Shown: in pieces, positions 1-64,000 of the stretch | Position numbering within the stretch: position 1 is the stretch's first letter | Layout of the letters: every line of letters starts with the position of its first letter | From: Streptomyces antibioticus | GTDB taxonomy: Bacteria > Actinomycetota > Actinomycetes > Streptomycetales > Streptomycetaceae | Assembly (NCBI RefSeq): GCF_001514065.1 | Contig: NZ_KQ948429.1 | Location: forward strand, 496,001-560,000 | Direction of reading: 5' to 3' | DNA: 64,000 nt | Made by a program: the position numbers and the translations under genes | The notes under the pieces: model-generated | The model's input: the letters and a program-made list of their open reading frames with translations, nothing else | What the model was told of the DNA's origin: nothing | Databases searched by the model: none

Positions 1-88
1 CGTTGGCCTTTCTCTCCGCCATGTCGGACATGTCCTTGGCCTTGTCCTGCATCTGGCGGTTGCTCTTGAACCTGTCGAAGATGCCCAT
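1..88 (-). CDS. Partial small hydrophilic protein, antitoxin-like (Rv0909 type?)
   Basis: Only the N-terminus is inside the window; the gene runs off the left edge. The reading begins MGIFDRFKSNRQMQDKAKDM and continues with a charged, Lys/Asp/Met-rich helix. An AAAGGAG ribosome binding site lies 8 bases before the ATG at 88. Short actinobacterial proteins starting MG(I/L)FD(R/K)FK are often annotated as Rv0909/MT0933-type putative antitoxins, but without the rest of the protein this is only a resemblance. It is transcribed away from the HNH gene at 252. Confidence 0.5.
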   Translation of the reverse strand, partial: MGIFDRFKSNRQMQDKAKDMSDMAERKAN

Positions 89-251
89 CCAGAGCTCCTT
101 TGGGAGGTGACTCGTTTCGACGATACGCCGGAGATGTGAGGGATGCCCCTTGAGGCCCCATATGGTCTGGACCTCTCGCCCGCTACGGTGAGTGCGGGCA
201 GCAGCTGCCTGTGCGGGGCGGAGACGAACAGAACAAGGGGAGGGGCGCACC

Positions 252-1022
252 GTGACGCGTCTGAGGGGTGGGGTGGCGGGCGCCGCCGCGATACTCGGCA
301 TGGTCGTACTGCTCACCGGATGCGAGGGCGTCGACCTGCCCTCGGACAACGAGGCCTCGGGCTCTGTGCCGGCCGTGGGCTCCGGCCGTGCGGTCAGTCC
401 GCTGGACAACCCGGACGGCACCAAACCGGGCCTCGCGGCCATCACCTCGGATGCCGACAAGGCGAAGGCCCGGGAGCTGATCGAGAAGATCGCGACCAAG
501 GGCCGCGGCCCCAAGACCGGGTACGACCGCGACGAGTTCGGCTACGCCTGGATGGACTCCGCCCCCGGTGGCATCCCCTTCTCGCACAACGGCTGCGACA
601 CCCGCAACGACCTCCTCAAGCGCGACGGCGACGACGTCCGCTTCCGCTCCGGCTCGGACTGCGTCGTCGCCTCCATGACCCTGGCCGACCCCTACACCGG
701 CAAGGAGATCGACTGGGTCAAGTCCCGTGCCACCACGGTGCAGATCGACCACGTCATGCCGTTGTCGTACGACTGGCAGATGGGCGCCGCGCGGTGGACG
801 AAGGGCAAGCGCGAGGACATCGCCAACGACCCGCTCAACCTGATACCGGTCGACGGTCCCACCAACGGCTCCAAGAGCGACTCGGGACCGGCTTCCTGGC
901 TGCCGCCGAACAAGACCATCCGCTGCTCGTACGTCGTGCGCTTCGCACAGGTCTCCCTGAAGTACGAACTGCCCGTGACGAAGGCGGACAAGGAGATGAT
1001 GCTGACCCAGTGCGGCGGCTGA
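252..1022 (+). CDS. Secreted lipoprotein with HNH-endonuclease (DUF1524/GmrSD C-terminal-like) domain
   Basis: About 256 residues. The GTG start follows AGGGGAGGGGCGCACC; an upstream in-frame ATG lacks a good ribosome site. A signal peptide ends in the lipobox LLTGC near residue 25. The mature part carries a DUF1524-type HNH core: IDHVMPLSYDW, with the metal/base His of the D-H-V motif, then NDPLNLIPVDGPTNGSKSDS with the conserved Asn and Lys-Ser-Asp residues. This family is known for secreted nucleases in Streptomyces, and extracellular DNA is the likely substrate (inference). It stands alone with no immunity gene next to it, so a scavenging or development-associated nuclease is more likely than a toxin. 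Confidence 0.85.
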   Translation: MTRLRGGVAGAAAILGMVVLLTGCEGVDLPSDNEASGSVPAVGSGRAVSPLDNPDGTKPGLAAITSDADKAKARELIEKIATKGRGPKTGYDRDEFGYAWMDSAPGGIPFSHNGCDTRNDLLKRDGDDVRFRSGSDCVVASMTLADPYTGKEIDWVKSRATTVQIDHVMPLSYDWQMGAARWTKGKREDIANDPLNLIPVDGPTNGSKSDSGPASWLPPNKTIRCSYVVRFAQVSLKYELPVTKADKEMMLTQCGG

Positions 1023-1089
1023 CCCGGCCCGGCGGCGGGGTCCGGAAATCCGGTACCCGCCCCCGCCACCGCCCGCCTACGGTGGCCGC

Positions 1090-1833
1090 ATGGAGCTGAA
1101 GGTGTCGAGTCTCGCCGAGCGTCCCGACGACCTCGAGCGGGCGGTCGGGATGGCCGACAGCTGGCCGGAGTTCGTCACCCGGGACCTGGTGGGCGACCAC
1201 CACTACGGCCGGATCGCCCGGGAGTTCCCGGCGTATGTGCTGTTCGCCGAGGACGAGCGGGGCGAGGTCGTCGCCACCGGGTTCAGCGTGCCCTTCGCCC
1301 TCGACGCCGAGGGGCGGGGCGGACTGCCCGCCCGGGGCTGGGACGAGGTCCTCCTGTGGGCCTTCGCCGACCTGCGCCGCGGGACACGGCCCGACACGGT
1401 CAGCGCGATCGCCATCAACGTCCGGCCCGACCTCCAGGGCAAGGGCCTGTCCGGCCGCATGCTCTCGGCGATGCGGGACAACGCCCGCGCCCACGGCTTC
1501 GGCGAGGTCGTCGCCCCGGTCCGCCCCAGCGCCAAGCACCTCGAACCGCACACCCCCATCGAGGAGTACGTCCGCCGCGTACGCCCCGACGGGCTCCCGC
1601 ACGACCCGTGGCTGCGCGTGCACGCCAGAGCCGGCGCCGCCCTCGAGGCGGTGGCGCCGGCGTCCATGACGGTGGTCGGCTCACTGGAGCAGTGGCGCTG
1701 CTGGACCGGGCTGCCCTTCGACACCCCGGGCGACATCGAGGTGCCCGGGGCGCTGGTCCCGGTGCGCTGCGAGCCCGAGCGGGGATACGCGGTGTACGTC
1801 GAGCCCAATGTGTGGATGCGGCACCCGCTCTAG
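1090..1833 (+). CDS. GNAT family N-acetyltransferase
   Basis: 247 residues. The acetyl-CoA binding motif A is visible as VRPDLQGKGLSGRML around residues 112-126, with the Q-G-K-G-L pyrophosphate loop after a beta strand (SAIAINV). The protein is longer than a minimal GNAT (about 150 residues) and ends with a domain containing VPVRCEPERGYAVYVEPNVW. The substrate cannot be told from sequence. It starts 67 bases after the HNH nuclease gene and ends 12 bases before the stop of the convergent lipoprotein gene, so it is probably monocistronic or the last gene of a two-gene unit. Confidence 0.85.
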   Translation: MELKVSSLAERPDDLERAVGMADSWPEFVTRDLVGDHHYGRIAREFPAYVLFAEDERGEVVATGFSVPFALDAEGRGGLPARGWDEVLLWAFADLRRGTRPDTVSAIAINVRPDLQGKGLSGRMLSAMRDNARAHGFGEVVAPVRPSAKHLEPHTPIEEYVRRVRPDGLPHDPWLRVHARAGAALEAVAPASMTVVGSLEQWRCWTGLPFDTPGDIEVPGALVPVRCEPERGYAVYVEPNVWMRHPL

Positions 1834-1845
1834 AGGCCCCGGGGC

Positions 1846-2649
1846 TCAGCCGCTCAGCGCGTCCAGGTCGAGGATCTCGCCGCTGGGCTTCTGCGCAGGC
1901 ACCTTCTTGTCGTAGTCGCTGAAGGTGAGGCTGCCCGGGTCCTTCGCGGAGACGCTGTCCACGCGCAGCAGGTACGGCTTGCCCTCGGTGGCGACGTACA
2001 GCGTGTAACGCTCCTTGCCGTCCCGCTCGTTCAGCACGATCGCGGGCGTGCCGTCGACGGTGGTGGTCTTGCCGCGCGAGGCGTCCGTCTCGGCGTCGTC
2101 GGCGTCGCCGAGCACCGTGTCGAGGTCGCAGAAGCTCGCGATGTCCTTGGCGTCCTTGCCCTTGGCGGACATCTTGGTCCACTTCCCGGCGAGCAGCGCC
2201 ACGGCCGCGTCCACGTCCGACTTCTTTTCGCCCTTGCTCTGCTCGCGCAGGAACTTCTCGTCGTACTTCATGTAGACGGTGTCACCGACCTTGATCAGGT
2301 CGGCCTTGCCCTGGCCGCCCATGCTCATCGTGCCGGCGCACTCGCCCTGCCTGTTCAGAGCCATGTCGATCGTGATGGTGCTGCCCGACTCGTCGTCGGG
2401 GACGTCCCCCTTCATCCGCAGCGACGAGGCACCGGTCGTGGCCTCGACGGCCTTGTCGGCGATCTCGGCGCCGGTGAGTCCGGCGAAGGGTTCCTTCGCC
2501 TCGCTCTTGCCCGGCGAGGGCGAATCCGCCGCGCTGGAGCCGGCCTTGTCCGGCTTGCTGTCGGCCTTGTCCTGCCCGGACTGGCAGCCGGTGAGAGAGA
2601 GCGTGGCCGCGGCGGCGACGCAGAGGGTGGCAAGTGCGGTGTGACGCAT
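1846..2649 (-). CDS. Lipoprotein, LppX/LprAFG-like
   Basis: 267 residues starting MRHTALATLCVAAAATLSLTGC, a type II signal peptide with lipobox LTGC. A charged Ser/Lys/Asp-rich linker follows, then a beta-rich domain (residues about 60-265) with FAGLTGAEIADKAVEAT and the closing DYDKKVPAQKPSGEILDLD. This architecture matches actinobacterial LppX/LprAFG-like lipoproteins, which carry lipid or act at the cell envelope; no ligand can be assigned. The ATG is preceded by GGGGA. The upstream gene on the same strand, also an envelope protein, begins 125 bases away, so the two may be co-transcribed. Confidence 0.8.
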   Translation of the reverse strand: MRHTALATLCVAAAATLSLTGCQSGQDKADSKPDKAGSSAADSPSPGKSEAKEPFAGLTGAEIADKAVEATTGASSLRMKGDVPDDESGSTITIDMALNRQGECAGTMSMGGQGKADLIKVGDTVYMKYDEKFLREQSKGEKKSDVDAAVALLAGKWTKMSAKGKDAKDIASFCDLDTVLGDADDAETDASRGKTTTVDGTPAIVLNERDGKERYTLYVATEGKPYLLRVDSVSAKDPGSLTFSDYDKKVPAQKPSGEILDLDALSG

Positions 2650-2773
2650 GGGAATTCCCCGATGGTGAGGCGGTGGGATGAGCGGGTACGGCGAGACGTG
2701 ACACGGGTTCCTCAGCGGAGCCGAGTGGAACTCGCCGGCGGAACCGGGTGGATCTCGCCGTACGGGGCCGGTG

Positions 2774-3481
2774 TCAGCCGGTCTTCTTCCAGTCCGTGCA
2801 GCCGGACGTCTTGAAGTAGGTGTCCTTGGCGCTGATCGTGACGACGGCGCTGCCGGAGACGTTGTCGTTCGCGATGATCGAGTCGAGGCCGTGCTCGGCG
2901 TCCTTGGTGCGCTCCCAGTAGCACATGTCGTCCTCGTTGCCGGTGGACTTGTACGTGCCGGGCGCGATGTCCGCGCCGACTCTGAACATGCCACCGTCTC
3001 CGGCCATCTTGGAAGCGGGCGAACCCTTCGCCGCGGTGTCGACGGCCTCCCAGTCGTTGCAGTCGCTCGACTTGAAGATCTTGTCGGTGGCCTTGATGGT
3101 GACGTAACTGGTGCCGGTGACATTGTCGTTGGCGAGCAGCGAGTCCATCTCGCCCGAGGCGTCCTTGGCGCGCTCCCAGTAACACATGCCGTCCTCGTTG
3201 CCGGAGGTGCGGTAGGTGCCGGGCTTGACGTCCGAGCCGACCTGGAACTGGCCGTCCCCCTCGAACGCGACCTTCTTCTCCTCGGCGGCGTCGGCGGCGT
3301 CGGAGGCCTCGGCGGACCCCTTCTCCTTGCCGCCCCCCGGCTTCGCCTGAGCGGACGACGAAGAGCCCTTGCCGCTGCTCTTGGAACCCCCGTCGGAGTC
3401 GTCACCGGAGTTCGCCGACACGGCGCCGATGACGACGATCCCCACGACGGCCCCCAGCGCGATCTTGCCCTTCATGCCCAT
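2774..3481 (-). CDS. Membrane-anchored surface protein with two tandem ~70-residue repeats
   Basis: 235 residues from the ATG at 3481, which has AGGGGA upstream; a longer frame upstream lacks a signal. The N-terminus MGMKGKIALGAVVGIVVIGAV is an uncleaved signal/anchor, followed by a Ser/Gly/Lys/Asp-rich linker. Two homologous modules follow. Each opens GDG(Q/G)(F/M), has VG(S/A)D(V/I)xPGTY and the segment GNEDxMCYWER, then (L/I)(L/I)ANDNV(T/S)G, and ends with Cys-x-x-Trp. Two Cys per module suggest one disulfide each outside the cell. Function unknown; a ligand- or wall-binding role is inference only. The module resembles secreted actinobacterial proteins annotated as hypothetical. Confidence 0.75.
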   Translation of the reverse strand: MGMKGKIALGAVVGIVVIGAVSANSGDDSDGGSKSSGKGSSSSAQAKPGGGKEKGSAEASDAADAAEEKKVAFEGDGQFQVGSDVKPGTYRTSGNEDGMCYWERAKDASGEMDSLLANDNVTGTSYVTIKATDKIFKSSDCNDWEAVDTAAKGSPASKMAGDGGMFRVGADIAPGTYKSTGNEDDMCYWERTKDAEHGLDSIIANDNVSGSAVVTISAKDTYFKTSGCTDWKKTG

Positions 3482-3555
3482 GACTGTGTCCCCTCCCGAC
3501 ACGGTGACAGCCGCTGCTCGGCCGTCGCTCGTTCGCTGGGTCAATAAGAGCAGAG

Positions 3556-3585
3556 CCTGTGAACCGAGTCAACACGGTTCACAGG
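3556..3585. promoter_or_regulatory. Perfect 11-bp inverted repeat CCTGTGAACCG / CGGTTCACAGG
   Basis: Left arm 3556-3566, right arm 3575-3585, 8-base spacer AGTCAACA. It sits in the divergent intergenic region between the repeat-containing surface protein (start 3481) and the methylase-like gene (start 3716). Half-sites TGTGAAC and GTTCACA are 12 bases apart, about two helical turns centre to centre, as expected for a dimeric or tetrameric repressor. The same 7-mer recurs inside the methylase-like gene at 4120-4279. Confidence 0.6.
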
Positions 3586-3715
3586 ATGTCTCGCGTACAC
3601 GGCCGTGAATGAGTAGATCTTGCATACGCCGCTATGCTCGGCGTCACACGCGAAGCGGACGTGTACGGGGATCCGCGCAGGGACATGCGTGCAGGGACGA
3701 CGAGGGAGCGGGCCG

Positions 3716-5914
3716 GTGCAGGACAACGCCACAGAGGTGACCGCCGCCGGGATCGCCCGGCTCGCCGGGGTCGGCCGCGCCGCCGTCAGCAACTGGCGCC
3801 GCCGCCACGCCGACTTCCCCAAGCCGGTGGGCGGCACCGAGACCAGCCCGTCCTTCGCCCTCGCCGAGGTCGAGGCCTGGTTGCGCAAGCAGGGAAAACT
3901 CGCCGAGGTCCCCTTGCGTGAACGCGTCTGGCAGCAGCTCGTCGGCCACCCCGAGGGCCCGGTCGCCGCGCTCACCCACGCCGGGTGCGTGCTGCTGCTC
4001 ATCCATGACCGGCCCACCGTCTGGCTGGAGGTGAGCGCGGGCTCCGACGAGCGGCTCGCGGCGATGCTCCCCGGTGCGCTGGAGGAGGTGCTGACACCGC
4101 GCTTCGGCCCGGTGTCGGCTGTGAACTCACGGCGCGCTGTGAACTCGCCGCGCCCCGGCACCGCACCGCGCGCTGTGAACACCGCTCACGCGGGCGCCGA
4201 CCGCGTGAACACCCCGGCGGGCACCCCAGGCACCCACACCGACCGTGTGAACACCTCCGCCACCGACGCCGCTGTGAACACCCACCCCGCCGTTCACCTC
4301 CCCACCGGGCCCGACCTCCTCCCCTCCACCCCCCTCCTGCGCGGCACCGCCGAACTCGCCGCCGAACTGGGCGCCCGGCAGACCTTCGAGTTCCTGCTCG
4401 GCCGGCACCTCGACGCCAACCCGCGCCAGTACACGCTCACCCCCGCCGACCTCGCCGGCCTCATGGCCGACCTGGCCGGCCCCGCCCGCACCGTCCTCGA
4501 CCCCGCCTGCGGCACCGGCGCCCTCCTGCGCGCCGTCACCACCCGCCCCGACCAGGAGCTCTACGCCCAGGACAGCGCCCCCGAACTCGCCGCCCTCACC
4601 GCACTCCGGCTCGCCCTGCACACCCGGGCCGCCGTCCGCGCCGCCACCGGCGACACCCTGCGCGCCGACGCCCACCCCCAGCTGCACGCCGACGCCGTCC
4701 TGTGCCACCCGCCCTTCAACGAGCGCAACTGGGGACACGACGAACTCGCCTACGACCCCCGCTGGGAATACGGCTTCCCGGCCCGCACCGAGTCCGAGCT
4801 GGCCTGGGTCCAGCACGCGCTCGCCCGCCTCAAGGACGGCGGCACCGCCGTCCTCCTCATGCCGCCCGCCGCCGCCTCCCGCCGCTCCGGCCGCCGCATC
4901 CGCGCCGACCTGCTGCGCCGCGGCGCCCTGCGCGCCGTCGTCGCGCTGCCGGTCGGCGCGGCGCCGCCGTACAACATCCCGCTCCACCTGTGGGTGCTGC
5001 GCCGCCCCGAGAAGGCGCCGGCGCAGCCCGAGGTGCTGCTCGCCGACACCGGGCAGTTCGCCGCCGACGGGCGCGGCGGGCCCGACTGGCGGGACGTCGG
5101 GGAGGTGGTGCTCGACGCCTGGCGCGCCTTCGACCGCGCGGGCACCCTCGACGAACGGCCCGGCCTCGCCCGCTCCCTGCCGGTCATCGACCTCCTCGAC
5201 GACGACGTGGACCTCGCCCCGGCCCGCCACCTCCCGCCGCCGACCGCGGCCGAGGGCACCGGCGCACTCACCGCCGTACGCGAGAACCTCGGCGCGACCC
5301 TGCGCCTGACCGCCGACCTCACCCCGCCGCCCGCCGAGGCCGCACATCCCGTACCGCGCTGGCCGCTCACCACCATCGGCGAACTCGCGCGCGGGGGCGC
5401 CCTGGTGCTGCGCACGGGCGGAAACGGCGGCCACGCGCGCGTGCCCGTCCTCACCGACCACGACGTCCTCGCCGGAACGTCGCCTTCCGGCTCGCTCCCC
5501 GAGAGCGAGGAGGAGGCCGTGCTGGTGGAGCCCGGTGATGTCGTGGTGCCCGTGCTCGGCGGCGGCTCGGTGGCGCGCGTGATCGACGACGCGACGGGGG
5601 GCGCCGCCCTGGGGCGCAACCTCGTGCTCCTGCGCCCCGAGCGCACGGCGCTCGACCCGTGGTTCCTCGCCGGCTTCCTGCGCGGCACCGCCAACAACCG
5701 CCAGGCCAGCAGCTACGCCTCCACCGCCACCCGCCTCGACGTGCGCCGCCTCCAACTGCCCCGGCTCCCGCTCGACGAACAGCGGCGCTACGGCGCGCGC
5801 TTCCGCGCACTCGACGAGTTCGAGCGGGCGCTCAGGCGCGCGGGCCGGCTCGGAGAGCAGCTCGTGCGCGGGATGTACGACGGCCTCACGGACGGCACGG
5901 TCGCCCCCGACTGA
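3716..5914 (+). CDS. N6-adenine DNA methylase-like protein with N-terminal HTH and C-terminal HsdS-like region
   Basis: 732 residues from the GTG at 3716 (AGGGAG 9 bases upstream). Residues about 5-55 form an AlpA/MerR-like HTH: IARLAGVGRAAVSNWRRRH. A linker follows at about 135-195, rich in Val-Asn-Thr/Ser repeats. The methylase core begins near residue 225 with the type I (HsdM) motif I VLDPACGTGALLRAV. The catalytic motif IV, usually NPPF, reads CHPPFNERNWG, so the catalytic Asn is replaced by His. The C-terminal ~180 residues contain one HsdS-like target-recognition half (LARGGALVLRTG, LVEPGDVVVPVLGGGSVARV). There is no restriction subunit nearby. It may be an orphan or catalytically weak methylase acting as a DNA-binding regulator (inference). 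Confidence 0.85.
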   Translation: MQDNATEVTAAGIARLAGVGRAAVSNWRRRHADFPKPVGGTETSPSFALAEVEAWLRKQGKLAEVPLRERVWQQLVGHPEGPVAALTHAGCVLLLIHDRPTVWLEVSAGSDERLAAMLPGALEEVLTPRFGPVSAVNSRRAVNSPRPGTAPRAVNTAHAGADRVNTPAGTPGTHTDRVNTSATDAAVNTHPAVHLPTGPDLLPSTPLLRGTAELAAELGARQTFEFLLGRHLDANPRQYTLTPADLAGLMADLAGPARTVLDPACGTGALLRAVTTRPDQELYAQDSAPELAALTALRLALHTRAAVRAATGDTLRADAHPQLHADAVLCHPPFNERNWGHDELAYDPRWEYGFPARTESELAWVQHALARLKDGGTAVLLMPPAAASRRSGRRIRADLLRRGALRAVVALPVGAAPPYNIPLHLWVLRRPEKAPAQPEVLLADTGQFAADGRGGPDWRDVGEVVLDAWRAFDRAGTLDERPGLARSLPVIDLLDDDVDLAPARHLPPPTAAEGTGALTAVRENLGATLRLTADLTPPPAEAAHPVPRWPLTTIGELARGGALVLRTGGNGGHARVPVLTDHDVLAGTSPSGSLPESEEEAVLVEPGDVVVPVLGGGSVARVIDDATGGAALGRNLVLLRPERTALDPWFLAGFLRGTANNRQASSYASTATRLDVRRLQLPRLPLDEQRRYGARFRALDEFERALRRAGRLGEQLVRGMYDGLTDGTVAPD
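4120..4297 (+). repeat. Cluster of GTGAAC repeats inside the methylase-like gene
   Basis: TGTGAAC occurs at 4120, 4138, 4174, 4246 and 4273, CGTGAAC at 4204, and the inverted GTTCAC at 4292. All direct copies are in frame and encode Val-Asn (GTG AAC) followed by Ser or Thr in the linker between the HTH and the methylase core. The heptamer is identical to the core of the inverted repeat at 3556-3585 upstream of the gene. Confidence 0.7.
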
Positions 5915-6148
5915 CGCGCCGGGGCGTCCGTTTGGCGCACGCCCGCGCGGAAGCCGCCACTCCGCCGACCTGCGCGGGCGCGAGAAGTGATCAGTGCGAC
6001 AACGGTTCGGTACAACCCGGGACCGCTTGTCCGTGTCGGCCTATACGCTCGCCTGTACGCGCGAATACGCGCGAAGCGACAATCGCAGGAACGGGGTTGC
6101 CGGGCGACGGCCGCCCCCGTACGCCCACCCGAGGCACCAGGAGCTGTC

Positions 6149-6805
6149 ATGCATGGCCACGGCTACCCGCAGCCGGTGAAGCAGCCGCCGCACCCGGCAT
6201 GGCTGGTCGTCCTGCGTGTGCTGTTCGTGGTGCTCGGGATCTTCACCATCGGCCTGCTGTCCTGGGCGATGCTGCTGCGCCTGGCGCTCGTGACGCGCAG
6301 GGGGCTCGACTGGGGGCTGTTCGTCGCTTCGTTCGCCGCGGTCACCCTCGGGCTCGTGCTGGTCGGCGTCGAGCCGGGCGACGAGATCCACACCGTGGGC
6401 GGCTGGACCGGCATGGCCCTGCTGTTCGGCACGCTGGTGGCGGCGATCGCGTACTACCTCTCCGCGGACATACGCCACTTCCACCAGCTCCGCTACGGCG
6501 GCTACGCCGCGCAACCCGCCCCGGCACCCGCGCCCGCGTACGGCTACCCGCAGCCGCACCCCCAGCCGCCCCTCCCGCAGTCGCCGTACACCGCCACGAC
6601 CGTGCCCCAGGCGCCGTCCCCGACCCCGCAGCCGCATCTCCAGAACCCCATGCCGCAACCCTCCGCGCCCCACACGCCCCCACCCGCGCCCCAGCGCCCC
6701 GCGCCCGCCCGCATCGACCAGGTGCGCGCCGAGCTCGACGAGCTCAGTGACTACCTGCGCCGGCAGGACGGGCAGCCCGGCGGCCACCACGAGGGCGGCA
6801 GGTGA
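6149..6805 (+). CDS. Membrane protein with three TM helices and Pro/Gln-rich tail
   Basis: 218 residues from the ATG at 6149 (CAGGAG 5 bases upstream; the frame is open further upstream without a ribosome site). The N-terminal half has three hydrophobic helices: WLVVLRVLFVVLGIFTIGLL, LFVASFAAVTLGLVLVGV, and MALLFGTLVAAIAYYLSA. A low-complexity Pro/Ala/Gln/Tyr-rich segment of about 90 residues follows, and a short charged helix IDQVRAELDELSDYLRRQD closes the protein. Its TGA overlaps the GTG of the kinase gene by four bases, so the two are translationally coupled; the membrane protein may localise or be a substrate of the kinase (inference). Confidence 0.8.
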   Translation: MHGHGYPQPVKQPPHPAWLVVLRVLFVVLGIFTIGLLSWAMLLRLALVTRRGLDWGLFVASFAAVTLGLVLVGVEPGDEIHTVGGWTGMALLFGTLVAAIAYYLSADIRHFHQLRYGGYAAQPAPAPAPAYGYPQPHPQPPLPQSPYTATTVPQAPSPTPQPHLQNPMPQPSAPHTPPPAPQRPAPARIDQVRAELDELSDYLRRQDGQPGGHHEGGR

Positions 6806-8337
6806 CCGTGGCGACAGCACGTGTCGTCGCAGGCCGCTACGGACTGTCCACGCTCATCGGGCAGGGCGGCATGGGACAGGTCTGGACGGCGTACGACCAA
6901 CGGCTCGACCGGCGCGTGGCGGTGAAGCTGCTGCGCCCCGACAAGGTCGCCGGGCAGGAGGCGGACGAACTGCGCCGCCGGTTCGTGCGCGAGTGCCGGG
7001 TGACGGCACAGGTCGACCACCCCGGGCTCGTCACCGTCCACGACGCGGGCAGTGAGGGCGAGGAACTGTTCCTCGTCATGCAGTACGTCGACGGCGCGGA
7101 CCTCTCCGACCACCTCGCCGAGCACGACCCGTACCCCTGGCAGTGGGCGGTCGCGGTCGCCGCGCAACTGTGCGCCGTGCTGAGCGCCGTGCACGCCGTG
7201 CCGATCGTCCACCGCGACCTCAAGCCGCGCAACGTGATGGTGAAGCAGGACGGCACCGTCACCGTCCTCGACCTCGGCGTCGCCTCCGTCATGGACGCCG
7301 ACACCACCCGCCTCACCCACACCGGCACCCCCATCGGCTCGCCCGCCTACATGGCGCCCGAGCAGGCCATGGGCGGCGCCGTCGGCCCGTACACCGACCT
7401 CTACGCACTCGGCGTGCTGCTCCACGAACTCCTCAGCGGCGACGTCCCGTTCTCCGGCTCGACGGCGCTCGGCGTCCTGCACCGCCACCTCTACGAGCCC
7501 CCGCTCCCGGTGCGCCGCCTGCGCCCCGAAGTTCCGGAGGCGCTGGAGGCGCTCGTCCTGCGCCTGCTCGCCAAGGACCCGCAGCACCGCCCCGCCAGCG
7601 CGCAGGAGGTCTACGAGCACCTGGCGGTGCTCCTGCCCGCGCGCGGCATGCCCACTGGGGCGCCCCTCGACCCCACGCGCCCCTTCCTGCGCCCGCACGC
7701 CCCTTGGCCCGACCGCGCCCGCACACCCGCGCCCCAGCCGGCGCCCGCCATGCCGCTCACGCCCCCCGCCGAGAAACCCGACGTCGCGCGCGCCGTCGAC
7801 GAGGTCAAGCGCCTCCTCGGCGAGGGCCGCATCACCCAGGCCGTCGACATCCTCGGCGCGATCCTGCCCGCGGCGGCGGAACAGCACGGCGAGCACTCAC
7901 CGGTGGTCCGCACCCTGCGCAAGCAGTACGCCGCCACGCTCATGGACGACGGCCAGTACCGGCGCGCGCTGCCCGAACTGCGCCGCCTCGCCGACGAGCG
8001 CGCCGCCGAGGCCGGCCACGCCGACCCCCAGTCCCTCCGCTTCCGCCACGACGCCGCCCAGTGCCTCGAACAACTCGGCGAACCGGCCGCCGCGCTCGCC
8101 GAGTACCGCGCGCTGCTCCCCTACTACGAGAACCAGTACGTGGCGGGCGACCCCGAGATGGCCCACGACATCCGCCGCCGCATCGGCCACCTCCTCCTCG
8201 CCCTCGGCGACCGTCCCGCCGCCCACGACACCCTGGCCCGCCTCGCCCACGACGTGGAACACCTCCACGGCCCCGGTCATCCCCTCGTGACGGAGATACG
8301 CCGGACGCTGGAGTGGCTGGGACAGGTACGGGGCTAG
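6802..8337 (+). CDS. Soluble Ser/Thr protein kinase with C-terminal TPR-like region
   Basis: 511 residues. The kinase domain occupies about 12-275: glycine loop GQGGMGQVW (20-28), ATP Lys42 in VAVKLL, catalytic HRDLKPRN (His137, Asp139), metal-binding Asp157 in a DLG instead of the usual DFG, activation segment ending GSPAYMAPEQ, and DLYALGVLLHELLSG. After a Pro-rich linker, about 320-511 forms helical TPR-like repeats (LLGEGRITQAVDILGAILP, YRRALPELRRLADERA, LGEPAAALAEYRALLPYYE, LLLALGDRPAAHDTLARL). There is no transmembrane helix or PASTA domain, unlike PknB, so it is cytosolic; localisation may come from the coupled upstream membrane protein. Start GTG overlaps the previous stop. Confidence 0.9.
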   Translation: MTVATARVVAGRYGLSTLIGQGGMGQVWTAYDQRLDRRVAVKLLRPDKVAGQEADELRRRFVRECRVTAQVDHPGLVTVHDAGSEGEELFLVMQYVDGADLSDHLAEHDPYPWQWAVAVAAQLCAVLSAVHAVPIVHRDLKPRNVMVKQDGTVTVLDLGVASVMDADTTRLTHTGTPIGSPAYMAPEQAMGGAVGPYTDLYALGVLLHELLSGDVPFSGSTALGVLHRHLYEPPLPVRRLRPEVPEALEALVLRLLAKDPQHRPASAQEVYEHLAVLLPARGMPTGAPLDPTRPFLRPHAPWPDRARTPAPQPAPAMPLTPPAEKPDVARAVDEVKRLLGEGRITQAVDILGAILPAAAEQHGEHSPVVRTLRKQYAATLMDDGQYRRALPELRRLADERAAEAGHADPQSLRFRHDAAQCLEQLGEPAAALAEYRALLPYYENQYVAGDPEMAHDIRRRIGHLLLALGDRPAAHDTLARLAHDVEHLHGPGHPLVTEIRRTLEWLGQVRG

Positions 8338-8504
8338 GCCCTGAAGGAGCCGCGTTCGGAACCCGGCGTCACCCCTGAGGCGTGCCGGTGCCCGAAGTCC
8401 CGGTGAATCGTTGGTCGAATGGGTTGGCCAGAGCTTGCCCACTGCCTACCATCGATCACCGCAAGACTTTGTGCACCGTCGCACAAGCTCCCCGGGAGGC
8501 TTCC

Positions 8505-9149
8505 TTGCACCGCCGTCGTCGCACCGCGCTCCTCCTCTCCGCCGCGATCGCCGCGGCGCCCCTTCTCACCGCCTGCGCGAGCGACGCGCACCCCGGCGCG
8601 GCAGCCGTCGTCGGCGATCAGCGGATCACCGTCGCGCAACTGGAGACGAGGGTGAACGAGATCCGCGACGCCCAGCGCGCCACGGTGACCGACGACGCGC
8701 AGTACGCGCAGGCCATCGCCAAGACCGGCACCCTCACCCGCGACACCCTGCACAGCATGGTCCTCGACCGCGTCCTGCACCGGGCCGCCGAGGACGCGGG
8801 CATCACCGTCACCCGCAAGGAGATCCAGACCATGCGGGCCGGCCTGGAACAGCAGGCCGGCGGAGCCAAGGGCCTGGAGACGGCCTGGCTCCAGCAGTAC
8901 GGCATCGCCCCCGAGCGCCTCGACGACAACCTCCGCCTCCAGCTGGAGGCCCAGAAGCTCGCCGCCGCCCTCGGCACCGACACCAGCCAGCCGGCCTTCT
9001 GGGCGGCCCTGTCCAAGGCCTCCAAGGAACTCGACGTCGACCTCAACCCCCGCTACGGCACCTGGGACGTCGAGAAGAGCAGCCGCGTCGACGCCAAGAC
9101 CCCGTGGGTACGCGAGGTCACGGCATCGGGAACCCGGCAGACCGCCTGA
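8505..9149 (+). CDS. SurA N-terminal-domain lipoprotein
   Basis: 214 residues from a TTG start at 8505 with GGGAGG 5 bases upstream; no ATG or GTG fits the signal peptide. The signal peptide LHRRRRTALLLSAAIAAAPL ends at lipobox LTAC. The mature part has the SurA/PrsA chaperone N-domain layout: VVGDQRITVAQLETRVNEIR, a helix LHSMVLDRVLHRAAEDAGI, then VTRKEIQTMRAGLEQQ. It lacks the parvulin PPIase domain, so it is probably a chaperone-like secretion-folding factor. It lies 96 bases upstream of mazG in the same direction. Confidence 0.85.
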   Translation: MHRRRRTALLLSAAIAAAPLLTACASDAHPGAAAVVGDQRITVAQLETRVNEIRDAQRATVTDDAQYAQAIAKTGTLTRDTLHSMVLDRVLHRAAEDAGITVTRKEIQTMRAGLEQQAGGAKGLETAWLQQYGIAPERLDDNLRLQLEAQKLAAALGTDTSQPAFWAALSKASKELDVDLNPRYGTWDVEKSSRVDAKTPWVREVTASGTRQTA

Positions 9150-9233
9150 CACGGGACACACAGCGCGGCGGAACGGTACGGCAGCGCGCCGATCACCCTG
9201 TGGATAACTCGCGGGGTCGTCGGCGCCGTGCGT

Positions 9234-9245
9234 TAGCTTCGAACC
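9234..9245 (+). promoter_or_regulatory. -10 element of a probable leaderless mazG transcript
   Basis: TAGCTT at 9234-9239 lies 6 bases before the GTG start of mazG and no Shine-Dalgarno sequence is present. In Streptomyces this spacing is typical of transcripts that begin at the start codon. A -35 hexamer is not convincing. Confidence 0.45.
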
Positions 9246-10247
9246 GTGAACACCACCAGCCCCGAAGCCACGCCGGACACCCCCGCCGCCCCCGGCCGCA
9301 TCGTCCTGCTGACCACCAGCCACCGCGTCGCCCCCGGCCTGCTGTCCTGGCCCGCCTGGCAGGCACTGCACGCCGCCGACCGTGTGCTGTGCGCCGACGG
9401 CGCCCACCCGCAGCTGCCGTATCTGCGCGAGGCCGGGATACGGGTGGACGAGGCGTCGCCGACGGCGGAGGACCTGGTCGCCGCCTGCGCGGGCGGTCAC
9501 ACCGTGGTCGTCGTGGCGACCGGCGAGGGTGAGCCCGCCCTCACCGACGGCCTCGCCCGCCTCGCCGGCTCGGGCCGCGTGTCCATGCCCGAGCTGGAAC
9601 TCCTCCCCGCCTCCTACGACCTCCCGGGCGCCCGCCTCCTCGACCTCGTCCAGGTCATGGACCGCATCCGCGCCGAGTGCCCCTGGTCCTCGCAGCAGAC
9701 CCACAAGGGCCTGGCCAAGTACGGCATCGAGGAGGCGTACGAACTCGTCGAGGCCATCGAGGAGGGCAACCGCGACGAACTCCGCGAGGAACTCGGCGAC
9801 GTCCTCCTCCAGGTCGTCTTCCACGCCCGCATCGCCGAGGAGGACCCCGACGCCCCCTTCTCCATCGACGACGTGGCAGGCGGCATCGTCACCAAACTCA
9901 TCCACCGCCACCCCCACGTCTTCGGCGACGAGACGGCCACGACCCCCGAGGAGGTCAAGGCCCACTGGCTGCGCACCAAGGCGATAGAAAAGCAGCGCGA
10001 GTCGATCACGGACGGCATCCCCCTCGGCCAGCCGGGCTTGGCCCTCGCCTCGAAACTGGCGTCGAGGGTGCGGACGGCGGGGTTGGAGGTGCCGCTGCCG
10101 GTGGGGGAGGGCCTTGGGTACGAACTGCTGGCACTGGCTGTTCGCGCTGAGGCCGCAGGGGTGGATCCGGAGGCGGCCTTGCGGAGCGCCGCGCGGGCTT
10201 ATCGGGACGCCATCAGAGAGACGGAAGTCAGAGAGACGGAAGGCTGA
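9246..10247 (+). CDS. mazG: MazG nucleoside triphosphate pyrophosphohydrolase
   Basis: 333 residues. The C-terminal ~200 residues form the MazG fold: LLDLVQVMDRIRAECPWSSQ (the CPW signature), the metal-binding EEAYELVEAI followed by ELREELGDVLLQVVFHARIA (the ExxE-12-28-ExxD motif), then HRHPHVFGD. The N-terminal ~115 residues (IVLLTTSHRVAPGLLSWPAW, VVVVATGEGEPALTDGLARL) resemble the tetrapyrrole-methylase-like domain fused to MazG in other bacteria, here reduced. The enzyme hydrolyses (d)NTPs to NMP and PPi as house-cleaning. Start GTG at 9246 is probably leaderless. Confidence 0.92.
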   Translation: MNTTSPEATPDTPAAPGRIVLLTTSHRVAPGLLSWPAWQALHAADRVLCADGAHPQLPYLREAGIRVDEASPTAEDLVAACAGGHTVVVVATGEGEPALTDGLARLAGSGRVSMPELELLPASYDLPGARLLDLVQVMDRIRAECPWSSQQTHKGLAKYGIEEAYELVEAIEEGNRDELREELGDVLLQVVFHARIAEEDPDAPFSIDDVAGGIVTKLIHRHPHVFGDETATTPEEVKAHWLRTKAIEKQRESITDGIPLGQPGLALASKLASRVRTAGLEVPLPVGEGLGYELLALAVRAEAAGVDPEAALRSAARAYRDAIRETEVRETEG

Positions 10248-10253
10248 TGCCCG

Positions 10254-11492
10254 TCAGACTGCGGTAAACCGCACCGGAAGGTCCCGGAGGCCTCGCATGA
10301 TCAGGCCACCGCGCCAGCGTAGATCCGTGGGGTCGGCGGCCAGTTCGAGGTCCGGCAGACGGCGGAGCAAGGTCGCGAGGGCGGTACGGCCCTCAAGGCG
10401 GGCCAGGGGCGCACCGAGGCAGTAGTGAATACCGTGGCCGTACCCGAGGTGTTGGTTGTCACCGCGAGACAGGTCGAGTACGTCCGGATCGGCGAACCGT
10501 TCCGGATCACGGTCTGCGGCGGCGAGCACGACCAGCACCGGGTCGCCGACGGCGATGGATTGTCCGCCGATGGTCAGCGGCTCGGTGGCGTAGCGCCAAG
10601 TGGCCAGCTCCACCGGGCCGTCGTAACGGAGCAGTTCCTCGACTGCCGTGTCGAGCAGCCCGGTCTCGTCGTGGTCGAGGGACTGCTGGAGCCGGGCGCG
10701 CTGGGCGGGATGGCGCAGGAGCGCGTACGTGCCGTTGCCGATCAGGTTGATGGTGGTCTCGAACCCTGCGAACAGGAGCACGAAACACATCGCGGCGGCT
10801 TCGTTCTCGGTGAGGTGCTCGCCATGGTCGGAGGCGCGGATGAGATCCGAGATCAGGTCGTCGCCGAGATCGCTCCGCTTGCGGTGGATGAGGTCGGCGA
10901 GATAGTTGCGAATCTTCTTGACGGAGCGGGCGACGCCCCCGCGTGGGCCCCCTCCGTGGCGGATCATCATGCCTGCCCAGTCGCGGAAGTCGTCCTGGTC
11001 CTCGCGAGGGACGCCGAGCAGATCGCAGATCGCGTAGATGGGGAGAGGGAAGGCGAAGTCGTGGATGAGGTCGGCCTGCCCGCGAGATGCGAACCGGTCG
11101 ATGAGATCGTCCGTCAACTCCTGTACCCGGGGCTCGAACTGAGCCACGCGACGCGGGGTGAATGCCTTCGAGACGAGGCGGCGCAACCGGGTGTGGTCCG
11201 GAGGATCGATGTTGAGCAGGTGCGTCATGAGGTTGGCACTGCGCTCACCGGGGATCCCGGTCCGGCTCTTGCCCTGGGCGTCCTCGGAGTGGTGTTCAGG
11301 GTTCTTCGAGAGGCGCTGGTCCGCGAGTGCTTGGCGCGCATCGGCATAGCGGGTCACCAGCCACGCCTCGACGCCACTGGGGAGCTTTGTCCAGTGAACG
11401 GGGGCGTGCTCACGCAGCCAGGCGTAGGCCGGGTAGGGGTCGGAAGCGAACTCCCAGGTGAAGAGTTCGGGGCCGGTGTTCGAGACGTTCAC
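10254..11492 (-). CDS. Cytochrome P450
   Basis: 412 residues from the GTG at 11492, which puts the conserved GPELFTWEFASDPYPAYAWL at the N-terminus; the frame stays open to 11645 but that extension is not P450-like. Landmarks: I-helix AGFETT, ExxR in EELLRYDGP, and the haem loop LGYGHGIHYCLGAPLARLEG with Cys358 (Leu in place of the usual first Phe). It belongs to the actinobacterial class I P450s (CYP107/105-like), which need a separate ferredoxin and reductase; neither is adjacent. The substrate is unknown. It converges on mazG with only 6 bases between stops, and its 5' end faces a serine recombinase. Confidence 0.93.
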   Translation of the reverse strand: MNVSNTGPELFTWEFASDPYPAYAWLREHAPVHWTKLPSGVEAWLVTRYADARQALADQRLSKNPEHHSEDAQGKSRTGIPGERSANLMTHLLNIDPPDHTRLRRLVSKAFTPRRVAQFEPRVQELTDDLIDRFASRGQADLIHDFAFPLPIYAICDLLGVPREDQDDFRDWAGMMIRHGGGPRGGVARSVKKIRNYLADLIHRKRSDLGDDLISDLIRASDHGEHLTENEAAAMCFVLLFAGFETTINLIGNGTYALLRHPAQRARLQQSLDHDETGLLDTAVEELLRYDGPVELATWRYATEPLTIGGQSIAVGDPVLVVLAAADRDPERFADPDVLDLSRGDNQHLGYGHGIHYCLGAPLARLEGRTALATLLRRLPDLELAADPTDLRWRGGLIMRGLRDLPVRFTAV

Positions 11493-11539
11493 GAGCTGAC
11501 CGTATCCGCAGCCGGGCGGCAGGATGCGCGGTCGGCGGT

Positions 11540-11615
11540 AGGAGCGAGGCGAACATGCGTATGTTTCGTTAAATAGGCGATTAGCCGGATTTGCAGGTTT
11601 TACAGGCCCTGCATC
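11540..11615. other. AT-rich divergent junction between P450 and recombinase
   Basis: About 75 bases clearly richer in A/T than their surroundings (for example GTTTCGTTAAATAGGCGATT and GGATTTGCAGGTTTTACAGG). It separates the P450 5' end from the recombinase start. It probably contains the recombinase promoter and may include one attachment-site end, but no core could be defined. Confidence 0.4.
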
Positions 11616-12869
11616 ATGACAAACGCTAACTTCCAGCACATGCAAGAGAACCCAGAGCCGCTAGAGCTCCGGCGCCATGCCGGCCATGAAGGGGCTGACG
11701 TGTTCAACGCTGTTGCCACGTCCGTGTCCGGGCGCGAGAACGGTCCGGAGCCGGTGCGTTTCGTTCGAGCGGCTCTGATGTTGCGGGTTTCGACCCGTGA
11801 GCAGGCACGGGGATATGGACTGGATGCCCAGGAGCGCGCGGGCCGGGCATTCGTCGCGGGCAGGTCCGGATGGAGCCTCGCTCCCGAGCTGATCTTCAGG
11901 GACGAAGGAGTGTCGGGGGCGACTGTCGATCGCCCTGGCATGCTGCGGCTCGAAGAAGCCGCTCGCCAAGGCCTCATGGATGTCATCGTGGTCGACCGCT
12001 TCGATCGCATCGGCCGTACCGGCCGGGCATTCTGGGCCTGGATCTGGGCCATGGAGGACCTCGGCGTCAGCTTCGCCTCGGTCACCCAGGACATCGACAC
12101 CACCACGGAGCTCGGCAAACAGCAGTTGCCGCGCCATGCCCGCAGTGCCGAGGCCGAGTGGAACCTCATCCGCGAGCGGACGCAGGGCGGCCGTCAGTGC
12201 AAGGCTCTCGAAGGCGGCTGGGCCGGCGGTGCACCACCGTGGGGATACGCCATCGGGCAGGTGGGCAAGCGCGGTTCCACGCTGATCGTGAACGACTGCG
12301 AGGCGGACGTCGTCCGCGAGGCGGTGACTTTGATCGTGGAAGGAAAGAAGAACGTCTCTCAAGCCGCTCTTGAGCTCAATGCACTCGGGAACTTCACTCG
12401 GAGCGGTCGGCCCTGGACGGCTTCCAACCTTCATCGCCGTCTCAGGAGCTCTGCCCTTCTCAAGGGTGAGGTCGTCTTCCGCAATCCTTCCGGCAGCGGG
12501 AAGAAGGGCACGAGACTCGACAAGGAGGGCGTGCCTCTGCACGGAGAGAGTGTGACCATTTCGGTCCCTCGCATCCTCTCCGAGGAGAGAGCGGAAGCCC
12601 TCGTCGCGGCGCTGCGGAAGACGGAACATGCCTCCCATGCGGCTTCTGTGGACTACCCGTTGTCCGGACGGATCGTCGGCGACTGTGGGCACCGGTACGT
12701 CGGGGCCTACCGCAAGTCCGACAACACCCGCTACTACCGATGCGGTGGCGGCAACAACGGCAAGGGAAGAACGGCGAATTGTTCCGACCCTTATCTGACC
12801 GCCGACGCGGTCGAAGCAGTCGTGTGGAGCGAGGTCGTGGCGCTCCTGAGGGATCAGCACGGGCAGTGA
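11616..12869 (+). CDS. Large serine recombinase, N-terminal portion of a split gene
   Basis: 417 residues. The resolvase catalytic domain starts late: ALMLRVSTREQARGYGLDAQ holds nucleophile Ser59, then VIVVDRFDRIGRTGRAFWAW with the conserved Arg residues. The recombinase DNA-binding domain spans about 190-330 (GGWAGGAPPWGYAI, SQAALELNALGNFTRSGRPW). The zinc-ribbon that follows is degenerate: VGDCGHRY has lost the first Cys of CGxCG, with RCGGG and NCSD further on. The frame stops at 12869, earlier than usual for large serine integrases (450-600 residues). The usual C-terminal coiled-coil continues in the next, overlapping ORF. It is likely the integrase of a small mobile element. Confidence 0.85.
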   Translation: MTNANFQHMQENPEPLELRRHAGHEGADVFNAVATSVSGRENGPEPVRFVRAALMLRVSTREQARGYGLDAQERAGRAFVAGRSGWSLAPELIFRDEGVSGATVDRPGMLRLEEAARQGLMDVIVVDRFDRIGRTGRAFWAWIWAMEDLGVSFASVTQDIDTTTELGKQQLPRHARSAEAEWNLIRERTQGGRQCKALEGGWAGGAPPWGYAIGQVGKRGSTLIVNDCEADVVREAVTLIVEGKKNVSQAALELNALGNFTRSGRPWTASNLHRRLRSSALLKGEVVFRNPSGSGKKGTRLDKEGVPLHGESVTISVPRILSEERAEALVAALRKTEHASHAASVDYPLSGRIVGDCGHRYVGAYRKSDNTRYYRCGGGNNGKGRTANCSDPYLTADAVEAVVWSEVVALLRDQHGQ

Positions 12870-13537
12870 CCGAGCTGGCCGCAGTTCCCGGTCTCGACCA
12901 AGCCGTAAAGGACGCCGTCGTGCACCAACTCGCAGAAGACGCGGGGAGCGCGAGCTATCTCCTGGCCTGGGCAAGAGAGGTGCTCGCGGAACAGGAAGAG
13001 ATGGAACTGGATCTGAGCCTGGTGGCGAACAGGGAGCTGCGGGACGTGACTCTCGGAGAGTTCGGAGAAGTGGTCGGCCTTCTGGACGTCATGGTGAAGC
13101 CCCTTGGACAGGTGCGGAAGCGGTCCGGAGTCAAGTGCAGGGTGACGGAATGGCATGAGAGGACCGGGACGCCCGTCCCTGCCGAAGTACCGGAACAGTC
13201 CTGGAACGCCGTCGAGGAGTTGATGGCGGACTGCTTCCGGCGTCGCCAGTTCGCGCGCGGCGAGGCGGATGTCCGGACGCAGGTGAACGGGGTTCTGTAT
13301 CGACTCCGCACCGGCTGTCTGTGGGACGAACTCCCCGCTCGCTACGGCCCGTGGGCCCTTGCCAAAGACCGGCAGAACACCTGGTTCAAGAAGGGGTTCT
13401 GGCCCGTCCTGGTGAATCACCTGAACTCCTGGGGCGTCAGCTCACCGGTCCGGCGTGAGCGACTCGTCCCACCCCTCCACGTCACTGCGGGAGTTGGGCT
13501 GGAATCAGCCGAACGTGACTCCCCCTCACCTCTGTGA
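12866..13537 (+). CDS. Recombinase C-terminal part fused to an IS5-transposase-like (DUF4096) domain
   Basis: 223 residues; GTG at 12866 overlaps the recombinase TGA by four bases. Residues 1-110 are helical and end LLDVMVKPLGQVRKRSGVKC followed by RVTEWHERTG, which looks like the C-terminal end of a large serine recombinase. Residues about 112-200 match the N-terminal domain of IS5-family transposases: an initial W, then NGVLYRLRTGCLWDELPARYGPW and a final WFKKGFWPVLVNHL. No DDE catalytic residues follow, so it is a DNA-binding module, not a transposase. It may be the second subunit of a split recombinase or a directionality/accessory factor (inference). Confidence 0.7.
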   Translation: MTELAAVPGLDQAVKDAVVHQLAEDAGSASYLLAWAREVLAEQEEMELDLSLVANRELRDVTLGEFGEVVGLLDVMVKPLGQVRKRSGVKCRVTEWHERTGTPVPAEVPEQSWNAVEELMADCFRRRQFARGEADVRTQVNGVLYRLRTGCLWDELPARYGPWALAKDRQNTWFKKGFWPVLVNHLNSWGVSSPVRRERLVPPLHVTAGVGLESAERDSPSPL

Positions 13538-13564
13538 TCTTCACGTGATCTGCGCGGCATTAAC

Positions 13565-13594
13565 TTGTGACAAGTGATCGTCTGTCGATACGTT
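13565..13594 (+). promoter_or_regulatory. Candidate promoter of rpfC
   Basis: TTGTGA at 13565-13570 and TACGTT at 13589-13594 with an 18-base spacer, about 70 bases before the rpfC ATG. Good fit to a SigA-type (HrdB) consensus. Confidence 0.4.
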
Positions 13595-13663
13595 CACCAA
13601 CCAGCGTGGCGCCCAGCCTCACCCGCCACGCAGGTCACCGCTGTCTCGCGAAAGGTTCCCCGC

Positions 13664-14668
13664 ATGCTCACCGGGAACGGTCGTCACCGTCGCCCCCGCC
13701 AGGCCCCGGCACTTCTCGTCGCGGCGGGAGTGACCGGCTCCGCCATCGCGATCCCCCTGCTCGCCGCCACCGGCGCGAGCGCGGCCGACGGCAGCACCTG
13801 GGACAAGGTCGCCAAGTGCGAGACCGACGGTTCCTGGAGCCAGAACAACGGTGACGGTTCCTACGGCGGGCTCAGCCTCTCGCAGGACGACTGGGAGAAG
13901 TACGGCGGCCTCGACTACGCCCCGAGCGCCGACCTGGCCAGCCGCAACCAGCAGATATCCGTCGCCGAGAAGGTCCTCGACGACCAGGGTGTCGGCGCCT
14001 GGGGTGCCTGCGGGCTGCTCAACGGGCTCAGCAAGGACTCGGGCTCGGCGTACGTCGACACGGGGGTCGGGACCGGTTCGTCCTCGGCGTCCGGTTCCGG
14101 CGCGGAGTCCGATACGTCCGGATCGGGTTCGGAATCGTCCGGGTTGCCCAACTCCTCGGAGTCCGGCTCGTCGGACGGCGCCTCCGGTGACACCTCCGTC
14201 GGCACCTCGCCCTCACCCTCCGCCTCCACCGGTGTGGATAAGTCCGCCAAGTCGGACACGTCCGACTCCGGCTCGGCTGCCTCACAGTCGCCCGACAGCT
14301 CGCCCACAGTCCCGGCGAATGAGGCTGAATCGGACAACTCCTGGCAAGTGGGCGGCTCTTCGAACCTCGTCGACATCGGCGCCCTCGGCGGCGACAACGA
14401 GGCCGACGCCAAGGTCGATGCCAAGGCCGACGCCAGGAGCGGCGCCGAGAGCGACGCCAAGGGCGAGACCGGCACCGGCCGGCACCGGGGCGCGAGCGCC
14501 GACGAGAAGGCGTACACCGTCCGCGAGGGCGACACGCTCGCCTCCATCGCCGACTCCCTTGGCCTCGACGGCGGATGGCGTCACCTCTACACCGTGAACG
14601 AGAAGGTCATCGGCCCCGACCCGAGCGCCATCATGCCCGGTCAGACCCTCGTAGTCGGGGCTGAATAG
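13664..14668 (+). CDS. rpfC: Resuscitation-promoting factor RpfC, Rpf + LysM
   Basis: 334 residues from ATG 13664 (GAAAGG 8 bases upstream). The signal peptide ends near ASA(40). The Rpf lysozyme-like domain follows: STWDKVAKCETDGSW with catalytic Glu53, then YGGLSLSQDDWEKYGG and SVAEKVLDDQGVGAWGACG. A ~190-residue Ser/Gly/Asp-rich spacer leads to a C-terminal LysM (YTVREGDTLASIADSLGL, ending MPGQTLVVGAE). It is a secreted peptidoglycan-cleaving enzyme involved in spore germination in Streptomyces. The long acidic Ser-rich linker contains stretches of TCC/TCG codons and A(D)AK repeats. It lies directly upstream of rpfA, as for SCO3098/SCO3097 in S. coelicolor (recalled). Confidence 0.88.
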   Translation: MLTGNGRHRRPRQAPALLVAAGVTGSAIAIPLLAATGASAADGSTWDKVAKCETDGSWSQNNGDGSYGGLSLSQDDWEKYGGLDYAPSADLASRNQQISVAEKVLDDQGVGAWGACGLLNGLSKDSGSAYVDTGVGTGSSSASGSGAESDTSGSGSESSGLPNSSESGSSDGASGDTSVGTSPSPSASTGVDKSAKSDTSDSGSAASQSPDSSPTVPANEAESDNSWQVGGSSNLVDIGALGGDNEADAKVDAKADARSGAESDAKGETGTGRHRGASADEKAYTVREGDTLASIADSLGLDGGWRHLYTVNEKVIGPDPSAIMPGQTLVVGAE

Positions 14669-14759
14669 GGCGAAAACCGGCGGGAGTTCACGTCACACTT
14701 CGCGTTGAATGTCCGGTTTGGCGAAAGTGTGGGATGAGTCTCAGAAGCCCTGATCGTCT

Positions 14760-14789
14760 TTGAAATCCCCCGGGTTCCGTGTCTACGGT
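14760..14789 (+). promoter_or_regulatory. Candidate promoter for the rpfA leader
   Basis: TTGAAA at 14760-14765 and TACGGT at 14784-14789, 18-base spacer. Transcription would start at about 14796 and produce a leader of roughly 240 bases before rpfA. Confidence 0.45.
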
Positions 14790-15729
<940 letters not shown>

Positions 15730-15787
15730 GTCCTGCCTGAACCACAGCCCCCTCACATCCGTGGTCCTCATACTGAAGGCCTCGTGA

Positions 15788-17308
<1,521 letters not shown>

Positions 17309-17350
17309 CACCGGGCTGACACCCTTAAAGCCCTCAAGGACAGCGTCGTA

Positions 17351-17395
17351 CGTACGTCCCCGTACTCGGTCCCGTACCGTGTGCGGGGACGTACG
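17351..17395. terminator. Hairpin after eno
   Basis: 11-bp inverted repeat CGTACGTCCCC (17351-17361) with GGGGACGTACG (17385-17395), 23-base loop, no T-tract. It could be a T-less Streptomyces terminator for eno or a binding site upstream of divIC. Confidence 0.45.
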
Positions 17396-17417
17396 CGCGT
17401 GTGAACGGGAGTGAGAG

Positions 17418-17894
17418 ATGGCCGTCAAGGACCGGGACCGTTTCTCCACCGCGACCCGGATCCGGCTGCTCGGCGAGCAGACCGCGGCCCGGGTCTACCG
17501 CTCCCAGACCAAGCGGCAGGCCCGCCGCTCGCGGCTCACCGGCCGCGCGGCGCTGCTTGCGCTGGTGCTGTGCTCGCTGATCGTCGCGCTCGCGTACCCG
17601 ATAAGGCAGTACGTCTCCCAGCGCGCCGAGATCGCCGATCTCCAGCGGGAGCAGGACCAGGCCAGGCAGCGCGTCGAGCAGCTGCGCGACCTCAAGGCGC
17701 GGTGGCAGGACGACGCGTACGCCGAGCAGCAGATCCGGCAGCGGCTGCACTATGTGATGCCGGGGGAGACGGGGTTCGTCGTCGTCGACCCGGGCGCGGC
17801 CCAGCAGTCGCGCGCCGACCTGGGGGCGGCGGACCGCCCCTGGTACTCGAACGTCTGGGACGGCGTCGACAAGTCCGACGCCTCCGACCAGTGA
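17418..17894 (+). CDS. divIC: FtsB/DivIC-type septum formation initiator
   Basis: 158 residues. A basic cytoplasmic N-terminus is followed by one TM helix (AALLALVLCSLIVALAYPI, residues about 43-61). An extracytoplasmic coiled coil follows (QRAEIADLQREQDQARQRVEQL), and then the family motif YAEQQIRQRLHYVMPGETGF. The family binds FtsL and FtsQ in the divisome. Start ATG 17418 has GGGAG 5-6 bases upstream. Position next to eno and upstream of a DUF501 gene and ppx is the standard actinobacterial arrangement. Confidence 0.93.
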   Translation: MAVKDRDRFSTATRIRLLGEQTAARVYRSQTKRQARRSRLTGRAALLALVLCSLIVALAYPIRQYVSQRAEIADLQREQDQARQRVEQLRDLKARWQDDAYAEQQIRQRLHYVMPGETGFVVVDPGAAQQSRADLGAADRPWYSNVWDGVDKSDASDQ

Positions 17895-17916
17895 ACTGAC
17901 CCAGAGAAAGACAGGC

Positions 17917-18447
17917 ATGCAAACGCCCCCGCCCACCACCCCGCGCACCGAGCCGACCGACGCCGACGTCGAGGCCTTCAAGCAGCAGCTCGGGCGCCCG
18001 CCGCGCGGGCTGCGCGCCATCGCGCACCGGTGCCCCTGCGGGCAGCCGGACGTGGTGGAGACGGCCCCCCGTCTTCCCGACGGCACGCCCTTCCCGACGC
18101 TGTACTACCTGACGTGCCCGAAGGCGAACTCCGCGATCGGGACGCTGGAGGCGAACGGCGTCATGAAGGAGATGACCGAGCGCCTCCAGACCGATCCGGA
18201 GCTGGCCGCCGCGTACCGGGCGGCGCACGAGGACTACATCCGGCGGCGGGACGAGATCGAGGAGCTCAAGGGCTTCCCGAGCGCGGGCGGCATGCCGGAC
18301 CGGGTGAAGTGCCTGCACGTCCTGGTCGGCCACTCCCTGGCCGCCGGGCCGGGTGTGAACCCGCTGGGCGACGAGGCGATCGCGATGCTGCCGGAGTGGT
18401 GGCGCAAGGGCGCGTGCGTGACCCTGCCGAAGGAGGACGAGCAGTGA
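17917..18447 (+). CDS. DUF501 domain protein
   Basis: 176 residues. The DUF501 core is visible: VEAFKQQLGRPPRGLRAIAH, RCPCGQPDVVETAPRLPDGT, FPTLYYLTCPKANSAIGTLE, and KCLHVLVGHSLAAGPGVNPL. Conserved Cys residues (CPCG, YLTCP, VKCLH) suggest metal binding. Biochemical function is unknown; the family is almost always encoded between divIC and ppx in Actinobacteria. It starts 22 bases after divIC and its stop overlaps the ppx GTG by four bases. Confidence 0.9.
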   Translation: MQTPPPTTPRTEPTDADVEAFKQQLGRPPRGLRAIAHRCPCGQPDVVETAPRLPDGTPFPTLYYLTCPKANSAIGTLEANGVMKEMTERLQTDPELAAAYRAAHEDYIRRRDEIEELKGFPSAGGMPDRVKCLHVLVGHSLAAGPGVNPLGDEAIAMLPEWWRKGACVTLPKEDEQ

Positions 18448-19385
18448 CCCGTGTCGCCGCCATCGACTGCGGTACCAACTCCATCCGTCTGCTGGTCGCC
18501 GACTGCGACCCTGCGACCGGTGAACTCGTCGACCTGGACCGCCGGATGACGATCGTGCGGCTCGGGCAGGGCGTCGACCGCACCGGGCGGCTGGCTCCCG
18601 AGGCGCTGGAGCGGACGTTCGCGGCCTGCCGCGAGTACGCGGCCGTCATCAAGGAGCTCGGCGCGGAGCGGCTGCGGTTCGTCGCCACGTCCGCCTCGCG
18701 GGACGCCGAGAACCGGGACGACTTCGTGCGCGGGGTGCTGGACATCCTCGGCGTCGAGCCCGAGGTGATCAGCGGCGACCAGGAGGCGGAGTTCTCCTTC
18801 ACCGGCGCCACGGCGGAGCTCCAGGGCCGTGACGACCTCGCCACGCCCTATCTGGTCGTGGACATCGGCGGCGGCTCGACCGAGTTCGTCGTGGGGAACG
18901 CGCACGTACGCGCCGCCCGCTCCGTCGACGTCGGCTGTGTGCGGATGACCGAGCGGCATCTCGTCCGGGAGGGCGTCGTCTCCGACCCGCCCTCGGAGGC
19001 GCAGATCGCCGCCATGCGGGCGGACATCGAGGCCGCCCTGGACCTCGCCGAGGAGACCGTGCCGCTGCGCGAGGCGCGCACGCTGGTGGGGCTCGCCGGG
19101 TCCGTCACGACCGTCTCGGCGATCGCGCAGGAGCTGCCCGAGTACGACTCGGAGCGCATCCACCACTCCCGCATCTCCCGCGCGAAGGTCCGGGAGATCA
19201 CCGAGTGGCTGCTGCACTCCACGCACGCCGAGCGCGCGACCGTGCCCTCCATGCACCCGGGGCGCGTCGACGTCATCGCCGCCGGTGCTCTCGTACTGCT
19301 GTCGATCATGGAGCGGATCGATGCCGAGGAGGTCGTCGTGAGCGAGCACGACATCCTCGACGGCATCGCGTTCTCGGTGGCGTAG
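18444..19385 (+). CDS. ppx: Ppx/GppA exopolyphosphatase
   Basis: 313 residues, GTG start overlapping the DUF501 stop. The ASKHA ATPase fold is evident: phosphate 1 loop VAAIDCGTNSIRLLVAD, the RFVATSASRDAENRDDF segment, phosphate 2 loop YLVVDIGGGSTEFVVG, and LVGLAGSVTTVSAI with adenosine-like motif VDVIAAGALVL. Short form (about 310 residues, without the C-terminal HD domain), as in the mycobacterial Ppx1/2. It degrades polyphosphate and/or hydrolyses pppGpp; which cannot be read from sequence. Confidence 0.92.
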   Translation: MTRVAAIDCGTNSIRLLVADCDPATGELVDLDRRMTIVRLGQGVDRTGRLAPEALERTFAACREYAAVIKELGAERLRFVATSASRDAENRDDFVRGVLDILGVEPEVISGDQEAEFSFTGATAELQGRDDLATPYLVVDIGGGSTEFVVGNAHVRAARSVDVGCVRMTERHLVREGVVSDPPSEAQIAAMRADIEAALDLAEETVPLREARTLVGLAGSVTTVSAIAQELPEYDSERIHHSRISRAKVREITEWLLHSTHAERATVPSMHPGRVDVIAAGALVLLSIMERIDAEEVVVSEHDILDGIAFSVA

Positions 19386-19491
19386 CCCTCTTTTGTTACC
19401 GATTGGTAGCCATCTGCTGAGCAGGTCGGATAACGTTTGAGCGCCTCCAGGGGGTCCGGAAACGGCCCCCGGGGGCGCGCCTCCGAGAAAG

Positions 19492-19510
19492 TTCGTGAAG
19501 TTCTTCACAA
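19492..19510. promoter_or_regulatory. Rex operator-like palindrome 1
   Basis: TTCGTGAAGTTCTTCACAA: a GTGAAG-TT-CTTCAC palindrome with flanking T/A. It resembles the Streptomyces Rex (NADH/NAD sensor) site TGTGAACGCGTTCACA in the GTGAA/TTCAC half-sites and close spacing. It lies upstream of a type II NADH dehydrogenase gene, a plausible Rex target. Confidence 0.5.
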
Positions 19511-19575
19511 GGAATTCCGCCCTGCGGAACCATGAAAAGCGGCCGACTGACCCTTCCGGGGCCCCAAAGGGCCAT

Positions 19576-19587
19576 TGAACGTGTTCA
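19576..19587. promoter_or_regulatory. Rex operator-like palindrome 2
   Basis: TGAACGTGTTCA differs at one base from the inner 12 bases of the recalled Rex consensus (TGAACGCGTTCA), but the outer TG/CA pairs are missing. 254 bases before the ndh start. Confidence 0.4.
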
Positions 19588-19840
19588 GAAGTGTGATACA
19601 GGGGGTTCGCGGGGACCCTCCGCCGAGGGCTCGCGAGGGGTCGTCGCGGACCGCTCACAGGGGTCGCGGAGGCCAAGAGAGGCAGCTCACGCGGCATTGA
19701 CAACGGTCCGCGGTGCATGCCGGTTCCGGATCCGCAACATGACCTCGATCACGTGAGTCGCGGAGGATAACACACCCCCTGTCGGAGCTTGTGAAGGGGC
19801 GCACGAGCGACCCCCCTGAGGCGGGTGGATACTCGATGGC

Positions 19841-21232
19841 ATGAGCACCACGGAGCGTCCCAGGATCCTCGTAGTAGGCGGTGGGTACGTAGGCCTGTAC
19901 GCAGCTCGGCGCATCCTCAAGAAGATGCGCTACGGAGAGGCGACCGTCACGGTCGTCGACCCCCGGTCGTACATGACCTACCAGCCCTTCCTCCCCGAAA
20001 CCGCCGCCGGCAGCATCTCCCCGCGTCACGTCGTCGTCCCGCTGCGACGCGTGCTGCCCAAGGCGGAGGTTCTCACCGGCCGGGTCACCACCATCGACCA
20101 GGACCGCAAGGTCGCCACGATCGCCCCCCTCGTGGGCGAGGCGTACGAGCTGCCTTTCGACTACCTGGTGATCGCGCTCGGCGCGGTCTCCCGCACCTTC
20201 CCGATCCCCGGCCTCGCCGAGCAGGGCATCGGCATGAAGGGCGTCGAGGAGGCCATCGGCCTGCGCAACCACGTCCTGGAGCAGCTGGACAAGGCCGACT
20301 CCACCACCGACGAGGAGATCCGCCGCAAGGCGCTCACCTTCGTCTTCGTCGGCGGCGGGTTCGCCGGCGCGGAGACCATCGGTGAGGTCGAGGACATGGC
20401 CCGCGACGCGGCCAAGTACTACAAGACGGTCTCCCGCGAGGACATGCGGTTCATCCTCGTCGACGCCGCCGACAAGATCCTTCCCGAGGTCGGCCCCAAG
20501 CTGGGCACCTACGGCAAGGAGCACCTGGAGAGCCGCGGCGTGGAGATCTACCTCTCCACCTCGATGGACTCCTGCGTCAACGGCCACGTCGTGCTCAAGA
20601 ACGGGTTGGAGGTCGACTCCAACACGATCGTCTGGACCGCCGGCGTCAAGCCGAACCCGGTCCTGTCCCGCTACGGCCTCCCGCTGGGCCCGCGCGGTCA
20701 CGTCGACACCCAGCCCACCCTCCAGGTGCAGGGCACCGACTACATCTGGGCCGCCGGCGACAACGCCCAGGTCCCGGACGTCGCCGCCCGCAAGGCCGGC
20801 GTCGAGAACGCCTGGTGCCCGCCGAACGCCCAGCACGCGCTGCGTCAGGCGCGGGTCCTCGGCGACAACGTGATCTCCGGCATGCGGGGCTTCCCGCAGA
20901 AGGAGTACGCGCACTCCAACAAGGGCGCGGTGGCCGGTCTCGGCCTTCACAAGGGCGTGGCGATGATCGTCATGGGCAAGATGAAGATCAAGCTCAAGGG
21001 CCGTCTCGCCTGGTACATGCACCGTGGCTACCACGGTCTGGCGATGCCGACGTGGAACCGCAAGATCCGCGTCTTCGCCGACTGGACGCTCGCGATGTTC
21101 CTCAAGCGTGAGGTCGTCGCCCTCGGCGCCCTGGAGACTCCGCGCGAGGAGTTCTACGAGGCCGCCAAGCCCGCGCCGGCGCCCGCCGCCGCGCAGCCGG
21201 AGAAGACTCAGGAGAAGGCCAAGGCCTCCTGA
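19841..21232 (+). CDS. ndh: Type II NADH:quinone oxidoreductase (NDH-2)
   Basis: 463 residues. FAD Rossmann motif ILVVGGGYVGLYAARRI (residues 9-25), MTYQPFLPETAAGSISPRHV, NADH-binding motif FVFVGGGFAGAETIGEVEDM (about 168-187), and FAD site DYIWAAGDNAQVPD. The C-terminus has amphipathic segments (MIVMGKMKIKLKGRLAWYMH, WTLAMFLKREVVALG) that place it on the inner membrane leaflet, then an Ala/Pro/Lys tail. It transfers electrons from NADH to menaquinone without proton pumping. Rex-like sites in the long upstream region suggest redox regulation. A terminator follows. Confidence 0.95.
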   Translation: MSTTERPRILVVGGGYVGLYAARRILKKMRYGEATVTVVDPRSYMTYQPFLPETAAGSISPRHVVVPLRRVLPKAEVLTGRVTTIDQDRKVATIAPLVGEAYELPFDYLVIALGAVSRTFPIPGLAEQGIGMKGVEEAIGLRNHVLEQLDKADSTTDEEIRRKALTFVFVGGGFAGAETIGEVEDMARDAAKYYKTVSREDMRFILVDAADKILPEVGPKLGTYGKEHLESRGVEIYLSTSMDSCVNGHVVLKNGLEVDSNTIVWTAGVKPNPVLSRYGLPLGPRGHVDTQPTLQVQGTDYIWAAGDNAQVPDVAARKAGVENAWCPPNAQHALRQARVLGDNVISGMRGFPQKEYAHSNKGAVAGLGLHKGVAMIVMGKMKIKLKGRLAWYMHRGYHGLAMPTWNRKIRVFADWTLAMFLKREVVALGALETPREEFYEAAKPAPAPAAAQPEKTQEKAKAS

Positions 21233-21261
21233 CCGACTCCGGTCGCCGCACGACGAACGAA

Positions 21262-21303
21262 CCGAAGGGCCTCCCGCCATCCGTGGTGCGGGGGGCCCTT
21301 CGG
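21262..21303 (+). terminator. Terminator after ndh
   Basis: Stem CGAAGGGCCTCCCGCC against GCGGGGGGCCCTTCG around a loop of about 9 bases; arms begin at 21263 and end near 21302. Confidence 0.75.
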
Positions 21304-21384
21304 CGTGTCCCGGGATGGCGTCGCCCCTTGTCACTGTTTACGTAGGTGGACAATTCCGGGATCATCGTCACGGAGGTGTGCGCC

Positions 21385-22677
21385 ATGGCCGACGCCGCGT
21401 CGCGGCTGAAGAACCTCTTCGAACTCCTGCTGGGAGCCCCGCTCCCGGTCCGCGTGCGGGCGTGGGACGGCTCGCAGGCGGGACCGCCGGGCGCCCCGGC
21501 GCTGGTGCTGCGCAACCGCCGGGCGGTGCGCCGGCTGCTGTACAAGCCCGGCGAACTCGGTCTCGCCCGCGCCTGGGTCGCCGGGGACCTCGACATCGAC
21601 GGCGACCTCTACACCGCCCTCGACCTGATCTCCGGCCTCGTCTGGGAACGCGGCGAGGGCGCCAGGAGCCGTGCCGCGCTGCTCCGCGACCTCGAGGTGC
21701 GCGCCGCCCTGCGGGGCCTCGTCCGGCTCTCCGGGCTGCCGCTGCCGCCCGCCCCGCCGCCCGAGGAGATCCGCAGGCACCGCGGCCACCACCACACCAA
21801 GCGCACCGACAGACGCGCCGTCAGCCACCACTACGACGTCGGCAACGACTTCTACGAGATCGTCCTCGGCCCGTCGATGGTCTACTCGTGCGCCTACTGG
21901 GAGACCCCCGGCAGCACACTCGAGAGCGCCCAGCGCGACAAGCTCGAACTCGTCTGCCGCAAGCTCGCCCTGACACCCGGTCAGCGGCTCCTCGACGTCG
22001 GCTGCGGCTGGGGCTCGATGGCGATCCACGCCGCCCGCGAGCACGGCGTGCGGGTCGTCGGCATCACCCTCTCCCAGGAGCAGGCCGCCTACGCCCGCAA
22101 GCGCGTCGCCGACGAGGGCCTGACCGACCGGATCGAGATCCGCGTCCAGGACTACCGCGACGTCGGCGACGGCCCCTACGACGCCATCTCCTCCATCGGT
22201 ATGGCCGAACACGTCGGCGCCGAACGCTACCTGGAGTACGCCGAGGACCTGTACGCCCTGCTGAGACCCGGCGGACGGCTCCTCAACCACCAGATCGCCC
22301 GCCGCCCGCAGCGCGACGAATCGACGTACCACGTCGACGAGTTCATCGACGCCTACGTCTTCCCCGACGGCGAACTCGCCCCCCTCGGCACCACCGTCAC
22401 CCAGCTGGAACGCGCCGGGTTCGAGGTGCGTGACGTCGAGTCGATCCGCGAGCACTACGGCCTCACCCTGCGCCGCTGGGTGGCCCGTCTGGAGGCCGAC
22501 TGGGCCCGCGCCACCCGGCTCGCCGGACCCGGCCGGGCCCGGGTCTGGCGGCTCTACATGGCCGCCAGCGCGCTCGCCTTCGAACGCAACAGCATCGGCG
22601 TCAACCAGGTCCTGGCCGTCCGCGCCCTCGACTCCGGTGACTCCGGGATGCCGCTGCGGGCCCGCACCTGGAACTGA
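21385..22677 (+). CDS. cfa: Cyclopropane-fatty-acyl-phospholipid synthase
   Basis: 430 residues from ATG 21385 (GGAGG 9 bases upstream). N-terminal lipid-binding domain (LYKPGELGLARAWVAGDLDI), then the SAM methyltransferase core: YDVGNDFYEIVLGPSMVYSC with the conserved YSCAYW, motif I LLDVGCGWGSMAIHAA, GITLSQEQAAYARKR, the bicarbonate/catalytic region SSIGMAEHVG, and C-terminal FERNSIGVNQVL. It adds a methylene from SAM across double bonds of membrane phospholipid acyl chains. Convergent with the ABC exporter operon, sharing a terminator. Confidence 0.93.
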   Translation: MADAASRLKNLFELLLGAPLPVRVRAWDGSQAGPPGAPALVLRNRRAVRRLLYKPGELGLARAWVAGDLDIDGDLYTALDLISGLVWERGEGARSRAALLRDLEVRAALRGLVRLSGLPLPPAPPPEEIRRHRGHHHTKRTDRRAVSHHYDVGNDFYEIVLGPSMVYSCAYWETPGSTLESAQRDKLELVCRKLALTPGQRLLDVGCGWGSMAIHAAREHGVRVVGITLSQEQAAYARKRVADEGLTDRIEIRVQDYRDVGDGPYDAISSIGMAEHVGAERYLEYAEDLYALLRPGGRLLNHQIARRPQRDESTYHVDEFIDAYVFPDGELAPLGTTVTQLERAGFEVRDVESIREHYGLTLRRWVARLEADWARATRLAGPGRARVWRLYMAASALAFERNSIGVNQVLAVRALDSGDSGMPLRARTWN

Positions 22678-22687
22678 ACGGACGGAA

Positions 22688-22717
22688 GGGGCCCGCCACT
22701 TGCCGGTGACGGGCCCC
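22688..22717. terminator. Bidirectional terminator between cfa and the ABC exporter
   Basis: GGGGCCCG (22688-22695) pairs with CGGGCCCC (22710-22717), extended by CAC/GTG inside. It lies between two convergent stop codons. Confidence 0.75.
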
Positions 22718-22740
22718 AACTGCCGTACGGACGCCACTGG

Positions 22741-25269
22741 CTACTCGGCCTTGATGGCCGACAGCATGTTCAGCTTCGCCGCGCGCCGGGCCGGCCACAG
22801 CGCCGCCAGCACACCGACGAACGCCGCGCCCAGCAGGAAGAGCGCCATCCGCCCCCAGGGCAGGACGAGTTCGTACGTCGCCATCTTCGTGCCCAGCAGT
22901 TCCCCGGCCGCCCAGCCGAAGAACACGCCCAGGCCGATGCCGAGGACACCGCCGAACAGGGAGATCACCAGGGACTCCAGGCGCACCATCCGCTTGACGC
23001 CCTTGCGGTCCAGGCCGATCGCGCGGAGCATGCCGATCTCCTGCGAGCGTTCGAAGACCGACATGGCCAGGGTGTTGATGACCCCGAGGACCGCGACGAG
23101 CACCGCCATGGCGAGCAGGCCGTAGACCATGTTCAGGATCAGCGTGAACATCTGCGCGATGTCGTCGGACAGGTCCTGCTTGCTCTGCACCTTGATGGCC
23201 GGGTTGGTGCCGAGGGCCTTCTCCAGCCGGTCCTTCGTGGCGTCGGAGGCGCCGTCGGCCGTCTTCACCAGGACCTGCATGTCGGCCGGGTCGCTCAGAT
23301 GCGGCGTGAGGGTCCTGTTGTCGACCATGATGCCCCGGATCAGCTCGTTGCCCTCGTAGACCGCGGAGACCGTGAGCTGCTGCGCCTTGCCGTCCTCGTA
23401 GTGCACGGTGAACGTCGAACCGGCCGTCCAGTCACGGGACTTGGCGGTGTCGCTGTCGACGACCACCTGACCGCCGCCCACCCTGAAGGAGCCGCTGTCG
23501 ACCTTCAGGTCGGTCAGCTTGCCGATCGCCGAGCCGTTCACGCCGGTCAGATACTCGGTCTCACCGTCGATGCGCGAGGGGGCGTTGCGCAGCGGGCTGG
23601 TGGTGGTGACCCCGTCGGTGGCGTCGAGCTTGCGGTCGACGTCCGGGGACAGTTCGTGGCCGTTCGCCATCGAGACGATGTAGTCCGCGCGGATCGCCGC
23701 CGACGCCATCTTGTCGATGGACTTCTGCAGGCTGCCCGCCATCACCGTCATACCGGTGATCAGGGTCAGCCCGATCATCAGCGCGGACGCGGTGGCGGCC
23801 GTACGACGCGGATTGCGGACCGAGTTCTGCCGGGCGAGCTTGCCCGCCGTACCGAACACGCGCAGCACCGGGGCGGCGGCCGCGATCAGCGGGCGGGACA
23901 GCAGCGGGGTCAGGATGAACACGCCGATGATGAGCAGGACCGCGCCGATGCCCATGGGGGCCTGGCCGTCGGAGCTGTTCATCGTCGTCGCCCAGAGGAC
24001 GACCGCCACACCGGTGCCCGCGAACAGTGCGCCGAGGGTGTTGCGCAGCACCAGGGACTTCGCGGTGGCCTGCGCGTGCACGCTGCTCATCGCCGCGACC
24101 GGCGGGATCTTCGCGGCCCGGCGGCCCGGCAGCCACGCCGCCAGCATGGTGATGAGGATGCCGACCGCGAGGGCGGTGGCGACCGTGCCGCCGGAGACGA
24201 CCAGCGGCCCGTCCGGGACGGTCGCGTCGAGCGCGCCCATCAGCGACCGCATCCCGGCGCCGATGCCGATGCCCGCGACCAGGCCGGTCACCCCGGCGAC
24301 CGTGCCGACGACGAACGCCTCGATGAGCACCGAGCGGGTGACCTGACGCCGGGAGGCGCCGACGGCCCGCAGCAGCGCCAGCTCCTTGGTGCGCTGGGCG
24401 ACCAGCATGGTGAAGGTGTTGGCGATGATGAACGTCCCGACGAACAGCGCGATGCCGGCGAAGACCAGCAGCATCTGCCGGAAGCTGCCCATCTGGGAGG
24501 AGATCAACTCGGCCTGGTCGTCAGCGAGTTGCTTGCCGGTCGTGGTCTCGACGAGCTTCGCCGGCAGGGTCTTGTCGAGCGCGGCCCGCAGCGCCGTCTG
24601 GGAGGTGCCCGGGGCGGCCTTCACGTCGATCTCGTCGTACGTGCCGGTCTTGCCGAACAGTTTCTGCGCGGTCGCCGTGTCGAACAGGGCGAGGCTGCCG
24701 CCGGCCGCGACATTGCCGTCGTCGGTGGTGAAGATGCCGGTGACGGTGGGGGAGAGGACCGGGCCATCGATCGACATACGGATCTTGTCGCCGACCTCGT
24801 ACCCGGCGCGCTTCGCCGTCTCGGAGTCGATGGCGACCTGGCCGGCGCCGCGCGGGGCGGCGCCCTCGACGAGCGGGTACCGGGGGTCCTTGGCGCCCCA
24901 GTAGTTCCCGCCCTGCGACTGGAAGCCGCCGCCGATGAGCTTGCCGTCCTTGTCGGCGAGGGCGGTGAAGCCGCTGACGACGCCGATGGCGGAGGCGGCG
25001 CCCGGGGTCCTCGCGCTCCGGTCCAGCAGCGCCTGGGTGAGTTCCGGGGTCTTGCCGACCTTGTTGCCCTTGCTCTCCTGGTAGTCGGGCCGGACCGCCA
25101 CGTCGACCTGGTCGAAGCCCTTGGCGGAGCTGTTCTGGTAGGTGTCGGAGATGGTGTTGGTGAAGACGAGCGTCCCCGACACGAAGGCCACGCCGAGCAT
25201 CACGGCGAGGACGGTCATGAGGAGCCGGGCCTTGTGCGCGAGGACGTTGCGCAGGGCGGTGCGGAACAT
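22741..25269 (-). CDS. FtsX/MacB-type ABC transporter permease
   Basis: 842 residues from ATG 25269, which overlaps the ATPase stop (TGATG). Duplicated FtsX permease layout: N-terminal TM helix (ARLLMTVLAVMLGVAFVSGT), a ~220-residue extracellular MacB periplasmic-core-like domain, TM block (MLLVFAGIALFVGTFIIANT, then the TM pair near TLVAGIGIGAG and LAVGILITMLAAWLPG), a second extracellular domain, and a final TM block ending VLAALWPARRAAKLNMLSAI. The motif TKELALLRAVGASRRQVTRS after TM2 and its second copy SQEIGMLRAIGLDRKGVKRM are characteristic. It exports lipoproteins, peptides or lipids; the cargo is unknown. Confidence 0.93.
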   Translation of the reverse strand: MFRTALRNVLAHKARLLMTVLAVMLGVAFVSGTLVFTNTISDTYQNSSAKGFDQVDVAVRPDYQESKGNKVGKTPELTQALLDRSARTPGAASAIGVVSGFTALADKDGKLIGGGFQSQGGNYWGAKDPRYPLVEGAAPRGAGQVAIDSETAKRAGYEVGDKIRMSIDGPVLSPTVTGIFTTDDGNVAAGGSLALFDTATAQKLFGKTGTYDEIDVKAAPGTSQTALRAALDKTLPAKLVETTTGKQLADDQAELISSQMGSFRQMLLVFAGIALFVGTFIIANTFTMLVAQRTKELALLRAVGASRRQVTRSVLIEAFVVGTVAGVTGLVAGIGIGAGMRSLMGALDATVPDGPLVVSGGTVATALAVGILITMLAAWLPGRRAAKIPPVAAMSSVHAQATAKSLVLRNTLGALFAGTGVAVVLWATTMNSSDGQAPMGIGAVLLIIGVFILTPLLSRPLIAAAAPVLRVFGTAGKLARQNSVRNPRRTAATASALMIGLTLITGMTVMAGSLQKSIDKMASAAIRADYIVSMANGHELSPDVDRKLDATDGVTTTSPLRNAPSRIDGETEYLTGVNGSAIGKLTDLKVDSGSFRVGGGQVVVDSDTAKSRDWTAGSTFTVHYEDGKAQQLTVSAVYEGNELIRGIMVDNRTLTPHLSDPADMQVLVKTADGASDATKDRLEKALGTNPAIKVQSKQDLSDDIAQMFTLILNMVYGLLAMAVLVAVLGVINTLAMSVFERSQEIGMLRAIGLDRKGVKRMVRLESLVISLFGGVLGIGLGVFFGWAAGELLGTKMATYELVLPWGRMALFLLGAAFVGVLAALWPARRAAKLNMLSAIKAE

Positions 25270-26039
25270 CAGGAGGTACGGCCCTTCGCGTCGAACTGCT
25301 TCATGAAGTCCAGCACGTTGTCCGCCGTCGGCCGGTACATCTCGTCGACGATCCGCCCGTCGGCGAGGAAGACGACACGGTCCGCGTACGCCGCCGCCAC
25401 CGGGTCGTGGGTCACCATGACCACCGTCTGCCCCAACTCCCGTACGGAGTTGCGGAGAAAGCCCAGCACCTCGGCGCCGGAACGGGAGTCGAGGTTTCCG
25501 GTCGGCTCGTCGCCGAAGATGATGTCGGGGCGGGAAGCCAGGGCGCGGGCGACGGCGACGCGCTGCTGCTGACCGCCGGAGAGCTGGGAAGGCCGGTGCG
25601 AGAGGCGGTCCTTGAGACCGACCATCTGGATGACGGATTCCAGCCACTGCTTGTCCGGCTTGCGGCCCGCGATGTCCATCGGCAGCGTGATGTTCTCCAG
25701 CGCGGTCAGCGTCGGCAGCAGGTTGAACGCCTGGAAGATGAAGCCGATCTTGTCCCGGCGCAACTTGGTGAGCTGCTTGTCCTTCAGCGAGCCCAGCTCG
25801 GTGTCGCCGATGCGCACGGAGCCGGACGAGAAGGTGTCGAGCCCCGCCACGCAGTGCATCAGCGTCGACTTGCCGGACCCGGACGGGCCCATGATCGCGG
25901 TGAACTCGGCCTGCCGGAACTCGACGGAGACCCGGTCGAGCGCGACCACCTGGGTCTCGCCCTGTCCGTAGATCTTCGACAGATCCGTGGCGCGCGCGGC
26001 CACGGAGGTGGTCCGGTCGGCGATGGGAGTGGTGGTCAC
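25269..26039 (-). CDS. ABC transporter ATP-binding protein (MacB/LolD type)
   Basis: 256 residues from GTG 26039 (AAGGAG 9 bases upstream; the in-frame extension to 26117 has no ribosome site). Walker A GPSGSGKST, Q-loop FIFQAFNLLP, signature LSGGQQQRVAVARAL, Walker B IIFGDEPTGNLDS, and switch His in VMVTHDPVAAAYAD. The GNLDSxSG run is typical of the MacB/LolD/FtsE subfamily. It energises the FtsX-type permease encoded immediately downstream with a one-base overlap. Confidence 0.95.
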   Translation of the reverse strand: MTTTPIADRTTSVAARATDLSKIYGQGETQVVALDRVSVEFRQAEFTAIMGPSGSGKSTLMHCVAGLDTFSSGSVRIGDTELGSLKDKQLTKLRRDKIGFIFQAFNLLPTLTALENITLPMDIAGRKPDKQWLESVIQMVGLKDRLSHRPSQLSGGQQQRVAVARALASRPDIIFGDEPTGNLDSRSGAEVLGFLRNSVRELGQTVVMVTHDPVAAAYADRVVFLADGRIVDEMYRPTADNVLDFMKQFDAKGRTS

Positions 26040-26460
26040 GGGTGGGTGCTCCTTGACGGACGACGACGGCGGTCCTGCGTTCTGGTGTTCCTGCGGCCGT
26101 TTCGGGCCTTGAACCATCGTCGCGTCGCCTCGCTGCCGTGTAGTCAGCCGCTGTTCCGGTTCCGGAGGGCGACTCGAGTCTGACCGGAGGCGGCTGTGTC
26201 ATACCTGGGGATGACGGGCGCCCCTGAGCGACGGCAGCGTCGAGAACAGGTGGAGCCCCCTGGTTGAGGCGGTGAAATTCCGTCATTCCGCATGCGTGGT
26301 CGGGGCTCGCACGTAAGGCTATTGGCAAGTGCGGATGGCTCGTTCCACGGGCTGATGCACCCTCAGACGTCAATAAAATAAGACAACATCGGTCCGCCCG
26401 TCCGCTGTTCGGGGGACGCGCCCCGATAGGCTCGGGACCTCGATGCGGAGCCCATGGCCT
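26040..26460. other. 421-base region between the divergent ABC exporter and bldA
   Basis: No gene seen. An A/T-rich patch (GTCAATAAAATAAGACAACA, about 26370-26389) stands out against the GC-rich background. TAGGCT at 26427-26432 is a candidate bldA -10, 28 bases before the mature tRNA. The promoter of the exporter operon must also lie here, on the other strand, but was not resolved. Confidence 0.5.
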
Positions 26461-26543
26461 GCCCGGATGGTGGAATGCAGACACGGCGAGCTTAAACCTC
26501 GCTGCCCCTCGCGGGCGTACCGGTTCAAGTCCGGTTCCGGGCA
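26461..26543 (+). tRNA. bldA: tRNA-Leu (anticodon UAA), bldA
   Basis: The acceptor arm GCCCGGA (26461) pairs with TCCGGGC (26536-26542), followed by discriminator A. The anticodon stem GCGAG/CTCGC surrounds loop CTTAAAC with anticodon TAA at 26493-26495, reading UUA. A long class II variable arm (TGCCCCTCGCGGGCGTA) and T-loop GGTTCAAGTCC are present. The encoded end is ACCT, so CCA is completed post-transcriptionally. tRNA-Leu(UUA) is the bldA product that allows translation of rare TTA codons in Streptomyces developmental and antibiotic-regulator genes. Confidence 0.97.
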
Positions 26544-26671
26544 CCTCCGACCTCATTCGTCCCCTTTTCCGTAAAGCCGATGGCTGGATGCCGCTTGCGG
26601 TGGGACGCTGCCTTCAACTCTTCGCTGCGGCATGCGGCCATGAAGGGGTGTCCCGTTCGGGGGAGGGACCC

Positions 26672-27214
26672 ATGGGGGTGCGGAGTTTTGGCAGAGACCG
26701 GTCTGCCCGGTGGGGCGGACGTGCCGCCGCGCTCGGGCTGACGGTGTTGCTGGGCCTTGGTGCGGTCACCGGATGCGGGGCGTCTGCGGGCGCCGACGGG
26801 GACGATCCAGGCGGCGGCGGGCAGGCGCCGGCGGCGACCGGGCCCGCGGGGGCGCAGAGCAGCGGCGACGGTTACGGCAGCGGCGGCGGTGGTGACGCAG
26901 CGGACGGCTCCGACGGGGGCGGTGGTGGTGGCGGGGCCGCTGGGGACCCGGGCGTCTCGGGCGTGGCGCCACCGTCGAACACCGACAACAGGGACAGCAT
27001 CTCGGTCGGCCTTGACGGCGGTATCGGCGGTGTCGACAGCAGTGAGTGCCCCTTGCCCGACCAGATCGACTACCCGAACTGCTACCCGTCGCCGAGCCCG
27101 ACGGACGGCGGCGGGTCCCTGGTGAGTGATCCGCCGGTCGGCGACACCCTGCCGCCCACCGACCCCTCGGCCGCTCCCGGCGACGGCGAGGACTTTTCCC
27201 CCGAGCCGACCTGA
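26672..27214 (+). CDS. Gly/Asp-rich lipoprotein
   Basis: 180 residues from ATG 26672 (GGGGGAGGGA just upstream). The signal peptide has hydrophobic core RAAALGLTVLLGLGAV and lipobox TGC near residue 34. The rest is low complexity: runs of Gly/Asp, then SECPLPDQIDYPNCYPSPSP with two Cys, and a Pro/Asp-rich tail. No domain recognised; probably a surface lipoprotein. The stop is 3 bases before the membrane protein gene, so the two are co-transcribed. Confidence 0.7.
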   Translation: MGVRSFGRDRSARWGGRAAALGLTVLLGLGAVTGCGASAGADGDDPGGGGQAPAATGPAGAQSSGDGYGSGGGGDAADGSDGGGGGGGAAGDPGVSGVAPPSNTDNRDSISVGLDGGIGGVDSSECPLPDQIDYPNCYPSPSPTDGGGSLVSDPPVGDTLPPTDPSAAPGDGEDFSPEPT

Positions 27215-27217
27215 CCC

Positions 27218-28198
27218 GTGGCCACGCCCCCAGGGGACCCGGCGCAGCCCGCCACCGGACGCCCCCGCCCCCAGGCCCGCCCGCGGCCTCGCCGTCGGCC
27301 CACGCCCCCGCGTCCGGCCCGCCCCACGCCTGCCGCACCCACCACACCCCCGCCGGACGGCGACCGCAGCCCTTTCGAGCTCGTCAACTCCGTCGCCGGC
27401 ATCGCGTCCTTCCTGGGCGCCCTGATGCTCTACGCCGGCTACATCTACACCAACGCCTACTTCGGCTACTTCCGCCTCAACCCCTTCGCCGTCGGCCTCA
27501 GCACCTTCGAGCTCGTCATGCACAGCCTGCGGCTGGCCACCCTCCCGGTCCTCGAAGTGCTCGCCCTGGCCCTCCTCGTCCCCGCCGCACCCAGGCTGCT
27601 GACCCTGCTCCACGTCCCCGAACCGCACGTCCGCCGCCTGCGCGGGTTCGGCCGCACCGTCGCTCGCGCGCATCTCGGATACGTCGTCCTCGGCGTCGTC
27701 CTGATGCTGCTGTGGCGCTGGATCCAGCCCTACGGCTGGACGGCCCCGCTGCTGGTCGCGGGCGGGCTCATCCTCGGGCTGACCCGCGCCGCCGCCCCCG
27801 AGGGGGAGACCCGGCCCGGGGCCGCCTGGGAACGCGCCGGGTCCCTGCTGGTCGCCGGGCTCTTCCTCATCTGGGTCGCCGCCCTGGCCGCCGGCCAGCT
27901 CGGCAGACAGGACGCCCGGCACGACGCGGACCACCTGGTGAGCCGCGTCGCCGTCGTCATCATGAGCACCGAGCGTCTCGACTTCGCCCCGCCCGGCCCC
28001 CATTACGAGGACCTCGGCAAGGGCGTCCACTACCGCTACCGGTACACCGGCCTGCGCCTCCTCCTCGAACGCGACCACCGCTACTACCTGCTCCGCCTCG
28101 GCTGGGACCACGCCACCGACCCCACCTACGTCATCGAGGACGACGACACCGTCCGCATCGAACTGCGCCCCGGAGTCCTGCCGCGCACCGACCGTTGA
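27218..28198 (+). CDS. Membrane protein of unknown function
   Basis: 326 residues, GTG start. A 45-residue Pro/Arg-rich cytoplasmic N-terminus precedes about five hydrophobic helices: VAGIASFLGALMLYAGYIYT, LATLPVLEVLALALLVPAAP, LGYVVLGVVLMLLWRWI, the helix near WTAPLLVAGGLILGL, and the helix LLVAGLFLIWVAALAAG. A C-terminal soluble domain of about 90 residues has YEDLGKGVHYRYRYTGLRLL and DPTYVIEDDDTVRIELRPG. I do not recognise a family. Linked to the upstream lipoprotein gene. Confidence 0.75.
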   Translation: MATPPGDPAQPATGRPRPQARPRPRRRPTPPRPARPTPAAPTTPPPDGDRSPFELVNSVAGIASFLGALMLYAGYIYTNAYFGYFRLNPFAVGLSTFELVMHSLRLATLPVLEVLALALLVPAAPRLLTLLHVPEPHVRRLRGFGRTVARAHLGYVVLGVVLMLLWRWIQPYGWTAPLLVAGGLILGLTRAAAPEGETRPGAAWERAGSLLVAGLFLIWVAALAAGQLGRQDARHDADHLVSRVAVVIMSTERLDFAPPGPHYEDLGKGVHYRYRYTGLRLLLERDHRYYLLRLGWDHATDPTYVIEDDDTVRIELRPGVLPRTDR

Positions 28199-28234
28199 CA
28201 GCGGCCCCGGGCCGTCGCAGACTCAGCAGCAGGC

Positions 28235-28299
28235 AATGGTGAAGGAAATTTCACTACGCGAACGAAGAGAGCTCCACGAACAGAGCTACACGAACAGAG
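28235..28299. promoter_or_regulatory. Repeats in the pobA upstream region
   Basis: GTGAA-N6-TTCAC inverted repeat at about 28236-28251, followed by direct repeats CACGAACAGAG at 28275-28285 and 28289-28299 (14-base period) and a related GCGAACGAAGAG upstream. They lie directly before the pobA ribosome site and are candidate operators for an IclR/PobR-type or other regulator not encoded in the window. Confidence 0.4.
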
Positions 28300-28309
28300 A
28301 GGTTCGTCG

Positions 28310-29485
28310 ATGCGCACCACCGTCGGCATCATCGGAGCCGGCCCCGCCGGCCTCCTCCTCGCCCGGCTGCTCCACAACGCGGGCATCGACTCGGTCGTCC
28401 TGGAGGCCCGCGACCGTGCCTACGTCGAGCACCGCCAGCGCGCCGGAATCCTGGAGCAGGGAACCGTCGACGTGCTGCGCGCGGCCGGGGCCGGCGAGCG
28501 CATGGACCGCGAGGGGCTGCGGCACGACGGGATCGAGCTGCGGTACGACCGCAAGCGGCACCGCGTCGACTTCCCCGCCCTCACCGGCGGCCGCTCCGTG
28601 ATGGTGTACGCGCAGACCGAGGTCTGCAAGGACCTCATCGCCCTCCAGCTGAAGGAGGGCGGCCCGCTGCTGTTCGAGGCGGAGGCGCTGGCCGTCGAGG
28701 GCGCCGACAGCGACCGGCCCACCGTCCGGTTCCGGCACGAGGGGCGCGAGGACGTCCTCGAGTGCGACTACGTCGTCGGCTGCGACGGGTTCTGGGGGGT
28801 GGCCCGCAAGGCGGTCCCCGAGGAACTCGTCCGCGTCTTCGAGCGGACGTACCCCTTCGGCTGGCTCGGCATCCTCGCCGACGTCCCGCCCTCGCACGAC
28901 GAGCTGGTCTACGCCCGGCACGATCGCGGCTTCGCCCTGCTGTCCATGCGTTCGCCGTCCGTCTCCCGGCTCTACCTCCAGGTCCCCGAGGGCGCCGACG
29001 CCGAGAGCTGGAGCGACGACGAGATCTGGGACGAGCTGGAGCGGCGCTTCGAGACCGAGGACGGGTGGGCCCTCGAACGCGGCCCCATCACGCAGAAGTC
29101 CGTGACGCCCATGCGGTCCTACGTCCACGAGCCCATGCGGCACGGACGGCTCTTCCTCGCCGGGGACGCCGCGCACATCGTGCCGCCGACCGGGGCGAAG
29201 GGGCTGAATCTGGCCGTCGGTGACGTCGTCACCTTCGCGCGGGCACTCACCCACCAGCGGGACACGGGGTCCGCCGAGCTCCTCGACGCCTACTCGGAGA
29301 CCTGTCTGCGACGGGTGTGGCAGGCCGAGCGGTTCTCGTACGACATGACGACCCTCCTGCACCGGTCACCCGACGCCACTCCCTTCGAGGACCGGCTCCA
29401 GATCGCGCGGCTGGAACGGATCGCCACGTCCGCGGCCGCCGAGACCGACCTCGCCGAGGGATACACCGGGTTTCCCTTCCAGTGA
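28310..29485 (+). CDS. pobA: 4-hydroxybenzoate 3-monooxygenase
   Basis: 391 residues, the usual length for PobA (390-394). FAD Rossmann motif VGIIGAGPAGLLLARLL near the N-terminus, EHRQRAGILEQGTVDVLRAAGAG typical of PobA, the DG motif YVVGCDGFWGVARKA, and FAD ribityl-binding GDAAHIVPPTGAKGLNLAVGD. It hydroxylates 4-hydroxybenzoate to protocatechuate with NAD(P)H and O2, feeding the beta-ketoadipate pathway; the pca genes are not in this window. Promoter-proximal repeats suggest substrate-responsive control. Confidence 0.93.
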   Translation: MRTTVGIIGAGPAGLLLARLLHNAGIDSVVLEARDRAYVEHRQRAGILEQGTVDVLRAAGAGERMDREGLRHDGIELRYDRKRHRVDFPALTGGRSVMVYAQTEVCKDLIALQLKEGGPLLFEAEALAVEGADSDRPTVRFRHEGREDVLECDYVVGCDGFWGVARKAVPEELVRVFERTYPFGWLGILADVPPSHDELVYARHDRGFALLSMRSPSVSRLYLQVPEGADAESWSDDEIWDELERRFETEDGWALERGPITQKSVTPMRSYVHEPMRHGRLFLAGDAAHIVPPTGAKGLNLAVGDVVTFARALTHQRDTGSAELLDAYSETCLRRVWQAERFSYDMTTLLHRSPDATPFEDRLQIARLERIATSAAAETDLAEGYTGFPFQ

Positions 29486-29671
29486 CACGTACCGGGTGAT
29501 GTACCGAAACGGTCATGAACCTGCCCCCTTCGTGGCTGGGAATCAGCGGGCCGCGTAGCGTGTTGCGCAGCACGACGAGGGAAAGATCCTCCCCAAGCAC
29601 TAGGGTCATTCCTTTGCCTACCTATTACTCTTGACGCCAAGGCCCACACGAAGTGGCCATGGAGGAGTGAA

Positions 29672-30580
29672 ATGAGGAGCAGCAACCCGGTCTTCTCGCG
29701 ACGGGGGTTCAGCCGCGACAACGGCTACGCGGGCTTCAACGCCCAGCCGCAGGCCGGGGGCGCAGCCGTGGGCACGCAGGGCAATCCGTACGCCCAGCCG
29801 CAGGCCGGCGACCCGTACGCGCAGAACCCCTACGCGCAGAACCCTTACGCCCAGCAGGACCTGCAGTACGGCGCGCCGCCGCAGGCCCCGGTCACCACCG
29901 GCCGGATGACGATGGACGACGTCGTCATGCGCACCGGTACGACCCTCGGCATTCTCATCGTCACGGCCGCGGTCGCCTGGGCGGCGCTGCCGGTCGACGA
30001 CGCGAACATCAACCGGTCCTACGGCATCGCCGTCGGCGCCGGTCTGATCGGCATGGTTCTGGCGCTCGTCCAGTCCTTCAAGCGCAAGGCCTCGCCCGCG
30101 CTGATCGTGTCGTACGCCGCGTTCGAGGGCGTCTTCCTCGGCGTCGTCTCCAGCGTCGTCGACAACCGCATCGCGAGCGGCGCGGCCATGCAGGCCGTGA
30201 TCGGCACGCTCGCCGTGTTCGCCGCCGTCCTGGTGGCGTACCGGGCGGGCTGGATCCGCGTCAACCGGCGCTTCTACGGCTTCGTGATGGCGGCCGCGCT
30301 CGGCTTCGTCCTGCTGATGGCCGTGAACCTGCTGTTCGCCGTCTTCGGCGGCGGTGACGGCCTCGGCTTCCGCAGCGGCGGCCTCGGCATCCTGTTCGGC
30401 ATCATCGGCGTCCTGCTCGGCGCCTGCTTCCTGGCCCTCGACTTCAAGCAGGTCGAGGACGGCATCGCCTACGGCGCGCCGAAGGAGGAGGCCTGGCTGG
30501 CCGCGTTCGGTCTGACCATGACGCTGGTCTGGATCTACATGGAGTTCCTGAGGCTCATCTCGATCCTCAACAGCGACTGA
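29672..30580 (+). CDS. Bax inhibitor-1 / YccA family membrane protein
   Basis: 302 residues, ATG with GGAGGAG upstream. A Tyr/Gln/Pro/Ala-rich cytoplasmic N-terminus has PYAQ repeats (about residues 20-75). Seven hydrophobic helices follow, including TLGILIVTAAVAWAALPV, GIAVGAGLIGMVLALVQSF, LIVSYAAFEGVFLGVVSSVV, and AVIGTLAVFAAVLVAYRAG. The end GACFLALDFKQVEDGIAYGA, WLAAFGLTMTLVWIYMEFLR is the conserved BI-1 C-terminus with the di-Asp-like pH-sensing region. A terminator follows. Confidence 0.92.
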   Translation: MRSSNPVFSRRGFSRDNGYAGFNAQPQAGGAAVGTQGNPYAQPQAGDPYAQNPYAQNPYAQQDLQYGAPPQAPVTTGRMTMDDVVMRTGTTLGILIVTAAVAWAALPVDDANINRSYGIAVGAGLIGMVLALVQSFKRKASPALIVSYAAFEGVFLGVVSSVVDNRIASGAAMQAVIGTLAVFAAVLVAYRAGWIRVNRRFYGFVMAAALGFVLLMAVNLLFAVFGGGDGLGFRSGGLGILFGIIGVLLGACFLALDFKQVEDGIAYGAPKEEAWLAAFGLTMTLVWIYMEFLRLISILNSD

Positions 30581-30606
30581 TCACCGACGGCGGTCGTACG
30601 GTCGTA

Positions 30607-30645
30607 GCGAAGGGCCCCTGGGTATGCGTCCCGGGGGCCCTTCGC
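30607..30645 (+). terminator. Terminator after the Bax-inhibitor-1 gene
   Basis: GCGAAGGGCCCC at 30607 pairs with GGGGCCCTTCGC ending at 30645 (total stem of about 15 bp with one mismatch, loop TATGCGT). It also serves the convergent DUF4287 gene. Confidence 0.85.
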
Positions 30646-30664
30646 CATGTCGTCGTGCGCGCCG

Positions 30665-30895
30665 CTACAGGAACTTGCGCGCGGCCCTCCTCAGGTCGTA
30701 CTCGTGGATGATCGCCTTCGCGTGGCCGTACGCGAGGTTGTGTTCGTGGCGGAGCCAGCTGACCTTTTCCTCGAAGCGGAAGAGGGCCGGACCTTCTTCG
30801 ACGGTGCGGATCCAGTCGGACACTTCACGACCGGTGCAATGAGGGATGCGGGCGAGCATGTTGCGGTGGGTCTCCTCGGAGAGGACGTGGGACAT
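30665..30895 (-). CDS. Small DUF4287-like protein
   Basis: 76 residues from ATG 30895 (GGAGG 6 bases upstream). MSHVLSEETHRNMLARIPHC is followed by GREVSDWIRTVEEGPALFRF and a helix HNLAYGHAKAIIHEYDLRRA. The pattern (target-recognition of H/W, LAYGHAKAIIHE) matches DUF4287, a small actinobacterial and proteobacterial domain of unknown function. Confidence 0.8.
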   Translation of the reverse strand: MSHVLSEETHRNMLARIPHCTGREVSDWIRTVEEGPALFRFEEKVSWLRHEHNLAYGHAKAIIHEYDLRRAARKFL

Positions 30896-30999
30896 CGGCG
30901 CCTCCGGACGCAAAGGGGATGTAAGCCGGTCCTTCAGGTCACCGTGCCTGAGCGTTCGCGTGTTGGCAACAGTCCCGGTGCGGCGCGTACGGTTGCGCC

Positions 31000-31311
31000 G
31001 TGGCTGATACGACGCGTCTGACGCAGGCTGTGGATCACTTCGCCGACCGTTTGCGGGCCGCTCCGCAGAGCCGGCTGCAACGGAGTGCCGCGGCCGAGGC
31101 ACTGGGTCTGGCCAGGGAGTTGGCGCGCCGGGCGCAGCTTCTGGAGGACCCCTCCGGTGAGCCGCGGGAGATGCCCGACGCGGGGATGTTCGCCGCCGCC
31201 GACCAAATCACCGTCGCCGTGCACGACTTGGCCCTCGTCCTCACGGACGAGGGCCAGATCGACGAAGCCGTACGGCTGGTGGAGGAGGCGCAGAAGCGCG
31301 CCGGCGTGTGA
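31000..31311 (+). CDS. Small helical hypothetical protein
   Basis: 103 residues, GTG start. There is no Shine-Dalgarno sequence; TACGGT at 30988-30993 lies 6 bases before the GTG, which suggests a leaderless mRNA. The protein is almost entirely alpha-helical (LTQAVDHFADRLRAAPQSRL, ITVAVHDLALVLTDEGQIDE, AVRLVEEAQKRAGV). No family recognised. It converges on the next gene with 9 bases between stops. Confidence 0.7.
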   Translation: MADTTRLTQAVDHFADRLRAAPQSRLQRSAAAEALGLARELARRAQLLEDPSGEPREMPDAGMFAAADQITVAVHDLALVLTDEGQIDEAVRLVEEAQKRAGV

Positions 31312-31320
31312 CCTACCGGC

Positions 31321-32112
31321 CTACAGGCTCGCTATGACCCGGTCCGCCAGGATGTAGACGTTCTCCTCGCCGCACGCGAACGTCAGCGTGTACGCGCCCG
31401 AGACTCCCGAACCGCCCAGCAGTATCGGCGTCTCGCCGGCCGTCAGGGCCGCGGAGAGGCGTTCCGCCGTCTCCCGGTGGCCCGGCGTCATGCACAGGGT
31501 GGTGCCGTCGGCGAAGACATAGACGTCGAGCGTGCCCAGCGGGCCCGGGCGGACATCGGCCAGTTCCGTCTGCGACGCGGCGAGTTCCTCCAGCGTGGCC
31601 ACCGTGCGCTCATGGTCGTTCACGACCGGTGACTGGACCGGTACGAAGTCCGGGTGGGAGGGGTGCCGGCGGCGGGCCGCGGCCAGTTCGGGCGAGTCCG
31701 CGGTGAAGTCGTCGGCGTCCACGGCCGGCTCGGCGACCGGCTCCAGGTGCTCCAGGCCCACGAAGTCGCTCTGACGGGGCAGGAACAGCTCGCTGTCGGT
31801 CAGCCCCAGGAGGGTGGGGGCGTCGGCGTCCCGTGCCTCCTGCGCGGCCCAGAAGGCGCGCGCCTCGGCGAGTTCCCGCTCCCGCTCCTCCGCGAGGGCC
31901 GCGGCCACCGCGGCGCGTATCTCGTCGGCCTCACCGGCGAGCCGGGCGGCGGGCACGAGACCGCGCGCGGCGGCCGCCGTGTTCGTCTCGGCGAGCTGGG
32001 TGTGCAGGGCCGCCACCTGTCGGCGCAGCTGCAAAAGGGTGCGCAGGACGGCGACGCCCACGGCGCCCGTGGCGGCCGTGGTGACCAGCAAGGCGATCGG
32101 CATGGCGCTCAC
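31321..32112 (-). CDS. Membrane-anchored coiled-coil protein, unknown function
   Basis: 263 residues from GTG 32112 (GGGAG 8 bases upstream; an ATG nine bases later is possible). One N-terminal TM helix (MPIALLVTTAATGAVGVAVL) is followed by a coiled coil (LLQLRRQVAALHTQLAETNT; AAALAEERERELAEARAFWA), an acidic linker, and a C-terminal globular domain with DVYVFADGTTLCMTPGHRET, ILLGGSGVSGAYTLTFACGE and ENVYILADRVIASL. Two Cys in the last domain. Not recognised; it resembles conserved Streptomyces secreted/membrane hypotheticals. Confidence 0.75.
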   Translation of the reverse strand: MSAMPIALLVTTAATGAVGVAVLRTLLQLRRQVAALHTQLAETNTAAAARGLVPAARLAGEADEIRAAVAAALAEERERELAEARAFWAAQEARDADAPTLLGLTDSELFLPRQSDFVGLEHLEPVAEPAVDADDFTADSPELAAARRRHPSHPDFVPVQSPVVNDHERTVATLEELAASQTELADVRPGPLGTLDVYVFADGTTLCMTPGHRETAERLSAALTAGETPILLGGSGVSGAYTLTFACGEENVYILADRVIASL

Positions 32113-32226
32113 TGACGTACTCCCGGTTCAAAGTCGACCCCCGACTTCCTACATCAGCTTGAAGGGCGGACTATCCCGCTGTCAGTGCGTAACGTCACGA
32201 AACGGACAGGACTTTGGGCCCGGGGT

Positions 32227-32246
32227 TTAGTGTGAGAACGGTTCTG
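32227..32246. promoter_or_regulatory. Small palindrome AGAACGGTTCT
   Basis: TGTGAGAACGGTTCTGACC contains the perfect odd palindrome AGAAC-G-GTTCT. It lies in the 298-base region between the coiled-coil membrane protein gene (start 32112) and the thiolase terminator, about 120 bases upstream of the former. Possible operator; otherwise the region shows no gene. Confidence 0.3.
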
Positions 32247-32310
32247 ACCTGCGTAAATCCCTGCGCAGAGGGAGATAGGTCACATCCTGACGGAGATTGG
32301 ATCACAAAAC

Positions 32311-32345
32311 GGCCCAGAACCCCGGTGGTTCAAGGGTTCTGGGCC
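32311..32345 (-). terminator. Rho-independent terminator of the thiolase gene
   Basis: GGCCCAGAACCC (32311-32322) pairs perfectly with GGGTTCTGGGCC (32334-32345), 11-base loop. On the minus strand the stem is followed by GTTTTG, so it terminates thiolase transcription. Confidence 0.9.
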
Positions 32346-32410
32346 ACGACCTCACGGCGGGTGTGCGGACGACTACTTTCGGCGTTGCGCCGAAAGGGAC
32401 GCCAACTCGG

Positions 32411-33631
32411 TTAGCTCAGGCGCTCGATGACCATGGCCATGCCCTGGCCGCCGCCCACGCACATCGTCTCCAGGCCGAACTGCTTGTCGTGGAACTGGAG
32501 GGAGTTGATCAGCGTGCCGGTGATGCGGGCACCGGTCATGCCGAAGGGGTGGCCGACGGCGATGGCGCCGCCGTTCACGTTCAGCTTCTCCAGCGGGATG
32601 TTCAGGTCCCGGTAGGAGGGGATCACCTGCGCGGCGAACGCCTCGTTGATCTCGACCAGGTCGATGTCGTCGATGGTGAGGCCGGCCAGGCGCAGCGCCC
32701 GCTGCGAGGCCTCGACCGGGCCGAGGCCCATGATCTCGGGGGACAGGCCCGAGACGCCGGTGGACACGATCCGGGCGAGCGGGGTGAGGCCCAGCTCGCG
32801 GGCCTTGGTGTCGCTCATGATGACGACGGCGGCGGCGCCGTCGTTCAGCGGACAGCAGTTGCCGGCCGTGACCAGCCCGTCCGGGCGGAACACCGGCTTG
32901 AGGCCACCGACCGCGTCCAGGGTGACGCCGGCGCGCGGGCCGTCGTCCTTGCTGACCACCGTGCCGTCGGGCAGCGTCACCGGGGTGATCTCGCGCTCCC
33001 AGAAGCCGTTCTTGATGGCTTCCTCGGCGAGGTTCTGCGAGCGGACGCCGAACTCGTCCATGTCCTGGCGGGTGACGCCCTTCCAGCGGGCGAGGTTCTC
33101 GGCGGTCTGGCCCATCGAGATGTAGGCGTCGGGGACCAGGCCGTCCTCGCGCGGGTCGTGCCAGGTGGTGCCCTCCTGCGTGGCGACCTCGGCGGTGCGG
33201 GCCTCGGCCTCGGCGAAGAAGGGGTTGTGCGTGTCCGGGAGGCTGTCGGAGTTGCCCTTGGTGAAGCGGGAGACCGTCTCGACACCGGCCGAGATGAAGA
33301 CGTCGCCCTCGCCGGCCTTGATGGCGTGCAGGGCCATGCGGGAGGTCTGGAGCGAGGAGGAGCAGTACCGGGTGATGGTGCAGCCGGGGAGGTGGTCCAT
33401 GCCCATCTGCACGGCGACGATCCGGCCGAGGTTGTTGCCCTGCTCGCCGCCGGGCAGACCACAGCCGAGCATCAGGTCGTCGATGTCCCGCGGGTCCAGC
33501 TCGGGGACCTTCGCCAGGGCGGCCTGGATGATCGTGGCGGTGAGGTCGTCCGGGCGCAGGTCCTTGAGGGAACCCTTGAAGGCGCGGCCGATCGGGGAGC
33601 GGGCGGTCGAGACGATCACGGCTTCGGGCAT
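32411..33631 (-). CDS. Acetyl-CoA acyltransferase (thiolase)
   Basis: 406 residues from ATG 33631 (GGAG 5 bases upstream; a GTG one codon earlier is equally possible). Thiolase fold with [20 protein letters not shown], nucleophile Cys90 in [41 protein letters not shown] with the catalytic His, and the second catalytic Cys in [18 protein letters not shown]. It catalyses the last step of fatty-acid beta-oxidation (3-ketoacyl-CoA thiolysis), FadA-like. No hydroxyacyl-CoA dehydrogenase partner is adjacent. Three 23-bp-spaced repeats upstream suggest repression by an acyl-CoA-responsive regulator. Confidence 0.93.
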
Positions 33632-33742
33632 CACGGCTCCATTGGCGTTACGGGTTCTTCCGGGCAGGGCTGGTTGGGAAGCTACCCGTACGTAGCGGCA
33701 AGGTCACGAGGGTGGGGGTGTGACCCTGACCGCAGTTTTCTA

Positions 33743-33802
33743 AGCGCTTGCTTTTCAGCTGGCTGAGCGCTTGCTTTTCGATTGGCTGAGCGCTTGCTCT
33801 TT
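33743..33802. repeat. Three 23-bp-period repeats AGCGCTTGCTTTT upstream of thiolase
   Basis: AGCGCTTGCT begins at 33743, 33766 and 33789, each followed by TTT or CTTTT. The intervening sequences (CAGCTGGCTG, CGATTGGCTG) are also similar. On the minus strand the motif reads AGCAAGCGCT, the half-palindrome typical of TetR-type acyl-CoA metabolism regulators. Located 112-171 bases upstream of the thiolase start. Confidence 0.7.
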
Positions 33803-33813
33803 TGGCCGACTCC

Positions 33814-34845
33814 TCACGGCGACGGAGTGACCGGCGCCCGCTCCGGCTCGGGCACCCGCCGCCGACGCCGCCGCTTCAGCAGGGCCCACGGCCCCTTCGG
33901 CCCCGTCGGCATGGCGGCCGTGACCTCCGTACCCGGCTCCGCCACGGCCTCCGCCGCGGCCCGGGCCACCGGCAGGAAGCCCTCGCGGCGGCTGACGTCC
34001 GGGCGCTCCTCGTCCGCCGGCCACAGCCCGAGGGCCGCGCACACCGTCGGCAGCACCGCCATCGCCGCGGTCGCATAGCCCTCCGCCGACGGGTGGTAGT
34101 TGTCCGGCCCGAACAGCTCCCGCGGGTTCGCCGCGAACTCCGGGCCCAGCAGGTCGCCCAGGGACACGGTGCGGCCGCCCTGCTCGACCGTGCCGATCGT
34201 CTGGGCGGCCGCCAGCTGACGGGAGGCCCGCCGGGCCAGCCAGCGCAAAGGCTGCTGGACCTGCTCGACGGTGCCCAGGTCGGGACAGGTGCCGACCACC
34301 ACCTCCGCACCGGCCGTGCGCAGGCGTCGTACGGCCGTCGACAGATGACGTACGGAACGGGTCGGCGGCATCCGATGGGTGACGTCGTTCGCGCCGATCA
34401 TGATCACGCAGACGTCGGGCAGCCGCGCGGGGTCCGCGAGGACGAGGGCCACCTGGCGGTCCAGGTCGTCCGAGCGGGCACCCGGCAGCGCCACGTTGCG
34501 CAGATCCACCGGCCGTTCCGCGACCGCCGCAAGACCCGACGCCAGCAGCGCGCCCGGCGTCTGCCCCGAGCGGTGCACGCCCTGCCCCGCGGCCGTGGAG
34601 TCGCCCAGCATGGTCAGCCTGAGGGGCGGTTCACCGGGGACGGAATAGGAGAGGCCGTACAGACCCTGCGCATTGGGCACGTGCGGCGACCGGCCGTTGC
34701 CGTTGCCCACCTGGCGTTTGGCCAGCCGCACCTCGGCCAGCAGCACGCCCACGGCCGCCGCGCCGACCAGCCCGATCCCGCCGCCGCCGTACGCCGCGCC
34801 CGCCGCGATCCGCCGGGCCACCCTCGCCCTCGACATGCTCGTCAT
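33814..34845 (-). CDS. SGNH/GDSL-type hydrolase
   Basis: 343 residues from ATG 34845. An N-terminal signal-anchor (AAYGGGGIGLVGAAAVGVLLAE) precedes the SGNH fold: block I LTMLGDSTAAGQG with nucleophile Ser, block II Gly in NVALPGARSDDL, block III MIGANDVT with Asn, and block V DNYHPSAEGY with the Asp-His pair. It is a surface-anchored esterase or lipase; the substrate is unknown. The C-terminal ~70 residues are Arg/Pro-rich and low complexity. Divergent from the cystathionine beta-synthase gene. Confidence 0.88.
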   Translation of the reverse strand: MTSMSRARVARRIAAGAAYGGGGIGLVGAAAVGVLLAEVRLAKRQVGNGNGRSPHVPNAQGLYGLSYSVPGEPPLRLTMLGDSTAAGQGVHRSGQTPGALLASGLAAVAERPVDLRNVALPGARSDDLDRQVALVLADPARLPDVCVIMIGANDVTHRMPPTRSVRHLSTAVRRLRTAGAEVVVGTCPDLGTVEQVQQPLRWLARRASRQLAAAQTIGTVEQGGRTVSLGDLLGPEFAANPRELFGPDNYHPSAEGYATAAMAVLPTVCAALGLWPADEERPDVSRREGFLPVARAAAEAVAEPGTEVTAAMPTGPKGPWALLKRRRRRRVPEPERAPVTPSP

Positions 34846-34994
34846 GCGTCGCCGCCACCTCCTCGTTGCCGTACATCCACTCCTTGCCCCGTACGGCCCG
34901 TCGTCCAATCGCAACGAGGAGTGAACAACCGCCAAGGGGCCGTAGGCTGGCGGAACCACTACGACCACATCTTTTGCAGCATCCGGAGACAACG

Positions 34995-36380
34995 GTGCAA
35001 TTCCACGACTCGATGATCAGTCTCGTCGGCAACACCCCGCTGGTGAGGCTCAACAACGTCACCCAGGGCATCCAGGCGACCGTCCTCGCCAAGGTGGAGT
35101 ACTTCAACCCCGGCGGGTCCGTGAAGGACCGCATCGCCCTGCGCATGATCGAGGCGGCGGAGGAGAGCGGCGCGCTCAAGCCCGGGGGCACGATCGTCGA
35201 GCCGACCAGCGGCAACACCGGCGTCGGGCTGGCCATCGTCGCGCAGCAGAAGGGGTACAAGTGCATCTTCGTGTGCCCCGACAAGGTGAGCACCGACAAG
35301 ATCAACGTGCTGCGGGCGTACGGCGCCGAGGTGGTCGTCTGCCCGACCGCCGTCGACCCCGAGCACCCGGACTCGTACTACAACGTCTCCGACCGCCTCG
35401 TCCGTGAGACGCCGGGCGCCTGGAAGCCCGACCAGTACTCCAACCCCAACAACCCGCTCTCCCACTACCACTCCACCGGCCCCGAGCTGTGGGAGCAGAC
35501 GGAGGGGAAGATCACCCACTTCGTGGCGGGCGTCGGCACCGGCGGCACCATCTCCGGCACCGGCCGCTACCTGAAGGACGCCAGCGACGGCAAGGTCAAG
35601 GTCATCGGCGCCGACCCGGAGGGCTCGGTCTACTCCGGCGGCTCCGGCCGCCCCTACCTCGTCGAGGGCGTCGGCGAGGACTTCTGGCCGACCGCCTACG
35701 ACCGGACCGTCGCCGACGAGATCGTCGCCGTCTCCGACAAGGACTCCTTCCAGATGACCCGCCGCCTCGCCAAGGAGGAGGGCCTCCTGGTCGGCGGCTC
35801 CTGCGGCATGGCGGTCGTCGCGGCCCTGCGCGTCGCCGAACGCCTGGGCCCGGACGACGTGGTCGTCGTCCTCCTCCCGGACAGCGGGCGCGGCTACCTC
35901 TCGAAGATCTTCAACGACGAGTGGCTGGCGTCGTACGGCTTCCTGGAGGAGTCGGAGCCGGCCGCGAGCGTCGGGGACGTGCTGAAGCACAAGGCGGGCG
36001 CCATCCCCAGCCTCGTCCACATGCACCCGGAGGAGACGGTCGGCCAGGCCATCGAGGTGCTGCACGAGTACGGCGTCTCCCAGATGCCGGTGGTGAAGCC
36101 GGGCGCCGGACACCCCGACGTCATGGCGGCCGAGGTGGTCGGTTCCGTGGTCGAACGGGATCTGCTGGACGCGCTGTTCACCCAGCGGGCCACGCTCACC
36201 GACCCGCTGGAGAAGCACATGTCGTCGCCCCTGCCGCAGGTCGGGTCCGGTGAGCCGATCGAAGACCTCATGGCGGTCCTCGGCCGCGCGGACGCCGCGA
36301 TCGTGCTGGTCGAGGGCAAGCCGACCGGTGTGGTGACGCGTCAGGACCTGCTGGCGTACATGGCCCGCACGGTGCACTAG
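34995..36380 (+). CDS. cbs: Cystathionine beta-synthase
   Basis: 461 residues from GTG 34995 (GGAG 7 bases upstream). PLP fold-type II domain at 1-320: SLVGNTPLVRL, PLP-Lys44 in NPGGSVKDR, SGNTGVGLAIVAQQKGYKC, the phosphate loop VGTGGTISGTGRYL, and GGSCGMAVVAAL. Two C-terminal CBS domains (about 335-461: PSLVHMHPEETVGQAIEVLH, DLMAVLGRADAAIVLVEGKP) form a Bateman module for adenosyl-ligand regulation. It condenses serine and homocysteine to cystathionine (reverse transsulfuration). It is followed by a strong hairpin and then a recombinase relic. Confidence 0.93.
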   Translation: MQFHDSMISLVGNTPLVRLNNVTQGIQATVLAKVEYFNPGGSVKDRIALRMIEAAEESGALKPGGTIVEPTSGNTGVGLAIVAQQKGYKCIFVCPDKVSTDKINVLRAYGAEVVVCPTAVDPEHPDSYYNVSDRLVRETPGAWKPDQYSNPNNPLSHYHSTGPELWEQTEGKITHFVAGVGTGGTISGTGRYLKDASDGKVKVIGADPEGSVYSGGSGRPYLVEGVGEDFWPTAYDRTVADEIVAVSDKDSFQMTRRLAKEEGLLVGGSCGMAVVAALRVAERLGPDDVVVVLLPDSGRGYLSKIFNDEWLASYGFLEESEPAASVGDVLKHKAGAIPSLVHMHPEETVGQAIEVLHEYGVSQMPVVKPGAGHPDVMAAEVVGSVVERDLLDALFTQRATLTDPLEKHMSSPLPQVGSGEPIEDLMAVLGRADAAIVLVEGKPTGVVTRQDLLAYMARTVH

Positions 36381-36387
36381 GGCGGGC

Positions 36388-36415
36388 GGGGTGCCGTCCC
36401 CGAGGACGGCACCCC
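36388..36415 (+). terminator. Terminator after cbs
   Basis: GGGGTGCCGTCC (36388-36399) pairs perfectly with GGACGGCACCCC (36404-36415), 4-base loop CCGA; 8 bases after the cbs stop. It lacks a T-tract. It also lies 17 bases past the stop of the convergent recombinase relic. Confidence 0.8.
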
Positions 36416-36431
36416 CGGCCGTGCTTCCCGA

Positions 36432-37894
36432 TCACGTCACGGCGGTGACCCGCAGGAGCGTGGGGTCGAACGGGGCGCGGCGTGACCGACCGGGCGGAAG
36501 CGGCAGGACGGTCACCGAACGCAGGACGGTGCCGACTGCCGCCCGCCGCTCTTCGAGATTCATCGCGGGCCAGCGTGACGCGTCCCAGCAGGCCGACGCG
36601 TCCCGTCGGCCCCGGCTGTGCTCCTCGCGGGCGGCCTCCAGCCCGGAGATCCGGCCCTCGAGCTCAATTTTCTGCTCCGGCCCAAGAGAATCACGCTTGT
36701 TGATCAAGGACTGGAGCAGCGGGGTCCCGGCCCACTCCGGCTCCTCCTCGTCGGCGACGGGGCGCCGCTCGTCGAGCAGGGCGAGCACGACCTCCTGCAG
36801 GTGGCGATCGACGTCACGGACACTGCGCGCAGTGCCTCCGCAGTCCAGAGCGACGCACACGTACACGGCGTTGGCGGGGTTCTTCGCGGTCGGCCGTGCG
36901 CAACCGCCCATCTTGGAACCGCACACACGGCCGTCTTCGAGCCCCGCTCCCTGGAGAGTCGTACGAGCGCCCCCCACTCCTCGACGGTCGCGGGGGCGTC
37001 CCATTGGCCGACGACCGGTGTGCCGGTGGCGGGGTCACGGACCAGCTCACCGCGGATGGCTCGGTAGCCGCACATCACGGGGTTGACGAGGGCTTGGCGT
37101 ACGGTCGCTCCGCTCCACCGGTTTCCAGAGGCGGTCGGGACGCCCCGGGTGTTGAGTCGCCGGGCGATGGCGTTCCAACTCGTGCCACGCAGTGCGGAGT
37201 CGATCATTTCGCGGAGTACGGGCCATTCCTCGGGATCCCTGCGCATGTTGATCTTCAGCCCGGAGCGAGGGTCGGGTGGCAGCCAGCCGAAGCGTCTGCG
37301 GCCTCCCGGTGTCCCGCCATCGATCGCCCGGCGCCGGACATGGCGCTCGATGCGCTCCTTCGTCCTCCGCACCTCGCCGTCGCTGGTGACGGCGGCCTCG
37401 GCGGTGTGGAGCGAACCGAGATCGAAAACGCTTCGCCGCTCGATGAACAGTCCCTCTTCGGTGACCGTGACGGCCTGGTGGACCCGGGAGAAGTCCGATG
37501 CCAGCCGCCACACGCCTTCGTGCTCCGTGGCGATGAGTGCCTGGACGGGAAAGCCCTCGGCCGTCCTTCGGCAGTGGAGGGCGTCGACCATCTCCATGAA
37601 CGCCGGCCGCACGAGGGCAGGCTGCGCGGCCGTCAGTCCGTTGTCCTCGTAGAACTTGACGACGGCCACGCCGAACACGGCTGCCGTCTCGGTGTTCTCC
37701 TCGTGCTGGTGGCGAACGCCCGTGCCTGGCGCTCGACCCTTGGCCAGGACGGCGGACCGCGTGCTCTGGTCGGCGCTGATCCGGGCGTAGTCCACGGCGG
37801 GTATGCGACCGCCGAGCCATTCCTCGAAGGTGCGTCCGGCCTCCAGGGCCACGACGAGCGAGGGGTCGAGGAAGCTCCTGGACCAGCCGGGCAT
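36432..37894 (-). pseudogene. Serine recombinase relic (frameshift with internal deletion)
   Basis: Reading starts at ATG 37894 (GGAAGGGG upstream): MPGWSRSFLDPSLVVALEAG, catalytic-domain strand VDYARISADQ with the nucleophile-type Ser, then the recombinase domain (PGGRRRFGWLPPD, IARRLNTRGVPTASGNRWSG, VRQALVNPVMCGYRA). After LVRLSRERGSK, near 36935-36950, the frame shifts. The zinc ribbon and C-terminal coiled coil (CGSKMGGCARPT, CVALDCGGTARSVRDVDRHL, LRSVTVLPLPPGR) continue in another frame to the TGA at 36432. The YLLSG-x-L-x-CG segment expected between the two parts is missing, so a deletion caused the shift. This is a decayed integrase of an old mobile element inserted after cbs. Confidence 0.85.
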
Positions 37895-38444
37895 GCGAGC
37901 ACCCCTTCCAGGGTGGATGAAATGTTCGGATGCCTCGAATGGTGCGGCTGGACGGTGTGACGGACGAGTCGATGACCGACTGGTTCCGTACATCGGGTGA
38001 GCGGGCGTCTTCTCGTTGACGGAGTGGTCGGGTTCCGTCGGCTTTCCTTGCCAAGGGCGGGAAGCAGCGGTGAACGTCCGGTGAATCGGCGGGGCGGGCG
38101 GCGAACTTGCGTTTGCCTACCGAATCGGTGGACTTCCCGGAAGTGGTACGAGGGTGTCACGTCCGCGCAGCACTCGCTTAACACGCGTCCGGCACATTAG
38201 TGGGTGTCGGCAGGGCGGGAGCGGCTCCCCGCCCCAGCCGGCACCGAAACGTCCAAGGACCTCCGGAGCGGCTCCCGGACCTCCATGGACGCCGGACGTG
38301 AGACCTGGCCCTGACCCGGTCGACGTCCCTCGCGGGGACCGCCGTCGTCCCGCCCCCCGGTAACGGGGGTGCGGCGGTCCCCGCGACATATCTTTTTGCG
38401 GGCCTTCTCCGCTACATCCTTTGCATCCTTGTCCGCGGGGCCCC
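37895..38444. other. 550-base region without a convincing gene, between recombinase relic and regulator gene
   Basis: Short ORFs here lack ribosome sites and recognisable products. The region holds the promoter side of the recombinase relic and a large hairpin at 38330-38386. It may include remnants of the inserted element or an attachment-site end; no matching direct repeat with 36381-36431 was found by eye. Confidence 0.5.
38330..38386. terminator. Long hairpin TCGCGGGGACCGCC ... GGCGGTCCCCGCGA
   Basis: 14-bp perfect outer stem (38330-38343 with 38373-38386) enclosing an inner CCCCC/GGGGG stem, followed on the plus strand by CATATCTTTTT. It sits 59 bases past the stop of the minus-strand regulator gene. 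It could terminate that gene or plus-strand transcription coming through the insertion. Confidence 0.65.
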
Positions 38445-39272
38445 TCAGCGGGTGGGAGCGGATTCCCAGCTTCCCAGCAACTGCAGCCTCTCCGTCGTCT
38501 CCGAGCCCGGTTCCGGGGTGTAGACGACGAGGGTCTGGTCCGGGGTTTCCGGGAGGGTGAGGGACTCGTACGGGAGGGTCAGCAGGCCCGCGATCGGGTG
38601 CTGGATGCGCTTGACGCCGTACATGCACGCCTTGACCTGGTGGTCGGCCCACAGGCGGCGGAAGTCCTCGCTCTTGAGGGAAAGTTCGCCGACGAGGTCG
38701 CGCAGGGCCCGGTCGTCGGGGTGGGCGCCCGCGCTGAGGCGGAGGCGGGCGACGGTCTGGGCGGCGATCGCGGCGAAGTCGGGATAGAGGTCGCGCCCGC
38801 CGGCGTCCAGGAAGAGCTGCCGGACGAGGTTGCGCTGGTCGGGAGCCATCCGGCTGAAGCCGTGCAGGGCGTCGCCGAGGGCGTTCCAGGCCAGGGTCTC
38901 CATGCCGGGGTCGACGACGAACGCGGGCGTGCGGTCCATGCTGTCCAGCAGGAGCTGGACGCCCGGGCGGACGCGCGGTGCCCGGCGGGACTTCGGCTTC
39001 TTCTGCGGTCTGGCCACCGCGCGCAGATAGGCGTGCTCGGTGTCGTCGAGGCGCAGCACGCGCGCGATCGCGTCCAGCACCGCGTCCGAGACGCTCGGGC
39101 CGCGGCCCTGTTCCAGGCGGATGTAGTAGTCGACGCTGACGCCCGCGAGCTGGGCCACCTCCTCGCGGCGCAGCCCGGGGACGCGGCGCCGCCCGTACGA
39201 GGGCAGCCCCACCTCCTCGGGCTGGATGCGGGCGCGGCGTGAGCGCAGGAAGTTTCCGAGGTCCCCGTCCAT
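38445..39272 (-). CDS. HTH regulator with MmyB-like ligand-binding domain
   Basis: 275 residues from ATG 39272. An XRE-type HTH occupies residues about 5-70 (LGNFLRSRRARIQPEEVGLP, GLRREEVAQLAGVSVDYYIR, LEQGRGPSVSDAVLDAIARV). A PAS-like MmyB domain follows (PAFVVDPGMETLAWNALGDA, FVVDP and W-N motifs, LVGELSLKSEDFRRLWADH). MmyB-type regulators are thought to bind fatty-acid-like ligands and usually control a divergent oxidoreductase. That matches here: a short-chain dehydrogenase gene starts 152 bases away in the opposite direction. Confidence 0.9.
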   Translation of the reverse strand: MDGDLGNFLRSRRARIQPEEVGLPSYGRRRVPGLRREEVAQLAGVSVDYYIRLEQGRGPSVSDAVLDAIARVLRLDDTEHAYLRAVARPQKKPKSRRAPRVRPGVQLLLDSMDRTPAFVVDPGMETLAWNALGDALHGFSRMAPDQRNLVRQLFLDAGGRDLYPDFAAIAAQTVARLRLSAGAHPDDRALRDLVGELSLKSEDFRRLWADHQVKACMYGVKRIQHPIAGLLTLPYESLTLPETPDQTLVVYTPEPGSETTERLQLLGSWESAPTR

Positions 39273-39319
39273 GGGTTCGATCGTAGGGGAGGGACGGGAT
39301 CCGAACCTGGTACTGGCAG

Positions 39320-39344
39320 ACCCAGGAAAAGTGCATCCCTGGGT
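39320..39344. promoter_or_regulatory. Candidate operator between regulator and SDR genes
   Basis: ACCCAGG (39320-39326) and CCTGGGT (39338-39344) form a 7-bp inverted repeat with an 11-base spacer in the divergent promoter region. A partly overlapping CCTGG..CCAGG pair lies just upstream. Probably the site of the adjacent XRE/MmyB regulator. Confidence 0.5.
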
Positions 39345-39423
39345 ACGGACGGCCGTGCGGCACAGGGTGGTTGTGCCGCCGGGGAGCTGCCCGGCGGACT
39401 TCCGAGCAACGAGGAGCACCGCA

Positions 39424-40185
39424 ATGTCGTACGAGAACCTGGCCGGCCGTACCGCCGTCGTCACCGGAGCCGCGAGCGGGATCGGTGAGGCCGTCGCCGT
39501 GACGCTGGCCGCGCAGGGCGCGAGGGTCGCGCTGCTGGCGCGGCGGGCGGAACGGGTGCAGGCGGTTGCCGAGAAGATCCTGGCCGACGGCGGACAGGCG
39601 CTGGCCGTGGGCGCCGATGTCACCGACGACGCGTCCGTCACCGCCGCCGTGGCGCGGATCCACGAGGCGTACGGGGCCGTCGATCTGGTCGTCAACAACG
39701 CCGGTGTCATGCTGTCGACCCCGATCGACGCCGCGCGGACCGACGAGTGGCAGCGGATGATCGACACCAATGTCACCGGCGTCCTGCGGATCACCGGCGC
39801 CTTCGCCGGGGATCTGACGGCGGCGGCAGCTGAGGGGCGCGCCGCGGATCTGGTGAACGTCTCGTCCGTCGCCGCGCATCTGACCGGCTTCCCCGGCTTC
39901 GCCGTGTACGGGGCGACGAAGGCCGCGGTCACGCACCTCTCGGCGCTGCTGCGTGCCGAGTTCGGGCCGCTGGGCGTGCGGGTCACCAACATCGAGCCGG
40001 GGGTGACGCAGACCGAGCTCGCCGCACACCTCGACGCGGGGGCGCAGGAGCTGGTCGACGGGCTGGTCGAGGCGTCCGGCGCACTGGCCGCCGAGGATCT
40101 CGCCGATGTCGTCGCCTACGTCACCGGCCTCCCCCGGCACGTCAACCTGCGGCAGATCATGGTGCTGCCGACCGGCCAGGTGTGA
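39424..40185 (+). CDS. Short-chain dehydrogenase/reductase
   Basis: 253 residues from ATG 39424 (GAGGAG 7 bases upstream). Classical SDR: TAVVTGAASGIGEAVA (TGxxxGxG cofactor motif), NNAGV, catalytic Ser in VNVSSVAAHL, YxxxK in YGATKAA, and PG motif IEPGVTQTEL. It uses NAD(P)(H); the basic RR after beta-2 (LLARRAERV) favours NADP(H). The substrate is unknown; expression is likely controlled by the divergent MmyB-like regulator. Confidence 0.93.
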   Translation: MSYENLAGRTAVVTGAASGIGEAVAVTLAAQGARVALLARRAERVQAVAEKILADGGQALAVGADVTDDASVTAAVARIHEAYGAVDLVVNNAGVMLSTPIDAARTDEWQRMIDTNVTGVLRITGAFAGDLTAAAAEGRAADLVNVSSVAAHLTGFPGFAVYGATKAAVTHLSALLRAEFGPLGVRVTNIEPGVTQTELAAHLDAGAQELVDGLVEASGALAAEDLADVVAYVTGLPRHVNLRQIMVLPTGQV

Positions 40186-40191
40186 GGCCGG

Positions 40192-40632
40192 TCAGGCTTC
40201 CCACTCGCTGTCCTGCTCGGACTTGCGGTGCCGCCGGCCCCGGAACAGCTCGGGGTTGGTGCGCAGGGCCTGGAAGGCGTTGACGCCGACGATGCCGGCC
40301 CAGGCGACCAGCAGTCCGGGCAGGTGGGCGATGCCGCCGCCGATCGCGGACAGTGGGACGGCGAGGACCAGCGAGACGATGCCGAAGCCGTAGCGCTCGC
40401 CCCAGGAGTCGGTCGGGCTCGGCTTCCGGGCGCCCCGGGCCACCACCATCTGCTGCTCGGCCAGCTGCCGGCGCACCCGGCGCTCCACCGCGCCGTCGAT
40501 GCGCTGGTCGACCTTCTCCAGGAAGGAGTCCACCAGTGCGGACTCGTACTCCTCGCCCAGTTCCCTGCGGGCCTGCAGGGTGGCGTCGAGTTCTTTCTTC
40601 AGGTCGGCGTCCCGCGCGTCCATTCCGGTCAT
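40192..40632 (-). CDS. Small integral membrane protein, cytoplasmic coiled-coil N-terminus
   Basis: 146 residues from ATG 40632. TAACTT 7 bases before the start and the lack of a Shine-Dalgarno sequence suggest a leaderless mRNA; ATG 40623 is an alternative. Residues 1-80 are a charged helix (LKKELDATLQARRELGEEYE, VDQRIDGAVERRVRRQLAEQ). Two hydrophobic segments follow (YGFGIVSLVLAVPLSAIGGG, LPGLLVAWAGIVGVNAFQAL), then a basic tail. A common Streptomyces hypothetical membrane protein with no assigned function. It converges on the SDR gene. Confidence 0.8.
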   Translation of the reverse strand: MTGMDARDADLKKELDATLQARRELGEEYESALVDSFLEKVDQRIDGAVERRVRRQLAEQQMVVARGARKPSPTDSWGERYGFGIVSLVLAVPLSAIGGGIAHLPGLLVAWAGIVGVNAFQALRTNPELFRGRRHRKSEQDSEWEA

Positions 40633-40782
40633 GCAGTCAAAGTTAGGGAGCCGGGGCGGCCGCCGCACTGGGGATATCCCCCGTGTTCGGGCTGGGGATG
40701 TCCGGGAGGCCCCCTGGGGCAGGGCCGGCCAGGTGACTCGGAAGCCGGACGGACGCCGGCACCGCCACGTCCGGCATCTGCC

Positions 40783-41715
40783 TCACTTCGTCAGCCCGTG
40801 CTGCTTCGCATACGCGTTCGCCACGTCCTCCGGGTCCTTCTTGTCGTTGTCGACCTGGCTGTTGAGCTGGGTGAGCTGGTCCGTGGTCAGGACGTTGCCG
40901 AGCCGGGCGAGGGCCTTGCGGACCTTGTCGTCGGCCTTGCGGTCGGCGATGAGCGGGACGATGTGCTGGCTGGGGATCAGGTTCTTCGGGTCGGTCAGCA
41001 CGACCCAGTCGTTGCCGGCGATGTCGGTGTCGGTGGTGAAGAGGTTCGCCACGTCCACGTCGCCCTTCTTCAGGGCGCCCTTGACGAGCGGGCCGTCCGA
41101 GTCCAGTGACTTGAACTCCTTGAACTCCACGCCGTAGACGTCCTTCAGGCCGATCGCACCCACCCGGCGCTTCTTGACCTCGGGCGCGGCGCCGATGACC
41201 AGCTTGCCGTTCTGCTTCGCCAGGTCGGCGAGGGAGGTCAGTCCGTACTTCCGGGCCGTCTCGCGGGTGACCACGAAGCAGTCGGAGTCGGCGGCCTGGC
41301 CGTACGGCAGGACCTGGAGGCCGCCGGGCATCGCCAGCGTGAGCGCGTTCTGCATGGTGCCGGGCTCCGCCGCATCGTCCTTCGGGGCCAGGTAGTTGAG
41401 GAGGGCGCCCTGGTATTCGGGGAGCAGGTCGATGTCGCCGCTCCGGAGGGCGGGGATGACGATCTCCCGGGTGCCGAGGTTCGGGCGGACCTTCACCTTC
41501 ACTCCGGCCTGCTGGAGCACGGCCGCGTAGAGGTAGCCGAGGACCTGGTTCTCGGTGAAGTTGGCGGTGCCGATGGTGACTCCGCCCTTGCTGGAGCCGC
41601 CGCCACCGGAGGCGGAGCCCTGGCTGTCGAGGGAGGTGATGCCGCTCGCGCAGGCGGAGAGGGCGGGGACGGAGGCGGCGGCGAAGAGGCCGCCGAGGAG
41701 CGTGCGTCGGTTCAT
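40783..41715 (-). CDS. OpuC/ProX-type quaternary-amine substrate-binding lipoprotein
   Basis: 310 residues. Tat-like/lipoprotein signal MNRRTLLGGLFAAASVPA with lipobox LSAC. The OpuAC/OsmX fold shows TIGTANFTENQVLGYLYAAV, LGTREIVIPALRSGDIDLLP followed by EYQGALLNYL, VVTRETARKYGLTSLADLA and IVPLIADRKADDKVRKAL. The family binds betaines (glycine betaine, choline, carnitine; related proteins bind ergothioneine) in an aromatic cage. It is the last gene of a four-gene importer operon (ATPase, two permeases, binding protein). Confidence 0.92.
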   Translation of the reverse strand: MNRRTLLGGLFAAASVPALSACASGITSLDSQGSASGGGGSSKGGVTIGTANFTENQVLGYLYAAVLQQAGVKVKVRPNLGTREIVIPALRSGDIDLLPEYQGALLNYLAPKDDAAEPGTMQNALTLAMPGGLQVLPYGQAADSDCFVVTRETARKYGLTSLADLAKQNGKLVIGAAPEVKKRRVGAIGLKDVYGVEFKEFKSLDSDGPLVKGALKKGDVDVANLFTTDTDIAGNDWVVLTDPKNLIPSQHIVPLIADRKADDKVRKALARLGNVLTTDQLTQLNSQVDNDKKDPEDVANAYAKQHGLTK

Positions 41716-41725
41716 CGGAGAGTCC

Positions 41726-42388
41726 CTAGGCGGTGCGGTGGCGGAAGAGGAAGCGCTGGAGGCCGGACAGGGCGAGGTCCAGGGTCACGGCGATGACGGC
41801 GACCAGCACCGCGCCGCCCAGCACCTGGACGAGGTCGCGCTGGGCGAGGCCGTCGAAGACGTAGCGTCCGAGGCCGCCGAAGGAGACGTACGCGGCGATC
41901 GTGGCCGTCGCGACGACCTGGATCAGCGCGAGACGCAGGCCCGTCATGATCAGGGGGAGCGCGAGCGGCAGTTCGACCTGGAACAGCACCTGGTGGCCGC
42001 GCATGCCCTGGCCGCGGGCGGCGTCCTTCACGTCCGGGTCGACGGCCGTCATCCCGGCGTAGGTGTTGGTGACGATCGCCGGGACCGCGAGGGCGACCAG
42101 GGCGACGTACACCGGCAGCATCGACAGCCCGCCGGCCAGGAAGACGAGGACGACCAGGCCGACGGTCGGCAGCGCGCGCCCGAAGGAGGCGAGGTTGATC
42201 GCGATGAACGCGCCCTTGCCGGTGTGGCCGATGAGCAGGCCGATCGGGAGGCCGATGGCGGCGGCGACGAGGGTCGCGAGGAGCGAGTACTGGAGGTGCT
42301 CGGCGAGGCGGTGGGCGATGCCGTCCGTGCCGGTCCAGCTGGAGCCGCTGGTCAGCCAGGTGCCGAGGTTCTTGATGAGCTCGTACAT
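41726..42388 (-). CDS. Betaine-type ABC importer permease (OpuCB/OpuCD-like), second
   Basis: 220 residues, ATG 42388, two bases downstream of the previous permease stop. Multiple TM helices with the BPD-transport EAA loop, here DAARGQGMRGHQVLFQVELP followed by LALPLIMTGLRLALIQVVAT. The N-terminus LAEHLQYSLLATLVAAAIGL is typical of osmoprotectant permeases. Forms the membrane pore with the other permease. Confidence 0.92.
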   Translation of the reverse strand: MYELIKNLGTWLTSGSSWTGTDGIAHRLAEHLQYSLLATLVAAAIGLPIGLLIGHTGKGAFIAINLASFGRALPTVGLVVLVFLAGGLSMLPVYVALVALAVPAIVTNTYAGMTAVDPDVKDAARGQGMRGHQVLFQVELPLALPLIMTGLRLALIQVVATATIAAYVSFGGLGRYVFDGLAQRDLVQVLGGAVLVAVIAVTLDLALSGLQRFLFRHRTA

Positions 42389-42390
42389 GT

Positions 42391-43032
42391 CTAGGCCCGC
42401 CTCCTCTTCCAGGGGGTGAGGACGTACTGGAGGGCGACGAGGGCCGCGTCCGCGACGACCGCGAGCAGGATCGTGAGGACCACGCCCGCGATCACCGGGG
42501 TCGGGAAGTCGCGCTGGAAGCCGTCGGTGAAGAGCTGGCCGAGGCCGCCGTCGCCGATGTAGGTGGCGACGGACACGAGCGAGATCGACATGACCGTGGC
42601 GATCCGGACGCCCGCCATGATCACGGGGAGCGCGAGCGGGAACTCGACGGTGAGCAGCGTCCGCAGCGGGCGCGTGCCCATCGCCTTCGCCGCCTCCTTG
42701 GTCTTCGCGGGGACCGAGTCGAGGCCCTCGACGGTGTTCCGCAGCAGCACGACCAGGGTGTAGACGGTCAGGCCGATGACCGTGGTGGTGCGGGTCAGGC
42801 CGCTGATCGGCAGCAGGAGCACGAAGATCGCGATCGACGGGATCGTGAACAGGATGTTGGAGACGCCGAGCAGGAAGCCGCGCAGCGGGCGGATCCGGTG
42901 AGCGACGACCGCGAGGGGCAGGGAGATCAGGACGCCGAAGAAGACGGCGGACAGGGCTGCCTGGAGGTGGGAGACCGTCAGGGTGGTGAGGTCGTCGGTG
43001 TGGTCGCCGATCCACGACCAGTCGATGGTCAT
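42391..43032 (-). CDS. Betaine-type ABC importer permease (OpuCB/OpuCD-like), first
   Basis: 213 residues; ATG 43032 overlaps the ATPase stop by four bases. TVSHLQAALSAVFFGVLISL, LRGFLLGVSNILFTIPSIAI, and EAA loop KEAAKAMGTRPLRTLLTVEF followed by PLALPVIMAGVRIATV, with the C-terminal SVATYIGDGGLGQLFTDGFQ. Homologous to the other permease of the operon. Confidence 0.92.
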   Translation of the reverse strand: MTIDWSWIGDHTDDLTTLTVSHLQAALSAVFFGVLISLPLAVVAHRIRPLRGFLLGVSNILFTIPSIAIFVLLLPISGLTRTTTVIGLTVYTLVVLLRNTVEGLDSVPAKTKEAAKAMGTRPLRTLLTVEFPLALPVIMAGVRIATVMSISLVSVATYIGDGGLGQLFTDGFQRDFPTPVIAGVVLTILLAVVADAALVALQYVLTPWKRRRA

Positions 43033-44063
43033 GCGGCCACCCGCGCTTCGCTGTGCGCCTGGCCGGCGTGGGTGTGGATGTCGTCGCGCGAGGAGACGCC
43101 GGTGAGGACGCCCGCCGCGTCGACGCGGGCTATCAGGCCGGTGGGGGAGGCGATCGACTCGTTGAGCGCGGACAGCAGGGAATCGTTGTCGGTCAGTGGC
43201 CGTACGGGGATCTCGGCGTCCGGCGAGGCCCAGTGGAGGGGCTTGTGCGCCGCGTCGAGGACGAGGGACCAGGTCCCGCCCTCCGGTGCCGGGCCCTGCG
43301 GAACCTCCGCCAGGGTCCTGAGCGAGAGCAGCTTCAGCCCGCGCTCGGCGCCGAGGAAGTCGGCCACGAAGTCGTCGGCGGGCCGGGCCAGGAGCTCGGC
43401 GGGGGAGGCGCACTGCACCAGGTGGCCGCCGGTGCGGAAGATCGCGATCTGGTCGCCGAGCCGGACGGCCTCGTCGACGTCGTGGGTGACGAAGACGATG
43501 GTCTTGTTCAACTCCTTCTGGAGCCGGAGCAGTTCGTCCTGGAGCTGGGTGCGCACCACCGGGTCGACCGCGCCGAACGGCTCGTCCATGAGGAGCACCG
43601 GCGGGTCGGCGGCGAGCGCGCGGGCCACGCCGACGCGCTGCTGCTGGCCGCCGGAGAGCTGGTGGGGGTAGCGCTTGCCGGCCTCGGCGGTGAGGCCGAC
43701 GGTCTCCAGCAGCTCGGCCGCGCGGGACCGTGCCTTGCGCCGGCCGTGGCCCAGCAGCAGCGGCACGGTGGCGATGTTGTCGAGCACCGTGCGGTGCGGG
43801 AAGAGGCCGGCCTGCTGGATGACGTACCCGATGGAGCGGCGCAGTTCGGCCGCGTCCTGCCGAGTGATGTCCTTGCCGCCGACCTCGATGGTGCCGGAGG
43901 TCGGCTCCACCATCCGGTTGATCATTCTGAGGGTGGTCGTCTTGCCGCAACCGGAGGATCCGACGAGGACCGTCACGCCGCCCTCGGGGATCTCCAGGGA
44001 GAGATCGTGGACTGCTGTCGTGCCGTTGGGGAAGCGCTTGTGGACCGCATCGAACTGGATCAT
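43029..44063 (-). CDS. Betaine-type ABC importer ATPase (ProV/OpuCA-like) with CBS-like tail
   Basis: 344 residues. Walker A VGSSGCGKTTTLRMINR, Q-loop YVIQQAGLFPHRTV, signature LSGGQQQRVGVARAL, Walker B VLLMDEPFGAVDP, and switch VTHDVDEAVRLGD. The C-terminal region (about 250-340: LPRTLAEV-like, IPVRPLTDNDSLLSALNESI, GLIARVDAAGVLTGVSSRDD) is CBS-like, as in OpuCA, where it senses ionic strength or nucleotides. First gene of the operon; divergent from the lyase gene at 44206. Confidence 0.93.
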   Translation of the reverse strand: MIQFDAVHKRFPNGTTAVHDLSLEIPEGGVTVLVGSSGCGKTTTLRMINRMVEPTSGTIEVGGKDITRQDAAELRRSIGYVIQQAGLFPHRTVLDNIATVPLLLGHGRRKARSRAAELLETVGLTAEAGKRYPHQLSGGQQQRVGVARALAADPPVLLMDEPFGAVDPVVRTQLQDELLRLQKELNKTIVFVTHDVDEAVRLGDQIAIFRTGGHLVQCASPAELLARPADDFVADFLGAERGLKLLSLRTLAEVPQGPAPEGGTWSLVLDAAHKPLHWASPDAEIPVRPLTDNDSLLSALNESIASPTGLIARVDAAGVLTGVSSRDDIHTHAGQAHSEARVAA

Positions 44064-44110
44064 GAGATGTCCCTTGCCCGGCTGTATAACGTCATGCAGA
44101 GTTCTCTGTG

Positions 44111-44119
44111 TGTGAATAG
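44111..44119. promoter_or_regulatory. TGTGAATAG motif shared with the hutU promoter
   Basis: TGTGAATAG lies in the divergent region between the importer operon and the MIO-less lyase gene. The same nonamer occurs at 51007-51015 within the right arm of the hutU operator palindrome. Upstream of it here is CTCT (44104-44107), but the full inverted repeat is not conserved. Confidence 0.35.
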
Positions 44120-44205
44120 GTTGTCAACGGGTTGATGTAAATCCGAAGTAACGGATGACCGCCAGGCAAGATCAGGTGTCCGAGTTGAGGGGAGTTTGGG
44201 GCCTT

Positions 44206-45711
44206 ATGTCGTCTCGGATCGTGGACGCGGCCGCTTCTGTGCACACCGGGCTGGTCGTCCTCGACGGGATCGGACTCGGCATCTCCGACGTCGTCCGGCT
44301 CGCCGACGGGGCCGCACGGCCCGTGCCCGGGACCGATGCGATGAAGCGGGTGTCCACATCGTGGGACGCCGCCCGGCAGATCGCCGCGACCGGTCGCGTC
44401 TACGGCCGCTCCACCGGCGTCGGCGCCAACCGGAACGAGCCGGTGCCCACGGAGGCGGCCGCCGAGCACGGCCTCAGACTCCTGCGCAGCCACGCCGGCG
44501 CCATCGGCGAGGAACTGCCCGCCCGGCAGGTGCGCGCGATGCTCGCCGTACGGGCGAACCAGCTGCTCGCGGGCGGCGCGGGGCTGCGGCCCACCGTCGT
44601 CACCGCGCTGTGCGAGGCCCTGGAGAGCGGGGCGTACCCGGTCGTCCACGAGTTCGGGTCGGTCGGCACCGGGGACATCGCGGCCCTCGCCCAGGCCGGC
44701 CTCGCGCTGGCCGGGGAGCACCCCTGGAAGGGCGTCGGCCCCGAGCCGCAGCCCCTCGACAACAACGACGCCCTCGCCTTCATCAGCAGCAACGCCCTCA
44801 CCCTCGGCCAGGCCGCGCTCGCCCTCGACGAGCTGCGCGGACTGCTGGAGGCCACCCAGGTGGTCGGCGCGCTGTCACTGCTCGCGGTGGACGGCTCCCA
44901 CGAGGCGTACGCCGCCCCCGTGCACGCCGCCCGGCCGCACCGGGGCAGCAGCGAAGTCGCCCGCCGGATGCGGGAGCTGATCGGCGCGGACGAACGGCCC
45001 ACGCCACCCCTCGGCCGTATCCAGGACCCGTACGGCTTCCGCTGCCTGCCGCAGATCCACGGCCCGGCGCACGACGCCGCCGACGCCCTCGAAGCGGTCC
45101 TCGCCGTCGAGATCAACGCCGCCGCCGAGAACCCGCTCATCAGCCCCGAGGACATGGCCGCCTACCACCACGGCGGCTTCTACCAGGCCCAACTCGCCCT
45201 CGCCCTGGACCACTTCAGGCTGGCCCTGACCCAGGTGGCGCGGCTGTCGACATCCCGGCTGTCCACCCTCAACGAGCCCGCCTACACCCGCCTGCGCCCC
45301 TTCCTCGCCGACCACGAGCCCGCCTCCTCCGGCGTGATGATCCTGGAGTACGCCGCCGGCGCCGCCCTCGGCGATCTGCGCGCCTTCTCGGCTCCCGCCT
45401 CGCTCGGTCACGCTGTACTCTCCCGGGGCGTCGAGGAACAGGCCAGCTTCGCCTCGCTCGCCGCCCGGCAGACCCTGCGGGCGTGCGGGGCGTACCGGCT
45501 CGTCGTCGGCTGCGAACTCGTCGCCGCCGTACGGGCGCTGCGTCAGCGCGACCACGGCCCCGACCCGGCGCTGCCGGTGGGGCGGGCGCTGGAGCTTGCC
45601 TTCGCGGTGCTCGACGAGGACCAGGCCGACCGGCCGCTCACGGGCGACGTGACGACGGCGGCCGCACTGCTCGACCGGTTCACGGACATCTGGAGGGGGA
45701 GCGAGGCATGA
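44206..45711 (+). CDS. Histidine/aromatic ammonia-lyase family protein lacking the MIO Ala-Ser-Gly
   Basis: 501 residues from ATG 44206; ATG 44155 (518 residues) is possible but adds a non-conserved extension. The fold is that of HutH/PAL: VYGRSTGVGANR with the catalytic-type Tyr66, LPARQVRAMLAVRANQLLAG, PLDNNDALAFISSNALTLGQ, RIQDPYGFRCLPQIHGPAHD, and VEINAAAENPLI. The loop that forms the MIO cofactor in true lyases, GSVGASGDLAPLAH, reads GSVGTGDIAALAQ (residues 151-163): Ala-Ser is replaced by one Thr. It therefore cannot make MIO and should not be a normal histidase. Ergothionase, as I recall, is an MIO-free member that eliminates trimethylamine from a histidine betaine. Coupled to an RpiR regulator and divergent from a betaine importer. 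Confidence 0.85.
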   Translation: MSSRIVDAAASVHTGLVVLDGIGLGISDVVRLADGAARPVPGTDAMKRVSTSWDAARQIAATGRVYGRSTGVGANRNEPVPTEAAAEHGLRLLRSHAGAIGEELPARQVRAMLAVRANQLLAGGAGLRPTVVTALCEALESGAYPVVHEFGSVGTGDIAALAQAGLALAGEHPWKGVGPEPQPLDNNDALAFISSNALTLGQAALALDELRGLLEATQVVGALSLLAVDGSHEAYAAPVHAARPHRGSSEVARRMRELIGADERPTPPLGRIQDPYGFRCLPQIHGPAHDAADALEAVLAVEINAAAENPLISPEDMAAYHHGGFYQAQLALALDHFRLALTQVARLSTSRLSTLNEPAYTRLRPFLADHEPASSGVMILEYAAGAALGDLRAFSAPASLGHAVLSRGVEEQASFASLAARQTLRACGAYRLVVGCELVAAVRALRQRDHGPDPALPVGRALELAFAVLDEDQADRPLTGDVTTAAALLDRFTDIWRGSEA

Positions 45712-46565
45712 GCGACATGGGTGTGACGGACACACCGGCGGCACGGCTCCAGGCGCTCTTCGAGGGGCACCGGCTCACGCCGACCCAGCGGCGCATCGCG
45801 CACAGCATGGTGCGGCGCGCCGCCGACGTGCCGTTCCTGTCCAGCGTCGAGCTCGCCGAGCTCGCCGGGGTGAGCCAGCCGTCCGTGACCCGCTTCGCGG
45901 TCGCCCTCGGCTTCGACGGCTACCCGGCCCTGCGCCGCCACCTGCGCGAGGTCGCGCCCGCCGAACGGCAGCGGTCGGCGGACTCGTCGTCGTACAACGA
46001 GTACCAGCAGGCCGTCGAGGCCGAGATCGCCAACCTCCGGCACCTCGCCGAGGTGCTCGCCGACCCGCGGCCCGTGCAGCGCGCGGGCCGGGTGCTGGCC
46101 GCCTCCCGGCCGCTGCCGGTACTGGGCCTGCGGGCCGCCGCCTCGCAGGCCTACGGCTTCGCCTACTTCGCCGCCAAGGTCCATCCGGACGTCCGGCTGC
46201 TGCACGAGGGCGGCACGATGGTCCACGACCGGATCGACGCCGCCGTCCGCGCGGGCGCCACGGCGCTGCTCTGCTTCGCGCTGCCCCGGCATCCCCGGGA
46301 GGTCCTGGACACGCTCGGCTACGCCAAGGAGGCCGGGCTGTCCGTCGTCACCGTCGCCGACTCCGCCTTCGCGCCGGTCGCCAAGGTCTCCGACCTGCTG
46401 CTGCCCGCCGCCGTCGGCACCGGGCTCGCCTTCGACACCGCGTGCGCGCCGATGCTGCTCGGGCGGGTGCTCCTGGAGGCCATGGCCGACGAACTCCCGG
46501 ACGCGCAGGCACGGCTGGAGGAGTTCGACGCGAAGGCGGCGGCGCGGGGGCTGTTCGTGGAGTAG
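45708..46565 (+). CDS. MurR/RpiR family transcriptional regulator
   Basis: 285 residues from ATG 45708, overlapping the lyase stop by four bases. N-terminal RpiR HTH at about 15-90 (LTPTQRRIAHSMVRRAADVP, SVELAELAGVSQPSVTRFAV). The C-terminal SIS domain spans about 125-260 (VLGLRAAASQAYGFAYFAAK, ATALLCFALPRHPREVLDTL, GLSVVTVADSAFAPVAKVSD). SIS domains bind phosphosugars or related ligands, though RpiR members also control amino-acid and histidine catabolism. Translational coupling to the lyase suggests it regulates this locus, and possibly the divergent importer. Confidence 0.92.
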   Translation: MSDMGVTDTPAARLQALFEGHRLTPTQRRIAHSMVRRAADVPFLSSVELAELAGVSQPSVTRFAVALGFDGYPALRRHLREVAPAERQRSADSSSYNEYQQAVEAEIANLRHLAEVLADPRPVQRAGRVLAASRPLPVLGLRAAASQAYGFAYFAAKVHPDVRLLHEGGTMVHDRIDAAVRAGATALLCFALPRHPREVLDTLGYAKEAGLSVVTVADSAFAPVAKVSDLLLPAAVGTGLAFDTACAPMLLGRVLLEAMADELPDAQARLEEFDAKAAARGLFVE

Positions 46566-46664
46566 CCGGCGTTTTTCAGACTCGTCTCACTTTCGCCCGC
46601 TAACCTGCCCGGCCGACAGGACTGTGCCGACAGGACTGTGCCGACAAGGACGAGGAGGCGGAAC

Positions 46665-47249
46665 GTGGCACGCGGAGGACTGGGGCTCGCTCGGGTGGCC
46701 GTCGTCGTACGCGCCGGAGCCGCGCCCCTGTGGTGGGCCGGGGTGTTCGCGGCGGGTGTCGGGGTGCTGGTGCCGGGGCTGACCGGGCGCCTGATCGGGG
46801 TCATGGCGGGGGCCGCGCTGTTCATCGTCGCGGCGGCCGTCGTGGCGTACCGCCGCCGCAGGCGCTACACCGCCCTCGCCCGCGGGGCCGCCCGCGCCGG
46901 GAAGCACGACGTGCTCCAGGACCGGGCCGTGACCGTACGGAACTGGCGGCACGGACACCGCTGGTGGCTGCTGCTCGCCTGGCTGGTGGCGCTCGGCGCC
47001 AACTTCGCCGTGCCCGTCGCGGGCGGGCTGCTGCTCGCCGGGACCGGGGTGGGGCTGCGGCTGAAGGCCGCCTGGCTCGGGCGGCGCGAAGCCGCCGAGG
47101 ACGCGCTGCTGTGGGTGCGGGTCGACTGGCTCGACGCGCGCGGCGGACGCCCGGCCGGCAAGGCGGTCAAGGCGTACCGCGGCACGGGCATCGCGGCGGG
47201 CGACGCGGCCCCGGGCGGGGCGCGCCGCCGCACCGCGGCGCTGGTCTGA
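46665..47249 (+). CDS. Membrane protein of unknown function
   Basis: 194 residues from GTG 46665 (GAGGAGG 7 bases upstream). Two hydrophobic pairs: APLWWAGVFAAGVGVLVPGL with LIGVMAGAALFIVAAAVVAY, then WWLLLAWLVALGANFAVPVA with GGLLLAGTGVGLRL. Basic loops (YRRRRRYTALARGAARAGKH) and an Arg/Gly-rich tail suggest a cytoplasmic C-terminus. Not recognised. A 15-base tandem repeat (CCGACAGGACTGTG twice) lies just upstream at about 46612-46641. Confidence 0.75.
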   Translation: MARGGLGLARVAVVVRAGAAPLWWAGVFAAGVGVLVPGLTGRLIGVMAGAALFIVAAAVVAYRRRRRYTALARGAARAGKHDVLQDRAVTVRNWRHGHRWWLLLAWLVALGANFAVPVAGGLLLAGTGVGLRLKAAWLGRREAAEDALLWVRVDWLDARGGRPAGKAVKAYRGTGIAAGDAAPGGARRRTAALV

Positions 47250-47261
47250 GCGGCTCGCGCG

Positions 47262-47636
47262 TTAGACCTCCAGTTCCTCCTCGATCTTCTTCAGCTGATG
47301 GCGGGCCATCGCCAGGTTGGAGCGCTTGGCGTCCAGGACCAGGTAGATGAACAGCCCGTTGCCGCTGCGGCCGCTGATCAGCCGGATCAGGTGGTACTGG
47401 TCGGACAGGGTGATCAGGATGTCCTCGATCTGGCCCTTGAGCCCGAGGTGTTCCATGGTGCGCATCTTGGCGCGGACGACGTCGGTGTTCCCGGCGGCGG
47501 CCACGCTGAGGTCGAAGCTCTTGCTGCCGCCCAGGGTGCCGAGGGCCATGCCGCTGGTGTAGTCGACCAGCGCGACGCCGGTGGCGCCCTCGATGGAGGC
47601 GAGGCACTCTTTCAGGGAGGTTTCGGTGTTGGCCAT
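47262..47636 (-). CDS. Roadblock/LC7-like small protein A
   Basis: 124 residues from ATG 47636 (AGGAAAGG upstream). Roadblock-type alternation: LKECLASIEGATGVALVDYT, GMALGTLGGSKSFDLSVAAA, IEDILITLSDQYHLIRLISG and GLFIYLVLDAKRSNLAMARH. This is the mixed alpha/beta fold that forms dimers and acts on small GTPases or polarity proteins in bacteria (MglB family). Last gene of a four-gene operon. No Ras-like GTPase is present in the operon. Confidence 0.75.
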   Translation of the reverse strand: MANTETSLKECLASIEGATGVALVDYTSGMALGTLGGSKSFDLSVAAAGNTDVVRAKMRTMEHLGLKGQIEDILITLSDQYHLIRLISGRSGNGLFIYLVLDAKRSNLAMARHQLKKIEEELEV

Positions 47637-47659
47637 GACTGTCTGCCTTTCCTGTGGGT

Positions 47660-48136
47660 TCAACTGTCGGTAGACGTACGTGCGTTGGTCGTGCGCGGGG
47701 TGCGGGCCGCTCTGTTGCGGGCGGGCGCTCTGGCCGGTTTGGCGGCGACGGGTGCCTCCGCCGGCGCCCGGGAGTCGAGGAACTCCCCGATGCGGGTGCC
47801 GGCGCGGCGGCCCTCCAGATGGAGCCGGCCGGCGTTGACCCGGTCCTGGGCGAGCAGCGTGAGGACGGCGCTGCGGCCCGCCGCGTACGTCGCCACATAG
47901 CCGTACGCGCCCCGCACCGTCAGCTCCCGGAAGTCCCCCTGCCCGGTCGCGTCCGCCAGCCGGACGGCGACGCCGAGCGCGGCCGCGGTGAGCGCGGCCA
48001 TGCCGTCGGGCTCCACGCCCGGGGTGTCCTGGGCGAGGACGAGCCCGTCCACGCTCGCCGCCAGGGCGCCGGTGAGATACGGCACCCGGCTCCTCAGCCG
48101 CCGCAGCTCGTCCACGATTTCGGGTTCGGCCGCCAT
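47660..48136 (-). CDS. Roadblock/LC7 domain protein B with Ala/Arg/Pro tail
   Basis: 158 residues from ATG 48136 (GAGGAG 7 bases upstream). Domain about 5-120: IVDELRRLRSRVPYLTGALA, SVDGLVLAQDTPGVEPDGMA, FRELTVRGAYGYVATYAAGR, SAVLTLLAQDRVNAGRLHLE. The last 40 residues are basic and low complexity (AKPARAPARNRAARTPRTTN). Similar to the roadblock proteins of actinobacterial conservons, but without the GTPase partner. Confidence 0.82.
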   Translation of the reverse strand: MAAEPEIVDELRRLRSRVPYLTGALAASVDGLVLAQDTPGVEPDGMAALTAAALGVAVRLADATGQGDFRELTVRGAYGYVATYAAGRSAVLTLLAQDRVNAGRLHLEGRRAGTRIGEFLDSRAPAEAPVAAKPARAPARNRAARTPRTTNARTSTDS

Positions 48137-48170
48137 CTGGTCACTCCTCTCGGCACGGGCGCGTTGTCGT

Positions 48171-48980
48171 TCAAAGGGACTCCAGCGCATCCCTGAGCCT
48201 CTTCAGCAGCGTGATGTCGGGGTCGGTCGTCTCGGGCCAGGCCGGTGCGGCGGGTTGCGGTGCGCCGCGCACCAGGACCCCGGCCGCCGCGAGCCGCCGT
48301 ACGTCCACCAGGGTGTGGAACGCCGGGCGGCCCATCGCGCGGGCGATCTCCGGGGCGGTGCGGACGCCGTCGACCAGGTGCAGCACCGCCCGCTGCCGGG
48401 CGGTGAGGCCCGGGAGGGCGACGGTGTCGGCGCGCAGCAGCGGGGCTTCGTCGGTCGCCGGATCGGGCCATATGCGGTGCAGCAGGTCGCGGCGGCGCAG
48501 TGTCTCGTGCTCCAGGGCGGCCACCGTCACGGCGCGCACCGCGCCGGACCGGCCCGGGCCCGTGTACCGGAAGCGGCCCGGGGTGCTGCTGGGGGCGAGC
48601 ACGAAGTAGGCGGCGTCGTACAGCGTTTCGAGGTGGCACAGTTCCAGCGCGCCCCGGGTGAGCCGGCCGCGGGCGACCAGCAGCAGACCGGCGCCCGGGG
48701 GCTCCGTGGCCTCGTCGGCGGCCTGCCGCCAGGTGTCGGCGTCGAGGGTGCCGTGCGCGGTGAGCAGGGCGCCGAGGCCGGGGGCGGCGGGGCTCTCGGC
48801 GTGCACGACCCGGCCCTCGGCGAGATGCAGGGTGCCGCGCTCGCGGACGAGGACGCCGGTGGCCCGCTCGGCGGCGAGTCGGGTCAGCATCGGGGAGACG
48901 CCGCCCCAGGCCCGGTCGCGGGCCTCCGCCTTGTCCCGCACCGGCAGCCGGGGCGGTGGTGTGGTGGTCACCGCCGTCAT
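48171..48980 (-). CDS. DUF4388-like regulator (PatA N-terminal-like)
   Basis: 269 residues from ATG 48980, overlapping the upstream stop by four bases. Residues about 25-75 match DUF4388: LTRLAAERATGVLVRERGTL followed by HLAEGRVVHAESPAAPGLGA. Helical middle (LCHLETLYDAAYFVLAPSST) and a C-terminal winged-helix-like part (GLTARQRAVLHLVDGVRTAP, EIARAMGRPAFHTLVDVRRL). DUF4388 proteins accompany Roadblock/GTPase signalling in many bacteria, which fits the neighbours. Confidence 0.75.
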   Translation of the reverse strand: MTAVTTTPPPRLPVRDKAEARDRAWGGVSPMLTRLAAERATGVLVRERGTLHLAEGRVVHAESPAAPGLGALLTAHGTLDADTWRQAADEATEPPGAGLLLVARGRLTRGALELCHLETLYDAAYFVLAPSSTPGRFRYTGPGRSGAVRAVTVAALEHETLRRRDLLHRIWPDPATDEAPLLRADTVALPGLTARQRAVLHLVDGVRTAPEIARAMGRPAFHTLVDVRRLAAAGVLVRGAPQPAAPAWPETTDPDITLLKRLRDALESL

Positions 48981-49363
48981 CCGAGGACCAGCCGTCCGGT
49001 CATCTCGCCGAGCCGGATGCGGGCCAGCGCGAGGTTGCCCTCCACGCGGGCCAGCCACAGATGGAGGAAGACGCTGCTGTCGAACGACGTCTGGACGAAG
49101 CACAGGACGTGATAGCTGTCCCGGTTGCTGATGATGACGTCCTCGACCGGGGGGTCGGTGATGTCGTCGTCCGGGGCGAACGCCCGGTGCTCGGCGGCCA
49201 GCCGGGCCAGCTCGGCGGCCTCGGCCGCGGCCGTCTCGTAGTCACCGCCCGGTGACTCGCCGGCGATGCCCAGGGCCAGTCCGCTCGTCCAGTCGACGAG
49301 CGCGGCGCCCCGGGCACCGGGCAGTTGCATGACTTCGAGCAGACACTCGTCGATACCGGGCAC
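48977..49363 (-). CDS. Roadblock/LC7-like small protein C
   Basis: 128 residues, GTG start with GGGAGGGG upstream. Same layout as protein A: IDECLLEVMQLPGARGAALV, DWTSGLALGIAGESPGGDYE, VEDVIISNRDSYHVLCFVQT, SSVFLHLWLARVEGNLALAR. First gene of the four-gene operon (C, DUF4388, B, A); paralogous to protein A (both have VD(W/Y)TSG(L/M)ALG and an LALAR-type closing helix). Confidence 0.75.
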   Translation of the reverse strand: MPGIDECLLEVMQLPGARGAALVDWTSGLALGIAGESPGGDYETAAAEAAELARLAAEHRAFAPDDDITDPPVEDVIISNRDSYHVLCFVQTSFDSSVFLHLWLARVEGNLALARIRLGEMTGRLVLG

Positions 49364-49532
49364 CGTGAGTTCCCCTCCCGCCTGGGGTTCGGCTGAGTGA
49401 CGCCGAAACTACGCAGGGTGTGGGCGGGGGGTGAGGATTCCGGCATTTTCCGGTGGAACATGCGGCGGATGGCTAGGGTGGGTCGACTGAGCTCGTTTTC
49501 GGGTCAGTTGACCCACATGTCCACCGCGTGCG

Positions 49533-50930
49533 TCAAGGGCGTGCGGTCGTCCCGAGGGTGGTGAGCGCGGCGGCGTGCGCCCCTCCCGACTCGGCCACGA
49601 TCTCGTCGAGCGTCTGCGGGGTGCGGACGGTCGCGAAGGCGACACCGCCGCCCCCGTCCGGCGCGAACCCGTAGACGCCGGGCCGCGCCAGGGAGTTGTA
49701 GGCGTAGTGGTGGGCGAAGTAGTACGCGCCCGTGTCCAGCGCCGCCGCGTAGTCGCCCTGTTCGAGCAGCGGCAGCGCCCTCGCCTCGGCGAGCAGGTCG
49801 CCCGAGAAGCAGGCCGGCCCGGCGATGTCCTGCACCACGTCGGCCCCCGCCTTCGGCCGCCCCTTCCCGTCGTACGCGGCGATCCTGAGCGGCCACGACC
49901 CCGGCACGTACACCGTCCGCGTCGCCACCTGCACACCCGCGTGCGTCACCGCGACCGGCCGCCCGCCCGCGCTCTTGGCGTACTCCACCCGCGCCACGAT
50001 CGTGCCGTGCTTGGCCAGCAGCGACCGCCCGAACTCGGTCACCAGCCCGTACCGCCCGTCGAACAGCCCCGGCACCGCCTCGCTCAGCAGCCGCGCGTAC
50101 TGCGCGTACGTCGGCGCCGTCGCGTCCGAGCCGAAGTTCACCGGCAGTCCGCCGCCGATGTCGACGGTGTCGATCTGCGGGCGCCCGATGTGCCGGTTGA
50201 TCTCCTCGGCGAGCGCGTACGTCTCCGCGACCCCCTGCGCCATCAGGGACAGCGGGATGCCCTGGGAGCCGGTGTGCGCGTGCAGCCGGTTCAGCCAGGG
50301 CCGGTCGGCGTAGGCGCGCACGACCCACTCCCGGGCGCCCGGGTCGCGCAGCGCCACCCCGAACTTCGAGGTCGCCGTCGCCGTCGAGGTCGCCCCGATG
50401 GAACCGCCGCCGATCTGCGGATTCACCCGTATCCCGAGCGGCGAGCGACTCGGTCCGGACCGCATCAGGGCGTCGATGCGGTCCAGCTCCTGCGGGTTGT
50501 CGGCGTTGACGGCGATCCCGAGGGCGAGGGCCTCCCGCAGCTCGGCCGGTGTCTTCGCGGGCGAGTCCAGCACCGTCTGCTGCGGGGTGAGCCCCGCCGC
50601 CCGCGCCAGCGCCAGCTCGCCCGGGCTCGCCACCTCCGCGCCGATCCCGGCCTCCCGCAGCAGCCGCAGCACCGGCACCAGCGGGGTCGCCTTCACGGCG
50701 AAGGCGTGCAGCACCGGGGTGCCGGGCGCGGTGACGGCGTCGAACGCGGCCCGCAGCTCGGCCGCCGACTCCCGGATGCCGGTGACGTCGAGCAGGCCGA
50801 CGATCGGGGCGTCCGGACCCAGCAGCCCCTGCTCCACCGCGGCCCGCACCGCCTCGTCCCGCCGGACCGCGCGATCCCCTTGCCGTTCGATGCCAACGCC
50901 GTCCCCCGTCAGGTCGTTGTCTGCGCCCAT
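49533..50930 (-). CDS. PLP-dependent DapDC/ODC-type decarboxylase
   Basis: 465 residues from ATG 50930 (start uncertain; weak ribosome site). Fold III PLP enzyme: VLHAFAVKATPLVPVLRLLR with the PLP-Lys, GAEVASPGELALARAAGL, VNADNPQELDRIDAL, LHAHTGSQG, glycine-rich phosphate loop VDIGGGLPVNFG, VTEFGRSLLAKHGTIVARVE, then GPACFSGDLL and YYFAHHYAYNSLARPGVYGF. Related to diaminopimelate decarboxylase (LysA) but diverged; the real lysA is normally next to hom-thrC in Streptomyces. Substrate uncertain: meso-DAP, ornithine or an amino-acid derivative. Divergent from hutU. Confidence 0.85.
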   Translation of the reverse strand: MGADNDLTGDGVGIERQGDRAVRRDEAVRAAVEQGLLGPDAPIVGLLDVTGIRESAAELRAAFDAVTAPGTPVLHAFAVKATPLVPVLRLLREAGIGAEVASPGELALARAAGLTPQQTVLDSPAKTPAELREALALGIAVNADNPQELDRIDALMRSGPSRSPLGIRVNPQIGGGSIGATSTATATSKFGVALRDPGAREWVVRAYADRPWLNRLHAHTGSQGIPLSLMAQGVAETYALAEEINRHIGRPQIDTVDIGGGLPVNFGSDATAPTYAQYARLLSEAVPGLFDGRYGLVTEFGRSLLAKHGTIVARVEYAKSAGGRPVAVTHAGVQVATRTVYVPGSWPLRIAAYDGKGRPKAGADVVQDIAGPACFSGDLLAEARALPLLEQGDYAAALDTGAYYFAHHYAYNSLARPGVYGFAPDGGGGVAFATVRTPQTLDEIVAESGGAHAAALTTLGTTARP

Positions 50931-50978
50931 GCATCCAGCCAAACATCCACGGCGCGCCCGCGCTGACGGACCGTCCTA

Positions 50979-51017
50979 TTGACTAGCTCTATTCAGGCAG
51001 TCAGGATGTGAATAGAG
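50979..51017 (+). promoter_or_regulatory. hutU promoter with embedded CTCTATTC / GAATAGAG operator
   Basis: -35 TTGACT (50979-50984), 17-base spacer, -10 CAGGAT (51002-51007). A perfect 8-bp inverted repeat, CTCTATTC at 50987-50994 and GAATAGAG at 51010-51017, brackets the -10, so a dimer bound here would block RNA polymerase. The arms are about 23 bases centre to centre, two turns apart. Likely the regulatory site of the hut operon. Confidence 0.65.
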
Positions 51018-51045
51018 ACTCAAACAATCCGCTAGGAGGCAGACC

Positions 51046-52710
51046 ATGTCAGGACCCCGCCCCGTCCGAGCGTCGCGCGGTACGGAACTGAGTGCCCTGG
51101 GATGGCAGCAGGAAGCCGCCCTGCGGATGCTCCAGAACAACCTCGACCCCGAGGTCGCCGAGCACCCCGACAAGCTCGTCGTCTACGGCGGCACCGGCAA
51201 GGCCGCCCGCGACTGGCGCTCCTTCGACGCGATGGTCCGCACGCTGCGCACCCTCAAGCAGGACGAGACCATGCTGGTCCAGTCCGGCCGCCCCGTCGGC
51301 GTCATGCAGACCCACGAGTGGGCCCCGCGCGTCCTCATCGCCAACTCCAACCTGGTCGGCGACTGGGCGAACTGGGAGGAGTTCCGCCGCCTGGAGGCCC
51401 TCGGCCTGACCATGTACGGCCAGATGACCGCCGGCTCCTGGATCTACATCGGCACCCAGGGCATCCTCCAGGGCACCTACGAGACCTTCGCCGCCGTCGC
51501 CGCGAAGAAGTTCGGCGGCACCCTCGCCGGGACGATCACCCTCACCGCCGGCCTCGGCGGCATGGGCGGCGCCCAGCCCCTCGCGGTCACCATGAACGAC
51601 GGCGTCGCGATCTGTATCGACGTGGACCCCCGCGCCATCGAGCGCCGCATCGAGCACCGCTACCTCGACGTCAGGGCCGACAACCTCGCCCACGCGCTCC
51701 AGCTCGCCACCGAGGCCCGCGACGCCCGCCGGCCGCTCTCCATCGGCCTCCTCGGCAACGCCGCCGAGCTGCTTCCGCAGATGCTCGCCGAGGGCGCCCC
51801 CATCGACATCGTCACCGACCAGACCTCGGCCCACGACCCGCTGGCCTACCTGCCGGTCGGTGTCGCCTTCGAGGACATGGCCGACGCGGCGGCGAAGGAC
51901 CCGGCCGGATTCACCACCCGCTCCCGCGAGTCCATGGCCAAGCACGTCGAGGCCATGGTCGGCTTCATGGACGCCGGCGCGGAGGTCTTCGACTACGGCA
52001 ACTCCATCCGCGGCGAGGCCCAGCTCGCGGGCTACGACCGCGCGTTCGCCTTCCCCGGCTTCGTCCCCGCCTACATCCGCCCCCTCTTCTGCGAGGGCAA
52101 GGGCCCCTTCCGCTGGGCCGCCCTGTCCGGTGAGGCGTCCGACATCGCCAAGACCGACAAGGCGATCCTCGACCTGTTCCCCGAGAACGAGTCCCTGCAC
52201 CGCTGGATCAAGATGGCCGGCGAACGCGTCCACTTCCAGGGCCTGCCCGCCCGGATCTGCTGGCTCGGCTACGGCGAGCGCGACAAGGCCGGCGAGCGCT
52301 TCAACGACATGGTCGCGAGCGGGGAGCTGGCCGCGCCGCTCGCCATCGGCCGCGACCACCTCGACTGCGGCTCCGTCGCCTCCCCGTACCGCGAGACCGA
52401 GGCCATGCTCGACGGCTCCGACGCGATCGCCGACTGGCCGCTGCTCAACGCCATGGTGAACGTCGCCTCCGGCGCCTCCTGGGTCTCCCTCCACCACGGC
52501 GGCGGCGTCGGCATGGGCCGCTCCATCCACGCCGGCCAGGTCACCGTCGCCGACGGCACGAAGCTCGCCGGCGAGAAGGTCCGCCGCGTCCTCACCAACG
52601 ACCCCGGCATGGGCGTCATCCGGCACGTGGACGCGGGTTACGACATCGCGGACTCGGTCGCCGACGAGCGGGGCGTGCGGGTCCCGATGCGCGAGGGTGA
52701 CCCGGCGTGA
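51046..52710 (+). CDS. hutU: Urocanate hydratase
   Basis: 554 residues, ATG with AGGAGG upstream. Converts urocanate to imidazolonepropionate with tightly bound NAD. Visible: [80 protein letters not shown] (NAD-binding glycines), [20 protein letters not shown]-like [29 protein letters not shown] and [18 protein letters not shown] with the active-site Cys region. Standard length. First gene of the hutU-M20-hutF-hutI cluster. Confidence 0.97.
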
Positions 52711-53954
52711 CGCAGACGTCCCAGGGCAGCTCGTTCCACGCCATGTGGCGCGAGCTGCTCCCCATCGGCCGCCACCCCGACTCCCACGGCTACCGCCGCT
52801 TCGCCTGGACCGGCGCCGACACCGAATGCCGGGCCTGGTTCCAGGAGCAGGCCGAGGCGCGGGGGATGAGCTACGAGCTCGATCGGAACGGGAACCAGTG
52901 GGCCTGGCTCGGGGACCCGGCCGCCGGGGACGCCGTCGTCACCGGGTCGCATCTGGACTCCGTGCCCGACGGCGGGGCCTTCGACGGGCCGCTCGGCGTC
53001 GTGTCGTCCTTCGCCGCGCTCGATGAACTGCGGGCCCGGCGGACGGAGTTCACCAAGCCCCTCGCCATCGTCAACTTCGGCGACGAGGAAGGCGCCCGCT
53101 TCGGGCTCGCCTGCGTCGGCTCACGGCTCGCCTCCGGGCAGCTCACCGTCGAGCAGGCGCACCGGCTGACCGACGGCGAGGGGATCAGCCTGCCCCGGGC
53201 CATGGAGGCCGCCGGCTACGACCCCGACGCCATCGGGGCCGACCACGAACGGCTCGGCCGCATCGGCGCCTTCGTCGAACTGCACGTCGAGCAGGGCCGC
53301 GCGCTGGACCTGTCCGGCGACCGCGTCGGCATCGCCAGCGCCATCTGGCCGCACGGCCGCTGGCGCTTCGACTTCCGGGGCGAGGCCAACCACGCAGGCA
53401 CCACCCGTCTCGTCGACCGGCACGACCCGATGCTGTCGTACGCCGAGACCGTCCTCGCCGCCCGCCGCGAGGCCGAACTCGCCGGTGCCGTCGCCACCTT
53501 CGGCAAGATCTCCGTCGAACCCAACGGCGTCAACGCGATCCCCTCCCTCGTGCGCGGCTGGCTCGACTCCCGCGCCGCCGACCAGGCGAGCCTGGACCAG
53601 GTGGTCGGCGGGATCGAGAAGGCCGCCCGCGAGTACGCCGACGCCCACGGCATCGCCCTCGACATCGTCCGGGAGTCCTTCACCCCCGTCGTCGAGTTCG
53701 ACCACGCCCTGCGCGACGAACTCGCCCGGATCCTGGGCAAGGAGGCCAAGGACACGGACTTCACCGTCCCCGTCCTCGGCACCGGTGCCGGACACGACGC
53801 CGGAATCCTGTCCGGGACGATCCCGACCGCCATGCTGTTCGTACGCAACCCCACCGGCGTCTCGCACTCCCCGGCCGAGTTCGCGACCGAGGACGACTGC
53901 GTGGCCGGGGTGCTCGCCCTCGCCGACGTACTGGAAGGACTGGCCACCTCGTGA
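52707..53954 (+). CDS. M20 amidohydrolase (allantoate amidohydrolase/N-carbamoyl-amino-acid hydrolase family), candidate N-formylglutamate deformylase
   Basis: 415 residues, GTG overlapping the hutU stop by four bases. Metal ligands of the family are present: [51 protein letters not shown], and the C-terminal [13 protein letters not shown]; the dimerisation domain contains [20 protein letters not shown]. It is normally annotated as allantoate amidohydrolase. Its place between hutU and hutF, coupled at both ends, suggests it removes the formyl group from N-formylglutamate, the HutF product, since no HutG-type enzyme is in the cluster (inference). Confidence 0.88.
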
Positions 53955-55282
53955 CGACGTACTGGCTGGAGCACGCCTGGCTCGACACCCACGTCGAGCC
54001 GGGCGTCGCCGTCGAGGTCGCGGACGGCCGGATCACCGCCGTCCGCACGGACGTGCCCACCCCGCCCCCCGGCGCCGAGATCCTGCGCGGTCTCACGCTC
54101 CCGGGGCTGGCGAACGCCCACTCGCACGCCTTCCACCGCGCCCTGCGCGGCACCGTCCAGGTCGGCTCGGGCACCTTCTGGACCTGGCGCGAGGTCATGT
54201 ACGCCACCGCCGACCGGCTGACCCCGGAGAGCTACCACGCCCTCGCCCGGGCCGTGTACGCGGAGATGGCGCTGGCCGGCGTCACCTCCGTCGGCGAGTT
54301 CCACTACCTGCACCACGCCCCCGGCGGCACCCCCTACGCCAACCCCAACGCCATGGGCGAGGCGCTGATCGCGGCCGCCGCCGACGCCGGCATCCGCATC
54401 ACCCTCCTCGACACCGCCTATCTCTCCGCCGGCTTCGGGCAGCCCCCCAACACCCACCAGCTCCGCTTCTCCGACGGCACCGCCGAGGCCTGGGCCGAAC
54501 GCTGTGCACTTCTCAAGGAACGGGATCACGCGCGGATCGGGGCCGCGGTCCACTCCGTACGGGCCGTGCCCGCGGGCCAGTTGGCGACCGTGGCCGCATG
54601 GGCCGAGGAGCGGCGGGCCCCGCTGCACGTCCACCTGTCCGAGCAGACCGCGGAGAACGACGCCTGCCACCAGGCCCACGGGCGCACGCCCACCCAGCTC
54701 CTCGCCGACCACGGCGTCCTCGGCCGCCGCACCACCGGCGTCCACAACACCCACCTCACCGACGAGGACATCGCCCTCCTCGGCGGCAGCGGCACCGGCA
54801 CCTGCATGTGCCCGACGACGGAGCGGGACCTCGCCGACGGCATCGGACCCGCCGTCGCCCTCCAGCGGGCCGGCTCCCCGCTCTCCCTCGGCTCCGACAG
54901 CCACGCCGTCATCGACCTGCTCGAAGAGGCCCGCGCGATGGAGCTGAACGAGCGGCTGCGCACCCGCACCCGCGGCCACTGGACGGCGGCGGCGCTGCTG
55001 CGGGCCGCCTCCGCCGACGGCCACGCGGCCCTCGGCTGGGACGAGGCGGGCACCATCGAGCCCGGCGCCCTCGCCGACTTCACGACGATCGCGCTCGACT
55101 CGGTCAGGACAGCGGGCCCGCTGCCCCGGCTGGGCGCCGAGACGGCCGTATTCGCGGCGACGGCAGCGGACGTACGGCACACGGTCGTGGGCGGCCGGCA
55201 GGTCGTGCGCGACGGGGCGCACACGCTCGTACCGGATGTGCCGCAAGCGCTCGCGCGGGCCGTCGACGCCCTCCGCGGCTGA
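53951..55282 (+). CDS. hutF: Formimidoylglutamate deiminase
   Basis: 443 residues, GTG overlapping the previous stop by four bases. Amidohydrolase superfamily: [20 protein letters not shown] with the metal Hx[79 protein letters not shown], and the metal Asp in [20 protein letters not shown]. It converts N-formimidoyl-glutamate to N-formylglutamate plus ammonia, the histidine route used by Streptomyces. Confidence 0.95.
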
Positions 55283-55323
55283 CCACCACCCCCAAGGCCG
55301 CCACCTCCAAGGACGCTACCGCC

Positions 55324-56496
55324 ATGAGCAGCACCGTCATCACCAACATCGCCGCGCTCGTCACCAACGACCCCTCCCTCGGTGACCGCTCCCCCCTCGG
55401 TCTGATCCAGGACGCGGCAGTCGTCATCGACGGCGACCACGTCGCGTGGACCGGTGAATCAAGCAAAGCACCCGCCACTGACAACCGGGTCGACGCCGGA
55501 GGACGGGCCGTCCTGCCCGGCTTCGTGGACTCCCACTCCCACCTCGTCTTCGCGGGCGACCGCACCCAGGAGTTCAACGCCCGCATGTCGGGCCGCTCCT
55601 ACACCGCGGGCGGCATCCGCACGACGGTCGCCGCGACGCGCGCCGCGAGCGACGAGGACCTCGAAGCGAACCTCACCCGCTATCTCGCCGAGGCCCTCCG
55701 CCAGGGCACGACGACCTTCGAGACGAAGTCCGGCTACGGCCTCACGGTCGAGGACGAGTCCCGCGCCCTGCGCATCGCCGCCGCCCACACCGACGAGGTC
55801 ACCTACCTCGGCGCGCACATCGTGTCCCCGGACTTCGCCGACGACCCGGCGGCGTACGTCGCCCTCGTCACCGGCGAGATGCTCGACGCCTGTGCCCCGT
55901 ACGCCCGCTGGATCGACGTCTTCTGCGAGAAGGGCGCCTTCGACGGCGACCAGGCCCGCGCGATCCTCACCGCAGGCAAGGCCAAGGGCCTGCACCCGCG
56001 CATCCACGCCAACCAGCTCTCCTACGGCCCCGGCGTGCAGCTGGCCGTCGAGCTCGACGCCGCCAGCGCCGACCACTGCACCCACCTCACGGACGCCGAC
56101 GTCGACGCCCTCGCGAACGGCGACACCGTCGCCACGCTGCTGCCCGGTGCCGAGTTCTCCACCCGGGCGGAGTGGCCGGACGCCCGCCGCCTCCTCGACG
56201 CCGGCGTCACCGTGGCCCTGTCCACGGACTGCAACCCGGGCTCGTCCTTCACCTCGTCCGTCCCGTTCTGCATCGCGCTGGCCGTGCGGGACATGGGCAT
56301 GACCCCGGACGAGGCGGTCTGGTCGGCCACGGCGGGCGGCGCGGCGGCCCTGCGCCGCACGGACATCGGCAGGATCACCCCGGGCGCCCGGGCGGACCTC
56401 ACCCTCCTCGACGCCCCGAGCCACGTCCACCTGGCCTACCGGCCGGGGGTGCCGCTGGTCAGCGGGGTGTGGCGGAAGGGCGTACGGCAGGTCTGA
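55324..56496 (+). CDS. hutI: Imidazolonepropionase
   Basis: 390 residues from ATG 55324 (AAGGA 10 bases upstream). Amidohydrolase with [120 protein letters not shown] and [20 protein letters not shown]. Hydrolyses imidazolonepropionate to formimidoylglutamate. It closes the hut cluster, 41 bases after hutF. No hutH is in the window. Confidence 0.96.
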
Positions 56497-56529
56497 CCGC
56501 GCCTCGCGACCGCACCACCGCGCCGGCCG

Positions 56530-58014
56530 TCACCGCGCCCCCGACCGCCACCGCTGCTCCGCACCCCCGGTCAACGGCCGCAGCACCAGCCCTCCGTCGC
56601 CCTCCGGCGTCAGGGCGGTGGCGATGGCGATGGCCGGGCGGATCACGCCGTCGTCGTCCACGGTGAAGCGCAGGTTGTCGCCGTTGTCCCCGTCGACCGA
56701 CCTGCACTCCCAGATGCCGACGCCCCGGTCCACCGAGCCCCGGCTGTCCAGGCAGAAGTCGGGATCGGCAAAGGACTGGAGGACGCCGCGTCCCACGTCC
56801 ACCCGCCAGCGCTGGGTGGGGGAGGAGGTACAGGGCGCGGTGATCACGTCCGTGCCCTTGTCCAGGTCGCCGTCGCGGATGTCCAGACAGCGGCCGGTGG
56901 AGGCGTTCACGACCTGGGCGTACGTCGGGCCCGGCGGCCGTACCGGGGAGGGCGAGGGCGAAGGCGTCGGCCGGGCGGTCCTCGACGGCGACGGCGACGG
57001 CGGCCTGCTCGTGGGCGTCGGGGACGGTACGGGCGTCGCCGAGACCGTCGCCGTCACCGTGACCGGCGGCGGGACCACCGGAGCAGGGGGCTGTGCCGTG
57101 TCCTCGGGTGTGCGCGGCGACGCGCCCGGTGTCAGCAGGAACAGCAGCAGGGGCGTCAGGGCCACCCCGAGCGCCACCGAGGACAGCACCACCCGGCGGT
57201 GCCGGGGCCATGTCCTGCGCGAGACCAGGGAGGTGCCGCGCTCCCTCACCGGCTCCCGGGTGACGTAGGCCGTTCCGGCCCAGGGCAGCAGCCCCTCCGC
57301 CAGTGCCGTGCGAGGGCTGTCGCGCAGGGCGGACAGCTCCTCGTACGCCGCCGTGCAGTGGGCGCAGTGCGCCATGTGGGCCCGCAGATCGGCGCTGTCG
57401 CGCGGGCTGTCCGGACGTACCGACTCCTCGATGAGGCGGCGGAAGTCGGCGCAGTCCGGATCGTCGGAGGCGGCGAGGCGGAGTCTCAGACAGGCCTGGG
57501 CGAGGGAGTGCAGGGCGGGCTGGGTGTCGTACACCACGTCCTCGCGCGTGAGGCCGAGGAGGGTGGCGGTGCGGGTCTCCGGTTCGCGCTCCACCAGCCC
57601 GTACCAGACGAGGCCCTGGGCCCGGGCGGGCAGTGACTGGAACGCGCCGAGCATCGGGGGCGGCGGGCCGCCGGGTGCCGAGGTGTTCAGGAGCAGGAGC
57701 AAGCCGGTGTCGAGGCCGGCCGCACGCGCGTCCGTCGCCCACGAGGCCGCCGACCGCACGGTCAGCAGCAGGAGCCGGTGCCGCCAGGGGACACCGGGGT
57801 CGACGCCGCCCGCCGTCTCGCGGGCCGCCGTGGTGAAGACCTGCGCGGCCAGCTGCCGGGCGGCGGACTCGCTCGTCGTGCACAGGCGGGCGTACCCGAG
57901 GACCGGCTCCCGGTGCCGGGAGCGCAGTTCCAGGAGCGCCGCGTACGCGGTGGCCGTGTCGGCGCGCAGCAGCCCGGTGAGCCGTACGTCGGACGCGTCC
58001 GCGGGGACCGCCAT
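56530..58014 (-). CDS. Sigma-like / zinc-finger / TM / ricin B-lectin fusion protein
   Basis: 494 residues from ATG 58014 (AGGAGG upstream). Residues 1-180 resemble a degenerate sigma-70 domain (YAALLELRSRHREPVLGYAR, SLPARAQGLVWYGLVERE, TATLLGLTREDVVYDTQPAL). Residues about 210-225 form an anti-sigma zinc finger, LRAHMAHCAHCTAAYEEL (HxxxCxxC-type). One TM helix follows (VVLSSVALGVALTPLLLFLL, about 280-300), then a Pro/Ser/Thr-rich linker. A C-terminal ricin-type beta-trefoil (about 365-494: VNASTGRCLDIRDGDLDKGT, TQRWRVDVGRGVLQSFADPD, FCLDSRGS, QRW motifs) ends the protein. Carbohydrate binding outside could signal through the cytoplasmic sigma-like/ZAS half (inference). Confidence 0.85.
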   Translation of the reverse strand: MAVPADASDVRLTGLLRADTATAYAALLELRSRHREPVLGYARLCTTSESAARQLAAQVFTTAARETAGGVDPGVPWRHRLLLLTVRSAASWATDARAAGLDTGLLLLLNTSAPGGPPPPMLGAFQSLPARAQGLVWYGLVEREPETRTATLLGLTREDVVYDTQPALHSLAQACLRLRLAASDDPDCADFRRLIEESVRPDSPRDSADLRAHMAHCAHCTAAYEELSALRDSPRTALAEGLLPWAGTAYVTREPVRERGTSLVSRRTWPRHRRVVLSSVALGVALTPLLLFLLTPGASPRTPEDTAQPPAPVVPPPVTVTATVSATPVPSPTPTSRPPSPSPSRTARPTPSPSPSPVRPPGPTYAQVVNASTGRCLDIRDGDLDKGTDVITAPCTSSPTQRWRVDVGRGVLQSFADPDFCLDSRGSVDRGVGIWECRSVDGDNGDNLRFTVDDDGVIRPAIAIATALTPEGDGGLVLRPLTGGAEQRWRSGAR

Positions 58015-58187
58015 CCACAGCCTCCTCGCCGTCGTACCCGCCGGAGTCCTGACCTACCGGCGGGTATGACGGCTCATAGTGAAGGAAGTGGACTCATGGG
58101 GAAAGGGTTTCTGTGGGTAACGGTGGAGAAGACGTCCCTTCTCCACCGCGTGCCACGGTTCTCCACCACGGTCACGCCGCAGGGCGC

Positions 58188-59117
58188 TCAATCCTCCACC
58201 GTCAGCCCTTTTCGCAGCCGCACCAGCGTCCGCGACAGCAGCCGTGACACATGCATCTGCGAGATGCCCAGCTCGTCGCCGATCTCCGACTGGGTCATGC
58301 CCGCCACGAAGCGCAGGGACAGGATCTGCCGGTCCCGGGCGGGGAGGTCGGCGATCAGGGGCTTCAGGGACTCCACGTACTCGATGCCCTCGATGCCGTG
58401 GTCCTCGTAACCGATCCGGTCGGCCAGCGCGCCCTCGGCGTCGTCCTCCTCCGGCTGTGCGTCCAGCGACGACGCGGTGTACGCGTTGGAGGCGGCCATG
58501 CCCTCCACGACCTCGTCCTTCGTCAGCTTCAGGCGCTCGGCGAGCTCGGCCACCGTCGGCGCCCGGTCCAGCTTCTGCGCCAGTTCGTCGCCGGCCTTGG
58601 CCAGGTCGAGGCGGAGTTCCTGAAGGCGGCGGGGGACCCGCACCGACCACGAGGTGTCGCGGAAGAAGCGCTTGATCTCGCCGATGATCGTCGGCATCGC
58701 GAAGGTGGGGAACTCCACGCCGCGGCTCAGCTCGAAGCGGTCGATCGCCTTGATCAGGCCGATCGTGCCGACCTGGATGATGTCCTCCATCGGCTCGCTG
58801 CGGGAGCGGAAGCGGGAGGCGGCGAACTTGACCAGGGCCAGGTTGAGCTCGACGAGCGTGTTGCGGACGTACGAGTATTCGTGGGTGCCCTCCTCCAGCG
58901 ACTCCAGCCGCGCGAAGAGGGTCTTGGACAGGGCGCGTGCGTCCACCGGCCCCACCTCGTCGTACGGGGGGATCTCCGGAAGCCCGGCCAGCAGGTCGTC
59001 CCGCTGGTCCTGCTCGATCTGTTCCATCTGTTCGAGCTGCTCGATGGGATCCAGCTGTTCCGGGGGGGATGTCGACGTCGCGATCTGGGTATGCGATGCG
59101 TCGAGCCGGGGTGACAT
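58188..59117 (-). CDS. sigI: SigB/SigF-family RNA polymerase sigma factor, SigI-like
   Basis: 309 residues from ATG 59117 (GGAGG 5 bases upstream; ATG 59141 is possible). An unusual Gln/Glu-rich N-terminus (LDPIEQLEQMEQIEQDQRDD) precedes region 2 (NTLVELNLALVKFAASRFRS, MEDIIQVGTIGLIKAIDRFE, PTFAMPTIIGEIKRFFRDTS), region 3 (RVPRRLQELRLDLAKAGDEL) and region 4 (LSLRFVAGMTQSEIGDELGI, SQMHVSRLLSRTLVRLRKGL). The divergent anti-anti-sigma and anti-sigma genes match the S. coelicolor SigI-ArsI-PrsI partner-switch locus as I recall it. Stress-response sigma factor. Confidence 0.88.
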   Translation of the reverse strand: MSPRLDASHTQIATSTSPPEQLDPIEQLEQMEQIEQDQRDDLLAGLPEIPPYDEVGPVDARALSKTLFARLESLEEGTHEYSYVRNTLVELNLALVKFAASRFRSRSEPMEDIIQVGTIGLIKAIDRFELSRGVEFPTFAMPTIIGEIKRFFRDTSWSVRVPRRLQELRLDLAKAGDELAQKLDRAPTVAELAERLKLTKDEVVEGMAASNAYTASSLDAQPEEDDAEGALADRIGYEDHGIEGIEYVESLKPLIADLPARDRQILSLRFVAGMTQSEIGDELGISQMHVSRLLSRTLVRLRKGLTVED

Positions 59118-59364
59118 GATGTCCTCCATCGTTCTCGGCATGTGGCTGCCGAAGCCGTCGTGCACTGCGGTGTGCGGCGCCTCCAAAGCCGGCCGTGTCG
59201 AGTTCGTGTCCTACTAGCCCTACCCGCTTTCCCGACCTCGCCGCAAGTGCGTTGTGTGGGGAAATGTCCGTTTGTGTGCGGATGTGCAGGTGTCAGGGTG
59301 TGTGAGGAAGGCGTAGTGTTCGAGGGCGTCAGCAGCAGCCACGACGTCGGGAGAGAGAGACGGC

Positions 59365-59742
59365 ATGGACCGCGGGACGGTCGGTAGCGCACAGTCTGGC
59401 CGGCTTTTGGTCGAGGTGCGGGAAGAGGGCGCCAGCGCCGTCGTGACCCCGGCAGGTGAGCTCGATCACCACACGGCCGATTTGTTGCGTGAGCCACTCG
59501 AGGAGTGCCTCGCCAAGGGTTTCAGCCGCCTGGTGGTCGACTGTTCGCGCCTGGAGTTCTGTGACTCCACGGGCCTGAACGTACTGCTGGGGGCGCGACT
59601 GAAGGCGGAGGCCGCCGGAGGCGGGGTGCATCTCGCAGGGATGCTGCCCGTCGTGGCGCGCGTCTTCGAGATCACGGGCGCGGACGCGGTTTTCACCGTC
59701 CATGACACGCTCGCCGCGGCCCTGGCCGACGAGACCGGCTGA
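59365..59742 (+). CDS. arsI: STAS-domain anti-anti-sigma factor (ArsI-like)
   Basis: 125 residues, ATG with GGGAGAGAGAG upstream. Single STAS domain: VVTPAGELDHHTADLLREPL, RLVVDCSRLEFCDSTGLNVL with the phosphorylatable Ser68 in CDSTGLN, and ARVFEITGADAVFTVHDTLA. When unphosphorylated it should bind the anti-sigma kinase encoded downstream and free the sigma factor encoded divergently. 247 bases separate it from sigI, enough for two promoters. Confidence 0.88.
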   Translation: MDRGTVGSAQSGRLLVEVREEGASAVVTPAGELDHHTADLLREPLEECLAKGFSRLVVDCSRLEFCDSTGLNVLLGARLKAEAAGGGVHLAGMLPVVARVFEITGADAVFTVHDTLAAALADETG

Positions 59743-59972
59743 GCCGGTCCGTGCCGGCCGCGCGGAGCGCCCTGCCGTCCCAGGTGGCACGGCGATTTTC
59801 CCGTGCGACGCCTTCCGTACCGAAACAGGGGGTGTTCTGCCGGTTCGGTCGGGCAGGAGACATCCTGGACGTCGCGGAGGCGACATCCGGAAAAGTCGCG
59901 CGGGGGACACGCCGCGACGTGACTATTGAATCGTGAATTGATGACTTGGTGAATCGGTGAGGTGAAGCGCTG

Positions 59973-60488
59973 ATGAGCAGCACCCGGCCTTACTCGCCGG
60001 GCGACCGCGGCCAGGAGGCCGACGGCGCTTCCGGGGCGTCCGAAGGGGGTGCGGTCGTGCCGTCTGAGTCCTCGGCGGGCCGGCAGGTCCGCAGGCTGAG
60101 CTTCGACGGTGCGAGCGGGGTGGTCCCGCTGGCCCGGGACTTCGCCCGGCAGGCGCTGTACGCGTGGGGCTGGCTGCCCGCCGCCACCGCGGACCAGCGG
60201 GCCGCCGCCGAGGACGTGCTGCTCGTCGTCTCCGAGCTGGTCACCAACGCCTGTCTGCATGCCGAGGGGCCGGACGAGCTGTGGATCGCCTGCGACAACA
60301 AGGTGATCCGCGTCGAGGTCTCCGACCGCGGCACGGGCCAGCCGGCGCCGCGCACCCCGCACCGCGCGGGGCGCCCCGGCGGTCACGGCATGTTCATCGT
60401 GCAGCGGCTGTGCCTGGACTGGGGGGTCATCCGCAACCCCGGGGCGACGGGCAAGAAGGTCTGGGCGGAGCTGGGAGCACCGGCGTAA
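59973..60488 (+). CDS. prsI: RsbW-like anti-sigma factor with HATPase_c domain (PrsI-like)
   Basis: 171 residues. After a ~40-residue Ser/Gly-rich leader the GHKL ATPase shows the N box VVSELVTNACLHA (Glu and Asn), G1 box VEVSDRGTGQPAP, and G2 box GGHGMFIVQRLCLDWGV. This is the split-kinase type that phosphorylates the STAS partner and holds the sigma factor. The gene is 230 bases after the STAS gene in the same direction, with the in-between region containing A/T-richer sequence (CGTGACTATTGAATCGTGAA) that may hold a second promoter. Confidence 0.9.
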   Translation: MSSTRPYSPGDRGQEADGASGASEGGAVVPSESSAGRQVRRLSFDGASGVVPLARDFARQALYAWGWLPAATADQRAAAEDVLLVVSELVTNACLHAEGPDELWIACDNKVIRVEVSDRGTGQPAPRTPHRAGRPGGHGMFIVQRLCLDWGVIRNPGATGKKVWAELGAPA

Positions 60489-60502
60489 GCGCCGTGTGAA
60501 CG

Positions 60503-60625
60503 TCAGGACCCGCCGGCCGGCCGACGGCCCTCGCTGTCGGCCCACACCTGGGCCTCCACCCGAACCCCCTTCAGCACGCGCCGGATCGTCACAACTCCGG
60601 CGCGCACCGTCTCTTCCTTCCTCAC
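60503..60625 (-). CDS. Possible 40-residue basic micro-protein
   Basis: GTG 60625 to TGA 60503, convergent with the anti-sigma gene. The reading is VRKEETVRAGVVTIRRVLKG followed by VRVEAQVWADSEGRRPAGGS: a short basic helix/strand with good GC3 pattern. The ribosome site is weak (GGGG). It may be a real small gene or chance; no family known to me. Confidence 0.35.
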   Translation of the reverse strand: MRKEETVRAGVVTIRRVLKGVRVEAQVWADSEGRRPAGGS

Positions 60626-60693
60626 GACCCCGGGCGTACCTTGACGGCCGAATCTGATGTGCCGTCAGGAACCGAGGGAGAGGGAGCGGAACC

Positions 60694-61383
60694 GTGTCGT
60701 ACCGGAATCGAACCGCCGCGCTCGCGTCCGCCGCGGCTCTGGCCGGCTCGGCGGTGCTGATGGCCGCCCCCGCCGCCCATGCCGAGGTCGTCGACGTCAA
60801 GTACCAGTGCAAGACACCGATCGGCGACAAGAGCGCCGTCTCGCCCATCGACATCAAGGGCGTCAAGAGCGGCAGCGGCTACAAGATCACCATGTCCTGG
60901 CAGAAGGGCGTCTCCTCCAGCCCGGTCGACCTGGGCAAGGGTTCGATGGCCCCGAGCGCCGTCATCAAGCTGGGCGGCGCCGACAGCGGCACCCTGAGCG
61001 TGTCCGGGCCGGCCAACCAGGCGGTCGTCCCCGCCAACACCCCCATCAAGATCAGTGACTTGAGCGGGACGTACACCCCGAAGAAGACCGGCAAGGTCAC
61101 CTTCACCGCGGGCGTCCTCACCATCAAGGCCCTCGGCACGACGACCACCTGCACGCCGACGAACAGTCCCGGCCCGTCGCTCACCCTGGACGTCAAGGCC
61201 GCGGGCGGCGGTTCCGGCGGCAGCGGCACCCAGAGCGGCACCGACTCCGGCGCCGAACTCCCGCAGACCGGGCCCGAGGACTCGGCGATCGCCCTCGGCA
61301 CCCTCGGCGGCACGGTCCTGCTCGCGGGCGCGGCCGGCACGCTGTGGCTGACGAGGAGGCACCAGGCGGCGACCCGCCGCTGA
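60694..61383 (+). CDS. Secreted protein with LPQTG sortase signal
   Basis: 229 residues from GTG 60694 (GGGAGAGGGAG upstream). The signal peptide ends at AAPAAHA(30). The mature domain of about 140 residues is beta-rich with two Cys (KYQCKTPIGDKSAV, TTTTCTPTNSPGP). A Gly/Ser linker then leads to LPQTG (near 191-195), a hydrophobic helix SAIALGTLGGTVLLAGAAGT and basic tail RRHQAATRR: a complete cell-wall sorting signal. The domain resembles that of the last protein of the window (63343), so they are paralogues. Confidence 0.85.
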   Translation: MSYRNRTAALASAAALAGSAVLMAAPAAHAEVVDVKYQCKTPIGDKSAVSPIDIKGVKSGSGYKITMSWQKGVSSSPVDLGKGSMAPSAVIKLGGADSGTLSVSGPANQAVVPANTPIKISDLSGTYTPKKTGKVTFTAGVLTIKALGTTTTCTPTNSPGPSLTLDVKAAGGGSGGSGTQSGTDSGAELPQTGPEDSAIALGTLGGTVLLAGAAGTLWLTRRHQAATRR

Positions 61384-61415
61384 CCCCGTGAGCCGTACGA
61401 CAGCCGGAGCCGCCG

Positions 61416-62276
61416 ATGCCGTCCGCCGCCCGCGTCCTGGGCCTGACCCTCCTCACCCTCCTCGCCCCGCTCGCCGCCGCCCCGGCCGCGCACGCCGTCG
61501 CCGGTGACGACGGGTGGTCGGCCGCGCCCGCCGGGGAGGCGCGGCCGTCGTTCTACGCCGAGGGCGGGCCCGGCACGGTCCTTGAGGACACCGTGTCCCT
61601 GACCAACCGCGGCCGCACCCCCGTGGACGTCTCGCTGCGCGCGGAGGGCGCCGAGGTCACGTTCGCGGACGCCCGGCTCCGGCTGCCCCCGCGCACCCGC
61701 ACCGAAGTCCCCTTCACGGTGACCGTCCCGGCCCGCGACGCCACCGCGCGCCTCGTCGCGCGCGACAGCGAGGGCACCACGCGGCGGGTCGCCGTCCATC
61801 TGCGCGCCACCGTCCCCACGGTGGCGGCCCTGACCGTCGAGCACGTCTCCGTGCACGCCGACCGCATCACGTACGAGCTGGTCAACCGCGGTACGACCGC
61901 CCTCGCCCCCCGGCTCGCCGTGCACGCCGACGGCCTCCTCGGCCCCCTCCTCGACCGCGCCCCGCGGGCCCTGCCCGTCGCCCTCGCGCCGGGCAGCCGC
62001 ACCGAGCTGAGCGAGCCCTGGGACGGCCCCGCGCTGGACTCCGTCGAGGTGCGGCTGACGGTCACGGCGGCGGGCGGTGCGCGGGACGAGGCGCGGGTCT
62101 CGGCGGGCATCGGGCCGTGGGGCGCGGTGGCGGGCGGCGCGGGCGCGGTCGTGGCGGCCGGGGGCGCGCTGTTCGTCGTACGGCTGCTGCCGGCCGTACG
62201 ACGTCGTCGGCGCCGTACGGCGGTCCTGCCCGAACCCTCGTGTCCGGAAGCCGAGTTGACGGGAGCGGTGTCGTGA
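61416..62276 (+). CDS. Exported membrane-anchored protein with beta-sandwich domains (DUF916/COG1470-like)
   Basis: 286 residues. Signal peptide (LGLTLLTLLAPLAAAPAAHA), an extracellular region with two Ig-like beta-sandwich stretches (LEDTVSLTNRGRTPVDVSLR, RTRTEVPFTVTVPARDATAR, ITYELVNRGTTALAPRLAVH). A C-terminal TM helix (GGAGAVVAAGGALFVVRLLP) is followed by an Arg-rich cytoplasmic tail. The architecture recalls WxL-associated DUF916 or NEW3-type proteins. Its TGA overlaps the next GTG by four bases. Confidence 0.8.
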   Translation: MPSAARVLGLTLLTLLAPLAAAPAAHAVAGDDGWSAAPAGEARPSFYAEGGPGTVLEDTVSLTNRGRTPVDVSLRAEGAEVTFADARLRLPPRTRTEVPFTVTVPARDATARLVARDSEGTTRRVAVHLRATVPTVAALTVEHVSVHADRITYELVNRGTTALAPRLAVHADGLLGPLLDRAPRALPVALAPGSRTELSEPWDGPALDSVEVRLTVTAAGGARDEARVSAGIGPWGAVAGGAGAVVAAGGALFVVRLLPAVRRRRRRTAVLPEPSCPEAELTGAVS

Positions 62277-63346
62277 AGCTGCGGATTCTCGGGGTGGTGG
62301 TGCCGGCGCTGCTGCTGCTGGCGTCGGTCTCGGTCGGCCCGGTCCAGGCCGCCGAGCAGCCCGTCGTCAAGCTGTCCAAGTCACAGGCGGGTACCGGGGG
62401 TTCGGTCACCGTCACCGGCAGCGGCTGGCGGGCGAAGGCGCTGCTGATGATTCTCATCTGCGGCCAGGCGGTGCCGTCGCGGGGAGTGCCCGGCGGCACC
62501 AACTCCTGTGCCAACGCCGACGGTCGGGCCGTCACCACCGACGCCGAGGGCCGCTTCAGCAGGAAGCTGCCGGTCGCCGAACCCCCGGTGCCCTGCCCCT
62601 GCGTGGTGCACGTGGCGACGGTGACCGGGGCGAAGGCGGAAGCGGACGCGATCTTCCAAGTGGCCGGACACGCCGTGGAGCCGCTGCCCGCCGAGACCTC
62701 CGGCGGACGTCTGTCGGTCCTCACCGACACCCGCCTCGACGGCTCCAGTGGGCTGCTCACCTGGTTCGGGGCACCGCCCGCCCGCACCCTGGTCTTCACT
62801 GTCGGCAATGTCGGCACCTCAGCGGTCAAGGACCCCGTCTTCCAAGTCGGCACCTCCCACGGCGTGTTCGCCCCGCAGTGGGAGGAACAGCAGTGGCGCG
62901 GCACGATCGAGCCCGGCAGGAAGGCCCGCGTCGAGCTGCCCGTCGAGCTGGCCGGCGGCGCGCACGGCGACTACACGGTCTCGCTGAAGTACGGCGGCAA
63001 GGTCCTCGCCGAACAGCCCTGGGGGGTGGGCCGCCCCTGGGGCGTGACCCTGTTCTGGGTGCTGGTCTGCCTGGTCGTGCCCGCCGCGCTGTTCCGTCTC
63101 GGAATGGCCGTCGTCGACCGGGTACGGCCGCGCCGCCCGGGCCGCCCGCAGAGGGCCCCCGCCCGGCTGCGGCTGCCCGAACTCGCCCTGCGGCTCCCGG
63201 GGTTGCGCACCGGCCCCGCCGAACAGCCGCCCCCGTCCTCGACCCTGCCGTGGTTCACCCCGGACTCCGATCCGGGCGCGGCCGGTCGGCTCTCCGCACC
63301 GCACGACGACAGCCCGACGACCCCCACCAGAAAGGGATCCACGTGA
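62273..63346 (+). CDS. Exported membrane-anchored protein with neocarzinostatin-like domain
   Basis: 357 residues from GTG 62273, overlapping the previous stop. After the signal peptide, residues about 30-130 resemble the neocarzinostatin/macromomycin Ig-like fold: VVKLSKSQAGTGGSVTVTGS, GWRAKALLMILICGQAVPSR, and paired Cys in PCPCVVHVATV. A second beta domain (TLVFTVGNVGTSAVKDPVFQ), one TM helix (VTLFWVLVCLVVPAALFRLG), and an Arg/Pro-rich cytoplasmic tail follow. It is coupled by four-base overlaps to both neighbours, suggesting a surface complex made of the three products. Confidence 0.8.
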   Translation: MKLRILGVVVPALLLLASVSVGPVQAAEQPVVKLSKSQAGTGGSVTVTGSGWRAKALLMILICGQAVPSRGVPGGTNSCANADGRAVTTDAEGRFSRKLPVAEPPVPCPCVVHVATVTGAKAEADAIFQVAGHAVEPLPAETSGGRLSVLTDTRLDGSSGLLTWFGAPPARTLVFTVGNVGTSAVKDPVFQVGTSHGVFAPQWEEQQWRGTIEPGRKARVELPVELAGGAHGDYTVSLKYGGKVLAEQPWGVGRPWGVTLFWVLVCLVVPAALFRLGMAVVDRVRPRRPGRPQRAPARLRLPELALRLPGLRTGPAEQPPPSSTLPWFTPDSDPGAAGRLSAPHDDSPTTPTRKGST

Positions 63347-64000
63347 GCAAGCGAAGGAGAGCCGTACCCGACCGTGCGAGAGTCGTGCTGGCGCTCTGCG
63401 GGGCGGGCGTCCTGATCGGCGTCGCCGTCGCGCCCGCGCAGGCCGCGGAGGTGTCGTACGCGACCCACTGCGTGCCGCCCGCCGGCGTCGGCCTCGACCC
63501 CGTGGACGGCACCACCAAGGTGGAGATCACCGCGCCGGCCACCGCCAAGGTGGGCGACGAGGTCGAGGTGGTGTGGAAGTTCGTCCAGGCCGCCTCGAAG
63601 AACCCCGACCTCATCGACATCGGGGAGAACCAGGTCAAGCCGACCGGCACCCTCAAGGCGGCGGGCGCGCAGAGCGCCGACATCGCCATGGCGGGGCCGC
63701 AGGAGAACCCGCCCATCCCCAAGGGCGGCGCCATGGTGCTCTCCGACATGAAGGGCACGCTGAAGCTGACGACGGCGGGCGAGGTGACGCTGACGCCGGA
63801 CGCGTACACGGTCACCGCGTACGGCACGGACACCAAGTGCACGCCGAGCGCGCAGGTGCCGACGGCGGCGACGATCAATGTCCAGGCGGGCGACGGGAGT
63901 TCGCCGACCCCGACGACCTCCGGGGAGCCGAGCACGAGCCCGAGCCCCAGCGCGTCCGGGACCAGCTCGCCGACCCCGACCGCCACGGAGTCCGGCGGCG
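63343..64000 (+). CDS. Partial secreted protein, paralogue of the LPQTG protein
   Basis: GTG 63343; 219 complete codons before the window edge. Signal peptide (RVVLALCGAGVLIGVAVAPA) ending near AQA. The mature domain has two Cys (YATHCVPPAGVGLDPVDGTT, TDTKCTPSAQVPT) and the same order of strands as the protein at 60694. A Ser/Thr/Pro linker (TPTTSGEPSTSPSPSASGTS) is still running at the edge. A sortase signal or TM anchor may follow outside the window. Confidence 0.8.
   Translation, partial: MSKRRRAVPDRARVVLALCGAGVLIGVAVAPAQAAEVSYATHCVPPAGVGLDPVDGTTKVEITAPATAKVGDEVEVVWKFVQAASKNPDLIDIGENQVKPTGTLKAAGAQSADIAMAGPQENPPIPKGGAMVLSDMKGTLKLTTAGEVTLTPDAYTVTAYGTDTKCTPSAQVPTAATINVQAGDGSSPTPTTSGEPSTSPSPSASGTSSPTPTATESGG

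Follow-up and report, generated by a model that had tools for sequence, protein, structure and literature searches.

The window, the whole 64 000-nucleotide stretch of Streptomyces antibioticus DNA that was analysed, contains a four-gene OpuC/ProX-type importer divergent from a histidase-family lyase gene, which is followed by an RpiR gene overlapping it by four bases (ATGA). This arrangement, including the overlap, had been put forward in the original prediction and was confirmed by the ORFs and Pfam matches (Table 1). The lyase ORF spans 44155–45711 (+), with 44206 as the likely start. The genes for HutU, HutF and HutI, predicted to lie 5 kb away, were found with hutU starting ~5.3 kb beyond the lyase, and an M20 amidase gene between hutU and hutF was newly added. 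HutU, HutF and HutI all scored above curated cut-offs, indicating that the hut enzyme set is present. The window thus resembles a hut pathway with the HutF branch, in which the same three genes and an M20 amidase adjoin, but would differ from the standard pathway in having an additional entry, provided by an importer together with a MIO-less lyase. Three PF00221 genes were found in the genome, one of which is a canonical HutH (L001).

Table 1. Features of the locus, with positions in the window and the basis of each call
Feature	Position	Strand	Basis
Lipoprotein substrate-binding protein, OpuAC/ProX family	40783..41715	-	PF04069 (OpuAC) 178.6 bits
Importer permease 1	41726..42388	-	PF00528; choline/betaine permease models best in NCBIfam, below their cut-offs
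Importer permease 2	42391..43032	-	PF00528; ProW/choline permease models best, below their cut-offs
Importer ATPase, ProV type	43029..44063	-	TIGR01186 proV 310 bits, cut-off 326.6
Candidate operator, palindrome CTGTATAACGTCATGCAG, divergent promoter region	44082..44099	.	Palindrome counts (see text)
MIO-less histidase-family lyase, proposed hercynine trimethylamine-lyase	44206..45711	+	PF00221 385 bits, residue tables, trees
GSVGTGD in the MIO-loop position (histidase ASG)	44656..44676	+	Alignment to 1gkm and ergothionase 6s7j
ISSNA, Ser where histidase has Asn195	44782..44796	+	Alignment and residue tables
RpiR-type regulator	45708..46565	+	PF01418 (HTH_6) 42.7 bits
HutU, urocanate hydratase	51046..52710	+	TIGR01228 901.6 bits, cut-off 375
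M20-family amidase	52707..53954	+	PF01546; NF006770 (named allantoate amidohydrolase) 654.7 bits, cut-off 372
HutF, formimidoylglutamate deiminase	53951..55282	+	NF006681 720.7 bits, cut-off 362
HutI, imidazolonepropionase	55324..56496	+	TIGR01224 363 bits, cut-off 298

Alignment to Pseudomonas putida histidase (1gkm) bore out the predicted replacement of the Ala-Ser-Gly triad: the lyase has GSVGTGD where histidase has GSVGASGD, so that the loop is one residue shorter, with a gap and Thr-Gly in place of Ala-Ser-Gly. The same shortening is seen in the Treponema denticola ergothionase (SSIGEGD). Conservation was assessed in 140 rows, the lyase-type sequences differing over sites 53–416 (from 177, minus three missing key sites and minus duplicates, with rows outside 430–600 residues left out of the residue table), 18 of which were from outside Streptomyces. 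The gap (at 142) was present in all 140 rows and Thr in 139, so the shortened loop is no sequencing slip.

The pocket positions, which have catalytic roles in histidase, were numbered as in the P. putida enzyme and checked by alignment to 1gkm. The histidase state was kept at His83 (139/140), Glu414, Arg283 and Gln277 (each 140/140), Met382 (135/140) and Tyr/Phe280 (138/140, with Phe for Tyr counted as the histidase state), while the MIO residue was lost in all rows and Asn195 was replaced by Ser in 139. The lyase therefore shares PF00221, the imidazole and carboxylate residues and a link to HutU with the HutH proteins of P. putida and of its own genome, but is without ASG/CSG and Asn195 and scored far below the curated hutH cut-off (284.2 against 539.15 bits). 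A plain histidase was rejected on the lost MIO residues, and a phenylalanine/tyrosine-type lyase on the retained histidase Ser-His pair, which we assume to separate these two types. An AlphaFold2 model of the lyase, built on an alignment of 37 close sequences, had a mean pLDDT of 48 and was too poor for use.

In the tree, from which the second piece of L049 and the L187 histidase relative were left out, the lyase type formed its own clade (100/100), separate from the ergothionase clade (100/100). The enzyme belongs to a branch of its own within the histidase family, one that seems not to have been characterised. Like the lyase, the T. denticola ergothionase (PDB 6s7j/6s7q) belongs to the histidase family, has a shorter loop and so no MIO, carries Ser at 195 followed by x-Asn-Ala, and keeps His83, Arg283 and Glu414. 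The lyase differs from it in having Tyr rather than Lys at 386, Met rather than Gly at 382, mostly Tyr/Phe rather than Leu at 280 and mostly Tyr/His rather than Glu at 330. The Lys, at residue 383 of the T. denticola chain and presumably the catalytic Lys384, was present in five of six ergothionase-clade rows and in none of the 140 lyase-type rows (Tyr 138, His 1, Ile 1). The lyase thus shows one ergothionase feature, the absent MIO triad, and lacks another, the conserved Lys, and a lack of conserved ergothionase residues had been named in the original prediction as evidence against it. The missing Lys counts against placing the protein among the ergothionases but leaves trimethylamine elimination untouched; together with the separate clade and the retained histidase imidazole and carboxylate residues, it ruled against an ergothionase proper.

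HutU proteins were scanned beside three lyases of this type. That of the window passed the urocanate hydratase cut-off and fell below that of the thiourocanate hydratase model (645.7 bits, cut-off 930), and the same was found for the HutU of L162 and L211, a further difference from the T. denticola ergothionase. A thiourocanate route through the window HutU was rejected on these cut-offs. Beside ergothionase-clade lyases, the HutU relative was a thiourocanate hydratase in two of three scanned (L184, L186); an ergothionase-clade lyase in L183 adjoins a urocanate hydratase by cut-off, and HutU type alone therefore does not fix the lyase substrate. Where urocanate or thiourocanate had been predicted as product, the HutU cut-offs and the missing ergothionase-clade Lys favour urocanate and disfavour thiourocanate. 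The M20 amidase is presumed to perform the final step to glutamate; it scored 278.3 bits with the ErtE model, below the cut-off of 520.

Linkage of the lyase to its neighbours was determined across genomes. The lyase lies 2.5–3.6 kb from the binding-protein orthologue in all 43 Streptomyces genomes having that orthologue, a count from which the G125 binding protein, at 44 % identity, was dropped. HutU is more than 2 Mb from the lyase in 3 of 47 genomes, and its proximity within Streptomyces may reflect inherited gene order. Outside Streptomyces, 21 loci were compared (excluding the histidase-type L178 and the second-lyase-type L212): the importer adjoins the lyase in 14 and not in seven, and HutU lies within the fetched stretch in eight, from six genera. 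The links to a quaternary-ammonium-type importer and to the urocanate pathway thus recur as predicted, the former across genera and the latter including one single-strand cluster. This cluster, in the distant actinobacterium L211, is headed by the gene for an RpiR protein 52 % identical to that of the window, followed by genes for a symporter-like protein, HutH, the ATPase, two permeases, the binding protein, the lyase, an amidase, HutU, HutF and HutI. At E 1e-90, the lyase was detected in 1 of 39 genomes of the same order. In L162 the importer, HutU and the lyase are on one strand. A histidase paralogue that is vestigial or regulatory, and has little or no activity as a lyase, would fit the loss of MIO and the canonical HutH elsewhere in the genome, but is very improbable given this recurring linkage and the pocket residues retained in nearly all of the 140 rows.

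In 9 of the 21 loci the lyase is accompanied by genes for a LacI regulator, a TIM-type hydrolase and a cysteine-dioxygenase-like protein. The triad suggests a link to sulfur, with ergothioneine either being the substrate or lying upstream of it; a conversion of ergothioneine to hercynine by the cysteine-dioxygenase-like protein is a tentative idea only. The triad, with the shortened loop and Ser-x-Asn-Ala common to both enzymes, would suit an ergothionase releasing trimethylamine and a thiourocanate that other genes desulfurise. The clade, the missing Lys and the adjoining urocanate hydratase make such a reaction unlikely, and the cysteine-dioxygenase-like protein had no match in the window and only 33 and 41 % identical relatives elsewhere in the genome.

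The closest PDB entries to the window binding protein were 1sw1 (ProX), 4z7e (Lmo1422) and EgtUC. The window shares the four-gene architecture of EgtU, ProX and OpuC importers, and the binding protein keeps Tyr63, Asp109, Glu145 and Arg149 of ProX, with Phe for Tyr190. Taking Tyr63, Tyr111, Tyr190, Tyr214 and Lys13 (AfProX numbering) as the quaternary-ammonium cage of ProX/OpuC proteins, the window protein lacks the full set: two of the four aromatics are lost (Tyr111 to Asp, Tyr214 to Gln) and Lys13 is Ala. The prediction that it binds trimethylammonium compounds by virtue of its family was therefore not sustained. Among the 22 lyase-linked binding-protein rows covering the site, window included and four incomplete rows dropped, all lacked Lys13, Tyr111 and Tyr214 and had Asp111, and 20 had Asp109. 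Only the distantly related L211 protein keeps the cage (Lys13, Tyr63, Thr66, Tyr111, Phe190, Tyr214). At the residues named for the ergothioneine importer EgtU (Gly244, Phe293, Glu375; PMC9732360), the window protein has Phe for the Gly and Tyr for the Phe and keeps the Glu. The two aspartates, with the loss of cage residues and the retained imidazole pocket of the lyase, could instead indicate another histidine derivative (for example, dimethyl- or otherwise alpha-substituted) recognized by the altered binding protein and losing a different group. This is also rather unlikely, since poorer amine leaving groups are difficult to expel without MIO and in L211 a lyase of identical signature is paired with a cage of the ProX type.

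Hercynine (Nalpha-trimethylhistidine) is the precursor of ergothioneine, for which breakdown routes are already published. Among the papers listed in literature searches, in which few subscription papers were covered, no catabolic enzyme for hercynine was described, which does not prove that there is none. Judged from sequence, the lyase is probably a MIO-independent trimethylamine-lyase converting hercynine to urocanate. Hercynine is favoured over ergothioneine because the HutU of the window, L162 and L211 is a urocanate hydratase by cut-off and the lyase has the histidase pocket residues and not the ergothionase-clade Lys. The hercynine reading is also favoured by two loci, both of one genus, in which the lyase is flanked by egtD, egtB and egtA, the biosynthesis genes of hercynine and ergothioneine. 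Counting against it are the altered cage of the window binding protein, the L183 pairing, the sulfur-suggestive triad, the possibly inherited HutU proximity within Streptomyces, the single occurrence of the lyase among the 39 genomes of the order of L211, the seven loci with no adjoining importer, and the absence of the palindrome described below both 5' of hutU in the window and at lyase promoters of other genera. Substrate, chemistry, transported compound and palindrome-binding regulator are what we infer from the computed gene content, motif, conserved residues, synteny, family scores and palindrome distribution. The OpuC-type importer would take up the betaine, and the lyase would hold hercynine in its histidase-like pocket and abstract the beta-proton as trimethylamine departs; MIO would not be needed because a quaternary ammonium leaves readily by itself. 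Urocanate would then be taken to glutamate by HutU, HutI, HutF and, probably, the M20 amidase. If correct, this would explain proteins whose sole matches, far below cut-off, are to models of histidine ammonia-lyase or related ones, add a source of trimethylamine in soil, and provide a comparison set for cofactor loss in MIO enzymes acting on substrates whose leaving group needs no activation.

The RpiR protein, probably via the palindrome, would switch importer and lyase jointly. Its HTH_6 domain scored above cut-off and was the only part recognized; at E 0.001, Pfam gave no match to the SIS effector domain. The palindrome had one match in the window at up to three mismatches (0.03 expected), and none 5' of hutU. 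Of 116 intergenic regions extracted from Streptomyces, 45 were distinct and were aligned, and every one of these contained its consensus, CTGYAT-N6-ATRCAG. No copy was found at the lyase promoters of other genera. It occurs at three places in 10.1 Mb, including the divergent promoters of both the window locus and a second locus in the same genome, where another MIO-less lyase also adjoins such an importer. It is an evenly balanced proposition that the actinobacterial MIO-less branch consists of hercynine trimethylamine-lyases forming a second (betaine) entry to the hut pathway, and that in this Streptomyces the palindrome couples its regulation to that of the second MIO-less lyase module, acting on a different histidine betaine, the two together being a small regulon that scavenges the fungal and bacterial ergothioneine family.

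A plasmid-borne ergothioneine sulfonate pathway exists, and the palindrome shared with a second locus that has an ornithine-cyclodeaminase-family neighbour could point to ergothioneine sulfonate or sulfinate as the substrate of the window lyase. This is highly unlikely, since the second module stands apart, with a lyase of its own, and its cyclodeaminase-family protein had no match in the window. That protein is 66–68 % identical to its counterparts at three proteobacterial lyase loci.

The importer, lyase and regulator genes form a genuine module that recurs. On the best reading it is a predicted route that takes up hercynine (Nalpha-trimethylhistidine), removes trimethylamine and feeds the hut pathway. 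Hercynine would enter via the OpuC/ProX-type importer and the lyase would eliminate trimethylamine from it, the remainder passing to the hut pathway. The arrangement described in the original prediction, an importer divergent from a lyase with an altered MIO motif that is coupled to an RpiR gene, was confirmed. A PLP-dependent decarboxylase (Orn/DAP/Arg type) lies between the RpiR gene and hutU, as also in nine other Streptomyces loci (L034–L036, L038–L041, L050 and L051). Beyond the importer, overlapping ORFs resembling serine recombinase pieces, apparently mutually out of frame in the ORF list, adjoin a cystathionine beta-synthase-like gene.

Positions of features in the window and in fetched loci (L-numbers) of this and other genomes
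Feature	Position	Strand or arrangement
Serine recombinase-like ORFs	36432-37993	minus
OpuC/ProX-type importer, four genes	40783-44063	minus
Palindrome (candidate operator)	44082-44099	divergent importer/lyase promoter region
Histidase-family lyase gene	44206-45711	plus, divergent from importer
RpiR-type regulator gene	45708-46565	four-base overlap with lyase gene
PLP-dependent decarboxylase	49533-50942	minus
hutU, M20 amidase, hutF, hutI	together 51046-56496	
Second lyase module, own genome (L002, contig C1)	L181:1763-16923	
Third CTGYAT-N6-ATRCAG copy, upstream of PatB-like C-S lyase, own genome (C12:38664)	L216:1501-2914	
Ergothionase-clade lyase and hut cluster, Paracoccus saliphilus plasmid	L183:5060-13599	lyase directly behind cluster
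Two adjacent MIO-less lyase kinds	L175:8618-19985; L210:9184-19999	beside hutU
Histidase relative, Rhizobium lusitanum plasmid	L187:2539 onward	adjoins OpuC importer
Lyase loci with LacI/TIM-hydrolase/dioxygenase-like triad	L164, L165, L160, L168, L171, L174, L175, L179, L180, L039-L041	

Lyase residues were counted in 140 rows differing over sites 53–416, including 18 from outside Streptomyces, with Pseudomonas putida histidase numbering checked on 1gkm. The loop GSVG-TGD (codons 44656–44676) is one residue shorter than the MIO-forming GSVGASGD of histidase, exactly the shortening seen in Treponema denticola ergothionase (SSIG-EGD). Position 142 was absent in all 140 rows, and Thr143 and Ser195, the latter in place of the histidase Asn, were each present in 139. 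Retained in the histidase state were Tyr53 (139), Ser82 (138), His83 (139), Gln277 (140), Arg283 (140), Glu414 (140) and Met382 (135, with Leu in 5), residues that we take to hold the imidazole and carboxylate; position 280 was Tyr or Phe in 138. The MIO machinery is thus gone while the parts holding imidazole and carboxylate stay.

PMC13405746 describes ergothionase as acting without MIO and as firmly identified in few bacteria. The window lyase would act alike, yet it falls outside the ergothionase clade. That clade carries Leu280 and Glu/Asp330 in 6/6 rows and Gly/Thr382 and Lys386 in 5/6 each, whereas the window lyase clade has Glu385-Tyr386; three more distant members agree on Met382, Glu385 and Tyr386. 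Of these three, L209 deviates elsewhere by an Ile-Gly loop and by Leu280, and L210 deviates by Val280. In a tree of 59 rows, two others having been excluded beforehand, 41 window-type lyases formed one clade with a long stem (100/100), T. denticola ergothionase and five proteobacterial plasmid proteins a second (100/100) and true HutH a third (100/99). With Lys386 in 0/140 rows and a clade of its own, the lyase does not count as a true ergothionase. When distant loci were added, L209–L211 were basal in the window lyase clade, the L211 join being weak (67/91), and with a HutH root all MIO-less proteins grouped against HutH (99/97); the placement of the second lyase types was unsure. Matches to the lyase were found in 32/394 genomes of the class (E 1e-56), one of which (L178) proved a histidase, and in 12/296 genomes of the phylum (E 1e-58), one (L212) being another MIO-less type.

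The product was predicted from the neighbouring hydratases, for which NCBIfam holds separate urocanate, thiourocanate and S-methylthiourocanate models. The window HutU scored 902 bits against hutU (cut-off 375) and 646 against thiourocanate hydratase (cut-off 930), and the HutU proteins of L211 and L162, the other two scanned, gave the same pattern. HutU relatives beside ergothionase-clade lyases exceeded the thiourocanate cut-off in L184 and L186 (1046 each). In the Paracoccus plasmid (L183), the ergothionase-clade lyase follows a full hut cluster of the ordinary kind (hutF, hutI, hutH, hutG, hutU) and its neighbour is a urocanate hydratase (hutU 943, thiourocanate 676); an ornithine-cyclodeaminase-family gene lies about 9 kb off, and its protein might, at a guess, take away the sulfur beforehand. 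On these HutU scores the window lyase most likely yields urocanate, so that of the two products originally proposed to feed the Hut enzymes urocanate is favoured over thiourocanate. A urocanate product requires an unsulfurated histidine betaine, from which we infer hercynine as the substrate. Among the literature matches listed, a hercynine lyase was named in none of the titles or abstract openings.

The lyase, at least 68 % identical, was found in 55/150 Streptomyces genomes among the matches listed. All 43 genomes with a binding-protein orthologue (at least 66 %) also carried the lyase, 2.5 to 3.6 kb away, and 12 lyase-bearing genomes were without that orthologue. HutU and lyase shared a contig in 47 of the 54 genomes with both positions available, at most 22 kb apart in 44 and more than 2 Mb apart in 3; since Streptomyces genomes share ancestry, a Fisher value for this linkage is not a fair probability. 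Among 21 loci of other genera (L160, L162, L164–L177, L179, L180 and L209–L211), some cut by contig ends, the importer adjoined the lyase in 14, and HutU lay within the fetched stretch in 8, from six genera. The most telling were two loci with the following genes all on a single strand: L162, an Arthrobacter plasmid that encodes ATPase, permeases, binding protein, HutU and lyase, and L211, from outside the class, with genes for RpiR, a symporter-like protein, HutH, ATPase, permeases, binding protein, lyase, amidase, HutU, HutF and HutI. L211 is an isolated example, since the lyase was found in 1/39 genomes of its order.

Two loci of one genus also had egtD, egtB and egtA adjoining the lyase. 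A triad of LacI, TIM-type hydrolase and cysteine-dioxygenase-like genes accompanied the lyase in 9 of the 21 loci and in three Streptomyces loci, L210 having a dioxygenase match alone (35 %); this set may convert a sulfur-bearing histidine betaine. L175 and L210 each contain two adjacent kinds of MIO-less lyase. The Rhizobium histidase relative has GSVGYLIAT replacing the MIO loop, and its region holds an additional MIO-less lyase with an importer of its own.

The original prediction assumed trimethylammonium binding from OpuC family membership, an assumption weakened by the binding site. In AfProX numbering, the window protein has Ala13, Tyr63, Ala66, Ala107, Asp109, Asp111, Glu145, Arg149, Phe190 and Gln214. 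Across the 22 lyase-linked rows covering the site, the window included and four incomplete rows aside, Asp111, Phe190 and the absence of Lys13 were each found in 22 and Gln/Glu214 in 21, indicating loss of the lysine and two of the four aromatics of the ligand cage. Lys13, Tyr63, Tyr111, Phe190 and Tyr214 were present in L193, a likely glycine-betaine binding protein of the same genome, and likewise in L211. The EgtU signs Gly244 and Phe293, as given in PMC9732360, are missing from the window protein. A cage-less ProX protein binding neither betaine, choline nor carnitine is on record in PMC5894108, which calls for caution over the importer's ligand. Another altered-type binding protein of this genome (L196) had no lyase match within its 20 kb stretch.

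The same genome encodes a second MIO-less lyase, with the loop sequence GSIG-ASD and Lys386; its gene adjoins those of an OpuC importer, an ornithine-cyclodeaminase-family protein and a TIM-type 'VDVHQHLW' hydrolase for which no Pfam match was obtained (E 0.01). Nearby genes resemble those of a methylamine route via N-methylglutamate (type III GlnA scoring over cut-off, Glu_synthase, GXGXG and DAO). Cyclodeaminase-family proteins 66–68 % identical to that of the second module are encoded in three proteobacterial plasmid loci, at most about 9 kb from MIO-less lyases and in two loci with sulfate-exporter-type genes. We tentatively link such cyclodeaminase/lyase sets to the ergothioneine sulfonate pathway (Yan et al. 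2022).

The window palindrome matched three genomic places with up to 2 mismatches, as did its backward control (3), and one of the two other matches lay in the divergent promoter of the second lyase module. A looser pattern, CTGYAT-N6-ATRCAG, picked after that match was known, occurred at three places in the 10.1 Mb genome, against 1 for the backward control. Two of the three are the lyase/importer promoters, and the third lies before a PatB-like C-S lyase that scores below the cut-off of its model; this third copy is possibly part of the same regulon or a chance match. In other genera the lyase promoters yielded no match to the palindrome, and none was found before hutU in the window. The looser pattern was present in 45/45 aligned Streptomyces lyase promoters. 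At the level of promoter sequence, the palindrome points to candidate shared control of both lyase modules.
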